This document shows positions 1 to 64,000 of a DNA stretch of 64,000 nucleotides, in pieces. The stretch spans positions 3,906,001-3,970,000 of the forward strand of contig NZ_LT670844.1 in the NCBI RefSeq assembly GCF_900141755.1, in the 5' to 3' direction. This DNA comes from Bradyrhizobium lablabi (GTDB taxonomy: Bacteria > Pseudomonadota > Alphaproteobacteria > Rhizobiales > Xanthobacteraceae). The position numbers and the translations under genes were made by a program. Numbering within the stretch: position 1 is the first letter of the stretch; each line of letters begins with the position of its first letter. The notes beneath the pieces are model-generated. The model was not told where the DNA came from and made no database searches. It was given only the letters and a program-made list of their open reading frames with translations.

Positions 1-320
1 GTGCGTGGAGCAGCGCGCTTGCGCTGATCCGGCGCGGCGCGGCGACATTCGGATTTTCGATCGACGCCGCGGCGCGGCGGCGGCTGCCGCGCATCGTGGT
101 GGCGGCGCTCGCCATGGGCGGGCTGTTGTGGCTGGTGCCGGCCCTTGTGCTGCCGCCAACCGCTGACGCGCATGGCTTAGTGCAGGCGGCACTGCTGGCG
201 ACGCTGATATCGGGCGGAATGGCGATTTACGGCCTGCTTCTGGGCGCCTTTGGCGTGGTCAAATGGGACGCAGCGGTTGCCGCGGTCAGACAAACCAAGG
301 TGACCGGCTTGCGCGACTGA
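1..320 (+). CDS. murJ: Lipid II flippase MurJ, C-terminal end (partial)
   Basis: The window opens inside this reading frame (codons in phase from base 3) and it ends at a TGA at 318-320. About 105 residues are visible. They contain two hydrophobic stretches typical of the last membrane helices of the 14-helix MurJ/MviN family, which flips lipid II across the inner membrane for peptidoglycan synthesis. The call rests on this hydrophobic pattern and on the position directly upstream of trpS, where murJ is commonly found in Bradyrhizobium-type genomes. The 5' part lies outside the window, so the identity is inferred from a short tail. Confidence 0.6.
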   Translation, partial: AWSSALALIRRGAATFGFSIDAAARRRLPRIVVAALAMGGLLWLVPALVLPPTADAHGLVQAALLATLISGGMAIYGLLLGAFGVVKWDAAVAAVRQTKVTGLRD

Positions 321-362
321 TGCCCGCGTGGCATTTGACGGCGCGAAGAAGGAAAGCTGACC

Positions 363-1415
363 ATGGCATTCGTTGAACGGGTTTTTTCGGGCATCCAGCC
401 GACGGGCAATTTGCATCTCGGCAATTACCTCGGCGCGATCATCAACTTCGTGAAGCTGCAGGAGACCCACAATTGTCTCTATTGCGTGGTCGACATGCAT
501 GCGCTGACGCAGCCCGTGGAAGTATGGGGGGGACCCGCCGGACTCGCGCACAACACCCGCGAGGTGACCGCGGCCTTCATCGCGAGCGGCATCGATCCCA
601 AGAAGCACATCGTGTTCAACCAGAGCCAGGTGCACGAACACGCGGAACTCACCTGGATCTTCAATTGCGTGGCGCGGGTCGGCTGGCTCAACCGGATGAC
701 GCAGTTCAAGGAGAAGGCCGGCAAGGATCGCGAGAATGCGTCCGTGGGCCTCTACGATTATCCCGTGCTGATGGCGGCCGACATCCTGCTCTATCGTGCC
801 ACCCATGTGCCGGTCGGAGAGGACCAGAAGCAGCACCTCGAACTGTCGCGCGACATCGCGCAGAAATTCAACAATGATTTCGGCGACTCGATCCGCAGCC
901 ACGGCCATGACGACGGCATGTTCTTTCCGCTGCCGGAGCCTTTGATCACGGGACCTGCGACGCGGGTGATGTCATTGCGCGACGGCACCAAGAAAATGTC
1001 GAAATCGGATGCGTCGGACAATTCCCGCATCAACCTCACCGACGACGCCGACACCATCGCGCAGAAGATCCGCAAGGCGAAGACCGATCCGGAGCCGTTG
1101 CCGTCGGAGGAAAAGGGGCTCGAGACGCGTCCCGAAGCCGACAATCTGGTCGGCATTTTCGCGGCGCTGTCGGGGCGCAGCAAGGCTGACGTGCTGCGCG
1201 AATTCGGCGGCGGGCAGTTTTCCAACTTCAAGAACTCGCTGGTCGAGCTTTGCATCGCAAAACTGTCGCCGATTGCCTCCGAGATGAAGCGATTGGTCGC
1301 AGACCCCGGGCATATCGACGCCATCCTGGTCGACGGCGCCGACCGGGCGCGCGCCATCGCCGCCGAGACCATGAAGGCGACCAAGGACATCGTCGGTTTC
1401 GTCCGCAAGAGCTAG
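363..1415 (+). CDS. trpS: Tryptophanyl-tRNA synthetase
   Basis: Charges tRNA-Trp with tryptophan in the cytoplasm. At 350 residues it has the usual length of a bacterial class Ic enzyme. The HIGH-like signature TGNLHLGNY is at residues 14-22 and the KMSKS loop is intact at about 211-215, so the adenylation machinery looks functional. The ATG at 363 is preceded by an AAGGAAA ribosome binding site at proper distance. It follows murJ by 42 bases on the same strand and may share its transcript. Confidence 0.97.
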
Positions 1416-1582
1416 GCTTGAGCCGGGTTTGAACCAGGTTTTCTTGGCTTCGCCATAATTTGACGCAGCGCACTCTGCGCCTTGCGCGCATTCTCTTTTG
1501 AGGGACAGGCGCTCACGTCGGCTTGTCGAGGATGGCTGCGCCGTGGCAGCATGCGTCGGTTTGGCGCAGCATCGGGACGTGC

Positions 1583-2077
1583 ATGACCACCAGGCGACGA
1601 AGCTACGAGACGGGTCACAAGCCAAAATGTCTGGTCATCGTTGACGACACCGCGGAATGGGACCGCGCCGTCTATTATGCCAGCCGCTGGGCGATTCGCG
1701 TCGGCGGCGGCGTGGTGATGCTGCGCATCATCGAGATCGAGGACCAGAACCAGCAATGGCTGGGGGTCGCCGACATCATGCGCGCCGAGGCCCATGAGGA
1801 CGCCAACGCCGCGCTCGACCGCGCCGCCGGCCGCGCTAATGGCATCGCCGCGATCACGCCCGAGCGGGTGATCCGCGAGGGCGACCCGACCGAGCAGATC
1901 CTCGACGTCATCGACCAGGACGTCGACATCGCGCTCCTGGTGCTCGCCGCCAATCCGGGACCGGAAGGCCCCGGCCCGATCATCGCCATGATGGCCAACA
2001 CGGTCGGCTCGTTCCCGATCCCCGTCACCATCATTTCAGGCGATTTGAGCGACGAGGAGATCGACGCATTGTCCTAG
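1583..2077 (+). CDS. Universal stress protein (UspA family)
   Basis: A single-domain Usp protein of 164 residues from the chosen ATG. The Rossmann-like fold begins at KCLVIVDDT with the early Asp pair typical of the ATP-binding subfamily, followed by the family's beta/alpha pattern and a C-terminal PIPVTII strand. Upstream in-frame TTG (1523) and ATG (1532) codons exist, but the encoded extension (MSRMAAPWQHAS...) does not resemble a Usp. The ATG at 1583 has GGGACG just upstream and gives a compact protein. The physiological role (stress survival, nucleotide binding) is family knowledge; no partner is evident nearby. Confidence 0.8.
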   Translation: MTTRRRSYETGHKPKCLVIVDDTAEWDRAVYYASRWAIRVGGGVVMLRIIEIEDQNQQWLGVADIMRAEAHEDANAALDRAAGRANGIAAITPERVIREGDPTEQILDVIDQDVDIALLVLAANPGPEGPGPIIAMMANTVGSFPIPVTIISGDLSDEEIDALS

Positions 2078-2079
2078 CT

Positions 2080-2197
2080 GTCGTCCCGGCCTTGAGCCGG
2101 GACCCATACGCCGCGGCGTGTCTTTTGGCACGCTGGGAGACGGCTTCTGCAACAATAAAGGCCTGTGGTTATGGGTCCCCGCGTCCGCGGGGACGAC
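2080..2197. repeat. Intergenic palindromic repeat, GTCGTCCC family (copy 1)
   Basis: Begins GTCGTCCC and ends with its inverse GGGACGAC. Inside are GGGACCCATA and its inverse TATGGGTCCC. The reverse complement matches the element at 32063-32184 along most of its length, so this is a dispersed family and not a single terminator. It fills the gap between the Usp and Nfu genes. Confidence 0.75.
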
Positions 2198-2299
2198 CAG
2201 CATGGGGGCCATCCTGCCCCTTGATCGTGCATCCGCCATCGCCATCTGCTAAGGGACAACCCACGCGCCGGCCTTGAACCGGCGACGCCGGAGAAAGCC

Positions 2300-2869
2300 A
2301 TGTTTATTCAGACCGAAGCTACCCCTAACCCCGCCACCCTGAAGTTCATCCCTGGCCGCGCGGTGCTCGACAGCGGCACCATGGAATTTGCCAACCGCGA
2401 GGCCGCCGCGCGCTCGCCGCTCGCCGAAAGACTGTTCGGCGTGCCCGGCGTCACCAGCGTGTTTTACGGCTCCGATTTTGTCACCGTGACAAAAGACGAC
2501 AGCGACTGGCAGCACCTGAAGCCCGCCATCCTCGGCGCCATCATGGAGCACTACATGTCCGGCGCGCCGCTGTTGGCCGACGGCAGTGTTTCGAGCGACG
2601 AGGCCGCCGACGAAGAGGACGAGTTCTTCAGCGACGATGACGCCGAGACGGTCGCGACGATCAAGGACCTGATCGAAACCAGGGTGCGCCCGGCAGTCGC
2701 CAATGACGGCGGCGACATCACCTTCCGCGGCTTCAAGGACGGCATCGTCTATCTCAATATGAAGGGCTCCTGCGCCGGCTGCCCGTCATCCACCGCGACC
2801 CTGCAGCACGGCATCCAGAACCTGCTCAGGCATTTTGTGCCGGACGTGGTCGAAGTCCGGCCGGTGTAA
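2300..2869 (+). CDS. Nfu-type iron-sulfur cluster scaffold protein
   Basis: A 189-residue NifU family protein with the two-domain Nfu layout: an N-terminal Nfu domain (about residues 1-90, starting MFIQTEATPNPATLKF), an acidic linker rich in D and E (about 95-115), and a C-terminal NifU domain holding the cluster-binding CAGC motif (Cys158 and Cys161). It is expected to carry Fe-S clusters to target enzymes in the cytoplasm. A GGAGAAA site precedes the ATG. It stands alone between repeat-filled spacers; client enzymes such as MiaB are encoded close by, which is suggestive only. Confidence 0.93.
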   Translation: MFIQTEATPNPATLKFIPGRAVLDSGTMEFANREAAARSPLAERLFGVPGVTSVFYGSDFVTVTKDDSDWQHLKPAILGAIMEHYMSGAPLLADGSVSSDEAADEEDEFFSDDDAETVATIKDLIETRVRPAVANDGGDITFRGFKDGIVYLNMKGSCAGCPSSTATLQHGIQNLLRHFVPDVVEVRPV

Positions 2870-2896
2870 TTTTACACTGAGAGCACCGTTTATCCG

Positions 2897-3017
2897 CGTC
2901 ATGCCCGGGCTTGTCCCGGGCATCCACGTTTTCAGCCTATGGTAAAGGCGTGGATGGCCGGGACATAGGCGAGCGGAAGCGACGCCGTCCTTCGGACGGC
3001 TATGCCCGGCCATGACG
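2897..3017. repeat. Intergenic palindromic repeat, ATGCCCGG family with 41-nt inner module
   Basis: Outer arms CGTCATGCCCGG and CCGGCCATGACG. Nested inside is a 41-nt module (2964-3004), which read on the minus strand is identical to 59342-59382 and differs by one base from 28168-28208. It is highly structured and lies between nfu and tsaB. Confidence 0.8.
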
Positions 3018-3042
3018 GCTTAAACAGTGATACCATCATGCC

Positions 3043-3741
3043 ATGCTGATCCTCGCCATCGATACCGCTTTGGACGCCTGCGCCGCGGGCATCCTCGACA
3101 CCGACGCCGGCAAGCTGATCGCGCAGGAATCGCAGATCATGAAGCGCGGCCACGCCGAAGCCCTGATGCCGCTGATCGCACGCGTCATCAAAGAGGGCGG
3201 CATCACGTTCGCTGCGCTCGACCGCATCGCGGTGACCACCGGCCCCGGTAGTTTTACAGGCCTTCGGGTCGGACTTTCCGCCGCGCGCGGCCTGGCGCTG
3301 GCCGCCAACAAGCCGGTGGTCGGGGTGACCACGCTGACGGCCTATGCGGCGCCCGTCGTCAGCGAGAGCGGCGAGCAGCCGGTGATCGCCGCCATCGATG
3401 CGCGGCATGACCAGGTCTACTTTCAGGTGGTGAGCGGCAATGGCAGTTCGCTGATCCGCCCCAAGGTCGCGCCGGTCGAAGAGGCGCTCGGCGCGTCGCG
3501 CTTTGGCGCGCCGCATCTGGTCGGCAATGCGGCCAAAATTCTGGCCGACCGCTGGCCGGCGCAGGCGGCCCCGCCGTTCAAGATCGATGCGCAAGCCGCG
3601 CCGGATATCGCCTGGGTGGCGTGGCTCGGCGCCGCGGTCAGTCCTAACACCGCGCCGGCCCGGCCGTTTTATCTGCGCGCCCCCGATGCCAAACCGCCAA
3701 AGGAGGCGCTGCTGAAAACGTCGCAGCCGCCACCGTCATGA
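3043..3741 (+). CDS. tsaB: tRNA threonylcarbamoyladenosine biosynthesis protein TsaB
   Basis: The 232-residue actin-like ATPase-fold partner of TsaD, needed for the t6A modification at position 37 of ANN-decoding tRNAs. The N-terminal LILAIDTALD and the family hallmark TGPGSFTGLRVG (about residues 66-77) are clear. It overlaps rimI by four bases (ATGA), so the two are translationally coupled; tsaB-rimI linkage is common in bacteria. The ATPase partner TsaE is also in this window, fused to a sugar kinase at 49255. Confidence 0.96.
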   Translation: MLILAIDTALDACAAGILDTDAGKLIAQESQIMKRGHAEALMPLIARVIKEGGITFAALDRIAVTTGPGSFTGLRVGLSAARGLALAANKPVVGVTTLTAYAAPVVSESGEQPVIAAIDARHDQVYFQVVSGNGSSLIRPKVAPVEEALGASRFGAPHLVGNAAKILADRWPAQAAPPFKIDAQAAPDIAWVAWLGAAVSPNTAPARPFYLRAPDAKPPKEALLKTSQPPPS

Positions 3742-4223
3742 TGGCGTGGCTGTCCGAGCTATGGGGCGGCGGCACGGCGGTAATCGAACCCGCGACCTTG
3801 CGCGACGCGCCGGCACTCGCGAAGCTTCATGGCGCATCATTTCACCGCGGCTGGGGCGAGGGTGAATTCGAGAGCATGCTGAGCGAGCGCAACACGCTGG
3901 TGCACCGCTTGAGGATGGGCAGCAAGACCATCGGCTTTGCGGTGTCGCGCATGGCGGTCGACGAGGCCGAAATCCTGTCGATCGCGGTTGCCTTAAGCCA
4001 TCGCGGACGCGGGCTGTCCCGCGACCTGCTATTGACGCATCTCGGTCATCTCGCCGGCCGCGGCGTGCGAACCGTGTTCCTCGAGGTCGAGGAAAATAAT
4101 CAGCCGGCGCGGCGGCTTTATCAGTGGGCCGGATTTGGTGTCGTCGGACGCCGGGAACGCTATTACCGGGAGGCGAACGGGGAACAATTGAACGCGCTTC
4201 TGATGCGCCGCGACTTGTCGTAA
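3738..4223 (+). CDS. rimI: Ribosomal protein alanine N-acetyltransferase RimI-like (GNAT)
   Basis: A 161-residue GNAT acyltransferase. The acetyl-CoA loop appears as LSHRGRGLSRDLL, and the C-terminal segment VEENNQPARRLYQWAGFGVVGRRERYY is typical of RimI, which acetylates the N-terminus of ribosomal protein S18. The start overlaps the tsaB stop (ATGA). Location directly after tsaB strongly supports RimI over an unspecified GNAT. Confidence 0.9.
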   Translation: MMAWLSELWGGGTAVIEPATLRDAPALAKLHGASFHRGWGEGEFESMLSERNTLVHRLRMGSKTIGFAVSRMAVDEAEILSIAVALSHRGRGLSRDLLLTHLGHLAGRGVRTVFLEVEENNQPARRLYQWAGFGVVGRRERYYREANGEQLNALLMRRDLS

Positions 4224-4269
4224 CGCCCGCACGGTGGCACAACAGGGCTCGTTATTGCAGGCCAAACCC

Positions 4270-4719
4270 ATGACCGCTTTGAAATCCACGCCCGCGCTGA
4301 AAGCCACCGGCATCGAAGCCCGCTGTGCCGCGACCGGCATGCGCATGACCGAACAGCGCCGTGTCATCGCGCGCGTGCTGGCGGAGGCCGCCGACCATCC
4401 CGACGTCGAGGAATTGTATCGCCGCTGCGTCGCGGTCGACGACAAGATCTCGATCTCGACGGTGTATCGTACCGTAAAGCTGTTCGAGGACGCCGGCATC
4501 ATCGAGCGTCACGACTTTCGCGAGGGCCGCGCCCGCTATGAACAGATGCGCGACAGCCACCACGATCACCTGATCAATCTGCGCGACGGCAAGGTGATTG
4601 AATTCACCTCGGAAGAGATCGAGAAGCTGCAGGCCGAGATCGCCCGCAAGCTCGGCTACAAACTGGTCGATCACCGGCTGGAATTGTATTGTATCCCGCT
4701 GGACGACGATAAATCGTGA
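4270..4719 (+). CDS. fur: Fur family metal regulator (Fur/Mur)
   Basis: A 149-residue Fur family repressor from the ATG at 4270; a GTG at 4234 would add 12 poorly Fur-like residues. The winged-helix part includes ISTVYRTVKLFEDAGI, and the metal-binding cluster HHDH is at 97-100. The paired CxxC structural zinc motif of enterobacterial Fur is absent, as is usual in alphaproteobacteria. In rhizobia this protein often responds to manganese as well as iron (Mur), so the metal cannot be assigned from sequence. A second Fur family member, Irr, is encoded at 31533. Confidence 0.92.
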   Translation: MTALKSTPALKATGIEARCAATGMRMTEQRRVIARVLAEAADHPDVEELYRRCVAVDDKISISTVYRTVKLFEDAGIIERHDFREGRARYEQMRDSHHDHLINLRDGKVIEFTSEEIEKLQAEIARKLGYKLVDHRLELYCIPLDDDKS

Positions 4720-4726
4720 TAATCAT

Positions 4727-4806
4727 CGTCATTCCGGGATGGTCCGAAGGACCAGACCCGGAATCTCGAGATTCCGGGTTCGCGCTGCGCGCGCCCCGGA
4801 ATGACG
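4727..4806. repeat. Intergenic palindromic repeat, CATTCCGG family
   Basis: Outer arms CGTCATTCCGG and CCGGAATGACG enclose two smaller inverted repeats (GGTCCGAAGGACC and CCCGGAATCTCGAGATTCCGGG) plus a GCGCTGCGCGCGC stretch. A related shorter element occurs at 11344-11397. It separates fur from miaB and could also end transcription, but there is no T-tract. Confidence 0.75.
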
Positions 4807-4888
4807 GTAAAGACTGGATTTTCGCCCGTTTAGGCTATATTTCAGCCCCGTGCCGCACAGGCCGTCTCACGCACAGCACCCGGGTTCC

Positions 4889-6307
4889 ATGAAGTTGCCG
4901 CGCAAGCTGCATATCAAATCATATGGTTGTCAGATGAACGTCTACGATGCGCAACGCATGGTGGACGCGCTGGCGGGCGAAGGATTCGTGGAGACCGCAA
5001 GCGTCGACGATGCGGATCTCGTAATCCTCAACACCTGTCACATCCGCGAAAAGGCCTCGGAGAAAGTCTACTCCGAGCTCGGTCGCCTGCGCGCGGTGAA
5101 GGACGAAGCCGCGCGCCACGGCCGAACGATGAATATCGCGGTCGCCGGCTGCGTCGCACAGGCCGAAGGCAGCGAGATCATCCGCCGCGCGCCGGTGGTC
5201 GATGTCGTGGTCGGTCCGCAGAGCTATCACCATCTGCCGCAATTGCTGGCGCAGGCGCAGCATCATGGCCGCGCGCTGGAGACCGAATTTCCGGCCGAAG
5301 ACAAGTTTGGCTTTCTGCCGCCGCCGAAGCCCGAGACCATCCGCGCGCGCGGCATCTCGTCCTTTGTCACGGTGCAGGAAGGCTGCGACAAATTTTGTAC
5401 GTTCTGCGTGGTGCCGTATACGCGCGGCGCCGAAGTGTCGCGTCCCGTGACAAAAATCGTCGACGATGTGACAAGGCTCGCTGACAATGGCGTGCGCGAA
5501 ATCACGCTGATCGGGCAGAACGTCAACGCCTATCACGGCGAGGGACCGGATGGACGGGCCTGGTCGCTCGGCGCGCTGCTTTATCACCTCGCCGAAATTC
5601 CCGGCGTTGTCCGCTTGCGCTATTCCACCAGCCATCCGCGTGACGTCGAGGATACGCTGATCGAGGCCCATCGCGATTTGCCGGCGCTGATGCCGTTCGT
5701 GCACCTGCCGGTGCAATCGGGCTCCGACCGGGTCCTTGCTGCCATGAACCGCAGGCATACCGCCAGCGATTACCGCCGCGTCATCGACCGGTTTCGTGCG
5801 GCACGGCAAGATATTGCATTTTCATCGGATTTTATCGTCGGCTTCCCCGGCGAGAGCGAGGAAGATTTTTCGGCCACCCTCGCGCTGGTCACACAAATCG
5901 GATACGCTGGTGCCTATTCGTTCAAATATTCGCCGCGGCCCGGGACACCGGCGGCGGACATGCGGGAGATGGTGTCAGCTGAAGAGATGGACGAGCGATT
6001 GGTGCGGCTTCAGGAATTGATCGACAGCCAGCAATCGGCCTTCAATGCGGCTGCGATTGGCTCTACCGTCGATGTACTGTTCGAGCGTCCGGCCCGCAAT
6101 CCCGGCCAGATCGTCGGCCGCACCGCTTATCTGCAGCCCGCGCATGTGATGGCTTCCGCCGATATCATCGGCCAGGTATTGCCGGTCAAGATCGAAAGCC
6201 TCGAGCGCTATAGCCTGCTCGGCGAAATCGCGGTCCCTGCCCACGCGCCGCGCCCGCAAGCTGCCGTTTCACACGTGACAACTCCTTCCATGATCACGGG
6301 AGCCTGA
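4889..6307 (+). CDS. miaB: tRNA-2-methylthio-N6-dimethylallyladenosine synthase
   Basis: A radical SAM methylthiotransferase of 472 residues that adds the 2-methylthio group to i6A37 of tRNAs. The N-terminal UPF0004 domain starts [12 protein letters not shown]. The radical SAM cysteines are CDKFCTFC (166, 170, 173), and a TRAM-like domain follows near the C-terminus. The ATG at 4889 is chosen; a GTG at 4850 would add 13 residues with no family match. It leads the miaB-phoH-ybeY-corC-lnt run, a standard alphaproteobacterial order. Confidence 0.96.
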
Positions 6308-6311
6308 ACCC

Positions 6312-7367
6312 TTGCCAAAAAGCGCATCGGATTCGCCTTCGCTCGCTCCCAGCCGCAAACTTGACCGCGACATGCAAATCCCGCCAGAGACGCAAGTCGT
6401 CATCGACTTCGATGACAACCGCGCGGCCTCGGCGCTGGTCGGGCCTTACGGGCAGAACCTGGCGCTGATCGAACGCCGGCTCGGCGTCGTGGTCGATTCC
6501 CGCGGCAACCACATCTCGATCGCGGGATCGCGCGACGGCTGCGATGCCGCGCGGCGGGTGCTGGAGACGCTGTATGCCCAAGCCATCCAGGGCCATGATC
6601 TGTCGCAGGGCGAGGTCGAAGGCGCGATCCGCGCCGTGATCGCGCAAGGCTCGCTGTTCGAATTCGACGCCAAAAGCGCAAAATCGTCGTTCGAGAGCAT
6701 CAATCTGCGCAAGCGTCCGGTGCGGGCGCGAACCGCGGCCCAGGACTCCTACATCCGCGCACTAAAACGCCACGAGATGGTGTTCGGCATCGGTCCCGCC
6801 GGCACCGGCAAGACCTGGCTCGCGGTCGCGCACGCCGCGCAATTGTTCGAGCGCAAGGAAGTCGATCGCATCATCCTGTCGCGCCCCGCAGTCGAGGCCG
6901 GCGAGCGGCTCGGCTTCTTGCCCGGTGATCTCCGCGAAAAAGTCGATCCCTACCTGCGGCCGATCTATGACGCGTTGTACGATCTGATGGATTCGCGAAT
7001 CGTCGAGCGTGCGCTGCAAACCGGCGAAATCGAGATCGCGCCGCTCGCCTTCATGCGCGGCCGTACGCTGACCAATGCCGCCATCATTCTGGACGAAGCA
7101 CAGAATACCACGTCGATGCAGATGAAGATGTTCCTGACAAGGCTCGGCGAGAACAGCCGCATGATCATCACCGGCGATCCCTCCCAGGTCGACCTGCCGA
7201 ACGGCCAGACCTCGGGGCTTGCGGAAGCGGCAAAACTGCTCGACGGCGTCGAAGGCATCGCGCAAGTGAAATTCACGGCCGAGGACGTGATCCGCCATGA
7301 GCTGGTGGCGCGGATCGTCGCCGCTTACGAAGGATTGCCGCAGCGGCCGGCAACCAGCAAGACCTGA
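6312..7367 (+). CDS. phoH: PhoH family ATPase (YbeZ)
   Basis: A 351-residue PhoH-like protein with an N-terminal single-strand nucleic-acid binding region resembling KH (GPYGQNLALIERRLGV) and a P-loop ATPase domain with Walker A GPAGTGKT at 161-168 and DEAQN as Walker B. YbeZ works with the neighbouring YbeY in rRNA and ribosome metabolism. The TTG start at 6312 is preferred because GGGAG lies 9 bases upstream; the ATG at 6372 has no ribosome binding site. Confidence 0.93.
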   Translation: MPKSASDSPSLAPSRKLDRDMQIPPETQVVIDFDDNRAASALVGPYGQNLALIERRLGVVVDSRGNHISIAGSRDGCDAARRVLETLYAQAIQGHDLSQGEVEGAIRAVIAQGSLFEFDAKSAKSSFESINLRKRPVRARTAAQDSYIRALKRHEMVFGIGPAGTGKTWLAVAHAAQLFERKEVDRIILSRPAVEAGERLGFLPGDLREKVDPYLRPIYDALYDLMDSRIVERALQTGEIEIAPLAFMRGRTLTNAAIILDEAQNTTSMQMKMFLTRLGENSRMIITGDPSQVDLPNGQTSGLAEAAKLLDGVEGIAQVKFTAEDVIRHELVARIVAAYEGLPQRPATSKT

Positions 7368-7942
7368 TGCATCAATCTGCCGCCGCGAGCGCGCCGGAGG
7401 CGAGCTCCGGCCGCAACAGAAATTCCGGACCGATGGCGCCCTTTGCCCTTCCCATAACCGAGGTTCTCGTGGTCGCCGACTGCTGGCAGGCCGAGCCCGA
7501 CGCCGAAGCGATCATCCAGCGTGCGGTCGCCACAGCGGCCGAGATCGCCGATGCCGAAATCGGCGAGGCGGAACTCGCTGTCATGCTGACCGACGATGCC
7601 GGCATCCGCACGCTCAACAGCAACTGGCGCGGCATCGACAAGCCGACCAACGTATTGTCGTTCCCGGCGCTGCAGCCGACCGGCGCCGGCGGTCCCGATG
7701 ACGCGCCGCGGATGCTCGGCGACATCGCGATCGCCTATCAGATCACGCGCCAGGAGGCCGATGACGAGCAGAAGCCGTTCGATCATCATCTCAGCCATCT
7801 GGCGGTTCATGGCTTCCTGCATCTGATCGGTTACGACCACGAAAACGACGACGACGCCGAGACCATGGAAACGCTCGAAGCGGAGATCCTGGCGCAGCTC
7901 GGCATTCCCGATCCCTACGCGGATCGGGAGCGGACAGACTGA
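7367..7942 (+). CDS. ybeY: Endoribonuclease YbeY
   Basis: A 191-residue metal-dependent RNase of the UPF0054 family involved in 16S rRNA 3' maturation and ribosome quality control. The zinc motif HGFLHLIGYDH begins at His148 and keeps all three histidines. The start ATG shares one base with the phoH stop. The roughly 22 residues before the internal Met (7433) are low in conservation, so translation could also start there. Confidence 0.95.
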   Translation: MHQSAAASAPEASSGRNRNSGPMAPFALPITEVLVVADCWQAEPDAEAIIQRAVATAAEIADAEIGEAELAVMLTDDAGIRTLNSNWRGIDKPTNVLSFPALQPTGAGGPDDAPRMLGDIAIAYQITRQEADDEQKPFDHHLSHLAVHGFLHLIGYDHENDDDAETMETLEAEILAQLGIPDPYADRERTD

Positions 7943-7943
7943 A

Positions 7944-9065
7944 ATGGCGGACTCCGAACCGACCCACGATAATCCGCGCAACACGCGCAACCTGCCGGCC
8001 GTTGTGCCGCAGGGCGAGGTGATGCGCCCGGTCGCCGAGAACTGGCTGACGCGGGCGATTCGCACCCTGTTCGGATGGAAGCCGGGATCGGTCCGCGACG
8101 ATCTGCAGGTCGTGCTCGATGCCTCCACGCCGGACGAGGTGGGATTTTCGGCGATCGAGCGCACCATGCTGCGCAACATCCTCTCCTTGCACGAACGGCG
8201 CATCGCCGACGTCATGGTGCATCGCGCCGATATCGTCGCGGTCAAGCGCGACATTCCCTTGGGCGAATTGATGGGACTATTCGAGAGCGCGGCGCATTCG
8301 CGGCTCGTGGTCTACAACGAAACCCTCGACGATCCCGAGGGCATCGTCCACATCCGCGACCTCCTGGCGTTCATGACCGCGCGGGCGCGCGTACTGGATA
8401 CGGCTAAGGCCAAGCGCAAGAAGGCGTTGCCTGCCGGGCTCGATCTGCGCGCGGTCGATCTCGCGCTGCCGCTGTCGGAGGCCAACATCATCCGAAAACT
8501 GTTGTTCGTGCCGCCGTCGATGCGGGCGATCGACCTGTTGGCGCAGATGCAGGCCTCGCGGATTCACTTGGCGCTGGTGGTGGACGAATATGGCGGCACC
8601 GACGGCCTGGTGTCGATCGAGGACATCGTCGAGCAGATCGTCGGCGAGATCGACGACGAACATGACAGCGACGAGCCGCCGGCGATCGTACGGCAGCCGG
8701 ACAATTCCTTCATCGCCGACGCCCGCGCCAGTCTCGACGATGTGCGCTCGGTGATCGGCGAGGAATTCGTCACCGGCGAAGCCGGCGAAGAGGTCGAAAC
8801 GCTGGGCGGCTATCTCGTCACCCATGTCGGCCGCCTGCCGGTGCGCGGCGAAGTCATATCGGGCCCCGGCAATTTCGAAATCGAAGTGCTCGATGCCGAT
8901 CCAAGACGCGTCAAGCGCCTGCGCATCGCCACCCGCAAGGAACGCCCGGCGCCGCGGACACAGCGCGAAAGCCGCCGCCGCGAAGCCTCATCAGATACCG
9001 GCACGCCGCCCCAGGCCAACGACAATACCAGCCCGCCGCCCGGCGACGGAGCCGGCTCGCAGTGA
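7944..9065 (+). CDS. corC: CBS-domain hemolysin-type protein (CorC/TlyC, YbeX)
   Basis: A 373-residue soluble protein with a short basic N-terminal region, a CBS pair (about residues 85-240, with VDEYGGTDGLVSIEDIVEQIVGEI) and a C-terminal CorC_HlyC transporter-associated domain, ending in a low-complexity tail of about 45 residues. No membrane helix is present, so it matches YbeX/CorC, linked in other bacteria to magnesium/cobalt handling and ribosome function. It starts one base after ybeY and overlaps lnt by four bases, so it is co-translated. Confidence 0.9.
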   Translation: MADSEPTHDNPRNTRNLPAVVPQGEVMRPVAENWLTRAIRTLFGWKPGSVRDDLQVVLDASTPDEVGFSAIERTMLRNILSLHERRIADVMVHRADIVAVKRDIPLGELMGLFESAAHSRLVVYNETLDDPEGIVHIRDLLAFMTARARVLDTAKAKRKKALPAGLDLRAVDLALPLSEANIIRKLLFVPPSMRAIDLLAQMQASRIHLALVVDEYGGTDGLVSIEDIVEQIVGEIDDEHDSDEPPAIVRQPDNSFIADARASLDDVRSVIGEEFVTGEAGEEVETLGGYLVTHVGRLPVRGEVISGPGNFEIEVLDADPRRVKRLRIATRKERPAPRTQRESRRREASSDTGTPPQANDNTSPPPGDGAGSQ

Positions 9066-10675
9066 AAAACACCAACAAACTTCGCGCCATCGGCCTTTCG
9101 ATCATCCTGGCGTGGGGATGGAAACGCGCCGGTATCGCGCTTCTCGCGGGGGCGTTGTCGTCGCTGGCGATGGCGCCCTTCAATGCCTGGCCAATATTGT
9201 TTCTGACCTTTCCCGTGCTGGTCTGGCTGATCGACGGCGCCGGGGCCGGGCGCTGGCGCGGCGTGCTGGCGGCGGCGATGGCCGGCTGGTGGTTCGGGCT
9301 CGGCTATTTTGTGCCCGGATTATACTGGATCGGCTACGCGTTCCTGGTCGATGCCTCCACCTTTGCCTGGCTGATGCCATTCGCGGTGCTCGGCCTGCCC
9401 GCTTATCTCGCGCTGTTCACCGCTTTCGGTTTTGGGCTGGCACGCCTGATCTGGACCCGGGACGCTTCGCGGGTCATCGCGCTCGCCGCGAGCCTGACGA
9501 TCGGCGAGTGGCTGCGCGGCCATGTGCTCACGGGCTTTCCGTGGAACGCGTTCGGCTACGCGCTGACCGAACCCTTGGCGCTGGCGCAGACGGCGTCGCT
9601 GATCGGCCTGTGGGGCCTGACATTTTTGAGCGTCGCGATCTTCGCAAGCCCGGCGGTGTTGATCGATGGCAGTTCGCGCGGGCGACGGCCGTGGATCTCA
9701 CCCGTCATGGCACTGGCGCTGCTCGTCATCATGGGAATTTTTGGCGCCGTTCGCCTGAGCCTGAACCCGACCACGACGGTCGCCAATGTAAAGCTGCGGA
9801 TCATGCAGCCCAATCTGCAGCAGGACGACCGCTTCAATTATTCCGCCAAGGCGGCGGTGATGCAGAAATATCTGACGCTGTCGGACCGCGCCTCCGGCCC
9901 GCAATCCACCGGCGTGCGCGACGCCAGCATCTTGATATGGCCGGAATCGGCGTTTCCGTTTTTCCTGACCCGCGAAGCCGATGCGATGGCGCAGATCGCG
10001 GAATTGCTGCCCAAGGGCACCGTCCTGATCACCGGCTCAGTGCGTGCGCCCGACGTGCCGCCCGGTACCAGGATCACCCGCGCCTATAATTCGATCTACG
10101 TGATCGACCATGATGGCAGCGTGCTCTCGGTGTACGACAAGTTGCATCTGGTGCCGTTCGGCGAATATCTGCCGTTTCAGGACTTGATGGAAAAGCTCGG
10201 CTTCGTGCAGCTCACCAAGGTGCAAGGCGGATTCATCGCAGGCACGCGACGCCGGACGCTTACGATACCGAATGCGCCGCGCGCGCTACCTTTGATCTGT
10301 TATGAAGCGGTATTTCCCGGCGACGTTGCGGCGCGCGACGATCGTCCCGGCTGGATCGTCAATCTGACCAATGACGGCTGGTTTGGAATCTCGACCGGCC
10401 CGTATCAGCATCTGCAGCAGGCGCGGCTGCGCGGCATCGAAGAAGGACTGCCCGTGGTCCGTGCAGCAAACACGGGCATTTCCGCGGTGATCGATCCGCT
10501 GGGGCGCATCGTCGCACGGCTCGGGCTCGGCATCGAAGGCGTGCTCAATTCCAGCCTGCCCTCGGCGATCGCGCCGACGATTTACGCGAAGAGCGGCGAC
10601 ATACCCACCGCTATCGTCGTCGCCGCCGCGTTGGTTTTCGTAATTCGTCGGCGCTCGGCGAAGCGAACTTCCTGA
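9062..10675 (+). CDS. lnt: Apolipoprotein N-acyltransferase
   Basis: An inner-membrane enzyme of 537 residues that adds the third acyl chain to lipoproteins. Several N-terminal membrane segments cover about residues 20-230, followed by a carbon-nitrogen hydrolase domain. The catalytic triad is readable: Glu295 in IWPESAFP, Lys360 in YDKLHLVPFGEY and Cys413 in LICYEAVFPG. One further helix lies near the end, followed by a basic tail. The GTG start overlaps the corC stop (GTGA). Confidence 0.96.
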   Translation: MKNTNKLRAIGLSIILAWGWKRAGIALLAGALSSLAMAPFNAWPILFLTFPVLVWLIDGAGAGRWRGVLAAAMAGWWFGLGYFVPGLYWIGYAFLVDASTFAWLMPFAVLGLPAYLALFTAFGFGLARLIWTRDASRVIALAASLTIGEWLRGHVLTGFPWNAFGYALTEPLALAQTASLIGLWGLTFLSVAIFASPAVLIDGSSRGRRPWISPVMALALLVIMGIFGAVRLSLNPTTTVANVKLRIMQPNLQQDDRFNYSAKAAVMQKYLTLSDRASGPQSTGVRDASILIWPESAFPFFLTREADAMAQIAELLPKGTVLITGSVRAPDVPPGTRITRAYNSIYVIDHDGSVLSVYDKLHLVPFGEYLPFQDLMEKLGFVQLTKVQGGFIAGTRRRTLTIPNAPRALPLICYEAVFPGDVAARDDRPGWIVNLTNDGWFGISTGPYQHLQQARLRGIEEGLPVVRAANTGISAVIDPLGRIVARLGLGIEGVLNSSLPSAIAPTIYAKSGDIPTAIVVAAALVFVIRRRSAKRTS

Positions 10676-10832
10676 CGCCTTAATCTTCAGGTTTGTTTTT
10701 CTCGGCTGTCGGCTGAAATTTCGACTGTTGAAAATCCACAGTTGACAGACCTGCGCTGCCATTCGCATTCTATTAACCAGTCAGTTCATTGCTCGGACCT
10801 TCTGCATTCTTCACCAATCCTCTGAGCATGAT

Positions 10833-10860
10833 TTGACGGTATTGACGCCTGAGGCATAAT
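10833..10860 (+). promoter_or_regulatory. Candidate sigma-70-type promoter of the PraR-like regulator gene
   Basis: TTGACG at 10833-10838 and CATAAT at 10855-10860 are separated by 16 bases, in the spacer about 60-90 bases before the regulator's start codon. A second TTGACG follows at 10842, too close to serve as the same -35. This is pattern matching only. Confidence 0.4.
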
Positions 10861-10922
10861 TCCGCGTTGCCTCATTTCCCGTTGCCTCGTCCCTCACGGC
10901 GTATTCCCAAGGAGTGTTGCAG

Positions 10923-11339
10923 ATGTCGACCAAAGCGCCGAACCCTGTTGACAAATATGTCGGCAGTCGGGTGCGCATGCGCCGCATCATGCTGGGCATG
11001 AGCCAGGAGAAGCTCGGCGAAGCCCTGGGGCTGACCTTCCAGCAGGTTCAGAAATATGAAAAGGGCACCAACCGGGTCGGCGCCAGCCGCATTCAGCAGA
11101 TCTCCGAAATACTCCAGGTGCCGGTATCGTTCCTGTTCGAGGGAGGACCGAGCGGCACCGCGGGCGCCGAAGGGTTTGCCGAAGGGACCTCGCCGGCTTA
11201 CGTTTCCGATTTTCTCGCCACTTCCGAAGGCTTGGCGCTCACGCGCGCGTTCACGCGCATCACCGACGCAAAACTCCGCCGCAGCATTGTCGAACTGGTC
11301 GAACAAATCGCCGCGCGCGAAGCCCCCGACAAGCGCTAA
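10923..11339 (+). CDS. XRE family transcriptional regulator, PraR-like
   Basis: A 138-residue regulator with a helix-turn-helix of the Cro/C1 type at about residues 10-65 (MSQEKLGEALGLTFQQVQKYEKG), then a linker and a helical C-terminal region. The N-terminal half closely resembles PraR-type regulators of rhizobia, which repress biofilm, quorum-sensing and refractile-body genes. The gene position between lnt and trmB also fits that family. The ATG at 10923 is supported by AAGGAG ten bases upstream. The function is inferred from similarity recalled from memory. Confidence 0.8.
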   Translation: MSTKAPNPVDKYVGSRVRMRRIMLGMSQEKLGEALGLTFQQVQKYEKGTNRVGASRIQQISEILQVPVSFLFEGGPSGTAGAEGFAEGTSPAYVSDFLATSEGLALTRAFTRITDAKLRRSIVELVEQIAAREAPDKR

Positions 11340-11343
11340 GATC

Positions 11344-11397
11344 GTCATTCGGAGGCGCGCCAGCGCGAGCGCCGAAGATGGCGCATCCCGGAATGAC
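11344..11397. repeat. Intergenic palindromic repeat, CATTCCGG family (short)
   Basis: Arms GTCATTC and GAATGAC with an interior rich in GGCGC and GCGCC pairs. It lies between the regulator and the M20 peptidase gene and resembles the larger element at 4727-4806. Confidence 0.6.
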
Positions 11398-11420
11398 AAC
11401 GTCCATAAAGGCAAAGCACA

Positions 11421-12551
11421 ATGTTGACCCCAGCCAATCCCTTCGATGCCAAAACCATCCTCGACGGCATCCGCCGCTGGGTCGAAATCGAAACGCCGAC
11501 GGAGGCGCCAGAACAGGTCAACAAGCTCGCAAGCATGGTCGCGGAAGGCTATCGCGATTTGCCGGCCACGATCGAGCGCGTCGCCGGAAAAAACGGCTGC
11601 GGCGACCATCTCGTGGCGCGCTCGACATGGGGCCAGGAGGCTCCGGGAATCCTGGTGCTCAGCCATCTCGATACCGTGCACCCGATCGGATTCATCCAGC
11701 GCCTGCCGTTTCGAATAGAGGGCGACAGCGCCTTCGGTCCCGGCATCTATGACATGAAGGGCGGCGCCTATCTTGCTTATCACGCGTTTGCGCAGATTTG
11801 CGCGAGCGCGGAGCGTTCGCCGCTCGGTATCACCCAGCTCTACGTCTCGGACGAAGAAATCGGCAGCCCGACGTCGCGCGCGCTGATCGAGGCCGAGGGA
11901 CGCAAAGCAAGATATGTGCTGGTCACCGAGCCCGCGCGCGACGGCGGAAAGATCGTCACCGGGCGCAAGGGCGTCGCGCGCTTCGAGGTTTTTGTCAAAG
12001 GCGTCCCGGCGCATGCCGGCTCGCGGCCCGAAGATGGCCGCAGCGCGATCCGCGAACTCGCCAATATCATTCAGACGCTGGAAGCCATGAACGATGTGAA
12101 GCGCGGCGTGACCGTCAATGTCGGCGTCGTCAGGGGCGGCACGCGGCCCAACGTCATTGCGGAGGAGGCCTATGCCGAAGTCGACATGCGCGTCCCCTCG
12201 ATCGCGGATGCCGAGGCGCTGGTTCCGAAAATCCTCAATCTGAAATCGAAGACCGAAGGCGTCAGCGTCTCGGTGACAGGCGAATTGAACCGGCCGCCTT
12301 ACGAGAAGGGCAATGCCGGCGCCGCACTTTACGAACATGCCAAAACGCTTGCCGCCGAAATCGGTTTTGAATTGGTCGATACCACGACTGGCGGCGGCTC
12401 CGACGGCAATTTTACCGCACCTCATACCGCAACGCTGGACGGCCTCGGCGTCGACGGCAAGGGCGCGCACACCCATTACGAACAGATGTATGTTTCTTCG
12501 GTCGAGCCGCGGGCGCGGCTGCTGCATCGGCTGTATCAGACGTTGCGATGA
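11421..12551 (+). CDS. M20 family metallopeptidase (glutamate carboxypeptidase/CPG2-like)
   Basis: A 376-residue zinc carboxypeptidase-type hydrolase. Metal ligands and catalytic residues are visible: SHLDTVHP (His82, Asp84), Asp111 in GIYDMKGG, the Glu pair in SDEEIGS (145-146) and a distal His in AHTHYEQMY. A dimerisation (lid) domain covers about residues 185-300. No signal peptide is seen, so it is probably cytoplasmic. The substrate is unknown; CPG2 relatives cleave C-terminal glutamate from folates or peptides. It overlaps trmB by four bases and occupies the slot where other rhizobia keep metK. Confidence 0.85.
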   Translation: MLTPANPFDAKTILDGIRRWVEIETPTEAPEQVNKLASMVAEGYRDLPATIERVAGKNGCGDHLVARSTWGQEAPGILVLSHLDTVHPIGFIQRLPFRIEGDSAFGPGIYDMKGGAYLAYHAFAQICASAERSPLGITQLYVSDEEIGSPTSRALIEAEGRKARYVLVTEPARDGGKIVTGRKGVARFEVFVKGVPAHAGSRPEDGRSAIRELANIIQTLEAMNDVKRGVTVNVGVVRGGTRPNVIAEEAYAEVDMRVPSIADAEALVPKILNLKSKTEGVSVSVTGELNRPPYEKGNAGAALYEHAKTLAAEIGFELVDTTTGGGSDGNFTAPHTATLDGLGVDGKGAHTHYEQMYVSSVEPRARLLHRLYQTLR

Positions 12552-13288
12552 GCATGGCTGCCCGCGATCCAGCGGAGCGCGACCCATCGTCAGGCGATGA
12601 CGCCAGTGCACGTACGCATGGTTCGTTCTTCGGCCGCCGCAAGGGCCATAAGCTCCGTGCGCATCAGGCTGACCTGATCGAGCATCTGCTGCCGCGCCTT
12701 GCGCTCGACATCGTCACACCGAGCCCGCCCGATCTTGCAGAAGTGTTCGACCGGCCGGTCGATGCCGTCAGGCTCGAAATCGGCTTCGGTGGCGGTGAAC
12801 ATCTGGTCGCGGAAGCGCGCGCGTTTCCGGATACCGGCTTCATCGGCTGCGAGCCTTACGTCAACGGCATGGCGAAAATCCTGACGCAGATCGAAGCCCA
12901 AAACATCGGAAATATCCGCCTGTTCGCCGGCGATGCCGCCGAGTTGCTGGCCTGGTTGCCGCCGCATTCGCTCACACGGATCGATCTGATCCATCCCGAT
13001 CCCTGGCCGAAGCGGCGGCACTGGAAGCGGCGCTTCGTGCAGGACGCAACGGTGGCCGCGATGGCGCGCGCGCTGGACGGGGGTGGCGAATTCCGCTTCG
13101 TCAGCGATATCGACGACTACTGCGCCTGGACCTTGGCGCATCTGTTGCGCGCGCGCGATTTCACCTGGACGGCCGAACGCGCGGATGATTGGCGTCTGCC
13201 GTGGCCCGATTACACGATGACGCGCTACGGCGCCAAGGCCGAGCGCGAGGGGCGGCGGGCGGCATATCTGAGGTTTCGGCGGGTTTGA
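12548..13288 (+). CDS. trmB: tRNA (guanine-N7-)-methyltransferase
   Basis: A 246-residue SAM-dependent methyltransferase making m7G46 in tRNAs. The SAM motif LEIGFGGGEH is clear, and the TrmB signature IHPDPWPKRRHWKRR follows, with a C-terminal YTMTRYGAKAEREGR segment typical of the family. The ATG overlaps the TGA of the M20 peptidase (ATGA), indicating translational coupling. Confidence 0.96.
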   Translation: MSMAARDPAERDPSSGDDASARTHGSFFGRRKGHKLRAHQADLIEHLLPRLALDIVTPSPPDLAEVFDRPVDAVRLEIGFGGGEHLVAEARAFPDTGFIGCEPYVNGMAKILTQIEAQNIGNIRLFAGDAAELLAWLPPHSLTRIDLIHPDPWPKRRHWKRRFVQDATVAAMARALDGGGEFRFVSDIDDYCAWTLAHLLRARDFTWTAERADDWRLPWPDYTMTRYGAKAEREGRRAAYLRFRRV

Positions 13289-13316
13289 AAAATCTATTCG
13301 CCGCGCGCAATCTTTC

Positions 13317-13405
13317 CGTCATGCCCGGCCTTGTGCCGGGCATCCACGTCTTTAGCATCGCTGGCAGGAAAGACGTGGATGGCCGGGACAAGCCCGGCCA
13401 TGACG
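13317..13405. repeat. Intergenic palindromic repeat, ATGCCCGG family (short form)
   Basis: A near-perfect long inverted repeat: CGTCATGCCCGGCC...CCACGTCTTT on one side and AAAGACGTGG...GGCCATGACG on the other. It lies between the convergent trmB and DUF2336 genes, where it could also act as a bidirectional transcription end. Confidence 0.8.
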
Positions 13406-13429
13406 AGGTGAGATGACGGAGGCTAAGCA

Positions 13430-14524
13430 TCACGCCGACTGCCTCGCCTGCCAGAAATTCACCACCCGCTCCGCGGTCGAGGGCATCAGGCGCGCGAAAT
13501 TCACGCGCTGGATTTCAATGTCGGCTGGAGCCGGCACGCGGTTCGGCCCGAGCCGAAGCAGGATCAGCGCGCGGACGGTGGCCCATTCGAGGCCGATGGT
13601 CTTGCCGAGGATCAGCACCGGATCGTGGCGGTCGCCCGAAATCAACCGGTCCAGCGTTGCAAGCTTTACGCCGGACATGGCGGAAAGTGCGGCGACCGCC
13701 TCCTCGTATTGATGGGCCTTGGCAAAGCCGAGCAGCGCGGCCTCGTTCAGCCCGCCTGACCTGTGCAGCGCCAGTATCGTGCGCTGCGCCGGCACAAAGT
13801 CGCGGCGGCTCTCGACGACCTCGGGCACACCGTTGATTTTGCTCATCGCCCGCTTGATATCGGCCTGCCTTTCCGGCTTGACCACCTCGAACAGGCGGCG
13901 GCGTATGACGTCGATGGTTCCTTCCAGCAAATTCCTCAGCTGCGCCTCGGAAAGATCGTCGCGCTGGCCGACCTTGAGCGTCAGCACGCCGTCCTTGCTC
14001 GCACGCTTGATCAGCGTCGAATAGCCGATTTGCGAGAAAGCCGCCCCGGCATTGCCGGCGGCGCGCCTCACCACCTCGCGGTCGCCGCGGCGGACGATGA
14101 CGTCGGTGAGATCGGGCGAGAGCTTTGGCCGTTCCGCCATCGCCAGCAGATGGCCTTGCCCCTTGGCGCGCGCGATTTCGATCAGCTCCGCTTCATCGAT
14201 CGCGGGCGAACGGCGCAGCAGCGGGCCTGCGATCATGAGGTCGTTCTCGCGCGCGAGTTGGCCGACCAGCACGCGCGGCGCATTGGCAACGTGGGACAGC
14301 CGTTCGGCGAGATCGACGCGCGCGGCGACTTCGGTGTTCGGAATGAGGCCGCCCAGAACGCCGTCGAACAGATCGACGTGATCGGACCGCAGCTTCGCGG
14401 CCTCCTCGACGAACAATTCGGTGATGCGGCGTAGCGCCTCGGCGCGGCGCTTGGGATCGCCATGCCTGACAATCTCATCGAGCCCGGGGATCAGCGCGGT
14501 CGCAACTGTCTCAAGCACACCCAA
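13430..14524 (-). CDS. DUF2336 domain-containing protein
   Basis: A 364-residue, mostly helical soluble protein with alternating short helical units (for example IVRHGDPKRRAEALRRI and LSEAQLRNLLEGTI) that resemble HEAT-like repeats. It matches my recollection of the DUF2336 family, which is widespread in alphaproteobacteria and has no assigned function. No catalytic motif or signal peptide is visible. It is transcribed divergently from the rimP operon and convergently with trmB. Confidence 0.75.
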   Translation of the reverse strand: MGVLETVATALIPGLDEIVRHGDPKRRAEALRRITELFVEEAAKLRSDHVDLFDGVLGGLIPNTEVAARVDLAERLSHVANAPRVLVGQLARENDLMIAGPLLRRSPAIDEAELIEIARAKGQGHLLAMAERPKLSPDLTDVIVRRGDREVVRRAAGNAGAAFSQIGYSTLIKRASKDGVLTLKVGQRDDLSEAQLRNLLEGTIDVIRRRLFEVVKPERQADIKRAMSKINGVPEVVESRRDFVPAQRTILALHRSGGLNEAALLGFAKAHQYEEAVAALSAMSGVKLATLDRLISGDRHDPVLILGKTIGLEWATVRALILLRLGPNRVPAPADIEIQRVNFARLMPSTAERVVNFWQARQSA

Positions 14525-14637
14525 AACCGGCCCCTCGGCGTTCCTGCCACAATTTAGGTGGGCTTGGTGAAGGAAGGGTTAGGTTGAAACCGCTCGCGGG
14601 AGGCCGGTAAAATCACGGTCGTCAGGCCTCGCGGGCC

Positions 14638-14666
14638 TTGCCGGATCGCGTGAAAACCGCTATATC
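14638..14666 (+). promoter_or_regulatory. Candidate promoter of the rimP-nusA-infB operon
   Basis: TTGCCG at 14638-14643 and TATATC at 14661-14666 with a 17-base spacer, in the divergent gap between DUF2336 and rimP. If used, transcription would start near 14673 and give a leader of about 175 bases. The assignment is by sequence pattern only. Confidence 0.45.
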
Positions 14667-14702
14667 AGCCGCAACTTATGGTTCTCATACGATCGCGTAT
14701 TG

Positions 14703-14733
14703 AGAGTGGGCCCCCCGGGACCCGCTCTTTTTT
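14703..14733 (+). terminator. Terminator-like hairpin in the rimP leader (possible attenuator)
   Basis: AGAGTGGGCCC (14703-14713) can pair with GGGACCCGCTCT (14717-14728) through one G-U pair and one mismatch, and is followed by six Ts (14728-14733), the layout of an intrinsic terminator. It lies about 115 bases before rimP. The upstream neighbour is divergent, so no plus-strand gene needs ending here. A copy of GGGCCCAC (14745-14752) is complementary to 14706-14713 and offers an alternative pairing. Confidence 0.55.
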
Positions 14734-14846
14734 ATTACCTGAACGGGCCCACGGCCGGGATGGCGCGGGCCCGCCCCGGGAACGCAGCCGGACCGGATTT
14801 CCGGCGGCCTCAACCCTTGCAAGATCGACCGACTTTGACACTGGAC

Positions 14847-15617
14847 ATGACCGATCCAACCGAAGGTACCGTGGATGCCGATCTGCTTGCCGAACCGCGC
14901 CTCGTCGTCGAGCCGGGTGCGGCGGCACGGGTGTCGGCGGTCGCTGCGCCTGTGCTGCAGGGCATGGGCTACCGGCTGGTGCGGATCAAGATATCGGGAG
15001 AGGCCGGCTGCACGGTCCAGATCATGGCCGAGCGGCCGGACGGAACGATGCAGATCGAGGATTGCGAGGCGATCTCGCGGGCGCTATCTCCGGTGCTCGA
15101 TATCGCCGATCCGATCGACCGCGCCTACCGGTTGGAGATTTCGTCGCCCGGGATCGACCGGCCGCTGGTACGGCGCTCCGATTTCGAGCGTTATGCCGGC
15201 CATCTCGTCAAGATCGAGATGGCGGTCGCGCATTCCGGCCGCAAGCGGTTCCGCGGCACGCTTGGCGGCGTCGAGGGCGATAAAGTACGGCTGCATCGCG
15301 ATGACACGCCCGCGGGCGAAGATGCCGATGTCATGCTGGTGATGGAAGATATCGCCGATGCAAGGCTGGTTCTGACCGACGAGCTGATCGCGGAATCGAT
15401 GCGGCGCGGCAAGAAAGCCGAGCGGGAACTGCGCCAGAATCTCGGGCTTGAGCCACCGCCGCCGCCGCATGCCAGGAAAAGCGACCCGGCTAAAAGCAAC
15501 AAGCCGAAGCCGAAATTAAAGCCGGATAAGAAGAAGGTACCGAAAAACACCAAGGAACATCGTCTGGCCGCGGAACGATTGCGGCGCGGCGAATTCGATC
15601 CCACCAGAGGAGACTAA
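14847..15617 (+). CDS. rimP: Ribosome maturation factor RimP
   Basis: A 256-residue 30S assembly factor (DUF150/YlxS). The alpha/beta N-terminal domain has [21 protein letters not shown], the family's most conserved block, followed by an SH3-like C-terminal domain and a lysine/proline-rich tail of about 70 residues that is longer than in E. coli but usual for Bradyrhizobium-type proteins. The ATG at 14847 (MTDPTEGTV) is chosen over a longer frame opening at 14700 that would overlap the hairpin. It is first in rimP-nusA-ylxR-infB-rbfA-truB-rpsO. Confidence 0.94.
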
Positions 15618-15621
15618 AGCC

Positions 15622-17235
15622 ATGGCAGCTGTCAGCGCCAATAAACTCGAACTGCTGCAGATCGCCGACGCGGTCGCGCGCGAAAAATCGATCGACCGCG
15701 GTATCGTGATCGCGGCGATGGAAGACGCCATCGCCAAGGCGGCGCGCGCCCGCTACGGCAGCGAGACCGACGTTCACGCCGAGATCGACGCCAAGAAAGG
15801 CGAGTTGCGGCTGTCCCGCCACATGCTGGTGGTCGACCAAGTGGAAAATTCCGCCAACCAGATTTCGCTGGAAGACGCCCGCCGCGCCAATCCGGGGGCG
15901 CAGATCGGCGACACCATCGCCGACACCCTGCCGCCGCTGGAATATGGCCGCATCGCCGCCCAATCCGCCAAACAGGTGATCGTGCAGAAGGTGCGCGAGG
16001 CCGAGCGCGACCGGCAGTATCAGGAATTCAAGGACCGCATCGGCGACATCGTCAACGGCATCGTCAAGCGCGTCGAATATGGCAGTGTCATTGTCGATTT
16101 GGGCCGCGGCGAAGCCATCGTGCGCCGCGACGAGATGCTGCCGCGCGAAGTGTTCCGCAACGGTGACCGCGTCCGCGCCTATATTTTCGACGTCCGGCGC
16201 GAAACCCGCGGGCCCCAGATTTTCCTGTCCCGCACCCATCCGCAATTCATGGCGAAGCTGTTCGCGCAGGAAGTGCCGGAAATCTATGACGGCATCGTCG
16301 AGATCAAGGCGGTCGCCCGCGATCCCGGCTCGCGCGCGAAAATCGGCGTGATTTCGCGGGATTCTTCGGTCGATCCGGTCGGCGCCTGCGTCGGCATGCG
16401 CGGCTCGCGGGTGCAGGCGGTGGTCAATGAATTGCAGGGCGAGAAGATCGACATCATCCCGTGGTCGCCCGATATCGCGACCTTCGTCGTCAACGCGCTG
16501 GCGCCGGCCGAAGTCGCCAAGGTCGTGATCGACGAGGACCGCGAGCGGATCGAGGTCGTGGTGCCCGACACCAATAACCAATTGTCGCTGGCGATCGGCC
16601 GGCGCGGACAGAACGTGCGCCTCGCCTCGCAATTGACCGGCTGGGACATCGACATCCTCACCGAGCAGGAAGAATCCGAGCGCCGCCAGGCCGATTTCGA
16701 GAACTCCACCCGGGTTTTCATGGAAGCGCTCAATGTCGACGAGGTGGTCGGCCAATTGCTGGCGTCGGAAGGTTTCACCTCGGTGGAGGAACTGGCGCTG
16801 GTCGACGTCAAGGAACTGGCCGGCATCGAAGGTTTTGACGAGGAAACCGCCAACGAGCTGCAAAGCCGGGCCCGCGAATATCTGGAACAGCTCGAAAGCG
16901 AGCTCGAAAACAAACGGAAGGAGCTCGGTGTGGATGACGCATTGAAGACGGTGCCCGGCGTGACCTCGAAAATGCTGGTGAAATTCGGCGAGAACGACAT
17001 CAAGACGGTCGAAGATTTGGCCGGTTGCGCCACCGACGATCTGGTCGGCTGGACCGAGCGTAAGGAAGGCGGCGAGCCGACCAAGCATCCCGGCATTCTC
17101 GATCCCAATGAAACCTCGCGCGATGACGCGGAGGCCATGATCATGCAGGCGCGTGTCATCGCCGGCTGGATCACCGAGGCCGATTTGGCCAAGAAAACCG
17201 AAGAGGCTCCGGCCTCCGAGGAACAGCCGGTCTGA
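15622..17235 (+). CDS. nusA: Transcription termination/antitermination factor NusA
   Basis: A 537-residue RNA polymerase-associated elongation factor. Domains in order: N-terminal RNAP-binding region (1-125), S1 domain (about 130-200, VKRVEYGSVIVDLGRGEAIV), two KH domains (about 200-350, with GMRGSRVQAVVNEL and IGRRGQNVRLASQLTGW), and C-terminal helix-hairpin-helix acidic repeats. It acts on pausing, Rho-dependent termination and antitermination. It starts four bases after rimP behind an AGGAG site, so it is in the same operon. Confidence 0.98.
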   Translation: MAAVSANKLELLQIADAVAREKSIDRGIVIAAMEDAIAKAARARYGSETDVHAEIDAKKGELRLSRHMLVVDQVENSANQISLEDARRANPGAQIGDTIADTLPPLEYGRIAAQSAKQVIVQKVREAERDRQYQEFKDRIGDIVNGIVKRVEYGSVIVDLGRGEAIVRRDEMLPREVFRNGDRVRAYIFDVRRETRGPQIFLSRTHPQFMAKLFAQEVPEIYDGIVEIKAVARDPGSRAKIGVISRDSSVDPVGACVGMRGSRVQAVVNELQGEKIDIIPWSPDIATFVVNALAPAEVAKVVIDEDRERIEVVVPDTNNQLSLAIGRRGQNVRLASQLTGWDIDILTEQEESERRQADFENSTRVFMEALNVDEVVGQLLASEGFTSVEELALVDVKELAGIEGFDEETANELQSRAREYLEQLESELENKRKELGVDDALKTVPGVTSKMLVKFGENDIKTVEDLAGCATDDLVGWTERKEGGEPTKHPGILDPNETSRDDAEAMIMQARVIAGWITEADLAKKTEEAPASEEQPV

Positions 17236-17310
17236 CGCGGGTGTTGCGCAAGGCGACACACCGGTTTTGCGCAGCCGTCATGCGCCGATGATAGGAGCCA
17301 TGTCCCACGC

Positions 17311-18000
17311 ATGCTTGCTTTCGCTGACCCCGATCTCGACAACGGACCGCGGACCGAGAAGTCCGCGACGGTGCGGATGTGCGCGGTCTCGCGGCAAGTG
17401 CGGCCGATCGACGAGCTGATCCGGTTTGTGGTCTCACCCACAGGCGAAGTGGTTCCCGATCTGAAGCGGAAACTTCCCGGCCGGGGGCTGTGGGTTTCAG
17501 CCTCGCGCAAGGCGGTTGCGGAAGCGGTCAGGCGTCACCAATTTAGCAGGGGGTTCAAGCGCGACGTCCGCGCCGCACCAACCCTTGCCACTGATACCGA
17601 AAAGCTGCTGATCCGCAGCGTGATCGACGCGCTTGCCATGGCCGCCAAGGCAGGGCAGGTCGTCGCAGGTTTTGGCAAGGTCGAGGACGCGCTTTCGCAG
17701 GGGCAGGCCCAGGCCCTGATCCACGCCTCGGACGGCGCGGCCGACGGAATCCGGAAATTGGACGCTACCGCACGGCAAAATGCCGGGATTAACGATGAAT
17801 CGAACCGAATTCCGGTGGTCACGGCGCTGACCTCCGAACAATTGGATTTGGCATTGGGCCGGTCAAATGTGGTACATGCAGCGCTGCTCGCGGGCCCGGC
17901 GAGCAAGACTTTCCTGTCGCGCAGCCAGACCCTGGTCCGATACCGGATGGCGGATGACGACGGGACTGCCGGCAAAGCGGCCGAGAATTCTCCGATTTGA
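17311..18000 (+). CDS. YlxR-type RNA-binding protein with L7Ae-like domain
   Basis: 229 residues with two parts: an N-terminal YlxR/DUF448 domain (about 15-95; RMCAVSRQVRPIDELIRFV and KLPGRGLWVSASR) and a C-terminal L7Ae/L30e-like domain (about 100-210; AAKAGQVVAGFGKVEDAL, SEQLDLALGRSNVVHAAL). In Firmicutes YlxR and an L7Ae-like protein are separate neighbours between nusA and infB; here they form a single chain, as is common in alphaproteobacteria. It probably binds structured RNA. It lies 75 bases after nusA and 59 before infB. Confidence 0.88.
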   Translation: MLAFADPDLDNGPRTEKSATVRMCAVSRQVRPIDELIRFVVSPTGEVVPDLKRKLPGRGLWVSASRKAVAEAVRRHQFSRGFKRDVRAAPTLATDTEKLLIRSVIDALAMAAKAGQVVAGFGKVEDALSQGQAQALIHASDGAADGIRKLDATARQNAGINDESNRIPVVTALTSEQLDLALGRSNVVHAALLAGPASKTFLSRSQTLVRYRMADDDGTAGKAAENSPI

Positions 18001-18059
18001 ACTGCGCGCAGGCTTAAACAAGATTGCTCGCAAGACTTGAACAAGATTAGGACTGCTGA

Positions 18060-20678
18060 ATGGTCGACAAAACTCCTGGCGAGAAGAAACTCAGTGTCCC
18101 GGCTAAAACCTTGACGCTCAAGCCGCGCGTCGAGACGGGCACCGTGAAGCAGAGCTTCAGCCACGGCCGAACCAAACAGGTGGTGGTCGAGAAACGCGGC
18201 AAGCGCCGCGTTGGCGGCGACGCGCCCGCAAGCGAGACGCATGCGCCCGAGCCGGTGGTCGCCAAGGCCGCGCCCGCCAAGGCGCCGCTGGCCCGTCCCG
18301 CCGTCCCGCCCCCTCCGCCGCGCAACAATTCGGGCGTCGTGCTGCGCACGCTGACCGAGGATGAGCGCTCCGCCCGCGCCAGCGCGCTCGCCGACGCCAA
18401 GCTCCGCGACGACGAGGAGCGGCGGCTGGCAGAAGAGGAGGCCAAGCGCCGCAACAGCAAGGAAGGCATCGAGCAGGCCGAACGCGAAGCCGCCGAAGCC
18501 CGCCGCAAGGCCGAGGAAGAACGTCACCGCCAGGACGAAGAAGCCAAGCGCAAGGCCGAGCTTGAGGCCAAGAAGCGTTTTGGCGAAGCCGAAGCCCGCA
18601 CGGCGACAACTACAGCGCCGGCGGCCCGTGCCGCCACCGCCGCGGTGCCCGTGACCCGCGCTCCCGGCATCGCCGCCGACATTTCCGATGAAGATGAAGG
18701 CCCGCGCCAGGTCCGCCGCGGCCCCGGCGGCGCCGTTCGCCCGGCCGCCGCCCCGAAGACGACCGCAAAGCCTGCGCCGCAGAAGCAGCGCGGACGCCTG
18801 ACGCTGGTCACGGCGCTGAATGCCGATGACGTGCGCGAGCGCTCGATCGCCTCGTTCCGCCGCCGCACCCAGCGCCTGAAGGGCCATGCCTCGAACGAGC
18901 CCAAGGAAAAGCTCGTCCGCGAAGTGGTCATCCCCGAAGCCATCAACATCCAGGAACTCGCCAACCGCATGTCCGAGCGCGCGGTCGACGTCATCCGCCT
19001 GTTGATGAAGCAGGGCGCGATGCACAAGATCACCGACGTGATCGATGCCGACACCGCGCAGCTGATCGCCGAGGAACTCGGTCATACCGTCAAGCGCGTC
19101 GCCGCGGCCGACGTCGAGGAAGGCCTGTTCGACACCGTCGACGATTCAACCGATACCGGGCCGCGGTCGCCGGTCGTCACCGTGATGGGCCATGTCGATC
19201 ACGGCAAGACCTCGCTCTTGGACGCGCTCCGCCACGCCAATGTGGTGTCGGGCGAAGCCGGCGGCATCACCCAGCATATCGGCGCCTATCAGGTGACGTC
19301 GCCGGAAAGCGGCAAGAAGATCACCTTCATCGACACCCCCGGCCACGCCGCCTTCACCGCGATGCGGGCGCGCGGCGCCAAGGTCACCGATATCGTGGTG
19401 CTCGTGGTCGCCGCCGACGACGGCGTCATGCCGCAGACCGTGGAGGCGATCCATCACGCCAAGGCCGCGAAGGTTCCGATGATCGTGGCGATCAACAAGA
19501 TCGATAAGCCCGACGCGCGGCCGGAGCGCGTGCGCACCGAATTGCTGCAGCACGAGGTTCAGGTCGAATCGCTCGGCGGCGACGTCGTCGATGTCGAGGT
19601 CTCCGCCAAGAACAATACCAATCTCGACAAGCTCCTGGAAATGATCGCGCTGCAGGCCGATCTGCTCGAGCTCAAGACCAATGCGGAACGCCCCGCAGAA
19701 GGCACCGTGATCGAAGCCAAGCTCGATCGCGGCCGCGGCCCGGTCGCGACCGTCTTGGTGCAGCGCGGCACACTGCGGGTCGGTGACATCGTAGTGGCCG
19801 GCGCCGAAATGGGCCGCGTCCGCGCGCTGATTTCCGACCAGGGCGATACCGTCGAGGAGGCAGGCCCCTCGGTGCCGGTCGAAGTGCTCGGCTTCAATGG
19901 CCCGCCGGAAGCCGGCGACCGCCTCGCCGTGGTCGAGAACGAAGCCCGCGCCCGCCAGATCACGAGCTATCGCGCCCATCAGAAGCGCGAGAACGCGGCT
20001 GCTTCGATTTCCGGCATGCGCGGCTCGCTCGAGCAGATGATGTCGCAGCTGAAAACCTCGGGCCGCAAGGAATTCCCGCTGATCGTCAAGGCCGACGTGC
20101 AGGGCTCGCTGGAAGCGATCCTGGGCTCGCTGGAAAAGCTCGGCACTGACGAAGTCGCTGCCCGCATCCTGCACGCCGGCGTCGGCGGCATCTCGGAATC
20201 CGACGTGACCCTGGCGGAAGGTTTCAATGCCGCCATCATCGGCTTTTCGGTTCGCGCCAACAAGGAAGCGGCCGCCGCCGCAAAACGCAACGGCATCGAG
20301 ATCCGCTACTACAACATCATCTACGATCTCGTCGATGACGTGAAGAAAGCGATGTCGGGCCTGTTGGCGCCGACGCTGCGTGAGACCATGCTGGGCAATG
20401 CCCAGATCCTGGAAGTGTTCAACATTTCCAAGGTCGGCAAGGTCGCGGGCTGCCGCGTCACCGACGGCACCGTGGAACGCGGCGCCAATGTCCGGCTGAT
20501 TCGCGACAACGTCGTCGTGCATGAAGGCAAGCTGTCGACGCTGAAGCGGTTCAAGGACGAAGTGAAGGAAGTGCAGTCCGGCCAGGAATGCGGCATGGCG
20601 TTCGAGAATTACGGCGACATGCGGGTCGGCGACGTCATCGAGTGTTATCGCGTGGAGACCATCCAGCGCTCGCTGTAA
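18060..20678 (+). CDS. infB: Translation initiation factor IF-2
   Basis: An 872-residue GTPase that places initiator tRNA on the 30S subunit. The N-terminal third is a low-complexity, Ala/Lys/Glu-rich region with a long charged helix (about residues 100-190), followed by the IF-2 N domain, the G domain beginning near 375 ([25 protein letters not shown]), and domains II, III and IV. The length suits an alphaproteobacterial IF-2. Cotranscribed with nusA and rbfA. Confidence 0.98.
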
Positions 20679-20716
20679 GTCCAAGTCTTACACAGCGCTG
20701 CAATTTCAGACTAAAC

Positions 20717-20844
20717 CGTCATGCCCCGCGAAGGCGGGGCATCCAGTAGTCACCGAAGCTAATTTTGGACACGGAATACTGGATCACCCGATGGAGCCTG
20801 TCATCGGGCTCGCCAAAGGCGAGACCCGGTGGCGGGTGATGACG
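20717..20844. repeat. Intergenic palindromic repeat with a second type of inner module
   Basis: Starts CGTCATGCCCCGC and ends CGGGTGATGACG. Nested within is a 41-nt hairpin module (20793-20833, GAGCCTGTCATCGGGC...GACCCGGTGGC) that recurs at 41070-41109 inside a different outer repeat. The element stops 17 bases before the rbfA start codon, so it sits in the translation initiation region of that gene. Confidence 0.75.
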
Positions 20845-20861
20845 ACAATTGGGATTTCGAT

Positions 20862-21272
20862 ATGCCTCGCCAGAAGAAAAGTTCCGCCGCCGGCGGCTCG
20901 CAGCGTCAGCTGCGTGTCGGCGAAACCGTGCGTCATGCGGTGGCGGACATCCTTGTCAATGGCAGCGTGCACGACCCGGACCTCGAAGGCCACATCATCA
21001 CGGTTCCCGAGGTGCGGATGTCGCCGGACTTAAAACTTGCGACCATCTATGTGATGCCGCTCGGCGGACGCGATACCGAGATCGTGATCGCGGCGCTGGA
21101 GCGGAACAAGAAATTCCTGCGCGGCGAACTGGCGCGGCGCGTTAACCTAAAATTTGCGCCCGATGTTCGCTTTCGTGTCGACGAACGATTCGATGAAGCG
21201 GAACGAATAGAGAAATTACTGCGAACACCTGCGGTGCAACGAGACCTCGCACCAGACGAGGACGAAAGCTGA
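20862..21272 (+). CDS. rbfA: Ribosome-binding factor A
   Basis: A 136-residue KH-like 30S maturation factor. After a short basic N-terminus ([19 protein letters not shown]) the family core [33 protein letters not shown] and [22 protein letters not shown] is plain. A GTG at 20829 would add 11 residues but lies inside the intergenic repeat; the ATG at 20862 gives the standard N-terminus. Neither has a strong ribosome binding site. The stop shares one base with the truB start. Confidence 0.94.
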
Positions 21273-22399
21273 TGATCGTGACCGGCGCAAACAGCCTGAT
21301 CGAGCCGCCAACCGGTGATTCGGACGGCGCGCAAAAAAATAATTCTTCGGATGCCAATCACGATGTGACGAATCACGACGCGTCGCATCGCGAGGAACAA
21401 CCTGCGCGCGCGGGCAAACAGCCGCGCCCGAACAACCAGCCGCGCCGCGACAAACGCGACGTCCACGGCTGGGTCGTGCTCGACAAGCCGATCGGCATGA
21501 CCTCGACGCATGCGGTCGCGGTGGTGAAGCGGCTGTTCCAGGCCAAGCGCGCCGGACACGCCGGCACGCTCGATCCGCTTGCCTCCGGCGGCTTGCCGAT
21601 TGCGCTGGGCGAGGCCACCAAGACGGTTCCGTTCGTGATGGACGGCCGCAAGCGTTACCGCTTTACGGTCGCCTGGGGCGAGGAACGCGATACCGACGAT
21701 ACCGAGGGCCGGGTCGTCAAAACCAGCGATTCAAGACCCTCCGCCGAGGCGATTTCCGGGCTACTGCCGCGGTTCACCGGCGTGATCGAGCAGATCCCGC
21801 CGCAATATTCCGCGATCAAGGTCCAGGGCGAGCGTGCCTATGATCTGGCGCGCGACGGGGAGACCGTCGAATTGGCCCCCCGCCCGGTCGAGATTCACCA
21901 TTTATCGCTTGTAGAACAACCAGATAGCACCCACTCCGTGTTCGAAGCCGAATGCGGCAAGGGAACCTATGTCCGGGCGCTGGCCCGCGATATCGGCCGG
22001 ATTTTGGGCTGCTACGGTCATATCTGCGCGCTGCGGCGGACCCTGGTCGGCCCCTTCGGCGAAAAGGACATGATTCCGCTGGAACAGTTGGAGGCTTTGT
22101 GCGATAGAGCCGCGTCTGGCGAGGGCAGCCTCGCCGACGCGCTTTTGCCCGTTGAGACCGCGCTGGACGACATCCCGGCACTGGCCGTCACACGGGCTGA
22201 TGCGGCAAGGCTCCACAGGGGCCAGGCCGTTTTGTTGCGCGGACGGGATGCGCCCAATAGTAGCGGCACAGTCTATGTCACGGTGGCAGGCCGGCTTTTG
22301 GCGCTTGCCGAAATTGGCAATGGCGAACTCATCCCCAAGCGTGTGTTCAACCTGACCGGACTGACTGCCAGTCCGGCTCGCAACGATGGAAGTATTTGA
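21272..22399 (+). CDS. truB: tRNA pseudouridine(55) synthase
   Basis: Makes pseudouridine 55 in the T-loop of tRNAs. The catalytic motif [23 protein letters not shown] (catalytic Asp in TLDP) is intact, and the PUA-like C-terminal part is present. The 375-residue length includes an N-terminal extension of about 60 polar residues before the conserved [15 protein letters not shown]. The extension is Asn/Asp/Arg-rich and probably disordered. The ATG at 21272 overlaps the rbfA stop by one base. Confidence 0.95.
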
Positions 22400-22401
22400 C
22401 G

Positions 22402-22671
22402 ATGTCGATTACCGCCGAACGCAAAGCGGAAGTCATCAAGACGAATGCCAACAAGGCCGGCGACACCGGCTCGCCCGAGGTTCAGGTCGCGATCCTGTCG
22501 GAACGCATCAACAACCTCACCGGGCATTTCAAGACCCACGTGAAGGACAATCATTCGCGGCGCGGCCTTTTGAAGCTCGTGTCGACGCGCCGTTCGCTTC
22601 TGGATTACATCAAGAAGAAGGACGAGGCGCGTTACAAGGCGTTGCTCGAAAAGCATAACATTCGTCGTTGA
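22402..22671 (+). CDS. rpsO: 30S ribosomal protein S15
   Basis: The 89-residue S15 protein, which binds the central domain of 16S rRNA. The sequence ([54 protein letters not shown]) is that of a canonical S15. The ATG lies two bases after the truB stop. It is followed by a strong terminator at 22684 and then pnp; rpsO-pnp is a widely conserved pair. Confidence 0.98.
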
Positions 22672-22683
22672 GTTGTTAGTTCG

Positions 22684-22708
22684 CGCGCGCTCGTTGGCGC
22701 GCGTTTTT
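22684..22708 (+). terminator. Rho-independent terminator after rpsO
   Basis: A perfect 7-bp stem CGCGCGC (22684-22690) / GCGCGCG (22697-22703), a loop of six bases, and a TTTTT run (22704-22708), starting 12 bases after the rpsO stop. It probably ends or partly attenuates the rimP-rpsO operon before pnp. Confidence 0.85.
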
Positions 22709-22756
22709 GCATGATCCGCAAAGCCGTTTGTTCACGGTTTTCGGAAGCGATCATGC
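22709..22756. repeat. GCATGATC inverted repeat (dispersed family)
   Basis: GCATGATC (22709-22716) and GATCATGC (22749-22756) flank CCG...CGG pairs. The element at 46510-46558 (GAGCATGGTC...GACCATGCTC) has the same plan. It directly abuts the rpsO terminator. Confidence 0.65.
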
Positions 22757-22842
22757 ACAAGAACGTCCAGCCGCAATCCGGCAGCTGGGCGTAACGGGCA
22801 AGATGCCCGTACCATCGGAAGGATGGACGCCATTAGAAACCT

Positions 22843-22922
22843 AAAAACCATGGCAGGATCGCCGGACGCTGTTACTGCGAAATCATCGCAATCAGCGTCC
22901 CGCAATCTTGCGCATGGTTTTT
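22843..22922 (+). promoter_or_regulatory. Long nested hairpin in the pnp leader (candidate RNase III/PNPase control element)
   Basis: Four helices stack in order: AAAAACCATG (22843-22852) with CATGGTTTTT (22913-22922); GCAGGAT (22853-22859) with ATCTTGC (22905-22911, one G-U); GGACGCTG (22864-22871) with CAGCGTCC (22893-22900); TGCGA (22876-22880) with TCGCA (22886-22890) closing a 5-nt loop. The 80-nt structure lies 48 bases before the pnp start. In E. coli a comparable double-stranded leader is cut by RNase III and lets PNPase repress its own synthesis; the same role here is inferred. Confidence 0.7.
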
Positions 22923-22970
22923 GCGTTTCGAGGGGTCCTTGCTTTCGCGAACCCATGAAAGAAGATACCT

Positions 22971-25124
<2,154 letters not shown>

Positions 25125-25150
25125 TTTTTCTCAAAGTCTCGTAAACAACG

Positions 25151-25177
25151 AAGGGCGGCTTTTCAGCCGCCCTTTTT
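25151..25177 (+). terminator. Rho-independent terminator after pnp
   Basis: A perfect 10-bp stem AAGGGCGGCT (25151-25160) / AGCCGCCCTT (25165-25174), a TTTC loop, and a run of five Ts (25173-25177), 27 bases after the pnp stop. Confidence 0.92.
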
Positions 25178-25334
25178 GTTTGTGGTTGGTTGCGCGCGCT
25201 TACGCCGCAGCGTAGGGAACCAGAGATGCCAGGACCCGCGATTCTGAATCCGAATTTAAGTTAAATCGTTGCACACGCCCGCTACGATCCTCCGGATGCA
25301 ACAACCGGGCTCGCGAAACTCCACGGAGGATTCC

Positions 25335-26072
25335 ATGTCTTCATTATCGCGTCGTCGTCTTTTCAGTACGGCTGTTGGGATTGCTGCCCTCGCAACCGCG
25401 CCGCGCGCTGTTTTCGCTCAAGCGTCAACCCCAGCACCGGCGGCAGGTCCGTTCGTGGTGCCGCCTCTCAGCTATCCAACCAACGCGTTTGAGCCGCACA
25501 TCGACGCGAAGACGATGGAAATCCACCATGACAAGCATCACGGCGCCTATGTCGCCAATCTCAACAATCTCGCCAAGACCAATCCGCAGCTCGGCACAAC
25601 CCCGATGCTGCAGATACTCTTCAATCTCAACGCGCTCAATGACGACATTAAAGTCGCGGTCCGCAATAATCTCGGCGGCCACGCCAACCACACCATGTTC
25701 TGGCAAATCATGGGACCGAACGGGGGCAAACCCGAAGGCGAGGTGCTGGCTGCGATCGAACGCGATCTCGGCGGCATAGAGAAATTCGTGACCGACTTCA
25801 ATGCCGCAGGCGGGCGCGTGTTCGGTTCGGGCTGGGTCTTCGTGACCGTCACAAACGACGGCAAGCTCGCGATCGAGACCCGCCCTAACCAGGATACTCC
25901 GATCATGGATGGCAAACGGGTGCTATTTGGCAACGATGTCTGGGAGCACGCCTATTATCTCAACTACCAGAACCGCCGCCCGGATTACCTCAAGGCGTGG
26001 TGGAACACCGTGAACTGGGCGAAGGTCGCGGAGCGCTATGCTGCCGCGAAGGCGGGCACGCTGGGTATCTAG
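25335..26072 (+). CDS. Superoxide dismutase, Mn-type, Tat-exported
   Basis: A 245-residue Fe/Mn superoxide dismutase with a twin-arginine signal at the N-terminus (SRRRLF at 5-10, hydrophobic stretch, likely cleavage after Ala28). Metal ligands are visible in MEIHHDKHHGAY, GGHANHTMFW and NDVWEHAYYLNY. The GGHANH segment and the Gln in PNQDTP are the residues usually found in Mn rather than Fe enzymes. It would detoxify superoxide in the periplasm. The ATG at 25335 has a CGGAGGA site; upstream in-frame codons from 25269 would bury the signal peptide. Confidence 0.9.
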   Translation: MSSLSRRRLFSTAVGIAALATAPRAVFAQASTPAPAAGPFVVPPLSYPTNAFEPHIDAKTMEIHHDKHHGAYVANLNNLAKTNPQLGTTPMLQILFNLNALNDDIKVAVRNNLGGHANHTMFWQIMGPNGGKPEGEVLAAIERDLGGIEKFVTDFNAAGGRVFGSGWVFVTVTNDGKLAIETRPNQDTPIMDGKRVLFGNDVWEHAYYLNYQNRRPDYLKAWWNTVNWAKVAERYAAAKAGTLGI

Positions 26073-26097
26073 CCCTGGCAAGACATGTTCGAAAAGC

Positions 26098-26124
26098 AGG
26101 GCGGCCGTTTGGGCCGCCCTTTTT
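26098..26124 (+). terminator. Rho-independent terminator after the superoxide dismutase gene
   Basis: A perfect 9-bp stem AGGGCGGCC (26098-26106) / GGCCGCCCT (26112-26120), a GTTTG loop and five Ts. It lies between the convergent superoxide dismutase and aquaporin genes. Confidence 0.9.
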
Positions 26125-26141
26125 GTTTGCGCGCCTCGAAT

Positions 26142-26813
26142 TCACCGCTCGTAGAACGCCTTGCCGATCAGGCCGCCGATGATGCCGCCGACGATCGGCG
26201 CCACCCAGAACAGCCACAGCGATCCCATCGCCTCGGCGCCGCCGAAAAGCGCGGTCGCGGTCGAGCGCGCCGGATTAACGGAGGCGTTCGAAACCGGGAT
26301 CGCGACCAGATGGATCGTCACCAGCGTCAGTCCAATCGCAAGCGGCGCAAAGCCGGGGGCACCCTTGGACGAGGTCACGCCCGTGATCACCACCAGAAAC
26401 AGCGCGGTCATGACAACTTCAATGAGGGCGACGCTCAGCAACGGGAAGCCGCTGCCGCCATAGGTGTTGGAAATCGCGAGGAACGTATTCCATTTGCCCG
26501 ATGCGGGCGCGCCCTGCAAGATGATGTAGAATATCACCGCCGCGGCGACGCCGCCGACCACTTGCGCAATGATATAGGGGAGCGCTTTGCCCGCCTCGAA
26601 GCGGCCCGCCGCGACCAATCCGCATGTCACCGCCGGATTGAAATGGCCGCCGGAGATCGGGCCTACCGCATAGGCCATCGCCAGCACCGCAGCGCCAATC
26701 GAGAGCGCCACCGCGATGAACCCGACATTCGGCGCGGAAAACAGCGCCGCTCCGCAAACCGACGCCACCAGCATGAATGTCCCGACAAATTCTGCGCCCA
26801 GTTCTTTTGTCAT
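26142..26813 (-). CDS. aqpZ: Aquaporin Z (MIP family channel)
   Basis: A 223-residue six-helix membrane channel. Both half-helix NPA motifs are present: HFNPAVT at 58-64 and NPARS at 180-184, with a His in the upstream VTIHLV helix as in water-selective pores. This supports a water channel over a glycerol facilitator, which normally has an NPARD-type second motif. It is a single gene convergent with the superoxide dismutase gene. Confidence 0.93.
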   Translation of the reverse strand: MTKELGAEFVGTFMLVASVCGAALFSAPNVGFIAVALSIGAAVLAMAYAVGPISGGHFNPAVTCGLVAAGRFEAGKALPYIIAQVVGGVAAAVIFYIILQGAPASGKWNTFLAISNTYGGSGFPLLSVALIEVVMTALFLVVITGVTSSKGAPGFAPLAIGLTLVTIHLVAIPVSNASVNPARSTATALFGGAEAMGSLWLFWVAPIVGGIIGGLIGKAFYER

Positions 26814-27068
26814 ATCTATCCTCCCCTTTACGCGGCCCGTTTTGGGCGCCGCATCATGACATCAAGCCGTCATCCATGACAACGCCGGTCAAACGAATTC
26901 CACACGGAGCGGCTAGCTTCGAATATTGCACCGCATTTTCATAGAAGGCGCGATGAAGTCCCCAAGCTTCCATATTGGCCCTAAGCAAATTGATCTGCTG
27001 CCGATTTGCCGTATGGTCGCCGACTGTTTTCGGTCAACAGCCATATCGCTCCCGCAAGGATTGTCGCG

Positions 27069-27533
27069 ATGACGCCGCCAACGATCCGCCCCGCCCGGCG
27101 GGAGGAATATGACGAGATCGCCAAGCTTTGGATGGACAGCTGGGTCTCGACCGGACTGGAACAGGCCAGCGATTCGCTGCTGGAGAAATTGTGCAAGCGC
27201 GTCCCGCTCGAGATGGAGAGCGGCTGGAGCCTGTTTGTCGCCGACGATGGCGGCGAGCTCGCGGCGATGCTGGCGCTGCATCTGCCCAATGTCTACCTCG
27301 ACCAATTGTTCGTCGCGCCGGAATATCAGGGCCGAAGCCTGGGTCGGACGCTGCTCGCCTTCACGAGGCAGCATCTGCCGGATGAAATCCATTTGCGCTG
27401 CGTGCGCGAGAACGAAAAGGCGTGGCGCTGGTATGAGCGCGAGGGATTTGTGTTTGAGAAGGAAGCGGTCGAGCCGATGACCGGACGTGTTATGAAACAC
27501 TATCGATGGAAGAAGGAGGGAACAGCCCGATGA
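27069..27533 (+). CDS. GNAT family N-acetyltransferase
   Basis: A 154-residue GNAT enzyme. The acetyl-CoA binding loop is VAPEYQGRSLGRTLLAF (about residues 83-99) and the C-terminal half has ENEKAWRWYEREGFVFEKEAV. The substrate is unknown. The ATG at 27069 follows AAGGA by about 10 bases; an upstream in-frame start at 27006 has no site. It overlaps the next gene by four bases, so the two are co-translated. Confidence 0.85.
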   Translation: MTPPTIRPARREEYDEIAKLWMDSWVSTGLEQASDSLLEKLCKRVPLEMESGWSLFVADDGGELAAMLALHLPNVYLDQLFVAPEYQGRSLGRTLLAFTRQHLPDEIHLRCVRENEKAWRWYEREGFVFEKEAVEPMTGRVMKHYRWKKEGTAR

Positions 27534-28126
27534 TGAAACTTTACTGGTCGCCGCGTTCGCGGTCGTTTTCCGCGCTGTGGCTGATGGAAGAGACCGGACA
27601 GCCCTACGAGCGCGTGCTGACCGACATTTCCAAGGGCGAGCAGAAGAAGCCGGAATATCTTGCGATCAATCCGATGGGCAAGGTGCCGGCACTACGGGAC
27701 GGCGAGGCGACGCTCGCGGAAGCCGCCGCGATCTGCGCCTATGTCGCCGAGCGTTACCCGCAAGCCAAACTGGCGCCGCCGCTCGGCGATCCCTTGCGCG
27801 CGAAATACCTCTACTGGCTGTTTTTCGCGCCCGGCTGCGTCGAGCCCGCGATGGTGCAGCTCGCGACCAAGATCGAGATGAATCCGGTCGCCGCCGGCTG
27901 GGGCGATGCGCAGCGGGTGATCGACGTGCTCGATGCCGCGTTGGAAAAAGGGCCGTGGATCCTCGGCGAGAATTTTTCGGCCGCGGACATCATCATCGGC
28001 TCAGGGCTGAATTTCGCGGTGCGGCTGTTCAAGATGATGCCGGCGCGCCCGTCATTCGACGCTTATATCGACCGCTGCACGGCGCGGCCGGCGTTCCAGC
28101 GGGCGAGCGTTTTGGCGGCGGGGTAA
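27530..28126 (+). CDS. Glutathione S-transferase family protein
   Basis: A 198-residue protein with a thioredoxin-like N-terminal domain (LYWSPRSRSFSALWLMEETG, NPMGKVPALRDG, LAEAAAICAYVAERYP) and a helical C-terminal domain with the N-capping motif FSAADIIIGSGL. This is a soluble GST; the Ser residues near positions 7-11 could activate glutathione. The ATG pair at 27530/27533 follows an AAGGAGGG site inside the GNAT gene. The substrate is not predictable. Confidence 0.88.
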   Translation: MMKLYWSPRSRSFSALWLMEETGQPYERVLTDISKGEQKKPEYLAINPMGKVPALRDGEATLAEAAAICAYVAERYPQAKLAPPLGDPLRAKYLYWLFFAPGCVEPAMVQLATKIEMNPVAAGWGDAQRVIDVLDAALEKGPWILGENFSAADIIIGSGLNFAVRLFKMMPARPSFDAYIDRCTARPAFQRASVLAAG

Positions 28127-28155
28127 GTGCGGCAAGTATACCCGCGCTCACAACT

Positions 28156-28292
28156 GTCATCGCCCGGCATAGCCGTCCGAGGGACGGCGTCGCTTCCGCT
28201 CGCCTATGACCGGGCGACCCAGTATTCCAGAGACGGCCGTGATTGATCGATGGGCCGCGGCGTACTGGATCCCCGCTTTCGCGGGGATGACG
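28156..28292. repeat. Composite intergenic palindromic repeat
   Basis: Begins GTCATCGCCCGG, contains the 41-nt module at 28168-28208 (one mismatch to the copies near 2964 and 59342), then continues as CCCAGTATTCCAGAG...GCGGCGTACTGGAT and ends CGGGGATGACG, a part shared with 36726-36826. It is therefore a fusion of two repeat types. Confidence 0.75.
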
Positions 28293-28336
28293 ATTTGTTG
28301 TGGGGCCGGACATTACGCAAGTTACGGCTGCGCCGG

Positions 28337-29143
28337 CTACTCGTTCCCGTTCTTCAGATCTTCGGGCCGGGGCATCGAAATGATGTTGTAGCCGGAATCC
28401 ACGTAATGGATTTCACCGGTGACGCCGCCGGAAAGCTCGGACAATAAATACAAGGCCGAGCCGCCGAGTTCGTCCAAGGTCAGACCGCGGCCGAGCGGCG
28501 AGTGCTTCTGCTGGAAGGCGAACATCGCGCGGGCATCGCCGATGCCCGAGCCCGCAAGCGTCCGCACCGGGCCTGCCGAAATCGCGTTGACGCGGATGCC
28601 GCGCGAACCAAAATCGGCGGCGAGATAGCGCACCGAGGCTTCCAGCGCGGCCTTGGCGACGCCCATCACGTTATAATTCGGCATCACCCGCGTCGAACCG
28701 CCATAGGTCAGCGTGATCATCGCGCCGCCGGATGCGGGCATCAGCTCGGCCGCGCGCTTGGCAAGTTCGGTGAAGGAAAAGCACGAGATCACCATGGTAC
28801 GCGAGAAATTCTCGCGCGTGGTATCGGCATAGCGGCCTTTCAACTCGTTCTTGTCGGAGAACGCGATGGCGTGCACGAGAAAATCGAGCTGCCCCCATTT
28901 TTTCCGCAGCGTCTCGAACACGGAATCGACGCTGGCGATGTCCTCGACATCGCAGGGTATCACGAGTTCGACGCCGAGCGACTGCGCCAGCGGCTTGACC
29001 CGCTTGCCGAGCGCCTCGCCCTGATAGGTGAAGGCAAGCTCGGCGCCCTGCGCGGCGAGCGTTTTCGCGATGCCCCAGGCAATCGAATGATCATTGGCGA
29101 CGCCCATGATCAATCCGCGTTTGCCCTTCATCAGGTCCTGCAT
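28337..29143 (-). CDS. fabI: Enoyl-[acyl-carrier-protein] reductase (NADH)
   Basis: A 268-residue short-chain reductase performing the last step of fatty acid elongation. The NADH-binding region is GLIMGVANDHSIAWGIA. The FabI active site Y-x6-K is Tyr157/Lys164, with Tyr147 ten residues before. Third gene of fabA-fabB-fabI on the minus strand, separated from fabB by a 196-bp spacer that holds a large inverted repeat. Confidence 0.95.
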   Translation of the reverse strand: MQDLMKGKRGLIMGVANDHSIAWGIAKTLAAQGAELAFTYQGEALGKRVKPLAQSLGVELVIPCDVEDIASVDSVFETLRKKWGQLDFLVHAIAFSDKNELKGRYADTTRENFSRTMVISCFSFTELAKRAAELMPASGGAMITLTYGGSTRVMPNYNVMGVAKAALEASVRYLAADFGSRGIRVNAISAGPVRTLAGSGIGDARAMFAFQQKHSPLGRGLTLDELGGSALYLLSELSGGVTGEIHYVDSGYNIISMPRPEDLKNGNE

Positions 29144-29178
29144 TTTGCCCCGTATCCCATCACACGCTCACTCTGCTC

Positions 29179-29327
29179 CCTCGCCCCGCTCTTCGCGGGG
29201 AGAGGGTTGGGGTGAGGGGCGCTTCGGCCCGCATATACCGAATTTGCCTCGAATGCAGTGCCAGGCCCCTCACCCGAAATTCGCCGGTAGCGAATTTCGA
29301 CCTCTCCCCGCAAAGAGCGGGGCGAGG
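29179..29327. repeat. Large inverted repeat, CCTCGCCCCGCTCTT family
   Basis: Outer arms CCTCGCCCCGCTCTT (from 29179) and AAGAGCGGGGCGAGG (to 29327), with inner pairs GAGAGGG/CCTCTC, GGGTGAGGGGC/GCCCCTCACCC and CGAAATTCGCCGG/GCGAATTTCG. Related copies are at 34288-34336 and 63501-63625. It lies inside the fab operon between fabB and fabI. Confidence 0.8.
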
Positions 29328-29339
29328 TTTAAAAAAATC

Positions 29340-30563
29340 TCACGCATCCAGCCGCTTGAACACCAGCGTGGCGTTGGTGCCGCCGAAGCCGAAGGAATTC
29401 GAAAGCACGGCGCCCAATTTGGCGTTGTCGATGCGCTTGCGCACGATCGGCATGTCGGCAAACACCGGGTCGAGCTCGGTGATATGCGCGCTTTCACAGA
29501 TAAAACCGTTGTTCATCATCAGCAGCGAATAGATCGCTTCCTGCACGCCGGTGGCGCCGAGCGAGTGCCCGGTGAGTGCTTTGGTGGCGGAAATCGGCGG
29601 GCACTTGTCGCCGGTCCCGAACACCTTGCGGATTGCCTCGATTTCCGGCGGATCGCCCGCCGGCGTCGAGGTCGCGTGCGGATTGATGTAGTCGATCTTG
29701 GTATCGACGGTTGCCATCGCCATTTTCATGCAGCGCTCGGCGCCCTCGCCTGAGGGGGCAACCATGTCGTAGCCGTCGGAAGTGGCGCCGTAGCCGACGA
29801 TCTCGCCGTAAATGCGTGCGCCGCGCGCCTTGGCATGTTCGAGCTCTTCCAGCACCACCACGCCGGCGCCGCCGGCAATGACAAAGCCGTCGCGGCTGAC
29901 GTCGTAGGGACGCGACGCTGTCGCGGGCGTATCGTTATATTTCGAGGACATCGCGCCCATCGCGTCGAACAGGACCGACAGCGACCAGTCGAGCTCTTCG
30001 CAACCGCCGGCGAAGATAATGTCCTGCTTGCCGATCTGGATGGTCTCGTAGGCGTTGCCGATGCAATGGTTCGAGGTGGCGCAGGCCGAGGAGATCGAAT
30101 AGTTCACGCCCTTGATCTTGAACCAGGTCGCGAGAGTCGCCGACGCCGTCGAGGACATCGCCTTCGGCACCGCGAACGGTCCGACCCGCTTCGGTCCCTT
30201 GGCGCGGGTGGTGTCGGCGGCTTCCACGATGGTACGCGCCGATGGACCGCCGGAGCCCATGATGATGCCGGTGCGGATATTGGAGACTTCCGAAGGCTCC
30301 AGACCGGAATCCTGGATCGCCTGCTCCATCGCGACGTGATTCCAGGCCGCGCCCTCGCCGAGGAAGCGCATCGCGCGGCGGTCGATGACGCCGGCCGGAT
30401 CGAGCGTGGGCGCGCCCTGCACCTGGGAGCGGAAACCAAGCTCGGCATATTTTTCCGCGCGCGTGATGCCGGACTTCGCCTCGTGAAGGCTCGCCAGCAC
30501 TTCCTGGGTGTTGTTTCCGATGGACGAGACGATACCCATCCCCGTGATGACAACCCGCCTCAT
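29340..30563 (-). CDS. fabB: Beta-ketoacyl-ACP synthase I
   Basis: A 407-residue condensing enzyme. The active-site Cys161 is in SSACATSNH, with the two histidines in [11 protein letters not shown] and TGHSLGATG. The sequence and its place in fabA-fabB-fabI indicate KAS I, which with FabA makes unsaturated fatty acids. It lies 100 bases downstream of fabA. Confidence 0.94.
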
Positions 30564-30663
30564 GACCGCCTCGCCCTGTCGTTTCCGTTTGTGTGTGTGT
30601 GAAAAGCTGCCAACCGAACGTCGTCAAACCGAGAACCGCGGCCCATCGGCCGGAGCCGATATC

Positions 30664-31194
30664 TTACGTTCCCGGCGCCAATGCGGCATCCTGCTTTAAC
30701 AGCCCGACCCTCAAATCCTTCGCGCGATAGATAATCTCGCCGTCGGCCGAAAGCCAGCCGTCAGCGATGCCTAACCAGAGCTTCATGCGGATCACGCGCT
30801 TGATGTCGATGTTGTACACAATCTTGCGAACGTTCGGCATCACCTGCCCGGCAAGCTTCAGTTCGCCGAGGCCGAGCGCCCGGCCGCGTCCCTGGCCGCC
30901 GGTCCAGCCGAGATAAAAGCCGACCATCTGCCAGAGCGCATCGAGCCCGAGGCAACCCGGCATCACAGGATCGCCCTTGAAATGGCAGCCGAAAAACCAG
31001 AGGTCGGGTTTGACATCGAGTTCGGCGCGAACAAGACCCTTGCCGTATTCCCCGCCGGTTTCGGAGATTTCGCTGATGCGGTCGAACATCAGCATCGGAG
31101 GCAGCGGCAATTGTGCATTGCCGGGGCCAAACATTTCGCCACGGCCGCATGCCAGCAAATCCTCGTATTCGTAACCGCTGCGCCGATCCAGCAT
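30664..31194 (-). CDS. fabA: 3-hydroxydecanoyl-ACP dehydratase/isomerase
   Basis: A 176-residue hot-dog fold enzyme that introduces the cis double bond of unsaturated fatty acids. The catalytic pair His71 ([12 protein letters not shown]) and Asp85 is intact. An AGAGG site precedes the ATG at 31194. First gene of the fab operon and divergent from irr, the arrangement known in Bradyrhizobium. Confidence 0.95.
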
Positions 31195-31474
31195 GGTGGA
31201 AAGCCTCTTTCAAAATCCCGATGGAGCTTTTTTGATGCGAAATGGACCGGTTTCGCATGGGAAGCGCGCCATTTTCTTGGCTTGGCACGAATAACCGCAG
31301 GTCAGGATACCCCTGCGGTTATCGGCGCTCGCCTCTGCGAAAATCGCAAAGCTTAAGTCCGCGCGCTCTCTATCATAGGCCCCGCGGGTGGCAAAGCGCC
31401 ACGGGGAGGGTAAATTGCCGCGTCGCGGGTCAGTTTCCACCTTAGCGCCGACTTTACCCTCGGCCCCTTCTAGT

Positions 31475-31491
31475 TGCGAAAAACTTGCATC
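31475..31491. promoter_or_regulatory. Candidate Fur/Mur-type site upstream of irr
   Basis: TGCGAA (31475-31480) and TGCATC (31486-31491) are spaced 11 bases apart, about one helix turn, 42 bases before the irr start. The Fur-binding region of the B. japonicum irr promoter is described as imperfect direct hexamer repeats related to TGCATC; the match here is by recall. Confidence 0.4.
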
Positions 31492-31532
31492 TAACAGGAT
31501 TCCTTCTTATATACCCAGACGATAGTGCTTAG

Positions 31533-32051
31533 ATGGCGAGTGCGGTGCGCAACGTGGATACGAACGACAACGGCTCGGTTCTGAAAGAGGATAGTGCTGG
31601 TGCAGTGGCCCGCCATGCGGGTCGGCAACCGGCCCTGACCGGCTGTCCCTGGCACGACGTCAATGAAATGCTCCAGGCGGCAGGCCTGCGGCCCACCCGC
31701 CAGCGCATGGCTCTGGGCTGGCTGTTGTTCGGCAAGGGCGCCCGTCACCTCACCGCGGAAATGCTCTATGAGGAAGCAACGCTGGCCAAGGTGCCGGTGT
31801 CGCTTGCGACCGTCTACAACACGCTCAACCAGTTGACCGATGCCGGTCTGCTGCGCCAGGTCAGCGTCGACGGCACCAAGACCTATTTCGATACCAACGT
31901 GTCGGCGCATCACCACTTCTATCTCGAGAATAATCACGAGCTGGTCGACATTCCCGATCCGCATCTGGTGCTGCAGAAGATGCCCGAAGTGCCCGAAGGC
32001 TACGAGATCGCCCGCGTCGACATGGTCGTCCGGCTGCGCAAGAAGCGCTGA
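31533..32051 (+). CDS. irr: Iron response regulator Irr (Fur family)
   Basis: A 172-residue Fur family protein nearly matching Bradyrhizobium Irr. The heme-regulatory motif GCP is at 37-39 (TGCPWHDV), through which heme triggers Irr degradation, and the second heme site HHH is at 126-128. The winged helix includes VSLATVYNTLNQL. Irr coordinates heme synthesis and iron genes with iron supply. The start ATG lacks a strong ribosome binding site and makes the N-terminus slightly longer than the B. japonicum protein. Divergent from fabA. Confidence 0.95.
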   Translation: MASAVRNVDTNDNGSVLKEDSAGAVARHAGRQPALTGCPWHDVNEMLQAAGLRPTRQRMALGWLLFGKGARHLTAEMLYEEATLAKVPVSLATVYNTLNQLTDAGLLRQVSVDGTKTYFDTNVSAHHHFYLENNHELVDIPDPHLVLQKMPEVPEGYEIARVDMVVRLRKKR

Positions 32052-32062
32052 GTCTCTCAACG

Positions 32063-32184
32063 GGTCGTCCCCGCGAATGCGGGGACCCATAACCACCAAT
32101 GTTTGTTGTTCAAGGAAGCCGTCTACCCCATCGCCCAATCGATGGGCTGCGGCGTATGGGTCCCCGCTTTCGCGGGGACGACCC
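32063..32184. repeat. Intergenic palindromic repeat, GTCGTCCC family (copy 2)
   Basis: Outer arms GGGTCGTCCCCGC and GCGGGGACGACCC. The interior GGGACCCATAACCAC...GCCGTCT...GCGGCGTATGGGTCC matches the inverse of 2080-2197. It lies between the convergent irr and SH3 genes. Confidence 0.75.
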
Positions 32185-32222
32185 GTGGATAAAATTTTCG
32201 CGTTACTCGATGACGCGAAACC

Positions 32223-32750
32223 TCAATCCACCCTCTCGTCCGCGTAGACGCCCCACAGCCGCTCCTGCTGGATCCAGCCGTCAAAACCGTTGCCGGAGAC
32301 GTGGCACCAGCCTGACGCGCAGTGCTTGACCTGGGCGACGACACCGGCCTGCAGGCGGGCGGCGACGGGGCTGGTCTGATCGGCGCTCTCATAGAGCGGC
32401 GCGAGCTCGTCCCTGCTCTTCATGGTGATGACGGCGGTGCGGCGGCCCGACAGCAGCGAGTGATAGACCCACCCCTCGGCGCCTTCGGAATCGCGCACCC
32501 GGCGCCAGTTCTCGAATTCGGCGGTGATTTCAACCGGCAGGCCCGAGCGGGTGTAGACCCAGGCAACATCATTGTCCTTGGTCGGACCGGCGCGGACGTT
32601 CACATGATCGGATTTGAGGCTGACATAACGCGGCACCGGCAAACCGCTGGTGGTTGGGGCTGCATCCTTGGCCGAATATCCCGAGCTGATCGAGGCGCCC
32701 AGCACGCCACAAGCGAGCACCACAACCGAACAAAAACGCCCCAACGCCAT
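32223..32750 (-). CDS. Secreted SH3-domain protein
   Basis: 175 residues: an N-terminal signal peptide (hydrophobic VVVLACGVLGASIS, about residues 8-22) followed by two bacterial SH3-like repeats of about 60 residues each (SDHVNVRAGPTKDNDVAWVY and ADQTSPVAARLQAGVVAQVK, each ending in a W-containing strand, GWVYHSL and GWIQQERL). Likely periplasmic and bound to the cell wall; no enzymatic domain is present. Divergent from the dehydrogenase at 33064. Confidence 0.82.
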   Translation of the reverse strand: MALGRFCSVVVLACGVLGASISSGYSAKDAAPTTSGLPVPRYVSLKSDHVNVRAGPTKDNDVAWVYTRSGLPVEITAEFENWRRVRDSEGAEGWVYHSLLSGRRTAVITMKSRDELAPLYESADQTSPVAARLQAGVVAQVKHCASGWCHVSGNGFDGWIQQERLWGVYADERVD

Positions 32751-32957
32751 CCACTCGTCTCCTGCCGAGATCAGACCAACTCAAATTCTTCGAGCTGAAA
32801 ACCAACCAACGCCTTAAACCCCCTGTGCCCCGCCCCGATTGCCCCTCGGCTTCTCACTTTCGGGTTCTTGTCTTGGCCCGGCCTTCTGCTAGAGAGGACG
32901 GAAGCTCAAGGAAACAAGACGAGCCCGAACGTCCCCGGGACCTCCGAGGGAAGCATC

Positions 32958-33032
32958 GTGGAACCCAAGGAAGCGGACCTGAAGCAGAAGTCCGGACTGC
33001 GCGGCAATGGCAGTTTCGAACAACCGGGTTAA
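32958..33032 (+). CDS. Possible 24-residue upstream ORF of the dehydrogenase gene
   Basis: GTG at 32958 with a GAGGGA site 7 bases before it encodes 24 mostly charged residues (starts MEPKEADLKQ, ends SFEQPG) and stops with TAA at 33030-33032. It is followed at once by an inverted repeat CGAGGC/GCCTCG (33033-33051) and then the dehydrogenase start. The arrangement is that of a leader peptide, but coding is unproven. The remaining spacer (32751-32957) shows nothing else that I recognise. Confidence 0.3.
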   Translation: MEPKEADLKQKSGLRGNGSFEQPG

Positions 33033-33063
33033 CGAGGCCTGAACAGCCTCGCGAGAGCAGGAC

Positions 33064-34065
33064 ATGTCGGTTAAGAAAAAGCCTCTCGTTGTCGTCACGC
33101 GCAAACTGCCGGACTCGATCGAGACCCGCATGCGCGAATTGTTCGACGCGCAGCTCAATCTCGACGATACGCCGCGGACCCACGAGCAGATCGCCGAGGC
33201 GGTACGCTCCGCCGACATCCTGGTGCCGACCGTCACCGACATCATCAACGAAGAGCTGCTCAAGCAGCCCGATTGCAAGCTGAAGCTGATCGCCAATTTC
33301 GGCAACGGCGTCGACAATATCGACGTGGTTGCGGCGCACGCGCGCGGCATCACCGTCACCAACACACCAAAAGTTCTGACCGAGGACACCGCCGACATGA
33401 CGATGGCGCTGATCCTCGCCGTGCCACGGCGGCTGATCGAAGGCGCCTCGATCCTCACCGACGGCAAGAACTGGCCGGGCTGGTCGCCGACCTGGATGCT
33501 CGGCCACCGCATCGGGGGCAAACGGCTCGGCATCATCGGCATGGGCCGCATCGGACAGGCCGTGGCGCGTCGCGCGCGGGCCTTCGGCCTGCAGATCCAT
33601 TACCACAACCGCCGCCCCGTGGCGCCGCGCATCGCCGAAGAACTGGGCGCGACCTATTGGGAGAGCCTCGACCAGATGCTGGCGCGGATGGACATCATCT
33701 CGGTGAATTGTCCGCACACGCCGGCCACCTTTCATCTGGTCTCGGCGCGGCGCCTGAAACTGATCCGGAAAGACGCTTATATCGTCAACACCGCGCGCGG
33801 CGAGGTGATCGACGAAGATACGCTGGTCAAATTGCTCGAGGCGGGCGAGATCGGCGGCGCCGGCCTCGACGTCTACGAGCACGAGCCGGCTGTTAATCCG
33901 AAACTGGTGCGACTGGCAAAAGCCGGCAAGGTGACGCTGCTGCCGCACATGGGCTCGGCCACCATCGAAGGCCGCGTCGAGATGGGCGAGAAGGTGATCA
34001 TCAACATCCGCACCTTCCTCGACAACCACAAGCCGCCGGACCGCGTGCTGCCGAGCATGCTGTGA
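33064..34065 (+). CDS. D-isomer 2-hydroxyacid dehydrogenase (D-glycerate dehydrogenase/glyoxylate reductase-like)
   Basis: A 333-residue NAD(P)-dependent dehydrogenase. The dinucleotide fold is GIIGMGRIGQAVARRA (about 158-173). The catalytic Arg (NTARGEVID), Glu (DVYEHEPAV) and His (LLPHMGSAT) are present. The N-terminal FGNGVDNIDV loop fits glyoxylate/hydroxypyruvate reductases, but the exact substrate cannot be read from sequence. A GAGAGCAGGAC stretch precedes the ATG. The 3' end, including the stop, lies in a tandem 27-bp duplication. Confidence 0.88.
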   Translation: MSVKKKPLVVVTRKLPDSIETRMRELFDAQLNLDDTPRTHEQIAEAVRSADILVPTVTDIINEELLKQPDCKLKLIANFGNGVDNIDVVAAHARGITVTNTPKVLTEDTADMTMALILAVPRRLIEGASILTDGKNWPGWSPTWMLGHRIGGKRLGIIGMGRIGQAVARRARAFGLQIHYHNRRPVAPRIAEELGATYWESLDQMLARMDIISVNCPHTPATFHLVSARRLKLIRKDAYIVNTARGEVIDEDTLVKLLEAGEIGGAGLDVYEHEPAVNPKLVRLAKAGKVTLLPHMGSATIEGRVEMGEKVIINIRTFLDNHKPPDRVLPSML

Positions 34066-34105
34066 GGGCTGTTCGACTCGAGCATGCTGTAAGAGCTGTT
34101 CGAGT
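34052..34105. repeat. Tandem 27-bp duplication covering a stop codon
   Basis: Two adjacent 27-bp copies (34052-34078, 34079-34105), each starting CGAGCATGCTGT, identical at 24 positions. The first carries the dehydrogenase's terminal ATG CTG TGA; the second reads ATG CTG TAA in the same relative position. Confidence 0.85.
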
Positions 34106-34287
34106 GGAAAGAGCCCCCACCATAGCCGATGCTGCGCATCGGCGTTCGTTTATCAAGAACGGCGGCCGATGGCCGCCTATGCCCTCCCTCGCAAACGCGG
34201 GAGAGAGAGTGGTTCGGTGCATGCGGTGAACAGCGAGCCCAACTTTCTATTTCTTTGCGCACACCGCTCGCCACGCGACGCAGTGCG

Positions 34288-34336
34288 CCCCCTCTCCCGT
34301 GCTCGCGGGGGAGGGTCGGGGTGGGGGCTCGCTCCG
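34288..34336. repeat. Partial intergenic repeat, CCCTCTCCCG family
   Basis: CCCCCTCTCCCG and CGGGGGAGGGTCGGGGTGGGGG form a short inverted repeat related to 29179-29327 and 63501-63625. The rest of the 34106-34346 spacer has no gene that I can support. Confidence 0.55.
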
Positions 34337-34346
34337 GTGAGGGGCT

Positions 34347-35147
34347 CTACCGATGTGAGCTCAAATCGGTGATGACAAGCGCATCGCCGTTTAACGGATT
34401 GAGTGGATCGCGCGCGTAACGCAGCGTCTCGAACCGCATCATGCGCGTGTCCACCATCAACAATCGTCCGACCAGGCCTTCGCCAAAGCCGACGATCTCG
34501 CGGATCGCCTCAAGCGCCATCATCGAACCCAGGATGCCGGCGAGCGCGCCCATCACGCCGGCTTCGGCGCAGGCCGGCACCGTGCCCGGCGGCGGCGGCT
34601 CGGGAAACAGGCAGCGATAGGTCGGATTGAACTCGCCTTGCTCGTTTTTCTCATGCGCGCGGATCGTGGTCAGCGATCCATCGAACACGCCGAGCGCGGC
34701 TGTGATCAGAGGCTTGCCGGCGAGAAAGCAGGCGTCGGAGACCAGATAGCGGGTCTCGAAATTGTCCGATCCGTCGAGCACGAGATCATAGCCGCCGATC
34801 AGTTCCATTGCATTTTTCGAGTCGAGGCGGGTGGCGTGCGCGGCAAAGCGGACATGGGGATTGAGCGCCGCAATCCGCTCTGCTGCTGTATCGACCTTGC
34901 GACGGCCGACGTCAGGGGTCGCATGGATGATCTGGCGCTGCAGGTTGGACAGCGACACGATGTCGTCATCGACCACGCCGAGCGCGCCGACGCCCGCGGC
35001 GGCAAGATACATCAGTGCGGGCGCCCCCAAGCCGCCGGCGCCGATCACCAGCACGGAAGCCTCCTTCAAGGCGGCCTGGCCGGGGCCGCCGACCTCGCGC
35101 AGCACAATATGACGGGCGTAGCGTTCGAGTTCGTCGGCACTTAGCAT
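34347..35147 (-). CDS. ThiF/MoeB/HesA family adenylyltransferase-like protein
   Basis: A 266-residue E1-like protein. The nucleotide loop VLVIGAGGLGAPAL, the Arg finger segment NLQRQIIH and the conserved DGSDNFETRYLVSD are present, so AMP transfer to a ubiquitin-like sulfur carrier (MoaD/ThiS type) is plausible. Unlike E. coli MoeB, three of the four structural zinc cysteines are missing (TYRCLF keeps one; the C-terminal pair is absent). The ATG at 35147 (MLSADELERYARH) is preferred over a 17-residue extension. No molybdenum cofactor or thiamine genes are adjacent. Confidence 0.82.
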   Translation of the reverse strand: MLSADELERYARHIVLREVGGPGQAALKEASVLVIGAGGLGAPALMYLAAAGVGALGVVDDDIVSLSNLQRQIIHATPDVGRRKVDTAAERIAALNPHVRFAAHATRLDSKNAMELIGGYDLVLDGSDNFETRYLVSDACFLAGKPLITAALGVFDGSLTTIRAHEKNEQGEFNPTYRCLFPEPPPPGTVPACAEAGVMGALAGILGSMMALEAIREIVGFGEGLVGRLLMVDTRMMRFETLRYARDPLNPLNGDALVITDLSSHR

Positions 35148-35181
35148 TTTGCAAGGCCCGCGAAGCCATCCAGACGCAGCG

Positions 35182-35234
35182 CAGCAAGACGGAGCCATGG
35201 ATTGCTTCGTCGCTTCGCTCCTCGCAATGACAGC
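35182..35234. repeat. Partial intergenic repeat, CATTGCGAG family
   Basis: ATGGATTGCTTCGTCGCTTC followed by GCTCCTCGCAATGAC matches one half of the element at 41008-41120. It lies in the divergent gap between the ThiF-like gene and the pseudo-protease. Confidence 0.5.
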
Positions 35235-35295
35235 TCTCTTGCCACCATTTGCTGAACCCTCCGCCTGTTGTTGCCTACCAAGGAGATGTGCTTAA

Positions 35296-36696
35296 TTGCG
35301 CGCTCTTCAATGGACCCCGAGACTTCTCATGAGATCGATGCTGGCGGCAACATTGATGTTGGTGGCGACGGGGGCTCCCGCCGGTGCGCAGATGACGGCA
35401 CCGTCCACTTTGGGCTCCAAGCCGAAACCGGTCACGACCGTGCCGATCCGCCCCGCTTTGCAGACCCCGGCCGATACCGCGAATGCGATGGCGCAGGCCG
35501 AGCGGTTGGCGATCCAGTCGGATCTGGCCTGGGTCGGCCAGTATAACGGCGCGATCACCGGCGACGTCAGCGAACGCATGGTCGCCGCGATCAAGGAGTT
35601 TCAGAAGGCACGGGGCGGCAAGGCGACCGGCGTGCTCAATCCGCAGGAGCGCGCCGTGCTCGCCGAGACTGCGAGGCGGAAGCAGGAGACTGTCGGCTGG
35701 AAGATCGTCACCGATCCCACCACCGGCGCGCGGCTCGGCGTGCCCCTAAAACTGGCGCCGCAGCAATCGTCCGACGCCAACGGCGCCAAATGGAGCTCCT
35801 CCACTGGGACCATCCAGATCCAGCTTTCGCGCCGCAAGGAAGCCGACCCCACCACGGCAAAACTCGCCGAACGCGAAAAGAAGGAGCCGGCCGGGCGCAA
35901 TATCGACTACACCGTGGTCAAGCCGGATTTCTTCGTACTGTCGGGCATGCAGGGGTTGAAGAAATTTTACCTGCGCGGAACGTTCAAGGGCGATGAGGTC
36001 CGTATCCTCACCATCCTCTACGACCAGGCCACCGAAGGTACCGTGGAACCGGTCGTGATCGCGATGTCGAGCGCGTTCAATCCGTTCCCCTCGGGCGCAC
36101 AGATCGCCGGACCGCCGCCGCGCAAGACCGTCGAATACGGCACCGGTGTAATCGTCAGCGACGACGGCGCCATCGTTGCCGATCGCGTGGTCACCGACGG
36201 CTGTCTCGCGATCGCGATTGCCGGTTACGGCAATGTCGATCGCGTCGCCGAGGACAAGGACCACGATCTCGCGCTCTTGCGGATTTACGGCGCGCGCGGA
36301 TTGAAGCCGCTGGCGCTGAGCGAAGGTACTGCGAAATCCGCGGTCGAAATCACCGGCATTGCCGATCCGCAGAACCAGGGCGGGGCTGCCGTGGCGAGCA
36401 GCGTCAAGGCATCGGTGACCCAGATCGGCGGCGGAGGCGATGCCGCGCTGGCGCCGCCACCGGCGCTCGGCTTTTCCGGCGCAGCCGCACTCGATGGCGA
36501 CGGCAAGTTTGCCGGCATCGCGCTGTTGAAACCGGCGCTGGTCGCAGGACCCCCGAATTCAACGCCGGCGGCGCAGGCGGTGGTGGTGCCGGCCGATACG
36601 GTGCGCGAGTTTCTGAAAGCCAATGGCGTCAATGCGGCGGGTGCGTCGCCGGACGCGAAGGCTGCGGTCGTGCGCGTGATTTGCGTGCGGAAGTAG
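35296..36696 (+). CDS. Secreted peptidoglycan-binding protein with degenerate trypsin-like domain
   Basis: 466 residues: signal peptide (MRSMLAATLMLVATGAPAGA, cleavage near 31), a peptidoglycan-binding-like helical domain (about 55-115; VGQYNGAITGDVSERMVAAI), a middle domain, and a trypsin/HtrA-like fold (about 270-450; GTGVIVSDDGAIV). The catalytic His is replaced by Arg297 (ADRVV where HtrA has NHVV), while Asp324 (HDLALL) and Ser394 (FSGAAA) remain, so it is probably inactive as a protease. The TTG start at 35296 has AAGGAG ten bases upstream; an ATG at 35329 is the alternative. Confidence 0.78.
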   Translation: MRALQWTPRLLMRSMLAATLMLVATGAPAGAQMTAPSTLGSKPKPVTTVPIRPALQTPADTANAMAQAERLAIQSDLAWVGQYNGAITGDVSERMVAAIKEFQKARGGKATGVLNPQERAVLAETARRKQETVGWKIVTDPTTGARLGVPLKLAPQQSSDANGAKWSSSTGTIQIQLSRRKEADPTTAKLAEREKKEPAGRNIDYTVVKPDFFVLSGMQGLKKFYLRGTFKGDEVRILTILYDQATEGTVEPVVIAMSSAFNPFPSGAQIAGPPPRKTVEYGTGVIVSDDGAIVADRVVTDGCLAIAIAGYGNVDRVAEDKDHDLALLRIYGARGLKPLALSEGTAKSAVEITGIADPQNQGGAAVASSVKASVTQIGGGGDAALAPPPALGFSGAAALDGDGKFAGIALLKPALVAGPPNSTPAAQAVVVPADTVREFLKANGVNAAGASPDAKAAVVRVICVRK

Positions 36697-36725
36697 GGAT
36701 CGACGATCCGCGTCACACTTACAGC

Positions 36726-36826
36726 CGTCATCATCCGCGAAAGCGGATGATCCAGTATTCCAGAGCCGCTAGTGATAGGACCGAGAAGCCGCGGCGTACT
36801 GGATACCCGCCTTCGCGGGTATGACG
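36726..36826. repeat. Intergenic palindromic repeat, CCAGTATTCCAGAG family
   Basis: CGTCATCATCCGCGAAAGCGG...ATCCAGTATTCCAGAG on the left and GCGGCGTACTGGATACCCGC...GCGGGTATGACG on the right. The second half of 28156-28292 is the same type. It lies between two convergent genes. Confidence 0.75.
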
Positions 36827-36873
36827 ACAGTGGATGCGGCGACGCCTCGCCCGCGCCCCCGAGGCCCATGAGC

Positions 36874-38115
36874 TTACGACGCGGTCAACTTCTTCACCGG
36901 CGTCGGATCGAGATTGAATATCCTCGCCGCGTTCAGGCCCAGGATATTGCGCTTGGCCTGCTCGCCCAAGAACGGCAGATCGCAGATTTCCTGGGGCAGA
37001 TCGAAGTCGAAATGCGGCCAGTCGGATGAGAACATCAACTGCGTCTCGGCCTTGATCATTTCGAAGGTGTTTTCCAGAGCCTTCGGGTGCGTGGTTTCCA
37101 TCGGCTGCGTCGTATAGAAGCAGTTGCTGTTCATATATTCGCTGGGCATGCGCTTGAGCTGCGGCGCTTCGGAAGGCCGCATCAGATATTGATCGTCAAG
37201 GCGCTGCATCAGAAACGGCACCCAGGCCAATCCGCTTTCGACCCACACCGTCTTCAGCTTCGGAAACCGCTCGGGGATTCCGTTGAGCACCCAGTTCGTC
37301 ATGTGGATCATGTTGCTCCAGACGAAGCCCAGCGCATGCATGCCGAGAAACCGGTTGACGGTCGCAAGTGACGGATCCTGCCAATGATAACCGGCATGGA
37401 ACGCCAGCGGCTTGCCGCGCTCCTCGATCATCGAATAGAGCCGCATATAGTCGTTGTGATGCACCGGCTTATGGCGCGTGCTGGTCACGCAGAAACCGAT
37501 GACGCCCTTTTTGTCGCCTAACTCCTCGACCGTCCGCTCGGCCTCTTTGGGCGTGTTGAACGGCAAATAGATCAGCGATTTTATCCTGTCGTCACCGGAC
37601 AGAACCCGCTCGATCAGCCAGCGGTTATAGGCGCCGCCAAGCCACACTTCCATTTCCGGCTGCGGATGCATGCCGAGAAACAGCATCGGCGTCGGAAACA
37701 CCACCATGTTGTCGATCCCAAGCGAATCCATGGCTCGGCGTGTCAGGATGACATCGCGATGCACGTCGGTCTCCTCGACGATTTCGCGCTGGCCGTCCTG
37801 ATGTGGGATGCGTCCGCCGACCGACTGATAGCGAAGCCCGAGGTCGCCGTTCAATCCGTAAGGCGGCGCGCCGAGCCGCTCGGCCTGGAATCGCATCGCG
37901 TTGTCGCGCACGACGGGGTCCTCGATATAGGTCACCACCTCTTTCCACGACACGGTCTCGACGTGGTGGGCATCGATATCGCAAATGAACCAATCCTGCA
38001 GGCCTCGCCTCAGCGCGTTGCGCCTGGCATGGGCGAGGATGTCGCGGGTGTCGGTATGAACGTCGATCTGCTGTATCGCCGAATATGGCGGCCCGATCCT
38101 GCCTTGAATATTCAT
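36874..38115 (-). CDS. Amidohydrolase family protein (amidohydrolase_2/ACMSD-like)
   Basis: A 413-residue TIM-barrel metal hydrolase. The N-terminal metal motif is CDIDAHHVET, the central His is in FHAGYHW and the metal Asp in FSSDWPHFDFD, the pattern of amidohydrolase_2 enzymes, which include decarboxylases such as ACMSD and hydrolases of ring-cleavage products. The substrate is unknown. The ATG at 38115 has a GAGGGA site and overlaps the stop of the upstream small gene (ATGA), making a three-gene cassette with it and the Rieske protein. Confidence 0.85.
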   Translation of the reverse strand: MNIQGRIGPPYSAIQQIDVHTDTRDILAHARRNALRRGLQDWFICDIDAHHVETVSWKEVVTYIEDPVVRDNAMRFQAERLGAPPYGLNGDLGLRYQSVGGRIPHQDGQREIVEETDVHRDVILTRRAMDSLGIDNMVVFPTPMLFLGMHPQPEMEVWLGGAYNRWLIERVLSGDDRIKSLIYLPFNTPKEAERTVEELGDKKGVIGFCVTSTRHKPVHHNDYMRLYSMIEERGKPLAFHAGYHWQDPSLATVNRFLGMHALGFVWSNMIHMTNWVLNGIPERFPKLKTVWVESGLAWVPFLMQRLDDQYLMRPSEAPQLKRMPSEYMNSNCFYTTQPMETTHPKALENTFEMIKAETQLMFSSDWPHFDFDLPQEICDLPFLGEQAKRNILGLNAARIFNLDPTPVKKLTAS

Positions 38116-38471
38116 GGGCGTTCCCTCGCAGGGTTGATGTCTTCGTCCGGACGGCGCCGATACCAAAGCGCAAGCTCCATCGGACCAAGATGCAGCGCAC
38201 GCAGCATTTCGGAAACCGCCGACAACAGCTCGGTGGGCGTCATTTCGCTGTCGCGTTCGCCGGCGATCGGCGGAAACGTTCTTTCCTCGCCATCGGATTT
38301 TGCGACATAGAGCCTGATCGCGGCCGTCAGGATCTGGGCAACGGCCTCATCGGAAACGCGGTTGGCTTCATTGTTGTCAACGAGCTCCCGCGACGCGCGC
38401 AGCAGTTCAGGGGCCGCAGTGTCGATCCAGCCGTAGCGATCGTTCTTGCGGTCGATCTCAGATCCGGACAT
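38112..38471 (-). CDS. Small protein of unknown function between Rieske and amidohydrolase genes
   Basis: 119 residues from an ATG at 38471, which has AGGGA upstream and overlaps the end of the Rieske gene by 14 bases. I do not recognise the family. It is charged and mainly helical, with PELLRASRELVDNNE near the N-terminus and TPTELLSAVSEMLRAL-type helices in the second half, and it has no cysteines or signal peptide. Overlaps on both sides (14 and 4 bases) show it is co-translated with its neighbours, so a shared role as a subunit or chaperone is plausible but inferred. Confidence 0.7.
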   Translation of the reverse strand: MSGSEIDRKNDRYGWIDTAAPELLRASRELVDNNEANRVSDEAVAQILTAAIRLYVAKSDGEERTFPPIAGERDSEMTPTELLSAVSEMLRALHLGPMELALWYRRRPDEDINPARERP

Positions 38472-38823
38472 AGATTTCGTCATCCCTGATCGCGAGCTCC
38501 GCTTTGCGCAGTCGAATGCGGCTGTTGCCCTGATGGAATCCGGTCTTGATGCTGTATTCGTAGCCATGCCACGGGCATATGATGTGGGTCTCGGAGGGAT
38601 CGTATTGCTGCGAGCGAACGGTTCGATCTTCCGCAACCGGCTCGATCACCCGCTTCATGATGCGTCCCTGGCAGACCGGACCGGCGCGATGGGCGCAGCG
38701 ATTGTGCCACGCAAAAAATTCGCCATCGATCTTGAAGACACCGACTTCCGACTCCGCGCAGTCGACGACCTTGCGGTCGCCATCGGCGTAGTCAGTCACC
38801 TTGCCGGCGAAATATTCGGGCAT
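38458..38823 (-). CDS. Rieske [2Fe-2S] ferredoxin-type protein
   Basis: A 121-residue single-domain Rieske protein. The cluster motifs are CAHRAGPVC (Cys and His ligands) and CPWHGYEY (second Cys and His), separated by about 40 residues. No signal peptide or catalytic oxygenase domain is present, so it is a soluble electron carrier. It heads the cassette with the small unknown protein and the amidohydrolase, suggesting electron supply to, or regulation of, an aromatic-type catabolic step. Confidence 0.9.
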   Translation of the reverse strand: MPEYFAGKVTDYADGDRKVVDCAESEVGVFKIDGEFFAWHNRCAHRAGPVCQGRIMKRVIEPVAEDRTVRSQQYDPSETHIICPWHGYEYSIKTGFHQGNSRIRLRKAELAIRDDEIYVRI

Positions 38824-38950
38824 GCGTCATTCCCATCCGGAAGAAGAGAACGCGGCGCGCAGGATGCTGCCCGAAGCCATCCCGTGTCAATCGAGATCGG
38901 CGACGGGGCTTTATCGTTCTACCGGCATTGCGGCGCGGAAAGCGCGCCGG

Positions 38951-40627
38951 TTACGCGAGCCCAAACCTCACCCCGGCACGCGCCAACCCGCCGGCAAGAC
39001 CGATCGGCGTGCCGTCGGCGCGCCAGCACGCCGCGCCCGTCAGCCGGCCGTCATCGTGGAACTGGATCGCGTTCATGCCGCCGGCGACCGTCGGCATGGC
39101 AACCACCTTGTGACCCATCGCCGTGAGCGCCGCGCGAACGCTCTCGGGAACGGTTTTTTCCACCTCGAGCGCGTTGCCTTCGGTCCAGACCCGCGGCGCC
39201 TCGACCGCCTCCTGCAAGCTCATGCCGTGATCGATCAGATTGATCAGCGCCTGCAGCGCGCTCGGAAAGATCTTCTTGCCACCGGGCAGCCCAAGCGCAT
39301 AGACGAGCTGGCCGTCGCGCAGCGCCATGACAGGCGACATCGACGTGGTGACGCGCTTGCCCGGCTTGAGCGACAGCGCATGGCCGGGCCGGGGATCGTA
39401 GAGGTTCATGTAATTGTTCGGCACGGTGCCGAGCCCGGGAATCAGAATTTTCGCGCCGAACAGATTGTTGATGGTCTGCGTGGTCGCGACCACATTGCCC
39501 ATCGCATCAGCGGCCGTCATATGCGTGGTATGCGCGCCTTCGAGCTGCGCCACGCCCGCGCCCCACTTTTGCGCGCGGGCGGGATCGATCGCGCGGCGGC
39601 GTTCGTTCGCATAATCCTTCGAGGTCAGCCGCTCCACCGGCACGCCGACAAAATCCGGATCGCCGCTGGCGGCGGCGCGATCGGCAAAGGCGATCTTCAG
39701 CACTTCGGCGAGAAGATGAATGGTCTCGACGGTGCCGAACCCTTTTTCCGCGATATCGTACCCCTCCAGGATATTCAGCATCTGCGCGATGTGCACGCCG
39801 GAGGCCGCCGGCGGCGGCGGACCGAGGATCACCCAGCCGCGATAGTCGGCGCGGATCGGCGAGCGCTCGACGGTTTTGTAAGAGGTGAGGTCTTCGCGGG
39901 CGATAAAACCGCCATGCGCCTTCATGTAGTCGACGAGAATGTCGCCGAGCGGACCGTGATACAGCGCCGCTTCGCCGTGGCGCGAGATATGGGTGAGCGT
40001 CTCGGCATATTCCGATTGCACGACGCGGTCGCCGACACCGAGCGGTTTTCCCTCCGGCAGATAGATCGCCGAGATCGCCTCGTCCTTCAACATCTCCCTC
40101 GCGCTGTCGACGATGCATTCGTGCAAGTAAGGCGTCGCGGCGAAGCCGCGCGCAGCGTGCCTGATCGCCGGCTGCATGACATCGGCAAGCGGCATCGTAC
40201 CGAACCTTTGCAGCGTCTCGCACCAGGCTTTTAGGGACCCGGGCACCGCGACCGCTTTCGGTCCATTGAGATTTTCATTATCGACGGTATCGAACACATC
40301 ATGCGCCGAACCCGGCTTCGAGCGATAGCTATCGGGCTTGACCGCGAGCGGAACCGTGCTCTGGCCGTCGACAAAACGGTGGCTGCCATCGGCGAGCCGG
40401 ATATGGGCCATGCCGCCGCCGATGATGCCGACCATCATCGGCTCGACCACGGTCAGCGTGAACAAGGTCGCAATCGCGGCATCGATGGCGTTGCCGCCGG
40501 CGGCGAGCATCTCGGCGCCCGCGGCCGACGCCAGCGGATGGTTGCTGACCACCATGCCGCGACTGCCCGATGCCGGCTGTTTCTGACAAACGAAACCCGT
40601 CGCCGCGCGATCCCGCCAATTGCCCAT
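38951..40627 (-). CDS. Gamma-glutamyltransferase family protein
   Basis: A 558-residue Ntn-hydrolase family protein. The nucleophile Thr region reads AHTTHMTAADAMGNVV, preceding which autocleavage would make the small subunit, and PGGKKIFPSALQALIN follows as the usual glycine-rich loop. The N-terminal half has GMVVSNHPLASAAG and GGNAIDAAIA. No signal peptide is visible at the chosen ATG (40627, behind AGGGGGAG), unlike periplasmic Ggt, so the location may be cytoplasmic. The substrate may differ from glutathione; many relatives are oxamate amidohydrolase-like. Confidence 0.85.
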   Translation of the reverse strand: MGNWRDRAATGFVCQKQPASGSRGMVVSNHPLASAAGAEMLAAGGNAIDAAIATLFTLTVVEPMMVGIIGGGMAHIRLADGSHRFVDGQSTVPLAVKPDSYRSKPGSAHDVFDTVDNENLNGPKAVAVPGSLKAWCETLQRFGTMPLADVMQPAIRHAARGFAATPYLHECIVDSAREMLKDEAISAIYLPEGKPLGVGDRVVQSEYAETLTHISRHGEAALYHGPLGDILVDYMKAHGGFIAREDLTSYKTVERSPIRADYRGWVILGPPPPAASGVHIAQMLNILEGYDIAEKGFGTVETIHLLAEVLKIAFADRAAASGDPDFVGVPVERLTSKDYANERRRAIDPARAQKWGAGVAQLEGAHTTHMTAADAMGNVVATTQTINNLFGAKILIPGLGTVPNNYMNLYDPRPGHALSLKPGKRVTTSMSPVMALRDGQLVYALGLPGGKKIFPSALQALINLIDHGMSLQEAVEAPRVWTEGNALEVEKTVPESVRAALTAMGHKVVAMPTVAGGMNAIQFHDDGRLTGAACWRADGTPIGLAGGLARAGVRFGLA

Positions 40628-40693
40628 GACTCCCCCTGATGCTTGCAGACCATGTATCACGATTTGGCTGTGCGCCGACTACTGCGGGCACGC

Positions 40694-40856
40694 CTACGAG
40701 CCGAGCGCCTGCCGCATATCGGTGGCGGAGGCGGGCTCCGCGCCATGATCGCGCACCATCCGCACCGCCTCCTCGACAAGCGCAAGATTGCTGCTCCGTA
40801 TGCAGCGCGCGGCTCCAGGCGCCGTTCAGCGCCGCTTCGATCCAGACCTTGCGCAT
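40694..40856 (-). pseudogene. Remnant of a 3-keto-5-aminohexanoate cleavage (BKACE/DUF849) gene
   Basis: The ATG at 40856 opens with MRKVWIEAALNGAWSRA, which resembles the start of BKACE family proteins. About 60 bases later, in another frame, comes SNLALVEEAVRMVRDHGAEP and ASATDMRQALGS followed by a TAG (40694-40696), which resembles the family's C-terminus. The ends lie 163 bases apart and out of phase by one base, so about 250 internal residues are deleted. The similarity is by recall. Confidence 0.55.
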
Positions 40857-41007
40857 GCCGTTACCTCCGTTGCGACCGGCGGTTTAAGGGCCACCGTCCC
40901 GTAATGATCCGGATATCGTTCCGACGGAGTTGTTGGAGACATCCGCGGAAACGACGGCGCTGGTTTCCTGGAGCGGTTTGTAACAAACGAGGGCCGCTCT
41001 CTACCCT

Positions 41008-41120
41008 CGTCATTGCGAGGAGCACTTGGGACGAAGCAATCCAAACTTTGCGACTATGGATTGCTTCGCGGAGCCTGTCATCGGGCGCGCATTCGCGCGA
41101 CCCGGTGGCTCGCAATGACG
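41008..41120. repeat. Composite intergenic palindromic repeat, CATTGCGAG family
   Basis: Outer arms CGTCATTGCGAG (41008) and CTCGCAATGACG (41120), a middle pair GAAGCAATCCA/TGGATTGCTTC, and the nested 40-nt module GGAGCCTGTCATCGGGC...GACCCGGTGGC (41070-41109), also present at 20793-20833. The flanking spacer 40857-41007 contains no gene that I can support. Confidence 0.78.
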
Positions 41121-41222
41121 TGGGAACATTCCCGTCGTAGGAAGCGGCTTTACACAGAGCCCTGTGTCTTGCGTCCCGGCTCAAGGCCGGAACGACGGAT
41201 TAATATTTAGCAGCACCCACGA

Positions 41223-42104
41223 TCATTTCTGGCATTTCGGGCACCAGAACGTCGAGCGCCCGTTTTGCGTGAACCGCCGCACGATGCCGCCGCAGCCGGC
41301 AGTCTGGCATTTTTCGCCTTCGCGGTCGTAGACCTGAAATGAATGCTGGAAATAGCCGAGCTCGCCGTCGGTCTGGCGATGGTCGCGCAGCGACGAGCCG
41401 CCGGCCTTGATGGCCTGGTTCAACACCGCGTGAATGGCCGTCACCAGCCGTTTGGCGTGATCGGCGGGCTCGCCCTTTTTTGTCGCCAAGGTCGCCGCCA
41501 ATCTTCGCGGCGACAGATGGGCGCGAAAAAGCGCCTCGCACACATAGATGTTGCCAAGCCCTGCGACCACGCGCTGGTCGAGCAGTGCCGCCTTTAAACT
41601 GGTCTTCTTGTTGGCGCAGGACCGCGCCAACATTTTCGCATCGAATTCGTTGCCGAGCGGTTCGGGGCCGAGACCTTTTAGCAGCGGCTCGTCTTCCAAT
41701 GCCTTGCGCGCGATGATCTTCATGTAACCGAAACGCCGCGGATCATTGAAAATCACCGCCGCGCCCGATGACATGTGAAACACCACATGGTCATGCGCGC
41801 GATCCTCATTTCGCGGATGATGGAATTTGCCCGGCACCTGTTGTTCATCTTGCTTGATGACGCGGAACGAGCCCGACATGCCTAGATGCATCACGAGCAC
41901 GTCACCCGAGTCGAGATCGGCCATCAAATATTTGGCGCGGCGGCCCAATCCGGTCACGGTCTGGCCGGTCAGCCGCGCCACAAAATCCTTCTGGAAGGCA
42001 AAACGCAGGTCTTTGCGCCGCACTTCGGCTTTCACAATCCGGGCACCCTCCATGGCCGGCTGCAGGCCGCGGCGGACGGTTTCGACTTCGGGTAATTCGG
42101 GCAT
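41223..42104 (-). CDS. mutM: Formamidopyrimidine-DNA glycosylase
   Basis: A 293-residue base-excision repair enzyme removing 8-oxoguanine and FapyG. The catalytic N-terminus [13 protein letters not shown] (Pro2, Glu3) is exact. The C-terminal zinc finger has four cysteines (CQTAGC...CPKC), and the helix-two-turn-helix holds [19 protein letters not shown]. It is divergent from ubiE, an arrangement common in alphaproteobacteria. Confidence 0.97.
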
Positions 42105-42198
42105 GGATCGGCGTTCACCTTGAGAGGCTGACGTGATAGCGACATTGCGCCGGGCGCGCTATGGTCCGCCGCAATCGAGTGTGTGAGGGCGTTAAGTC

Positions 42199-42960
42199 AT
42201 GGATCGGCCGGGTGAAACCACGCATTTTGGCTTCAGGGACGTCCCCGTCGGCGACAAGCAGGGGCTGGTCAACGACGTGTTCCACAGCGTGGCGCGGCGT
42301 TACGATCTGATGAACGATCTGATGTCGGCGGGGCTGCATCGGCTCTGGAAGGACATCATGATCAACGCGCTCAATCCGCCGCGCAGCGATACCCCCTTCG
42401 CACTGCTCGACGTCGCCGGCGGCACCGGCGACATCGCGTTCCGCGCCGCCAAGGGCGCAGGGTCAGGTTTTCACGCCACCGTCTGCGACATCAATTCCGA
42501 TATGCTCGCCGTCGGCCGCGAACGCGCGATCGCACGGCATCTCGAGGACCGCGTCGAGTTTGTCGAAGGCAATGCCGAGGCGCTGGCGTTTCCCGACCGC
42601 CATTTCGACGCCTATACCATCGCGTTCGGCATTCGCAATGTGCCGCTGATCGACCAGGCGCTTCGCGAGGCGTTTCGGGTGCTGCGACCCGGCAGCAGAT
42701 TTCTGTGCCTGGAGTTCTCCACCGTTGACGTGCCCGGACTCGACCGGATCTACGACCTGTTTTCGTTCAAGGTGATCCCGCCGCTCGGCCGCGCGGTCAC
42801 GGGCGATGCCGATTCCTATCAATATCTCGTCGAATCGATCCGCAAATTTCCGAGGCCCAACGCGTTTGCCGAGATGATCCGCGCCGCCGGATTTTCGCGC
42901 GTCAATTGGCAAAGTCTCTCCGGCGGCATCGTGGCGCTGCATTCGGGCTGGCGTTTGTGA
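42199..42960 (+). CDS. ubiE: Ubiquinone/menaquinone biosynthesis C-methyltransferase
   Basis: A 253-residue SAM-dependent methyltransferase of ubiquinone synthesis. The SAM motif [14 protein letters not shown] and UbiE signatures [24 protein letters not shown] and [23 protein letters not shown] are clear. The stop overlaps the GTG start of ubiB by four bases, so ubiE and ubiB are co-translated. Confidence 0.97.
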
Positions 42961-44531
42961 TTTCTGCCATTACCCACATCGCGCGGCTCGCCCGCGCCGG
43001 CTTTGTGTTTGCGCGCGAGGGCGTATTCGGCGTCGTCGATCCGTCGCTGGTGCCGCCGCCGGGGCAATTGGCGCTGAAGCTCGCGCGCATCGTCGAGCGC
43101 CCCGGCGCCAAGTCCGGCCCGCGGCTGTCGCGCGCGCTGACCCGGCTGGGACCGGCCTACCTAAAGCTCGGGCAGTTCCTCGCGACCAGACCCGATGTGG
43201 TCGGCGTCATGATGGCGCGCGATCTGGAAAGCCTGCAGGACCGGCTGCCGCCGTTTTCGCAGAGCGAGGCCGAGGCCGTCATCGCGCAATCGCTGGAACG
43301 TCCAGTGGCGCAGGCCTTTGCGAGTTTTGGGCCGGCGGTCGCCGCCGCCTCGATCGCGCAGGTGCATCGCGGCGAGACCGAGCGTGATGGCGTGCGCACG
43401 CCGGTCGCGGTGAAGGTGCTGCGGCCCAATGTCGCCTCGCGCTTCCGCCGCGACCTCGCCGATTTCTTCTTTGTCGCGCACCAGGCCGAAATCCATTCGG
43501 CGGAAGCCCGCCGGCTGCGGCTGATCGAGGTCATCAATACGATGTCGCGGTCGGTCGCGATAGAGATGGATTTACGGCTCGAGGCCGCGGCACTTTCCGA
43601 AATGGCGGAGAACACCCGCAACGATCCGGATTTCCGCGTGCCCGCGGTCGACTGGGACCGAACCACGCACAACGTGCTGACGATGGAATGGGTCGACGGT
43701 ATCGCGCTCAGCGACCATGCACGACTGGAGCAATCGCAGGTCGATTTGCCCGAGCTCGGCCGCAAGGTGATCCAGAGTTTCCTGCGGCATGCGCTGCGCG
43801 ACGGCTTCTTTCATGCCGACATGCACCCCGGCAATCTGTTCCTCGACGATGCCGGCCGGCTGGTTGCGGTCGATTTCGGCATCATGGGCCGGCTCGGCCT
43901 GAAGGAGCGGCGTTTTCTGGCCGAAATTCTCTTAGGCTTCATCACGCGCGATTATCGCCGCGTGGCGGAGGTCCATTTCGAGGCCGGCTATGTGCCGGCG
44001 CATCATTCGGTGGAGAATTTCGCGCAAGCCATCCGCGCCATCGGCGAGCCGATCCACAACCGCACCGCCGAAGAAATCTCGATGGCGAAACTGTTGACGC
44101 TGTTGCTTGAGGTCACCGGCCTGTTCGACATGCGCACCCGGCCCGAACTGATCCTCTTGCAAAAGACCATGGTGGTTGTCGAAGGCGTCGCGCGCGGCTT
44201 CGATCCAAAACTCGACATCTGGAAGGTCGCCGATCCCGTGGTACGGGAATGGATCGAGCGCAATCTCGGGCCCATCGGACGCATTCAGGGCGCGATGGCC
44301 GGCGCCGGCGACCTCGGCCGGGTGCTGACGGGGCTGCCGGCGATTGCGGCGCGGGCGGTGACGGTGCTGGAGCAATTGGAGACCATGACCCGGGAGGGGC
44401 TGACGCTGTCGCCGGAAACCATTGCAGCCATGGGGCGTACGGAGGGCCGCAAGAGCCGCTGGCGCACCATCGCGCTCTGGATCATCGCCGCGACTTTTAT
44501 CGGAATTCTGGTGGCGATCAAACAAATGTGA
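42957..44531 (+). CDS. ubiB: Ubiquinone biosynthesis protein kinase-like UbiB
   Basis: A 524-residue atypical (ABC1/ADCK/UbiB) kinase-like ATPase needed for ubiquinone synthesis. The family block [13 protein letters not shown], the Ala-rich loop [12 protein letters not shown], the catalytic [11 protein letters not shown] and metal VDFGIMGRL motifs are present, and one or two membrane helices lie at the C-terminus ([15 protein letters not shown]). The GTG at 42957 overlapping the ubiE stop is chosen over an upstream frame start inside ubiE. The last codons overlap the inverted repeat before coaBC. Confidence 0.94.
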
Positions 44532-44562
44532 TTGCGATGCAATCACATGATGATATCATTGC
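44526..44562. promoter_or_regulatory. Candidate operator: inverted repeats upstream of coaBC
   Basis: ATGTGATTGC (44526-44535) and GCAATCACAT (44539-44548) form a perfect 10-bp inverted repeat with a 3-bp centre. A second perfect palindrome, ATGATATCAT, is at 44550-44559, and a third ATTGC half-site at 44558-44562. The block starts in the ubiB stop region and ends 24 bases before coaBC. FitA-type ribbon-helix-helix proteins bind such palindromes, and coaBC begins with this domain. Confidence 0.6.
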
Positions 44563-44586
44563 TGGCAAAAGAGCTCGGAGACGCTC

Positions 44587-46001
44587 ATGGCCAGCCTCAC
44601 CATCCGAAAACTCGATGAGGGCGTCAAAGCCTATCTGCGGCTGCGCTCCGCCAAGAACGGCCGCTCGGTCGAAGAGGAAGTCAGGGTGATCCTTCGGGAA
44701 ATGATCGAGGGCCGCCCCTATTCTGTTGAAGCGCACCCGCCGCAGGCCACCACGCCGCCCTTTCCGCGGCGCGCCGATGCGACCGACCAACCCCGCATCA
44801 CCCTCATCATCGGCGGCGGTATCGCGGCCTACAAGGCGCTGGATCTGATCCGGCGGCTCAAGGACCGGCATCTTCACGTCCGCTGCGTGCTGACAAAAGC
44901 CGCGCAGCAATTCGTCACGCCGCTGGCGGCCTCAGCGCTGTCGCATGAGCGCGTCTACACCGATCTGTTCGATCCCGAGAGCGAGTTCGACGCCGGCCAT
45001 ATTCGCCTGGCGCGGGAATGCGAACTGATTGTGGTAGCGCCGGCGACCGCCGACCTGATGGCGAAGATCGCGCAGGGCCATGCCGACGATCTCGCCAGCG
45101 CCATTCTGCTTGCCACCAACCGGCCGATCCTGCTGGCGCCGGCGATGAACCCCTTGATGTGGAACAATCCCGCGACCCGCCGCAATGTCGCGCAGCTCGA
45201 ACGCGACGGCGTCGCCATGGTCGGCCCCAATGCGGGCGAAATGGCCGAAGCGGGCGAGGCCGGAATCGGCCGGATGGCGGAGCCCACCGAAGTCGCCGCC
45301 GCCGCGGAGCGCTTCGTGCGCCCAGCCCAGCCGCGTCCGCTCGCCGGAAAACGCGTCCTCGTGACCGCGGGACCGACGCACGAGCCGATCGATCCGGTGC
45401 GCTACATCGCCAACCGCTCCTCCGGCAAACAGGGGTTTGCCATTGCCGCAGCAGCACAAACCGCCGGCGCCGACGTCACCCTGATCTCGGGCCCGGTCGA
45501 TCTCGACGATCCCAAGGGCGTGACGGTGAGGCGTGTGGAATCCGCCCGCGAAATGTTGCATAGGGTGGAAGCCGCCCTCCCCGTCGATATCGCGATCTTC
45601 GCCGCGGCGGTTGCCGACTGGCGCGTGGCCAATGAAGGCGAACAGAAACTGAAAAAGACTTCCGCCGGCATGCCACCGCTGCAGCTCGTTGAAAACCCCG
45701 ATATCCTCGCGACAATCGCAAAACTCGCCGATAAGCGGCCGCCGCTGGTGATCGGCTTTGCCGCCGAGACCGAACATCTGATCGACAACGCCAAGGCGAA
45801 ACTGGCGCGCAAGGGCTGCGACTGGATCCTCGCCAATGACGTCTCGCCGGCAACCGGCGTGATGGGTGGCGACCGCAACACGATTCATCTGCTGACCCGT
45901 GAGGGTGCCGAAATCAATGTCGATTCCTGGCCGGTGATGACCAAGGAACAGGTCGCAGCCGCGCTGGTGGCGCGGATCGCCAAAACCGCCGAGAAAACCG
46001 C

Positions 46002-46005
<4 letters not shown>
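44587..46005 (+). CDS. coaBC: Ribbon-helix-helix (FitA-like) domain fused to CoaBC
   Basis: Bifunctional 4'-phosphopantothenoylcysteine synthetase/decarboxylase for coenzyme A synthesis, 472 residues. Residues 1-40 ([33 protein letters not shown]) match the FitA/Arc-like antitoxin DNA-binding fold. After a Pro-rich linker comes CoaC (about 68-245) with His138, [10 protein letters not shown] and PAMNPLMW; then CoaB (about 250-470) with RSSGKQGFA and KLKK. Ala222 stands where E. coli CoaC has its active-site Cys. A GGAG site six bases before the ATG supports translation of the fused domain. It overlaps dut by four bases. Confidence 0.92.
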
Positions 46006-46459
<454 letters not shown>

Positions 46460-46460
<1 letters not shown>

Positions 46461-46505
46461 CCTCCGATTCAGCTTCGCTGCATCAGAGGCCAGCGTTATC
46501 TTTTT
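46460..46505 (+). terminator. Possible terminator after dut
   Basis: GCCTC-GAT-CAG (46460-46473) pairs with CTG-ATC-GAGGC (46479-46490) with two internal mismatches, and TTTTTT runs from about 46500. The T-run is some 10 bases after the stem, so termination would be weak or may not occur. Confidence 0.35.
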
Positions 46506-46509
46506 GTTT

Positions 46510-46558
46510 GAGCATGGTCTTTTCGGAAAACCGGTTTCCACTTTTCCGGACCATGCTC
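46510..46558. repeat. GAGCATGGTC inverted repeat (dispersed family)
   Basis: GAGCATGGTC (46510-46519) and GACCATGCTC (46549-46558) enclose CGGAAAA/TTTTCCG pairs. Same plan as 22709-22756. The remaining spacer up to divL (46559-46753) has no gene but holds five of the six GANTC sites in this gap. Confidence 0.7.
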
Positions 46559-46753
46559 TAATCTCCGTAAAGAGACGGATTCACTTTCGCGAAAATTCGC
46601 GCCGATAAGGTTTAATCGCGCATTTTTTGGCGCCGGGATTCGCGTTCACGATCTGGACTCTTACCGGCCGACTCCCGTTGGGGATATTGTCATTCGATTC
46701 GCGAACGGCGGGGGTCGTCGCCGGGCGTAAAGTCGTGCGGTTTGGGGCAAACC

Positions 46754-49258
46754 ATGTCGGGCGTAATCGTGGCGATGCGTCGGACCTTGCTGTCGTGCAC
46801 ATCACTGGCACGTAACGGCCTGATCAGTCTTGGCGGGACGCTGGCTTCAATCGCGCCGGCGTCGGCCGGCGATTCATCGCTGCTGGATGCGATCTCGGCC
46901 CATCTGCACTTGAATCGCCAGGAATTCGCGGTGCTGACCACCGCCTTGGCACTGCTCGGCTTTTCGGTGGTGGCGGCAATCCTTCTGATGCGCACTCGGC
47001 TGCGCGCGGCAAGAGGCGAGGCGCGGTTGCGCGCTGGCATCGCGGACCTGCAAGCCCAGGCCGATCGGTTCCGCGCGCTGTTGTTTGCCGAACCCCAGAT
47101 CCTGATCGCGTGGCCCGCGGGCGACAACCGTCCCCAAATCAGCGGCGATATTGCGCTTTTGATGCCACAGGAGGCCCCGCAACGCATCCTCGCCTTCGGA
47201 ACCTGGCTGCCGCCGGAGCCGGCGTTGCAAATGGATCATGCCGTCGACGCGCTGCGCGAGCATGGCGAGGGCTTTTTGCTCAATCTCACGACGTCGAACG
47301 GGCGCATCATCGAGGCATTGGGCCGCGCCATCGGCGGCCAGGCCATTGTGCGGATTCGCGACCTCGGCGGCCTGCGCCGGGAACTCGCCGAATCCAACCT
47401 TCGCTACAGGACGCTTCTCGAGGAGACCGAGTTGCTGCGCAACTTCGCAGCCGCAGCGCCGTGGCCGATCTGGGCCAAGAGCGCGCAAGGCGACCTTCGC
47501 TACGCCAATGCGGCCTATGCCAAGGCCACCGAGGCGGCCGGTGTCGCGGACGCCATCCATCGCAACCTCGAGCTGCTCGAAAGCGACCAGCGCGAGGAAG
47601 TGAGCCGGGCGCTCAATGACAATTCGGCCTTCACCGCGCGGCTGCCGATCGTGGTCGGCGGCGCGCGGCGGGTCTACGACGTGCATGCGCTCAACCTCGG
47701 CAGCGGCAGCGCCGGGATTGCGATCGACGCCGGCGAGGCGACGACGCTGCGCGAGCAGCTGGTGCGGATGGCGGAGGCGCATCGCCGCACGCTTGATCAA
47801 TTGTCATCCGGCGTCGCCGTGTTCGACGGCCAGCGGCGGCTCGCCTTCTACAACGATTCCTATCGGCGGCTGTGGGACCTCGACCGGGCCTTTCTCGACA
47901 GCAATCCCGACGATTCCAGCGTGCTCGACCGCCTGCGCGCCGCCCGCAAACTGCCCGAACAACCGGATTTCCGGGCCTGGAAAGTCAAGCTGCACGAGGC
48001 CTATCGCGCCGTCGAGCCGGAGAAAGACAGCTGGTATCTGCCCGACGGCCGCGCCTTGAGCGTCGTCACCACGCCGAACCCGGAAGGCGGCGTCACCTAT
48101 CTGTTCGACGACGTCACCGAGAGCCTCGACCTCGCCCGCCGATTCGACGGCCTGATCCGGGTACAGCGCGAAACCCTCGACAATCTCACCGAGGCGGTCG
48201 CGGTGTTCGGCAGCAACGGCCGCGCGCAATTGTTCAATCCGGCGTTTGCAAAAATGTGGAAATTGTCGGCCGACGCACTGCGCGAACAGCCGCATATCGA
48301 GACCGTGGAAGCCTGGTGCAGGCCGCTGTTCGATGACGCCGACATTTGGCAGACGATCCGCGAAGCCATCACGCGGATCGAGAACCGCGTCGAGGTGCCA
48401 CTAAAACTGGAGCGCCGGGACGGCAGCGTGCTCGACTGCATGACCATGCCGCTGCCCGACGGCGCCACCATGCTGACCTTCCAGGACATCACCGATACCG
48501 AAAACGTCGAGCGGGCGTTGCGCGAGCGCAACGAGGCGCTCGAGGCCGCCGACCAGATGAAGGTCGATTTCGTCCACCACGTGTCCTACGAATTGCGCTC
48601 GCCGCTCACCACCATCATCGGTTTCGCGCACTTCCTGTCCGACCCCGTTACCGGCCCCCTGATGCCGAAGCAGGCCGAATATCTCGGCTACATCACCGCG
48701 TCCACCAACGCGCTGCTCGCCATCATCAACAACATCCTCGATCTCGCCACCATCGACGCCGGGGCGATGTCGCTCAACATCGGCTCGATCGATATCCGCA
48801 AGACCATCGAGGCCGCCGCCGAAGGCATCCAGGACCGGCTCGCCACCGACCGCATCCAGCTCAAGGTCGATGTCGACCCCAATATCGGCAGTTTTGTCGG
48901 TGACGAGCGCCGCGTGGTGCAGGTATTGTATAATCTATTGGCCAATGCGGTCGGATTTTCGCCTCAGGATGGGACCATCGGCTTGAGCGCCAAACGCACC
49001 GAACACAGCGTCATTTTCGCCGTGACCGATTCCGGGCCGGGCATTCCGCCCGACGTCAAGGACAAGGTGTTCGACTGGTTCGAGTCCCATTCCCACGGAT
49101 CGCGGCACCGCGGCGCCGGTCTCGGCCTGTCGCTGGTGAAGTCATTCGTCGAACTGCATGGAGGCAAGGTGGACGTCAATTCAATCGTCGGCAAAGGCAC
49201 GACCGTGACCTGCAATTTTCCGATCGATCAGGCTGCGCATCGCAACGCCGCGGAATGA
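46754..49258 (+). CDS. divL: DivL-type tyrosine kinase-like cell-cycle regulator (PAS/HisKA/HATPase)
   Basis: An 834-residue membrane sensor. An N-terminal membrane segment (about 60-80, LTTALALLGFSVVAAILLM) is followed by several PAS-like domains (about 220-590), a HisKA domain and an HATPase domain (GDERRVVQVLYNLLANAVGF, DSGPGIP, GAGLGLSLVK). In the H-box the acceptor His is Tyr612 (HHVSYELRSPLTTI), the hallmark of DivL, which controls the CckA-CtrA pathway in Caulobacter. The ATG at 46754 is preferred over a TTG 12 bases earlier. It overlaps tsaE/amgK by four bases. Confidence 0.88.
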   Translation: MSGVIVAMRRTLLSCTSLARNGLISLGGTLASIAPASAGDSSLLDAISAHLHLNRQEFAVLTTALALLGFSVVAAILLMRTRLRAARGEARLRAGIADLQAQADRFRALLFAEPQILIAWPAGDNRPQISGDIALLMPQEAPQRILAFGTWLPPEPALQMDHAVDALREHGEGFLLNLTTSNGRIIEALGRAIGGQAIVRIRDLGGLRRELAESNLRYRTLLEETELLRNFAAAAPWPIWAKSAQGDLRYANAAYAKATEAAGVADAIHRNLELLESDQREEVSRALNDNSAFTARLPIVVGGARRVYDVHALNLGSGSAGIAIDAGEATTLREQLVRMAEAHRRTLDQLSSGVAVFDGQRRLAFYNDSYRRLWDLDRAFLDSNPDDSSVLDRLRAARKLPEQPDFRAWKVKLHEAYRAVEPEKDSWYLPDGRALSVVTTPNPEGGVTYLFDDVTESLDLARRFDGLIRVQRETLDNLTEAVAVFGSNGRAQLFNPAFAKMWKLSADALREQPHIETVEAWCRPLFDDADIWQTIREAITRIENRVEVPLKLERRDGSVLDCMTMPLPDGATMLTFQDITDTENVERALRERNEALEAADQMKVDFVHHVSYELRSPLTTIIGFAHFLSDPVTGPLMPKQAEYLGYITASTNALLAIINNILDLATIDAGAMSLNIGSIDIRKTIEAAAEGIQDRLATDRIQLKVDVDPNIGSFVGDERRVVQVLYNLLANAVGFSPQDGTIGLSAKRTEHSVIFAVTDSGPGIPPDVKDKVFDWFESHSHGSRHRGAGLGLSLVKSFVELHGGKVDVNSIVGKGTTVTCNFPIDQAAHRNAAE

Positions 49259-50778
49259 ACCCTCCCACGACATTCTCGCTGGCGCTGTCGAACGAGAGCG
49301 CAACCGCGCATTTGATGGCCGATCTCGCGCTGCTGATCGGCCCGGGCGATGTCATCACCCTTTCGGGCGACCTCGGCGCCGGCAAGACCGCAGCCGCCCG
49401 CGCCATGATCCGCTATCTGGCCGACGACGATTCGGTCGAGGTTCCAAGCCCGACCTTTACGCTGGCGCAGGCCTACGACCTGCCGCCGTTTCCATTGCTG
49501 CATGCGGACCTCTACCGCATCAACGATCCGATCGAACTGGAAGAGATCGGCCTGTCGCCATTGCCTGAGGGGACGGTAGCGCTGATCGAATGGCCGGAGC
49601 GCGCGCCATCGGCCTTGCCCTCCGACCGCATCGATATCGCGCTGAGCCACCGTCCGGCGCTGGGCTCGACCGCGCGGGCCGCCGAAATCACCGGCTACGG
49701 CAAGGCGGCCCCACAGGTCGCGCGGCTCAAAGCGTTGCGGCAATTTCTCGACGGCGCGGGCCTTGCGGAGGCAAAACGCCTGCGCATGCCCGGCGACGCG
49801 TCGATACGTTCCTATGCACGGCTGGTCCGCGACGATGGCGTCGTGATCCTGATGAACTTTCCGCGGCGCCCCGATGGGCCGGCGATCTATGACGGAAAAT
49901 CCTACAGCGCGGCCGTGCATCTGGCCGAAGACGTCAAGCCGTTTGTCGCCATCGATACCGGCCTGCGCGGCCGCGGTCTCTCGGCGCCGGCGATCCATCA
50001 TGGCGACCTCGACCAAGGATTCCTGATCACCGAGGATTTCGGCAGCGCCGGTTTTGTCGAGGGCGATCCACCGGCGCCGATCGCGGAGCGTTATGAGGCC
50101 GCAACCGATTTGCTGGCGGCGCTGCATCGCGAAGCCTTGCCCGAAATCCTGCCGCTGGCGCCGCAGATCGAATACGCCATCCCCGCCTTCGACACCGAAG
50201 CGTTGCTGGTCGAAATCGGCCTGATGCTGGAATGGTATCTGCCCGACCGCGGCATCGAGCCGACCAACAATCTGCGCGCCGAATTCGTCATGATGTGGCG
50301 CGATCTCCTGGCCAAGCCCGCCGCCGCCGCGAAAACCTGGGTGTTGAGGGACTTTCATTCCCCCAATCTGATCTGGCTCGGCGAGCGATCGGACACGGCA
50401 AGGGTTGGCATCATCGACTTCCAGGACGCCGTGCTCGGGCCTGCCGCCTATGATCTGGTGTCGCTGTTGCAGGATGCGCGGATCGACGTGCCGGAAACGC
50501 TCGAGCTTGCGCTCCTGACGCGCTACATCAAGGCGCGGCGGGCGTCCGACGATGCCTTCGATCCGGCCGAATTCGCCGAGCTTTATGCCATCATGTCGGC
50601 GCAGCGAAACACCAGGCTGCTCGGCACCTTTGCGCGGCTCAACCGGCGCGACGGCAAGCCGCAATATCTGCGTCACCAGCCCCGGATCTGGACTTATCTG
50701 AGCCGTTCGCTGGCGCACCCCGTGCTCGCGCGTGCGCGGGACTGGTACAAAGCCAACGTCCCGCCGCCGCTTCGGTAG
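49255..50778 (+). CDS. Fusion of TsaE (t6A ATPase) and AmgK-like sugar kinase
   Basis: 507 residues in two parts. Residues 1-150 are TsaE, the P-loop ATPase of the t6A complex (GDLGAGKT at 38-45, VPSPTFTLAQAY, LHADLYRI). Residues 160-507 are an aminoglycoside-phosphotransferase fold with catalytic LRDFHSPNLIWL and metal GIIDFQDAVLGPAAYDLVSLL, matching AmgK, which phosphorylates cell-wall amino sugars at the anomeric position. Coding is continuous, so this is a true fusion. It overlaps divL by four bases, and the MurU partner gene lies 528 bases on. Confidence 0.9.
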   Translation: MNPPTTFSLALSNESATAHLMADLALLIGPGDVITLSGDLGAGKTAAARAMIRYLADDDSVEVPSPTFTLAQAYDLPPFPLLHADLYRINDPIELEEIGLSPLPEGTVALIEWPERAPSALPSDRIDIALSHRPALGSTARAAEITGYGKAAPQVARLKALRQFLDGAGLAEAKRLRMPGDASIRSYARLVRDDGVVILMNFPRRPDGPAIYDGKSYSAAVHLAEDVKPFVAIDTGLRGRGLSAPAIHHGDLDQGFLITEDFGSAGFVEGDPPAPIAERYEAATDLLAALHREALPEILPLAPQIEYAIPAFDTEALLVEIGLMLEWYLPDRGIEPTNNLRAEFVMMWRDLLAKPAAAAKTWVLRDFHSPNLIWLGERSDTARVGIIDFQDAVLGPAAYDLVSLLQDARIDVPETLELALLTRYIKARRASDDAFDPAEFAELYAIMSAQRNTRLLGTFARLNRRDGKPQYLRHQPRIWTYLSRSLAHPVLARARDWYKANVPPPLR

Positions 50779-50861
50779 TTTACCGGATATTAGCCAACCT
50801 CCCTCTAATCTGCGGCGACCCTGCCCGGGAGCGTAGGGCGCGGCTCATGTGCTGGAGCGAA

Positions 50862-51179
50862 ATGATGGTGTCGGAACGTCGCAAGGGCGAACGCGTCACA
50901 TTCGAGCGCGGCATCGGCGCGCATATGATGGGCATCGACGGCACCTGGCGGCGCGAATGCACGATGGAAGACGTCTCGGAGACCGGCGCCAAGCTCACGG
51001 TCGAAGGCTCCGTCGAGGGCTTGCACCTGAAGGAATTCTTCCTGCTGCTGTCGTCCACTGGCCTTGCCTACCGCCGTTGCGAATTGGCCTGGGTCAATGG
51101 CGATCAGATCGGCGTCAATTTCCTCAAAACCGGCGACAAGAAGAAAAAGGCGATGCGGCGCAGTACGGCGGATGTATGA
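50862..51179 (+). CDS. PilZ domain protein (putative c-di-GMP receptor)
   Basis: 105 residues forming a single PilZ domain. The c-di-GMP contact motif RxxxR is RKGER (7-11) and the D/NxSxxG motif is DVSETG (37-42). A lysine-rich tail ends the protein. The ATG at 50862 has a GGAG site five bases upstream; an ATG at 50847 would add five residues. Placed between the AmgK and MurU genes, so c-di-GMP input to envelope or cell-cycle functions is possible but inferred. Confidence 0.85.
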   Translation: MMVSERRKGERVTFERGIGAHMMGIDGTWRRECTMEDVSETGAKLTVEGSVEGLHLKEFFLLLSSTGLAYRRCELAWVNGDQIGVNFLKTGDKKKKAMRRSTADV

Positions 51180-51306
51180 ACGCGCCCGACGCTCCGGTCG
51201 CACAATCGTCATGCCGGGCGGCTATGGCATCAACGACCGGTAGCCCTCGCGAATCACCGTGATATGATTGGCGTTATCAACAATCGAGCTTCGAGAAACT
51301 CCTGAA

Positions 51307-52029
51307 ATGTCGGTGAATCCTACAAAGGCCATGGTGCTCGCCGCCGGACTGGGCCTGCGCATGCGCCCGCTGACGGACCATATGCCGAAGCCGCTGGTGC
51401 GCGTCGCCGGCCGCCCGCTGCTCGATCATGTGCTCGACAAGCTCGGCGACGCCGGCGTCAGCGAAGCCGTGGTCAATGTGCATTATCTGCCCGACCAGAT
51501 CATCGACCATGTCGCCGATCGGACGCGGCCCCGTGTGATCATCTCCGACGAGCGCGATCAGGTGCTCGGCACCGGCGGCGGCGTCGTCAAGGCGCTGCCT
51601 CAGCTTGGACAGGCTCCGTTCTTCCTCGTCAATGCCGACACGATGTGGATCGACGGCGTGCGGCCCAATTTGGCGCGGCTCGCCGAGACCTTCGATCCCG
51701 CGCGCATGGATATCCTGTTGTTGATGGCGCCGACGACGAGCAGCATCGGCTATAATGGGCATGGCGATTACGCGATGCTGCCCGACGGGCCCTTGCGCAA
51801 GCGCCGGGAACACCAGGTGGTGCCGTTCGTCTATGCCGGCGCCGCGATCATGTCACCGTCGCTGTTCGCGGGCGCGCCGAAGAGCGAATTTTCGCTGACC
51901 AAATTGTTCGATTCTGCCAACGAGCAGGAGCGGCTGTTCGGCCTGCGGCTCGACGGCGTCTGGATGCATGTCGGAACCCCCGATGCGGTCGAGGCGGCGG
52001 AAGAGGCGTTTCTCGAAAGCGTGGCCTGA
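51307..52029 (+). CDS. murU: N-acetylmuramate-1-phosphate uridylyltransferase-like nucleotidyltransferase
   Basis: A 240-residue sugar-phosphate nucleotidyltransferase. The signature MVLAAGLGLRMRPLTDHMPKPL is at the N-terminus, with the metal Asp in NADTMWIDG and a C-terminal WMHVGTPDAVEAAEE. With AmgK it would form the MurNAc recycling route that bypasses de novo UDP-MurNAc synthesis. The ATG at 51307 is chosen; the longer frame from 51268 adds 13 residues not typical of the family. Confidence 0.88.
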   Translation: MSVNPTKAMVLAAGLGLRMRPLTDHMPKPLVRVAGRPLLDHVLDKLGDAGVSEAVVNVHYLPDQIIDHVADRTRPRVIISDERDQVLGTGGGVVKALPQLGQAPFFLVNADTMWIDGVRPNLARLAETFDPARMDILLLMAPTTSSIGYNGHGDYAMLPDGPLRKRREHQVVPFVYAGAAIMSPSLFAGAPKSEFSLTKLFDSANEQERLFGLRLDGVWMHVGTPDAVEAAEEAFLESVA

Positions 52030-52040
52030 CCACCCACCAT

Positions 52041-52069
52041 CGTCGTCCCTGCGAAAAGCGGGGACGACG
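52041..52069. repeat. Short GTCGTCCC inverted repeat
   Basis: CGTCGTCCC (52041-52049) and GGGACGACG (52061-52069) form a 9-bp perfect stem in the murU-addB gap. It looks like a minimal form of the 2080 and 32063 repeat ends. Confidence 0.6.
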
Positions 52070-52177
52070 ACCGGTTGTTGGGATGCGCCCGAGCATAACG
52101 GGCGCCTAACCAATTAAAAATCGCGCCCAAAATACGCCCATGCCATGATGCTTCCTGGTCCTCGAATCAGGAAGCTC

Positions 52178-55100
52178 ATGCGCGTTTTCAGTGTTCCCGT
52201 CTCGGTACCGTTCCTGCGCGCGGTCATTGCCGCGCTCGTCGATGGCCGGCTGGTCGATGGATTTGACGCGCGCGCGCACCCGGAAAAACTGGCGCAGGCG
52301 ACGCTTTATCTGCCGACCCGGCGCGCCGGACGGATGGCGCGGGAAATCTTTCTCGACGAATTGAACGCCGACGCCGTGGTGCTGCCGCGCATTGTCGCGC
52401 TCGGCGACATTGACGAGGACGAGCTCGCGTTCGCGGAAGAGGCCGAACAATACGGCGGCGCGGCGCCATTGGAGATTCCGTCAAAACTCGGCGAACTCGA
52501 GCGCCGGCTGACGTTGGCAAAACTGGTCGCTGCCTGGGCGAAAAGCCCGGTGTCCGCGCCGCTGGTCGTCGGCGGTCCGGCCTCGACGCTCGCGCTGGCG
52601 ACCGATCTGGCGCGGCTGATGGACGACATGGTGACCCGCGGCGTCGGCTGGGAAGCGCTTGACGGGCTGGTGCCGGATCAGCTCGACAAATACTGGCAGC
52701 ACTCGCTGGAATTCTTAGCGATCGCGCGGCAGGCCTGGCCGGCGCATCTTGCGGAAATCGGCAAGATCGAGCCGGCGGCGCGGCGCGATCTTTTGATCGA
52801 GGCGGAAGCAAAACGCCTGACCGGGCATCGCGACGGACCGGTGATCGCGGCAGGCTCGACCGGTTCGATGCCGGCAACCGCAAGATTTCTCCATGCCGTG
52901 AGCGCAATGCCGCACGGCGCGGTGGTGCTGCCGGGGCTCGACACCGACCTCGACGAGGAAGCCTGGCAATTGATAGGCGGCGTCAGGGACGCGCAGGGAA
53001 AATTCATCACGCAGCCGGCGTCGAACCATCCGCAGTTCGCGATGCATGCGCTGCTGCATCGATTTGGCATCAGGCGCGGCGACGTCGAGATTTTGAATGC
53101 GCCCTCGCCGCATGGACGCGACGTGCTGGTGTCCGAAGCAATGCGGCCTTCCAACGCCTCCGCGCAATGGCATCGGCGGCTGGGCGAGCCCGACATCGTC
53201 GGCAAGATTTCGGCCGGCATGACAAATCTCGCCGTGATCGAGGCTGCCAATCCCGAGATGGAGGCGCTTTCGATCGCGGTTGCGATGCGTGAGGCGCGGC
53301 ATCTGGACAAGTCGGCGGCGCTGGTGACACCGGATCGCGCGCTGGCGCGACGGGTGATGGCCGCGCTCGGCCGCTGGAATCTCGCCTTCGACGATTCCGG
53401 CGGCGATGCGCTGATGGAGACGCCGGCCGGAATCTTTGCGCGCCTCACGGCTGAGGCGGCGGCAAAGCAACTCGAGCCACCGACGCTGCTGGCACTGATA
53501 AAACATCCGCTGTGCCGGTTGGGCGGCGCGCAGGGCGCCTTCAGGGCCGCCATTGAAACGCTCGAACTGGCGCTATTGCGCGGCACCCGGCCACAGGCGG
53601 GAAGCGGCGGGCTGGCGCGGGATTTTGCGCGGTTTTTTGAGGAACTCGCCAAGCTCAATCGTGGCGAGACATCCTCGCTGCACCGCGCCGAGCCAAGGAC
53701 CAGGCTTCGAGACCGGGAAATCGAAGCGGCCCGCCAATTGATCAAAACCTTGCACGCAGCGCTTTCGCCGCTTGAAAGTCTCTCCTCCTCCAAGCCGTAT
53801 GATTTTGCCGAATTGGCAAAATGCCATCGCGACGTGCTGACGGCGCTCTCGCGCGATGAGCACGGCGTCGCCATCATATTCGATGGCCCGCAAGGATCGG
53901 CGCTCGCCTCCGCCTTCGACGATCTGCTCGGCGGTGGGGCGCAGAGCGGCCTGATGGTGCAGCTCGGCGATTATCCGGAAGTATTCCAGACCGCGTTCGC
54001 CGACCGCACGGTGCGGCGGCCGGAGGCGGCCAACGTCCATTTGAAGATTTACGGCCCGCTGGAGGCGCGGTTGACCCAATCCGACCGGGTCATTGTCGGC
54101 GGACTGGTCGAAGGCGTGTGGCCGCCGCAGCCGCGAACCGACCCGTGGCTGAGCCGGCCGATGCGGCACGAGCTCGGCCTCGATCTGCCGGAACGGCGCA
54201 TTGGTCTCTCGGCGCACGATTTTGCGCAATTGCTCGGCGCCGAGGACGTCATCCTCAGCCATGCTGCCAAAGTCGGCGGCGCGCCCGCGGTGGCCTCGCG
54301 CTTCCTGCACCGGCTGGAGGCGGTCGCCGGCGAAGCGCGCTGGGACGCCGCCAGGCAAGCGGGCGAAAAATATGTTCGCTTCGCCGAAGAACTGGACCGG
54401 CCCGACAAGATCGCGCCGATCCCGCAGCCGGCGCCAAAGCCGCCGCGTGCGACGAGGCCGCTAAAACTGTCGGTGACCGCGATCGAGGACTGGCTGCGCG
54501 ATCCCTATACGATCTACGCGAAATACATTTTGCGCCTGGCGCCGCTCGATCCCGTCGACATGCCATTGTCGGCCGCCGACCGCGGCTCGGCGATCCACGA
54601 TGCGCTCGGCGAATTTACGCAAAACTTCGCAACGGCCCTTCCCGACAGTCCGGCGTTGGCGTTGCGCGGCATCGGCGAAAAATATTTCGCGCCGCTGATG
54701 GAGCGGCCCGAGGCGCGGGCGTTGTGGTGGCCGCGCTTCCAGCGCATCGCCAAATGGTTTGCGGAATGGGAAATCGCCCGCCGCGGCAATATCGGCATCA
54801 TCGACGCCGAGATCGGCGGCGAGATTCCGATTCGCCTCGACAACGAGCGTACCTTCGTGCTGTCCGCGCGCGCCGACCGGATCGAGCGCCGCCATGACGG
54901 CACGTATGCGATCCTCGATTACAAGACCGGACAACCGCCGACCGGCAAGCAGGTGCGGATGGGATTGTCACCGCAGCTCACGCTGGAGGCGGCGATTTTG
55001 CGCGAAGGCGGGTTTGCCAATATTCCGGCGGACGCTTCGGTCGGCGAACTCGTCTATGTCAGGCTTTCCGGCAACAATCCGCCGGGCGAGCAACGATCGC

Positions 55101-55324
55101 TGGAGCTGAAGATCAAGCCGAGCGATCAGCCGCAACCGCCCGATGCCGCCGCGGACTATGCGCGACAACAGCTGGAAAAGCTGATCCGGCAATTCGAGGA
55201 CGAAGACCAGGCCTATACCTCGCTCAATCTGTCGATGTGGTCGAACCGCTACGGCGCCTACGACGATCTCGCCCGCATCAAGGAATGGTCCGCGGCCGGC
55301 GGATTGGGGATCGAAGAATGGTAG
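52178..55324 (+). CDS. addB: Double-strand break repair protein AddB
   Basis: A 1048-residue AddB of the alphaproteobacterial type. The N-terminal helicase-like region lacks a clear Walker A, as expected, and the C-terminal PD-(D/E)XK nuclease motif is AILDYKTGQPPTGKQ (about residue 920). With AddA it processes double-strand breaks for RecA loading. The ATG at 52178 has AGGAAG close upstream; an earlier in-frame ATG at 52145 adds 11 residues. The 3' end overlaps addA by seven bases. Confidence 0.93.
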   Translation: MRVFSVPVSVPFLRAVIAALVDGRLVDGFDARAHPEKLAQATLYLPTRRAGRMAREIFLDELNADAVVLPRIVALGDIDEDELAFAEEAEQYGGAAPLEIPSKLGELERRLTLAKLVAAWAKSPVSAPLVVGGPASTLALATDLARLMDDMVTRGVGWEALDGLVPDQLDKYWQHSLEFLAIARQAWPAHLAEIGKIEPAARRDLLIEAEAKRLTGHRDGPVIAAGSTGSMPATARFLHAVSAMPHGAVVLPGLDTDLDEEAWQLIGGVRDAQGKFITQPASNHPQFAMHALLHRFGIRRGDVEILNAPSPHGRDVLVSEAMRPSNASAQWHRRLGEPDIVGKISAGMTNLAVIEAANPEMEALSIAVAMREARHLDKSAALVTPDRALARRVMAALGRWNLAFDDSGGDALMETPAGIFARLTAEAAAKQLEPPTLLALIKHPLCRLGGAQGAFRAAIETLELALLRGTRPQAGSGGLARDFARFFEELAKLNRGETSSLHRAEPRTRLRDREIEAARQLIKTLHAALSPLESLSSSKPYDFAELAKCHRDVLTALSRDEHGVAIIFDGPQGSALASAFDDLLGGGAQSGLMVQLGDYPEVFQTAFADRTVRRPEAANVHLKIYGPLEARLTQSDRVIVGGLVEGVWPPQPRTDPWLSRPMRHELGLDLPERRIGLSAHDFAQLLGAEDVILSHAAKVGGAPAVASRFLHRLEAVAGEARWDAARQAGEKYVRFAEELDRPDKIAPIPQPAPKPPRATRPLKLSVTAIEDWLRDPYTIYAKYILRLAPLDPVDMPLSAADRGSAIHDALGEFTQNFATALPDSPALALRGIGEKYFAPLMERPEARALWWPRFQRIAKWFAEWEIARRGNIGIIDAEIGGEIPIRLDNERTFVLSARADRIERRHDGTYAILDYKTGQPPTGKQVRMGLSPQLTLEAAILREGGFANIPADASVGELVYVRLSGNNPPGEQRSLELKIKPSDQPQPPDAAADYARQQLEKLIRQFEDEDQAYTSLNLSMWSNRYGAYDDLARIKEWSAAGGLGIEEW

Positions 55325-58300
55325 CCGCGCCGCGCCCAATTCCTTCCGCCGTCCGCGCGACCCAAGCGCGCGCGTCGGATCCTGCTTCGTCGGCGTTCGT
55401 GTCGGCGAATGCCGGTTCGGGCAAGACCCATGTGCTGGTGCAGCGGGTGATCCGGCTTTTGCTCGACGGCGTGCCTCCGGAAAAAATCCTCTGCATCACT
55501 TTTACAAAAGCTGCCGCCGCCAATATGGCGGAGCGGGTGTTTTCGACGCTCGGCCATTGGGTCACGCTCGATGATCCGGCCCTTGACGCCGCGATCCGCG
55601 ACGTCGGAATTCCTCATCCCGACCGCAAACTGCGCCTGCGCGCGCGCGAACTGTTTGCCTGCGCGCTGGAAACGCCGGGCGGACTGAAGGTGCAGACCAT
55701 CCACGCACTGTGCACGCGGCTGCTGCAGCAATTTCCGTTCGAGGCCAATGTTCCGGCGCGCTTTACCGTGCTCGACGATCGCGACCAGAACGAGATGATG
55801 GAGCGCGCCAATCTCAGGGTATTGCTCGAGGCGTCCCGTGATCCCGACAGCGCGACCGGCCGCGCGCTCATGACCGCCATGGCGAGTGCCGCCGACGTCA
55901 CCTTCAAGGATGTGGTACGCGAGGCTTGTCTCAGCCGCGACCATTTCATGGCCTGGACCGATGCCGCCGGCAGCGGGGAAGCGGCTGCCTTGCAGGTGTC
56001 GGCGGAGCTTGGCGTCGATCCCACTGACGCCATCGAGGACGTCGAGCGTGAGATCGTCGACGGACCGAATCTGCCGCGGTCGCGGTGGGACAACATTGCC
56101 TCCGTTCTCGATACCAGCAGCAACGCTGATCGAAAACAGGCGGATCGATTACGCGGGGCGCTGACGCTCAACGGTATTGAGCAGGTCGACAACTATCTCA
56201 CCGTTTTCCTGACGGAAACCGACCGCACGCCGCGCGCAACCGTGGTGACGAACAACTTCATTCGTGACAATCCCGCGGTTGGCCGGTTGTTCGAAATGGA
56301 AAAGCTCCGCATCACGCCCCTGATCGAGCGGCGCCGGGCGGTGACGATTCGTGACCGCACGCAGGCGCTGTTGCACATCGCGACCGCAGCAGCCGCAAAT
56401 TACCGGCGCGAGAAGCAGGAGCGCGGGCTGCTCGACTACGACGATCTCATCGACAAGACGCTGGCGATGCTCAATCGCGTGTCTTCAGGCTGGGTGCACT
56501 ACAAGCTCGATCGCGGCGTCGATCACGTGGTGATCGACGAGGCCCAGGATACCAGCCCCCGGCAATGGGACATTGTCGACCATATCATTTCCGAATTCAC
56601 CGCCGGCCAAGGCGCGCGCGACGGCGTCGTGCGCACGATCTTCGCCGTCGGCGACGAGAAGCAGTCGATCTTTTCGTTTCAGGGCGCCGCGCCACGCGAG
56701 TTCGACAGCCGCCGGCGGGCGCTGGATAAGAAATTCAGGGATGCCGGGCTGAAATTCGATCCGGTGTCGTTCACCTATTCGTTCCGCTCGGGCGCGGCGA
56801 TCCTGCAATCGGTCGACCACGTGTTTCGCGACGAGACGATCTATCGCAGCATCCATGCCGACAACGCGCATCCGGTGCACGAAACCCTGGCCGACGCCGG
56901 GCCGAGCCTGATCGAGCTCTGGGAATTGCAACTGCCGGACAAGAAAGACGACCTCGAAGGCTGGCGCGCGCCGTTCGACGGGGTATCGGCAACGAGCCCG
57001 GAGGTGAAACTCGCAAAGCGCATCCAGGCCGAGATCAGGCGGCTGGTCGAAAGCGGCACCATGACGGGACACGCCGGCGATCGCCGTCCGCTGCGTTACG
57101 GCGACATGCTGGTCTTGGTGCGGCGGCGCGGCAACGCCTTCGACGCGGTGATCCAGGCCCTAAAACACGCCAATATTCCCGTTGCCGGCGCCGACCGGCT
57201 GAAACTGACCGAGCATATCGCGATCATCGATCTGATGAATCTCGCCGACGCGCTGTTGTTACCGCGGGACGATCTTGCGCTCGCGGTCGCGCTGAAAAGC
57301 CCGCTGTTCGGGCTTTCCGACGACGATCTGTTCACCCTGGCATGGCAGCGCAAGGGGTCGCTGCGTCGCGCGCTGAACGATCACGCCGCGAGCGATGGCA
57401 AATTCAAGCAGGCACTGGACCGTCTTGAGACGTGCGAACACCGGTTTGCCACCGAGACGCCGTTTGCGTTCTATGCCTGGCTGCTCGGGGGCGATGGTGG
57501 CCGTGCGCGCATCTTGAAGCGGCTCGGTCACGAGGCCAATGACGCGCTGGACGAATTTCTCGAACTTGCGCTCGGTTATGAGCGCAAGGCACCGGCCTCG
57601 CTGCAGGGTTTTATGGCGTGGCTGCGCACGGCCGACCTCGAGGTGAAGCGCGACATGGAAATCTCGCGCGACGAAGTCCGCGTCATGACCGTGCATGGCG
57701 CCAAGGGACTGGAAGCGTCGGTCGTGTTCCTGGTGGACACCACCTCCTCGCCCTCGGACACGCAACGCCTCAAACTCATCCATCTTCCAAAAAGCGATGC
57801 GGCGCCGCATGCCCCCGGCGTCGTGGTCTGGGCCGGCAGGAAGGCCGACGATCCGGCGGCGGTCGCCGCGGCCCGCACGGCGATGCTGGGCGAGACCGAG
57901 GATGAATACCGCCGCCTGCTCTATGTCGCGATGACGCGGGCCGCCGACCGGCTGGTGGTCGGCGGCTGCATGCCCGGCAACATGAACAGCGTGCGCAAGT
58001 TCTCCTGGTACGACCTGATCGTCAAAGGCCTCGCCAATTCCGGCTTGCGCGAAGAGACCATCGAGACATCCGACGGTCCGATAAAGCGCTACGCGCGACC
58101 CGAGGATGTCGTGGCTCCCACAGGCGCAGCCGCAGCGCCGGCGACGGGCGCGCCGATCGAGCTGCCCTCGTGGTTGCGGACATCCGCGCCGCCGGAAGCC
58201 TCTGCGGACAGCCTCTTGCGCCCCTCCGGGCCGGCCGAGAACGATGGTCGCGGCATCAGGACCGGCGAGACGATCGTGTTGCGCGCACGTGCGGTGCAGC

Positions 58301-58824
58301 GCGGCACGCTGGTGCACCGGTTGCTGCAATCGCTACCCGAAATCACCATCGACCGACGCCGCGACGCCGCGCTAAATTATCTCGCCCGCAACGCCGGTGG
58401 CTGGAGCGAAGGCGACCGCGAGGCGCTGGCGGACGGGGTGTTGGCCCTGCTCGGGGATCCGCGCTTTGCGGCGGTATTCGGCGCCGGCAGCCGCGCCGAG
58501 GTCGGTATCGCCGGGAGGCTGGAGCGGCCGGGACGGCCGCCGGCGCTGGTTTCGGGACAAATCGACCGGCTGGTGGTGAGCCAGAGCGAGGTCCTGATCG
58601 TCGATTACAAGACCAACCATGCCCCCCCAAAACTCGCCACTGAGGCACCCGCGAGCTATGTCCGCCAGCTTGCGCTCTACCGGGCGGTGCTGGGGAAGCT
58701 TTATCCCCAACTGCCGGTCCGCGCAGCATTACTTTGGACCGAAACGCCTGAATTGATGGAGATTTCTGCTCCTGCGCTGGACGCGCAACTGGCAGCCATT
58801 ATCCGGGGGGATGTCCAAGCTTGA
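55318..58824 (+). CDS. addA: ATP-dependent helicase/nuclease AddA
   Basis: A 1168-residue UvrD/Rep-type helicase-nuclease. Walker A is NAGSGKT (31-37). Helicase motifs include VVIDEAQDTSPRQW, TYSFRSG, VMTVHGAKGLEASVVFL and YVAMTRAADRL. The C-terminal nuclease motif is LIVDYKTNHAPP (about 1095). Forms the AddAB recombination machine. The start ATG overlaps the addB stop. Confidence 0.95.
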   Translation: MVAAPRPIPSAVRATQARASDPASSAFVSANAGSGKTHVLVQRVIRLLLDGVPPEKILCITFTKAAAANMAERVFSTLGHWVTLDDPALDAAIRDVGIPHPDRKLRLRARELFACALETPGGLKVQTIHALCTRLLQQFPFEANVPARFTVLDDRDQNEMMERANLRVLLEASRDPDSATGRALMTAMASAADVTFKDVVREACLSRDHFMAWTDAAGSGEAAALQVSAELGVDPTDAIEDVEREIVDGPNLPRSRWDNIASVLDTSSNADRKQADRLRGALTLNGIEQVDNYLTVFLTETDRTPRATVVTNNFIRDNPAVGRLFEMEKLRITPLIERRRAVTIRDRTQALLHIATAAAANYRREKQERGLLDYDDLIDKTLAMLNRVSSGWVHYKLDRGVDHVVIDEAQDTSPRQWDIVDHIISEFTAGQGARDGVVRTIFAVGDEKQSIFSFQGAAPREFDSRRRALDKKFRDAGLKFDPVSFTYSFRSGAAILQSVDHVFRDETIYRSIHADNAHPVHETLADAGPSLIELWELQLPDKKDDLEGWRAPFDGVSATSPEVKLAKRIQAEIRRLVESGTMTGHAGDRRPLRYGDMLVLVRRRGNAFDAVIQALKHANIPVAGADRLKLTEHIAIIDLMNLADALLLPRDDLALAVALKSPLFGLSDDDLFTLAWQRKGSLRRALNDHAASDGKFKQALDRLETCEHRFATETPFAFYAWLLGGDGGRARILKRLGHEANDALDEFLELALGYERKAPASLQGFMAWLRTADLEVKRDMEISRDEVRVMTVHGAKGLEASVVFLVDTTSSPSDTQRLKLIHLPKSDAAPHAPGVVVWAGRKADDPAAVAAARTAMLGETEDEYRRLLYVAMTRAADRLVVGGCMPGNMNSVRKFSWYDLIVKGLANSGLREETIETSDGPIKRYARPEDVVAPTGAAAAPATGAPIELPSWLRTSAPPEASADSLLRPSGPAENDGRGIRTGETIVLRARAVQRGTLVHRLLQSLPEITIDRRRDAALNYLARNAGGWSEGDREALADGVLALLGDPRFAAVFGAGSRAEVGIAGRLERPGRPPALVSGQIDRLVVSQSEVLIVDYKTNHAPPKLATEAPASYVRQLALYRAVLGKLYPQLPVRAALLWTETPELMEISAPALDAQLAAIIRGDVQA

Positions 58825-58914
58825 CCCGGCAACCCGGCGTTCATAGGTTGGTCGCATGATCCAGGCGGCGATTCCCAAGCGCTGCATTCTTCCCAAACTG
58901 AACGAGGTATTCCA

Positions 58915-59235
58915 ATGGCCGTTGGCAAGGTTTCTGATGCCGATTTCGACGCCGAAGTGCTCAAGGCGACCGGCCCGGTCGTAGTCGATTTCTGGGCCGA
59001 ATGGTGCGGCCCCTGCCGCATGATCGCTCCCGCGCTCGACGAGATTTCGGGCGCGATGGGCGACAAGGTCAAGATCGTCAAACTCAACGTCGACGAGAGC
59101 CCGAAGACGGCTTCGAAATACGGCGTGATGTCGATCCCGACGCTGATGATCTTCAAGGGCGGCGAGATGGCCTCGCGCCAGGTCGGCGCCGCGCCGAAGC
59201 AGAAGCTGCAGCAGTGGATTACGGCTGCGGTCTGA
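58915..59235 (+). CDS. trxA: Thioredoxin
   Basis: A 106-residue thioredoxin with WCGPC (Cys31 and Cys34) and the cis-Pro loop [12 protein letters not shown] general disulfide reductant of the cytoplasm. It follows addA by 90 bases, behind a GAGGT site, and ends with a strong terminator, so it closes the divL-addA-trxA gene run. Confidence 0.98.
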
Positions 59236-59261
59236 TCGCTCTCGCGCGATGATTTTATTCG

Positions 59262-59293
59262 AACGGCCGGCGAAACGCCGGCCGTTTTGTTTT
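59262..59293 (+). terminator. Rho-independent terminator after trxA
   Basis: A perfect 11-bp stem AACGGCCGGCG (59262-59272) / CGCCGGCCGTT (59276-59286), a 3-base AAA loop and a T-rich tail TTTTGTTTT. Confidence 0.92.
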
Positions 59294-59326
59294 GCGAGGC
59301 ATGCCGGCCTCGAGCCAAGAAAATCC

Positions 59327-59458
59327 CTCGTCATGGCCGGGCATAGCCGTCCGAAGGACGGCGTCGCTTCCGCTCGCCTATGACCCGGCCATCCATCCTC
59401 TTGAGAAAGCCTCTCACGAAGATTGATGGATACGCGGGTCAAGCCCGCGTATGACGAG
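59327..59458. repeat. Composite intergenic palindromic repeat with 41-nt inner module
   Basis: Outer arms CTCGTCAT (59327) and ATGACGAG (59458). The inner module at 59342-59382 is identical to the inverse of 2964-3004. A second pair, CCATCCATC...GATTGATGGAT and CGCGGG...CCCGCG, fills the rest. It lies between trxA and the convergent phosphoesterase gene. Confidence 0.78.
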
Positions 59459-59480
59459 TAATGATGTGGACATAGCTCCG

Positions 59481-60221
59481 CTACCTGATCCAGCCCGTCG
59501 CCAGCGCGGAGGCGAGTTCGGCCTGGCCGTTGCGACGGGCTAAAGCCGCCATCGTATCGTGATCGTACGGCACGTGGCGGAAGGTCGCGCGCCAAACGCC
59601 GCCATCGAGTTCAAGGATCGCATACCGCGCGTCCGGCGTGCCGGCTTCGACGACATGCGGAAACGGATGGATATCGCGATAGCCGGGCGAGCCGACGCTG
59701 CCGGGATTTATCACCAGGCGCCCGTCGCCAAGCCGGACCGCGCGGGCGAGATGGCTGTGGCCGCAGAGAATGAGCGGCTGGGTGATCCCTTCCGCCACCT
59801 TCTCGATTGCCTCAAGAGAAGCCATCCGCACGGTGCCATCGGGCAACACGGTTTCCAGCCAATAGACCTCATCGTTCTCAGGCGTCGCGTGGCAGAGAAA
59901 GACTTTTTCGCGGAACACGCGTGCCGCCGGCACCGCGCGCAACCAATCGAGGTGCGTTGTGTCAAGTTGCGCATGCGCGGGGCGGTCCCACGATCCCATC
60001 TTCTCGGGCGAGCGATCGATCAGATAGCGGTCGTGGTTGCCGAGCACATGGACGGCTTTAAGCGCCATCAGCGCATCCATTGTCCGCCGCGCGTCGAGCG
60101 GACCGCTTGCCATATCGCCGAGGTTGACGATGTCAGTAATGCCCTGCGCGCGGATATCGGCCACAACAGCTTCCAGCGCGAGATAATTTCCGTGCACATC
60201 GGCAATCGCGGCAAAGCGCAT
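59481..60221 (-). CDS. Metallophosphoesterase (YfcE/MJ0936-like)
   Basis: A 246-residue calcineurin-like phosphoesterase. Metal motifs: IADVHGN (DxH), GDMASGP (GD), LGNHDR (GNHD), a His in LCHATPEND, and GHSHLAR (GHxH). Probably acts on phosphodiesters; the natural substrate is unknown. The ATG at 60221 starts four bases after the folC stop, so it is the last gene of the trpB-trpA-accD-folC run. Confidence 0.87.
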   Translation of the reverse strand: MRFAAIADVHGNYLALEAVVADIRAQGITDIVNLGDMASGPLDARRTMDALMALKAVHVLGNHDRYLIDRSPEKMGSWDRPAHAQLDTTHLDWLRAVPAARVFREKVFLCHATPENDEVYWLETVLPDGTVRMASLEAIEKVAEGITQPLILCGHSHLARAVRLGDGRLVINPGSVGSPGYRDIHPFPHVVEAGTPDARYAILELDGGVWRATFRHVPYDHDTMAALARRNGQAELASALATGWIR

Positions 60222-60225
60222 GATC

Positions 60226-61569
60226 TTATCCCGGCGGCGTGCCGTTGGCGGACAGCACCTGGCCGGCAAGATAGAGCGAGCCCGTGATCAGGATGCGCGG
60301 CGGTACCTCATAGGCGAGCCGCGTCAACGAACGCAGCGCCGCCTCAAAGCTGCCGGCGGTTTCCACGCGCATGCCGAGCGCGCGCGCCGCATCCGCCAAC
60401 CGGTCCGGCGGCATCGCGTTGTCGCGGTCCGGTATCGGCACCGCGATGATATGGCGCGTCAGGCCGGCAAAATTGGCGAGAAATGCGCGCGCATCCTTGT
60501 TTGCCATCATGCCGACGATGACCACAAGCGGGCGCGACACGCGCTCTTCGAGGTCGCCGAGCGCCGCCGCCGCGACGCGGCCGCCCTCGGCATTATGGCC
60601 GCCGTCGAGCCAGATCTCGCTGGCCTGTGGCGCCTGCGCCACCAGCGTGCCCGACGCCAGCCGCTGCATCCGCGCCGGCCATTCGGCATTGACGATGCCG
60701 GCTTCGAACGCGGCCGGTTCGATTCTGAAGGTGCTTTGCGCCCGCAGCGTCGCGATCGCGAGGCCGGCATTGTCGAACTGATGGCGGCCGAACAGTTTTG
60801 GCGCCGCCAGATCCATCAAGCCGCGATCGTCCTGATAGACCAGCCGTCCGCGCTCGACATTGACGTGCCAGCCCTCGCCGGCGGCATGGATGGGGGCGTG
60901 CATGCGCCTTGCCTGCTGCTCGATCACCACCAATACGTCGGGAAATTGTTCCGCGCAGATGACAGGTGCGTTGCGCTTGATGATGCCGGCCTTCTCGCCT
61001 GCGATCGCCGTCAGCGTGTCCCCGAGAAATTCGGTGTGATCCATGCTGACCGGCGTGATCACGGTCGCGAGCGGCGCGTCGATCACGTTGGTGGCATCGA
61101 GCCGCCCGCCGAGGCCGACTTCCAGCAGTACAACGTCGGCCGGATGCTGCACGAACAGCCAAAAGGCCGCCGCGGTTTCGATTTCAAAAATGGTGATCGG
61201 CGCGCCTGCATTGGTCCTCTCGATATGTTCGAGCGCGCTGCGGAGCTCGTCGTCATCGACGAGCGCGCCGCCGCCTGTCCGGCCGAGCCGAAAACATTCG
61301 TTGATCCGTACCAGGGAGGGTGAGGTATAGACGTGGACGCATAGGCCCGCGGCTTCCAGAATCCCCCGCAAATACGCGATCGTCGAACCCTTGCCGTTGG
61401 TGCCGGCGACATGGATCACCGGCGGCAATTTGCGCTCGGGATGGTCGAGCTGCGCCAGCAGCCGGTGCATCCGCGTCAGATCGAGATCGATATGCTTTGG
61501 ATGCAGGGCCGACAGCCGCACGATCAATTCATCGAGCGATGGCGCTCGCCTGGCCGCGGACGCGTTCAC
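60226..61569 (-). CDS. folC: Bifunctional folylpolyglutamate synthase/dihydrofolate synthase
   Basis: A 447-residue Mur ligase-like enzyme that makes dihydrofolate and adds glutamates to folates. The P-loop is GTNGKGS (56-62), and [33 protein letters not shown] and [11 protein letters not shown] are diagnostic. The GTG at 61569 overlaps the accD stop (GTGA) and replaces a longer frame. accD-folC linkage is common in proteobacteria. Confidence 0.95.
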
Positions 61570-62507
61570 GCGTGGGGCGCTGCCGGCGCGACGTCCGCAC
61601 CTGGCACGATCTGGGTCGGCATGGTGACCTGTGGCGCGGGTTTTGAGACGGTTTCGATCGCAGGCGATTTTGTCAGCAGCCGGCACAATCGCGCCAAGGT
61701 CGGACGCAGATCGTGGCGATGCACCACCATATCGACCATGCCGTGGTCTTTGAGATATTCGGCGCGCTGAAAACCTTCCGGCAGTTTTTCCCGGATCGTC
61801 TGTTCGATCACGCGGGCGCCGGCAAAACCAATGAGCGCGCCGGGCTCGGCGATCTGCACGTCGCCCAGCATGGCGTAGGAAGCGGTGACGCCGCCGGTGG
61901 TCGGATTGGTCAGCACCACGATATAAGGCTGCTTGGCTTCGCGCAGCATCTGCACGCCCACGGTCGTCCGCGGCATCTGCATGAGTGACAAAATGCCTTC
62001 CTGCATGCGGGCGCCGCCGGAGGCCGCGAACACGATGAACGGCGATTTCTTTTCGACCGCGAGTTCAAGTCCGCGCACGATCGCTTCGCCGGCGGCCATG
62101 CCGAGCGAGCCGCCCATGAAGTCGAAATCCTGCACCGCGATCACGACCGCGGCGCCTTCGAGCTTGCCGTAGCCGACCTTGATGGCGTCGTTCAGCCCGG
62201 TTCGCGCGCGCGCATCCTTGATGCGATCGGCATATTTGCGCTCGTCGCGAAATTTCAGGGGATCGGCTGATACCTCCGGCAGCGCCACGTCGAACCAGGT
62301 CTCGTTGTCGAAGATTGATTTCAGCCGCGCCACCGCGCCCATCCGCATGTGGTAGTTCGAATCGGGAATCACGAACTGGTTGGCCTCGACGTCCTTGTAG
62401 AACACGAGCTGTCCTGAATCAGGGCATTTGATCCACAAATTCTCCGGCGTCTCGCGCCGCAGGATGTTGCGGATTTTCGGCCGGACGACGTTGGTGAGCC
62501 AATTCAT
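61566..62507 (-). CDS. accD: Acetyl-CoA carboxylase carboxyltransferase subunit beta
   Basis: A 313-residue AccD, which with AccA transfers carboxyl from biotin to acetyl-CoA. The crotonase-like fold has [15 protein letters not shown] and [19 protein letters not shown]. The N-terminal zinc ribbon has kept one cysteine only: Cys28 remains while Ser31, Ile47 and Ser50 replace the others, a known trait of rhizobial AccD. Overlaps folC by four bases. Confidence 0.95.
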
Positions 62508-62609
62508 GGTTCGCTCCGAATGGCGATCAAATCGCCCCTCAACTATATGGCGGCCCGGACCAAGCCCGGCAAGCCGCCGTTTGCGGTCTATCTCGACCGC
62601 AATTGTGGC

Positions 62610-63446
62610 TTATTCGGCGGCCTGCTTTGCGCCCCGGACGCCCTCCGCCAGCGATGCCACGAGATCGGCGACCGCGTCGACGGTTTTGGCCGTGGCGCGG
62701 CCTTCGGCATCGAGGCTGCCGCGGAGCGCGTCGACCAGTGCGGTGCCTACCACCGCGCCGTCGGCATTTTGCGCGATGGCACGCGCACCCTCCGGCGTGC
62801 GGATGCCGAAGCCGACACAAACCGGCAATTTCGTATGCCGCTTGATGCGGGCGACGGCTTCGCCGACCACCTTGGTGTCGGCGCTGGCGCTGCCGGTAAT
62901 GCCGGTGATGGAGACGTAGTAGACAAAGCCGGACGTGTTGGCGAGCACGGCGGGCAGACGCTTGTCGTCGGTGGTCGGCGTTGCCAGCCGGATGAAATTC
63001 AGCCCGGCCCGCATTGCCGGCAGGCACAATTCGGTGTCTTCCTCCGGCGGCAGGTCGACAATGATCAATCCATCGACGCCCGCGGATTTTGCGTCGGCCA
63101 GAAACTTGTCGACGCCGTAGATGTAGATCGGATTGTAATAGCCCATCAGCACCAGTGGCGTCGTGTTATCGCCGTTACGAAACTCGCGCACCATCGCGAG
63201 CGTTTTCTTCAAGGTCATGCCGCCCTTGAGCGCGCGCAGACCCGCCGCCTGAATCGCCGGGCCATCCGCCATCGGATCGGTAAAGGGCATGCCGATCTCG
63301 ATGATGTCGGCGCCCGCTTTCGGCAGCGCTTTTATGATCTCGAGCGAGGTCGCAGAGTCGGGATCGCCGGCCATCAGGAAGGTGATGAAAGCGGAACGGC
63401 CTTGCTCTTTCAGTTCGGCAAAACGTGCGTCGATGCGGGTGGTCAT
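62610..63446 (-). CDS. trpA: Tryptophan synthase alpha chain
   Basis: A 278-residue TIM barrel that cleaves indole-3-glycerol phosphate. Catalytic Glu50 (IIEIGMPF) and Asp61 (PMADGPAIQ) are intact, and the phosphate-binding [13 protein letters not shown] is present. Placed between trpB and accD, the usual trpB-trpA-accD-folC order. A repeat-filled gap of about 200 bases separates it from trpB. Confidence 0.97.
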
Positions 63447-63500
63447 AACGCGGCGCTCGCTGTGCTGTGCCGTTTCCCAAGAGCGGTGTTTGCGGAGACA

Positions 63501-63625
63501 CCCCCACCCCAGCCCTCCCCCGCAAGCGGGAGAGGGGGCGCAGCTCGCCTAATGGATACAACAGTGCTTAACCCGAACACGGTCCGTTCCCTCTCCCGCT
63601 TGCGGGGGAGCGTTAGGGTGGGGGC
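63501..63625. repeat. Large inverted repeat, CCCTCCCCCGC family
   Basis: CCCCCACCCCAGCCCTCCCCCGCAAGCGGG on one side and CCCGCTTGCGGGGGAGCGTTAGGGTGGGGG on the other, around a short AT-richer centre. Related to 29179-29327 and 34288-34336. It lies inside the trpB-trpA spacer. Confidence 0.78.
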
Positions 63626-63651
63626 TTTCTCCGCGAATTCGATGTAGCCAG

Positions 63652-64000
63652 TCACTTCTTCCCCCGCAAAATATCCGCCACTTGCGGGATGTCCTTGTCA
63701 CCGCGGCCGGAGAGATTGACCACCATCAGATGATCCTTTGGCCGCTTCGGCGCGAGTTCCATCACCTTGGCGATGGCATGCGCCGGCTCCAGCGCCGGGA
63801 TGATGCCCTCCAGCCGCGACAGCAATTGAAATGCCGCCAGCGCCTCGTCATCGGTGGCGGATAGGTATTTGACGCGGCCGGTTTCGTGCAACCAGGAATG
63901 TTCCGGCCCGATGCCGGGATAATCGAGCCCCGCCGAAATCGAATGAGCGTCCTGGATCTGGCCGTCATCGTCCATCAGCAAATAAGTCCGGTTACCGTGG
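63652..64000 (-). CDS. trpB: Tryptophan synthase beta chain, C-terminal part (partial)
   Basis: Only the last 116 residues are in the window; the frame remains open to base 64000. They include [27 protein letters not shown] and [16 protein letters not shown] sequence (here [15 protein letters not shown]), which are diagnostic for the PLP-dependent beta subunit that condenses indole with serine. Upstream of trpA on the same strand. Confidence 0.96.

Follow-up and report, generated by a model that had tools for sequence, protein, structure and literature searches.

We propose that the CoaBC enzyme encoded in the window, the whole 64,000-nucleotide stretch of Bradyrhizobium lablabi DNA analyzed here, is very likely a dedicated repressor of its own gene. 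Its ribbon-helix-helix (RHH) domain would have been domesticated from a fitA–fitB toxin–antitoxin operon lying between ubiB and coaBC, with the operator of that operon retained. An earlier sequence-only reading had suggested that this enzyme could be its own transcriptional regulator, and the comparative evidence now strongly supports that idea, with FitA-type sites standing before fused genes and fitAB intermediates surviving in relatives. The operator and the toxin–antitoxin origin are new relative to that reading.

The coaBC frame encodes 472 residues, begins with ATG, follows a GGAG and contains no internal stop (Table 1), so the unbroken frame and good ribosome-binding site described from the letters alone both hold. 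The start of ubiB is listed at the first possible position. Neither of the neighbors, ubiB and dut, is a toxin, and a PIN toxin partner is absent beside the fused gene. We infer that coaBC and dut are co-transcribed.

Table 1. Features of the coaBC region, numbered by position in the window.
Feature	Positions	Strand	Residues	Basis or remark
ubiB (ABC1 kinase-like), upstream neighbor	42906..44531	+		end falls in operator site 1
Operator site 1, TGATTGCGATGCAATCA	44529..44545	.		palindrome with 7-bp arms and 3-bp center; candidate FitA-type site
Promoter-like pair TTGCGA - 16 nt - TATCAT	44532..44559	+		consensus match only; hexamers inside both sites
Operator site 2, TGATATCATTGCTGGCA	44551..44567	.		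differs from TGATNNCANTGNNATCA at 2 positions; spacing to site 1 of 22 bp
RBS-like GGAG	44577..44580	+		read from sequence
coaBC frame	44587..46005	+	1-472	ATG start
FitA-like RHH domain	44590..44706	+	2-40	Pfam, PDB matches, dN/dS, AlphaFold2/Foldseek
Linker	44707..44787	+	41-67	pLDDT under 50 at 43-65; fast evolving (dN/dS)
CoaC part, phosphopantothenoylcysteine decarboxylase	44788..45336	+	68-250	Pfam, NCBIfam, PDB alignment
CoaB part, phosphopantothenate-cysteine ligase	45337..46002	+	251-472	stop codon 46003-46005
dut (dUTPase), downstream neighbor	46002..46460	+		overlaps coaBC stop codon

The FitA-like domain that had been recognized by eye at the N terminus of CoaBC is borne out by Pfam, in which FitA-like_RHH (PF22513) matches residues 2–38 with a score of 56.5 bits (cut-off 27; E 2.6e-15), and by PDB sequence searches, in which the gonococcal FitA entries 2bsq and 2h1o (E about 0.02) are the only matches of the N terminus up to E 1. 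The first 68 residues alone gave no match in NCBIfam. Structure prediction, which had been proposed as a check, agrees in part. AlphaFold2 forms the two RHH helices at residues 11–24 and 28–41, and Foldseek ranks DNA-bound FitA (2bsq) first for the predicted domain with a probability of 1.00 but an E of 0.13; the chain is short, and no match fell below E 0.001. The monomer models lack the ribbon strand, and in the full-length model residues 2–7 appear as a low-confidence helix instead. Other RHH proteins, for example Arc, CopG and AmrZ, follow FitA in the ranking, with the RHH of PutA at rank 38.

Comparison of 1540 pairs drawn from 56 congeneric genes puts dN/dS at 0.161 in the RHH, as against 0.578 in the linker, 0.151 in CoaC and 0.134 in CoaB; by these ratios, purifying selection on the RHH is about as strong as on the enzyme. 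Residues R7, R20, A22, S27, E29, E31, R33 and L36 are invariant in all 139 fused proteins compared, a set that omits the one gene (L141) that is broken further downstream and is counted among the 140 fused loci below. R7 sits in the segment that aligns with what we take to be the FitA ribbon. The closeness of the RHH ratio to that of the enzyme, together with the invariant residues, indicates that the N-terminal part is very probably translated and under selection. We also considered an internal start at Met39, which is unlikely: the RHH codons are under selection, and the MAS.T start and the GGAG are kept.

The rest of the protein had been described as a linker leading into a complete CoaC–CoaB, and this description stands. 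Pfam assigns Flavoprotein to residues 70–238 and DFP to 252–435, and the NCBIfam CoaBC model TIGR00521 covers residues 70–464 with 394.9 bits against an equivalog cut-off of 219.7 (E 4e-118). By sequence, the closest solved relative of the enzyme part is Mycobacterium smegmatis CoaBC (6TGV, E 3e-73), which is also the first Foldseek match of the whole model; the alignment covers only residues 69–446, and the RHH has no counterpart in 6TGV. Judged by profile and fold, both catalytic domains are complete, and their enzyme activities are predicted. In the full-length AlphaFold2 model, an ordered CoaBC is joined to the RHH via a low-confidence linker (residues 43–65).

The active-site cysteine of E. 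coli-type CoaC lies in an ACGD motif. Residue 222 of this CoaBC (45250–45252) is alanine, and the expected cysteine is apparently absent. A crude search for the motif found cysteine in 0 of the 101 fused proteins that could be placed (of 139) and in 8 of the 46 that have no FitA, 13 of which were not placed. In the alignment, this cysteine seems to be missing from M. smegmatis 6TGV too, so its absence is probably ordinary.

A palindromic candidate operator lies upstream of coaBC, as it does for FitA-type genes, and is here present as two sites. The half-site of gonococcal FitA is TGCTATCA/TGATAGCA. Where more than one site was counted at a fused locus (up to 3 mismatches), the spacing is 22–23 bp in 71 of 77. 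The promoter-like hexamers of the window are likewise 22 bp apart, so this spacing could stem from the promoter no less than from the protein. One promoter-like pair was found in the window, where shuffled sequence gives a mean of 0.1; across the 140 fused loci, the promoter consensus occurs 20 times against 7.7 expected, a weak excess. Matching changes in the operator arms exceed the level set by column make-up at positions 5/13 only (42 of 88 vs 32.6), and we therefore build no claim on arm covariation.

The domain and these sites are linked by their joint distribution. Within 200 bp upstream of the gene, a site with up to 2 mismatches to the consensus TGATNNCANTGNNATCA, derived by eye from loci (up to L158) that are themselves part of the fused set, is present at 138 of 140 fused loci and at 1 of 46 coaBC loci without a FitA part or neighbor (29 from the same family and 17 from other families). 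Fisher's exact test gives p 1.5e-39 for this difference, uncorrected for kinship. At loci fetched once the pattern was fixed, the site occurs at 33 of 33 fused genes vs 1 of 13 without FitA, and dinucleotide shuffles of 106 fused upstream stretches contain it in about 1.3% of cases. The sole locus without FitA that has a site is L201, where by eye the site is not a clean palindrome. The 193-locus set behind these counts omits the own-genome loci L057–L068, L095 (the same gene as L123), and L121 and L124 (shorter copies of L208 and L207).

The same association appears in named loci (the best 80 of 592), where the site stands before 48 of 51 fused genes, one of them cut by a contig end (L255), and before 0 of 28 others; the 80th, a frame-broken Afipia locus, has an exact site. 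Some of these loci come from genomes already sampled (L244, for instance, is from G281), so this result is not independent of the larger one. Once kinship is controlled on a tree, well-supported branches offer only seven independent contrasts, of which on average 4.9 have the operator going with the fusion, 0 against it and 2.1 no difference (median p 0.0625); this tree samples one in eight of the 56 same-genus loci and omits L141, L221–L236, L244, L255 and L301–L309. The fused loci L084 and L088 have no site within 2 mismatches. At L084, L098 and L105, all fused, the DNA directly before the start codon resembles an inserted repeat; upstream of it, L098 and L105 have an operator-like site and L084 has none within 2 mismatches.

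Could the palindromes serve another purpose, such as a ubiB terminator or the site of another regulator? The first three bases of site 1 are the ubiB stop codon and the site can form a hairpin, as such a role might have it, but the terminator-like match is on the minus strand only. Moreover, just 1 of 33 loci that have ubiB upstream and lack FitA carries the site, and an exact copy precedes an unfused fitA in another family (L218). We regard this explanation as very improbable. That the RHH is a passive leftover or a mere tether between subunits, with no DNA binding, is very improbable as well. Such a remnant may start out neutral after fusion, and dimerization is a general property of RHH domains, yet this one is under purifying selection near that of the enzyme, keeps R7 invariant and is preceded by a FitA-type site in nearly every fused gene.

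In the 7.9-Mb genome of B. lablabi itself, operator site 1 is the only exact match to TGATNGCRNTGCNATCA. Allowing one mismatch adds 10 places (L059–L068), vs 1 for a control pattern; two of them, L062 and L063, are 261 bp apart. All 10 lie in frames open for at least 100 codons, as does the coaBC site in this G+C-rich genome, and their position in open frames thus neither confirms nor excludes weaker targets beyond coaBC, which may exist. A strict form, TGATWGCANTGCWATCA, is found in 28 of 60 genomes of the genus, at one place each, and that place is directly upstream of coaBC in 23 of 23 genomes in which this could be checked (5 of the 28 could not be). Its reversed control is found in 0 of 60. 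The remaining 32 genomes, our own included, have no strict match; the window lacks one because site 1 has G at position 8.

The B. lablabi genome has no PF22513 match besides that of CoaBC, and CoaBC itself therefore appears to be the natural owner of the site. This single FitA-like RHH contrasts with nine PIN-domain matches in the genome (L310–L317 and one more), which might suggest that the fusion retains an antitoxin role toward a FitB-like toxin encoded elsewhere. The C-terminal tail with which FitA binds its toxin is nevertheless absent, an unconserved linker standing in its place, and the adjacent genes are not toxins; we consider an antitoxin role extremely improbable. The tail, around PIGG or PLGG, is present in the unfused FitAs of L120, L122 and L208. 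A regular expression for it, run on the linkers, returned look-alikes only. By eye, the linker of L205 appears to retain a relic of the tail.

Relatives of the fused locus preserve what look like its precursors. An intact fitA–fitB pair lies between ubiB and an unfused coaBC at L189 (g33), L190, L191 and L208 (g67). Pfam confirms the FitB of L189 and L208 as a PIN protein, and that of L190 and L191 was recognized by similarity. At L120 (g33) and L122 (g27), fitA is complete and coaBC is unfused, while fitB is reduced to a few of its first and last codons, a remnant recognized in L122 by eye only. Neither fitA nor fitB is present at L192, L193 and L207 (g33). The operator is exact at L122 and L189 and has 2 mismatches at L191, and the sites at L120, L190 and L208, where FitA is also unfused, are poor (3–4 mismatches). 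Of 11 further loci with an unfused FitA, only 3 carry a site with 2 mismatches or fewer, which, like the poor sites just named, weighs against the proposal; this count omits L219, apparently a fragment of a fused gene at the edge of a contig. One of the three sites, that of L218, is exact, and an apparent fitB start, judged by eye, follows its fitA.

From these loci we infer, as the simplest order of events, that a fitAB operon came to lie between ubiB and coaBC, that fitB was then lost, and that fitA was finally fused to coaBC with the operator kept. On the CoaBC tree, the fused label requires 8 changes in the first sample, and the label "fused or with fitA" requires 12 in a larger one; both a single ancient event with many losses and several separate events are compatible with these numbers.

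The fusion is not a chance product of one genome, since the match begins at residue 1 or 2 in 35 of 36 genomes of the genus, that of B. lablabi among them, and a contig end truncates the gene in the remaining one. PF22513 is carried by 119 of the 120 protein homologues among the matches listed (120 of 8000; counted by eye). In other genera of the family, 50 of 75 genomes have a match that begins at residue 1 or 2 and stays in a single frame. These genomes were hand-picked, with at least one per genus and extras chosen partly for likely fusions, and the fraction is therefore not an unbiased rate. Counted by genus, 27 of 46 sampled genera have one or more genomes with the fusion (26 of 45 others and our own); g44 is among the 26, although its frame is broken further on, inside the enzyme part.

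Elsewhere in the order, 0 of 24 genomes from other families had the fusion, one of them (G049) offering only a fragment that could not be judged. A profile of residues 1–118 gave full-length matches in at least 32 of 397 genomes of the order among the matches listed (21 in the same family, 9 in family f24 and 2 in f16), and in at least 2 of 387 genomes of the class, both of the same genus, again among the matches listed; very diverged fusions could escape such searches, for which the best matches were listed. Of the 11 matches in f24 and f16, 8 were fetched and 7 have the RHH in frame. For the eighth, G705, direct comparison with the RHH of the window gave no match. In genus g132 of f24, the genomes G738 and G558 (1.5–1.6 Mb) keep the fusion with a diverged RHH (L305 and L306), and by eye a palindrome-like stretch lies upstream.

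Among the named loci (best 80 of 592), the fusion occurs in Bradyrhizobium, Rhodopseudomonas, Nitrobacter, Afipia and Pseudolabrys and also in Mesorhizobium, Phyllobacterium, Nitratireductor and Zhengella; it was not found in the loci of Microvirga, Methylobacterium, Bosea, Ensifer, Rhizobium, Roseibium and others. The sequence-only reading had proposed looking for the fusion within Nitrobacteraceae. That frame is too narrow, as Mesorhizobium, Phyllobacterium, Nitratireductor and Pseudolabrys illustrate. The same reading had named a homologue with a frame break between the two parts as the case that would count against it. One such instance was found, an Afipia metagenome-assembled genome (L123/G281, the same as L244; JANQAK010000001) in which the frame breaks within the linker, close to seven consecutive C, and the exact operator is kept; the break is either a natural split or a sequencing error. 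A narrow search for fusions of the RHH to other enzymes, made with the RHH of L118, returned 4 proteins, all of them CoaBC fusions.

The likeliest mechanism behind these observations is autorepression. With the fitB toxin gene deleted and the toxin-binding tail lost, the DNA-binding part of FitA would have been joined to CoaBC in a single frame. Protomers of the CoaBC oligomer would then pair their RHH domains into dimers that would bind the two palindromes over the likely promoter, so that abundant CoaBC would shut down coaBC and probably dut as well, and transcription running on from ubiB could maintain basal coaBC expression. DNA binding, repression rather than activation, and CoaBC homeostasis as the purpose are each presumed here. 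According to PMC3920265, FitA binds DNA via its RHH fold, while FitB stays off the DNA and stabilizes the complex. This is a counterpoint to autorepression, in that FitB helps FitA to hold DNA whereas the fused locus has no toxin; the CoaBC oligomer may substitute for the tethering that FitB gives FitA. Mycobacterial CoaBC is a dodecamer, as PMC7794376 reports, and it is plausible by analogy that an oligomer displays several RHH dimers.

Repression might, in addition, respond to metabolites. A ligand-gated trigger enzyme, in which substrate, CTP, FMN or CoA/acyl-CoA alters the oligomer and switches the RHH on or off the DNA, as proline does in PutA, is possible, though we hold it only tentatively. 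Precedent for it comes from trifunctional PutA, whose N-terminal RHH belongs to a protein that switches between repressor and enzyme (PMC5293562), and from mycobacterial CoaBC, where the dodecamer and the inhibition of CoaB activity by CoA and acyl-CoAs (PMC7794376) make a multivalent, possibly ligand-sensitive repressor imaginable. Against tight mechanical coupling of the RHH to the enzyme speak the low model confidence and the fast evolution of the linker. We are similarly doubtful that CoaBC is a direct CoA sensor-regulator, in which loading of the active site with CoA, acyl-CoA or CTP would set RHH occupancy of the coaBC–dut operator.

Biosynthetic enzymes with a DNA-binding domain of their own include BirA and NadR, which differ from RHH-CoaBC in DNA-binding fold and in pathway. 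We know of no toxin–antitoxin origin for PutA. With FitAB, the fusion shares the RHH sequence and fold, the operator type (exact at L218) and, in six relatives, the locus; it differs in having neither adjacent toxin nor toxin-binding tail and in placing the DNA-binding part on a metabolic enzyme. Standard CoaBC proteins (E. coli Dfp and M. smegmatis 6TGV) likewise have both catalytic domains complete, but 6TGV is without an RHH, and the site is found at just one of the 46 coaBC loci without FitA. RHH enzymes that repress their own gene are already known, for example PutA, also a metabolic flavoenzyme with an N-terminal RHH (PMC5293562). PutA serves another pathway, its RHH is only a distant fold match, and its repression and ligand switch have been reported, whereas for CoaBC autorepression is proposed from comparative genomic evidence and a ligand switch is a conjecture.

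Our searches of the openly licensed literature gave no report of a CoaBC–RHH fusion, although one may exist elsewhere, and automatic domain annotation already displays the architecture. What the present comparison adds is a candidate for a dedicated transcriptional controller of CoA synthesis, which would be the enzyme itself, across a large bacterial group that includes Bradyrhizobium, Rhodopseudomonas, Nitrobacter, Afipia and Mesorhizobium. The living intermediates show how a toxin–antitoxin operon may be dismantled and its antitoxin and operator reused in a core metabolic enzyme. If CoaBC were also a sensor, the fusion would link the CoA pool directly to transcription.
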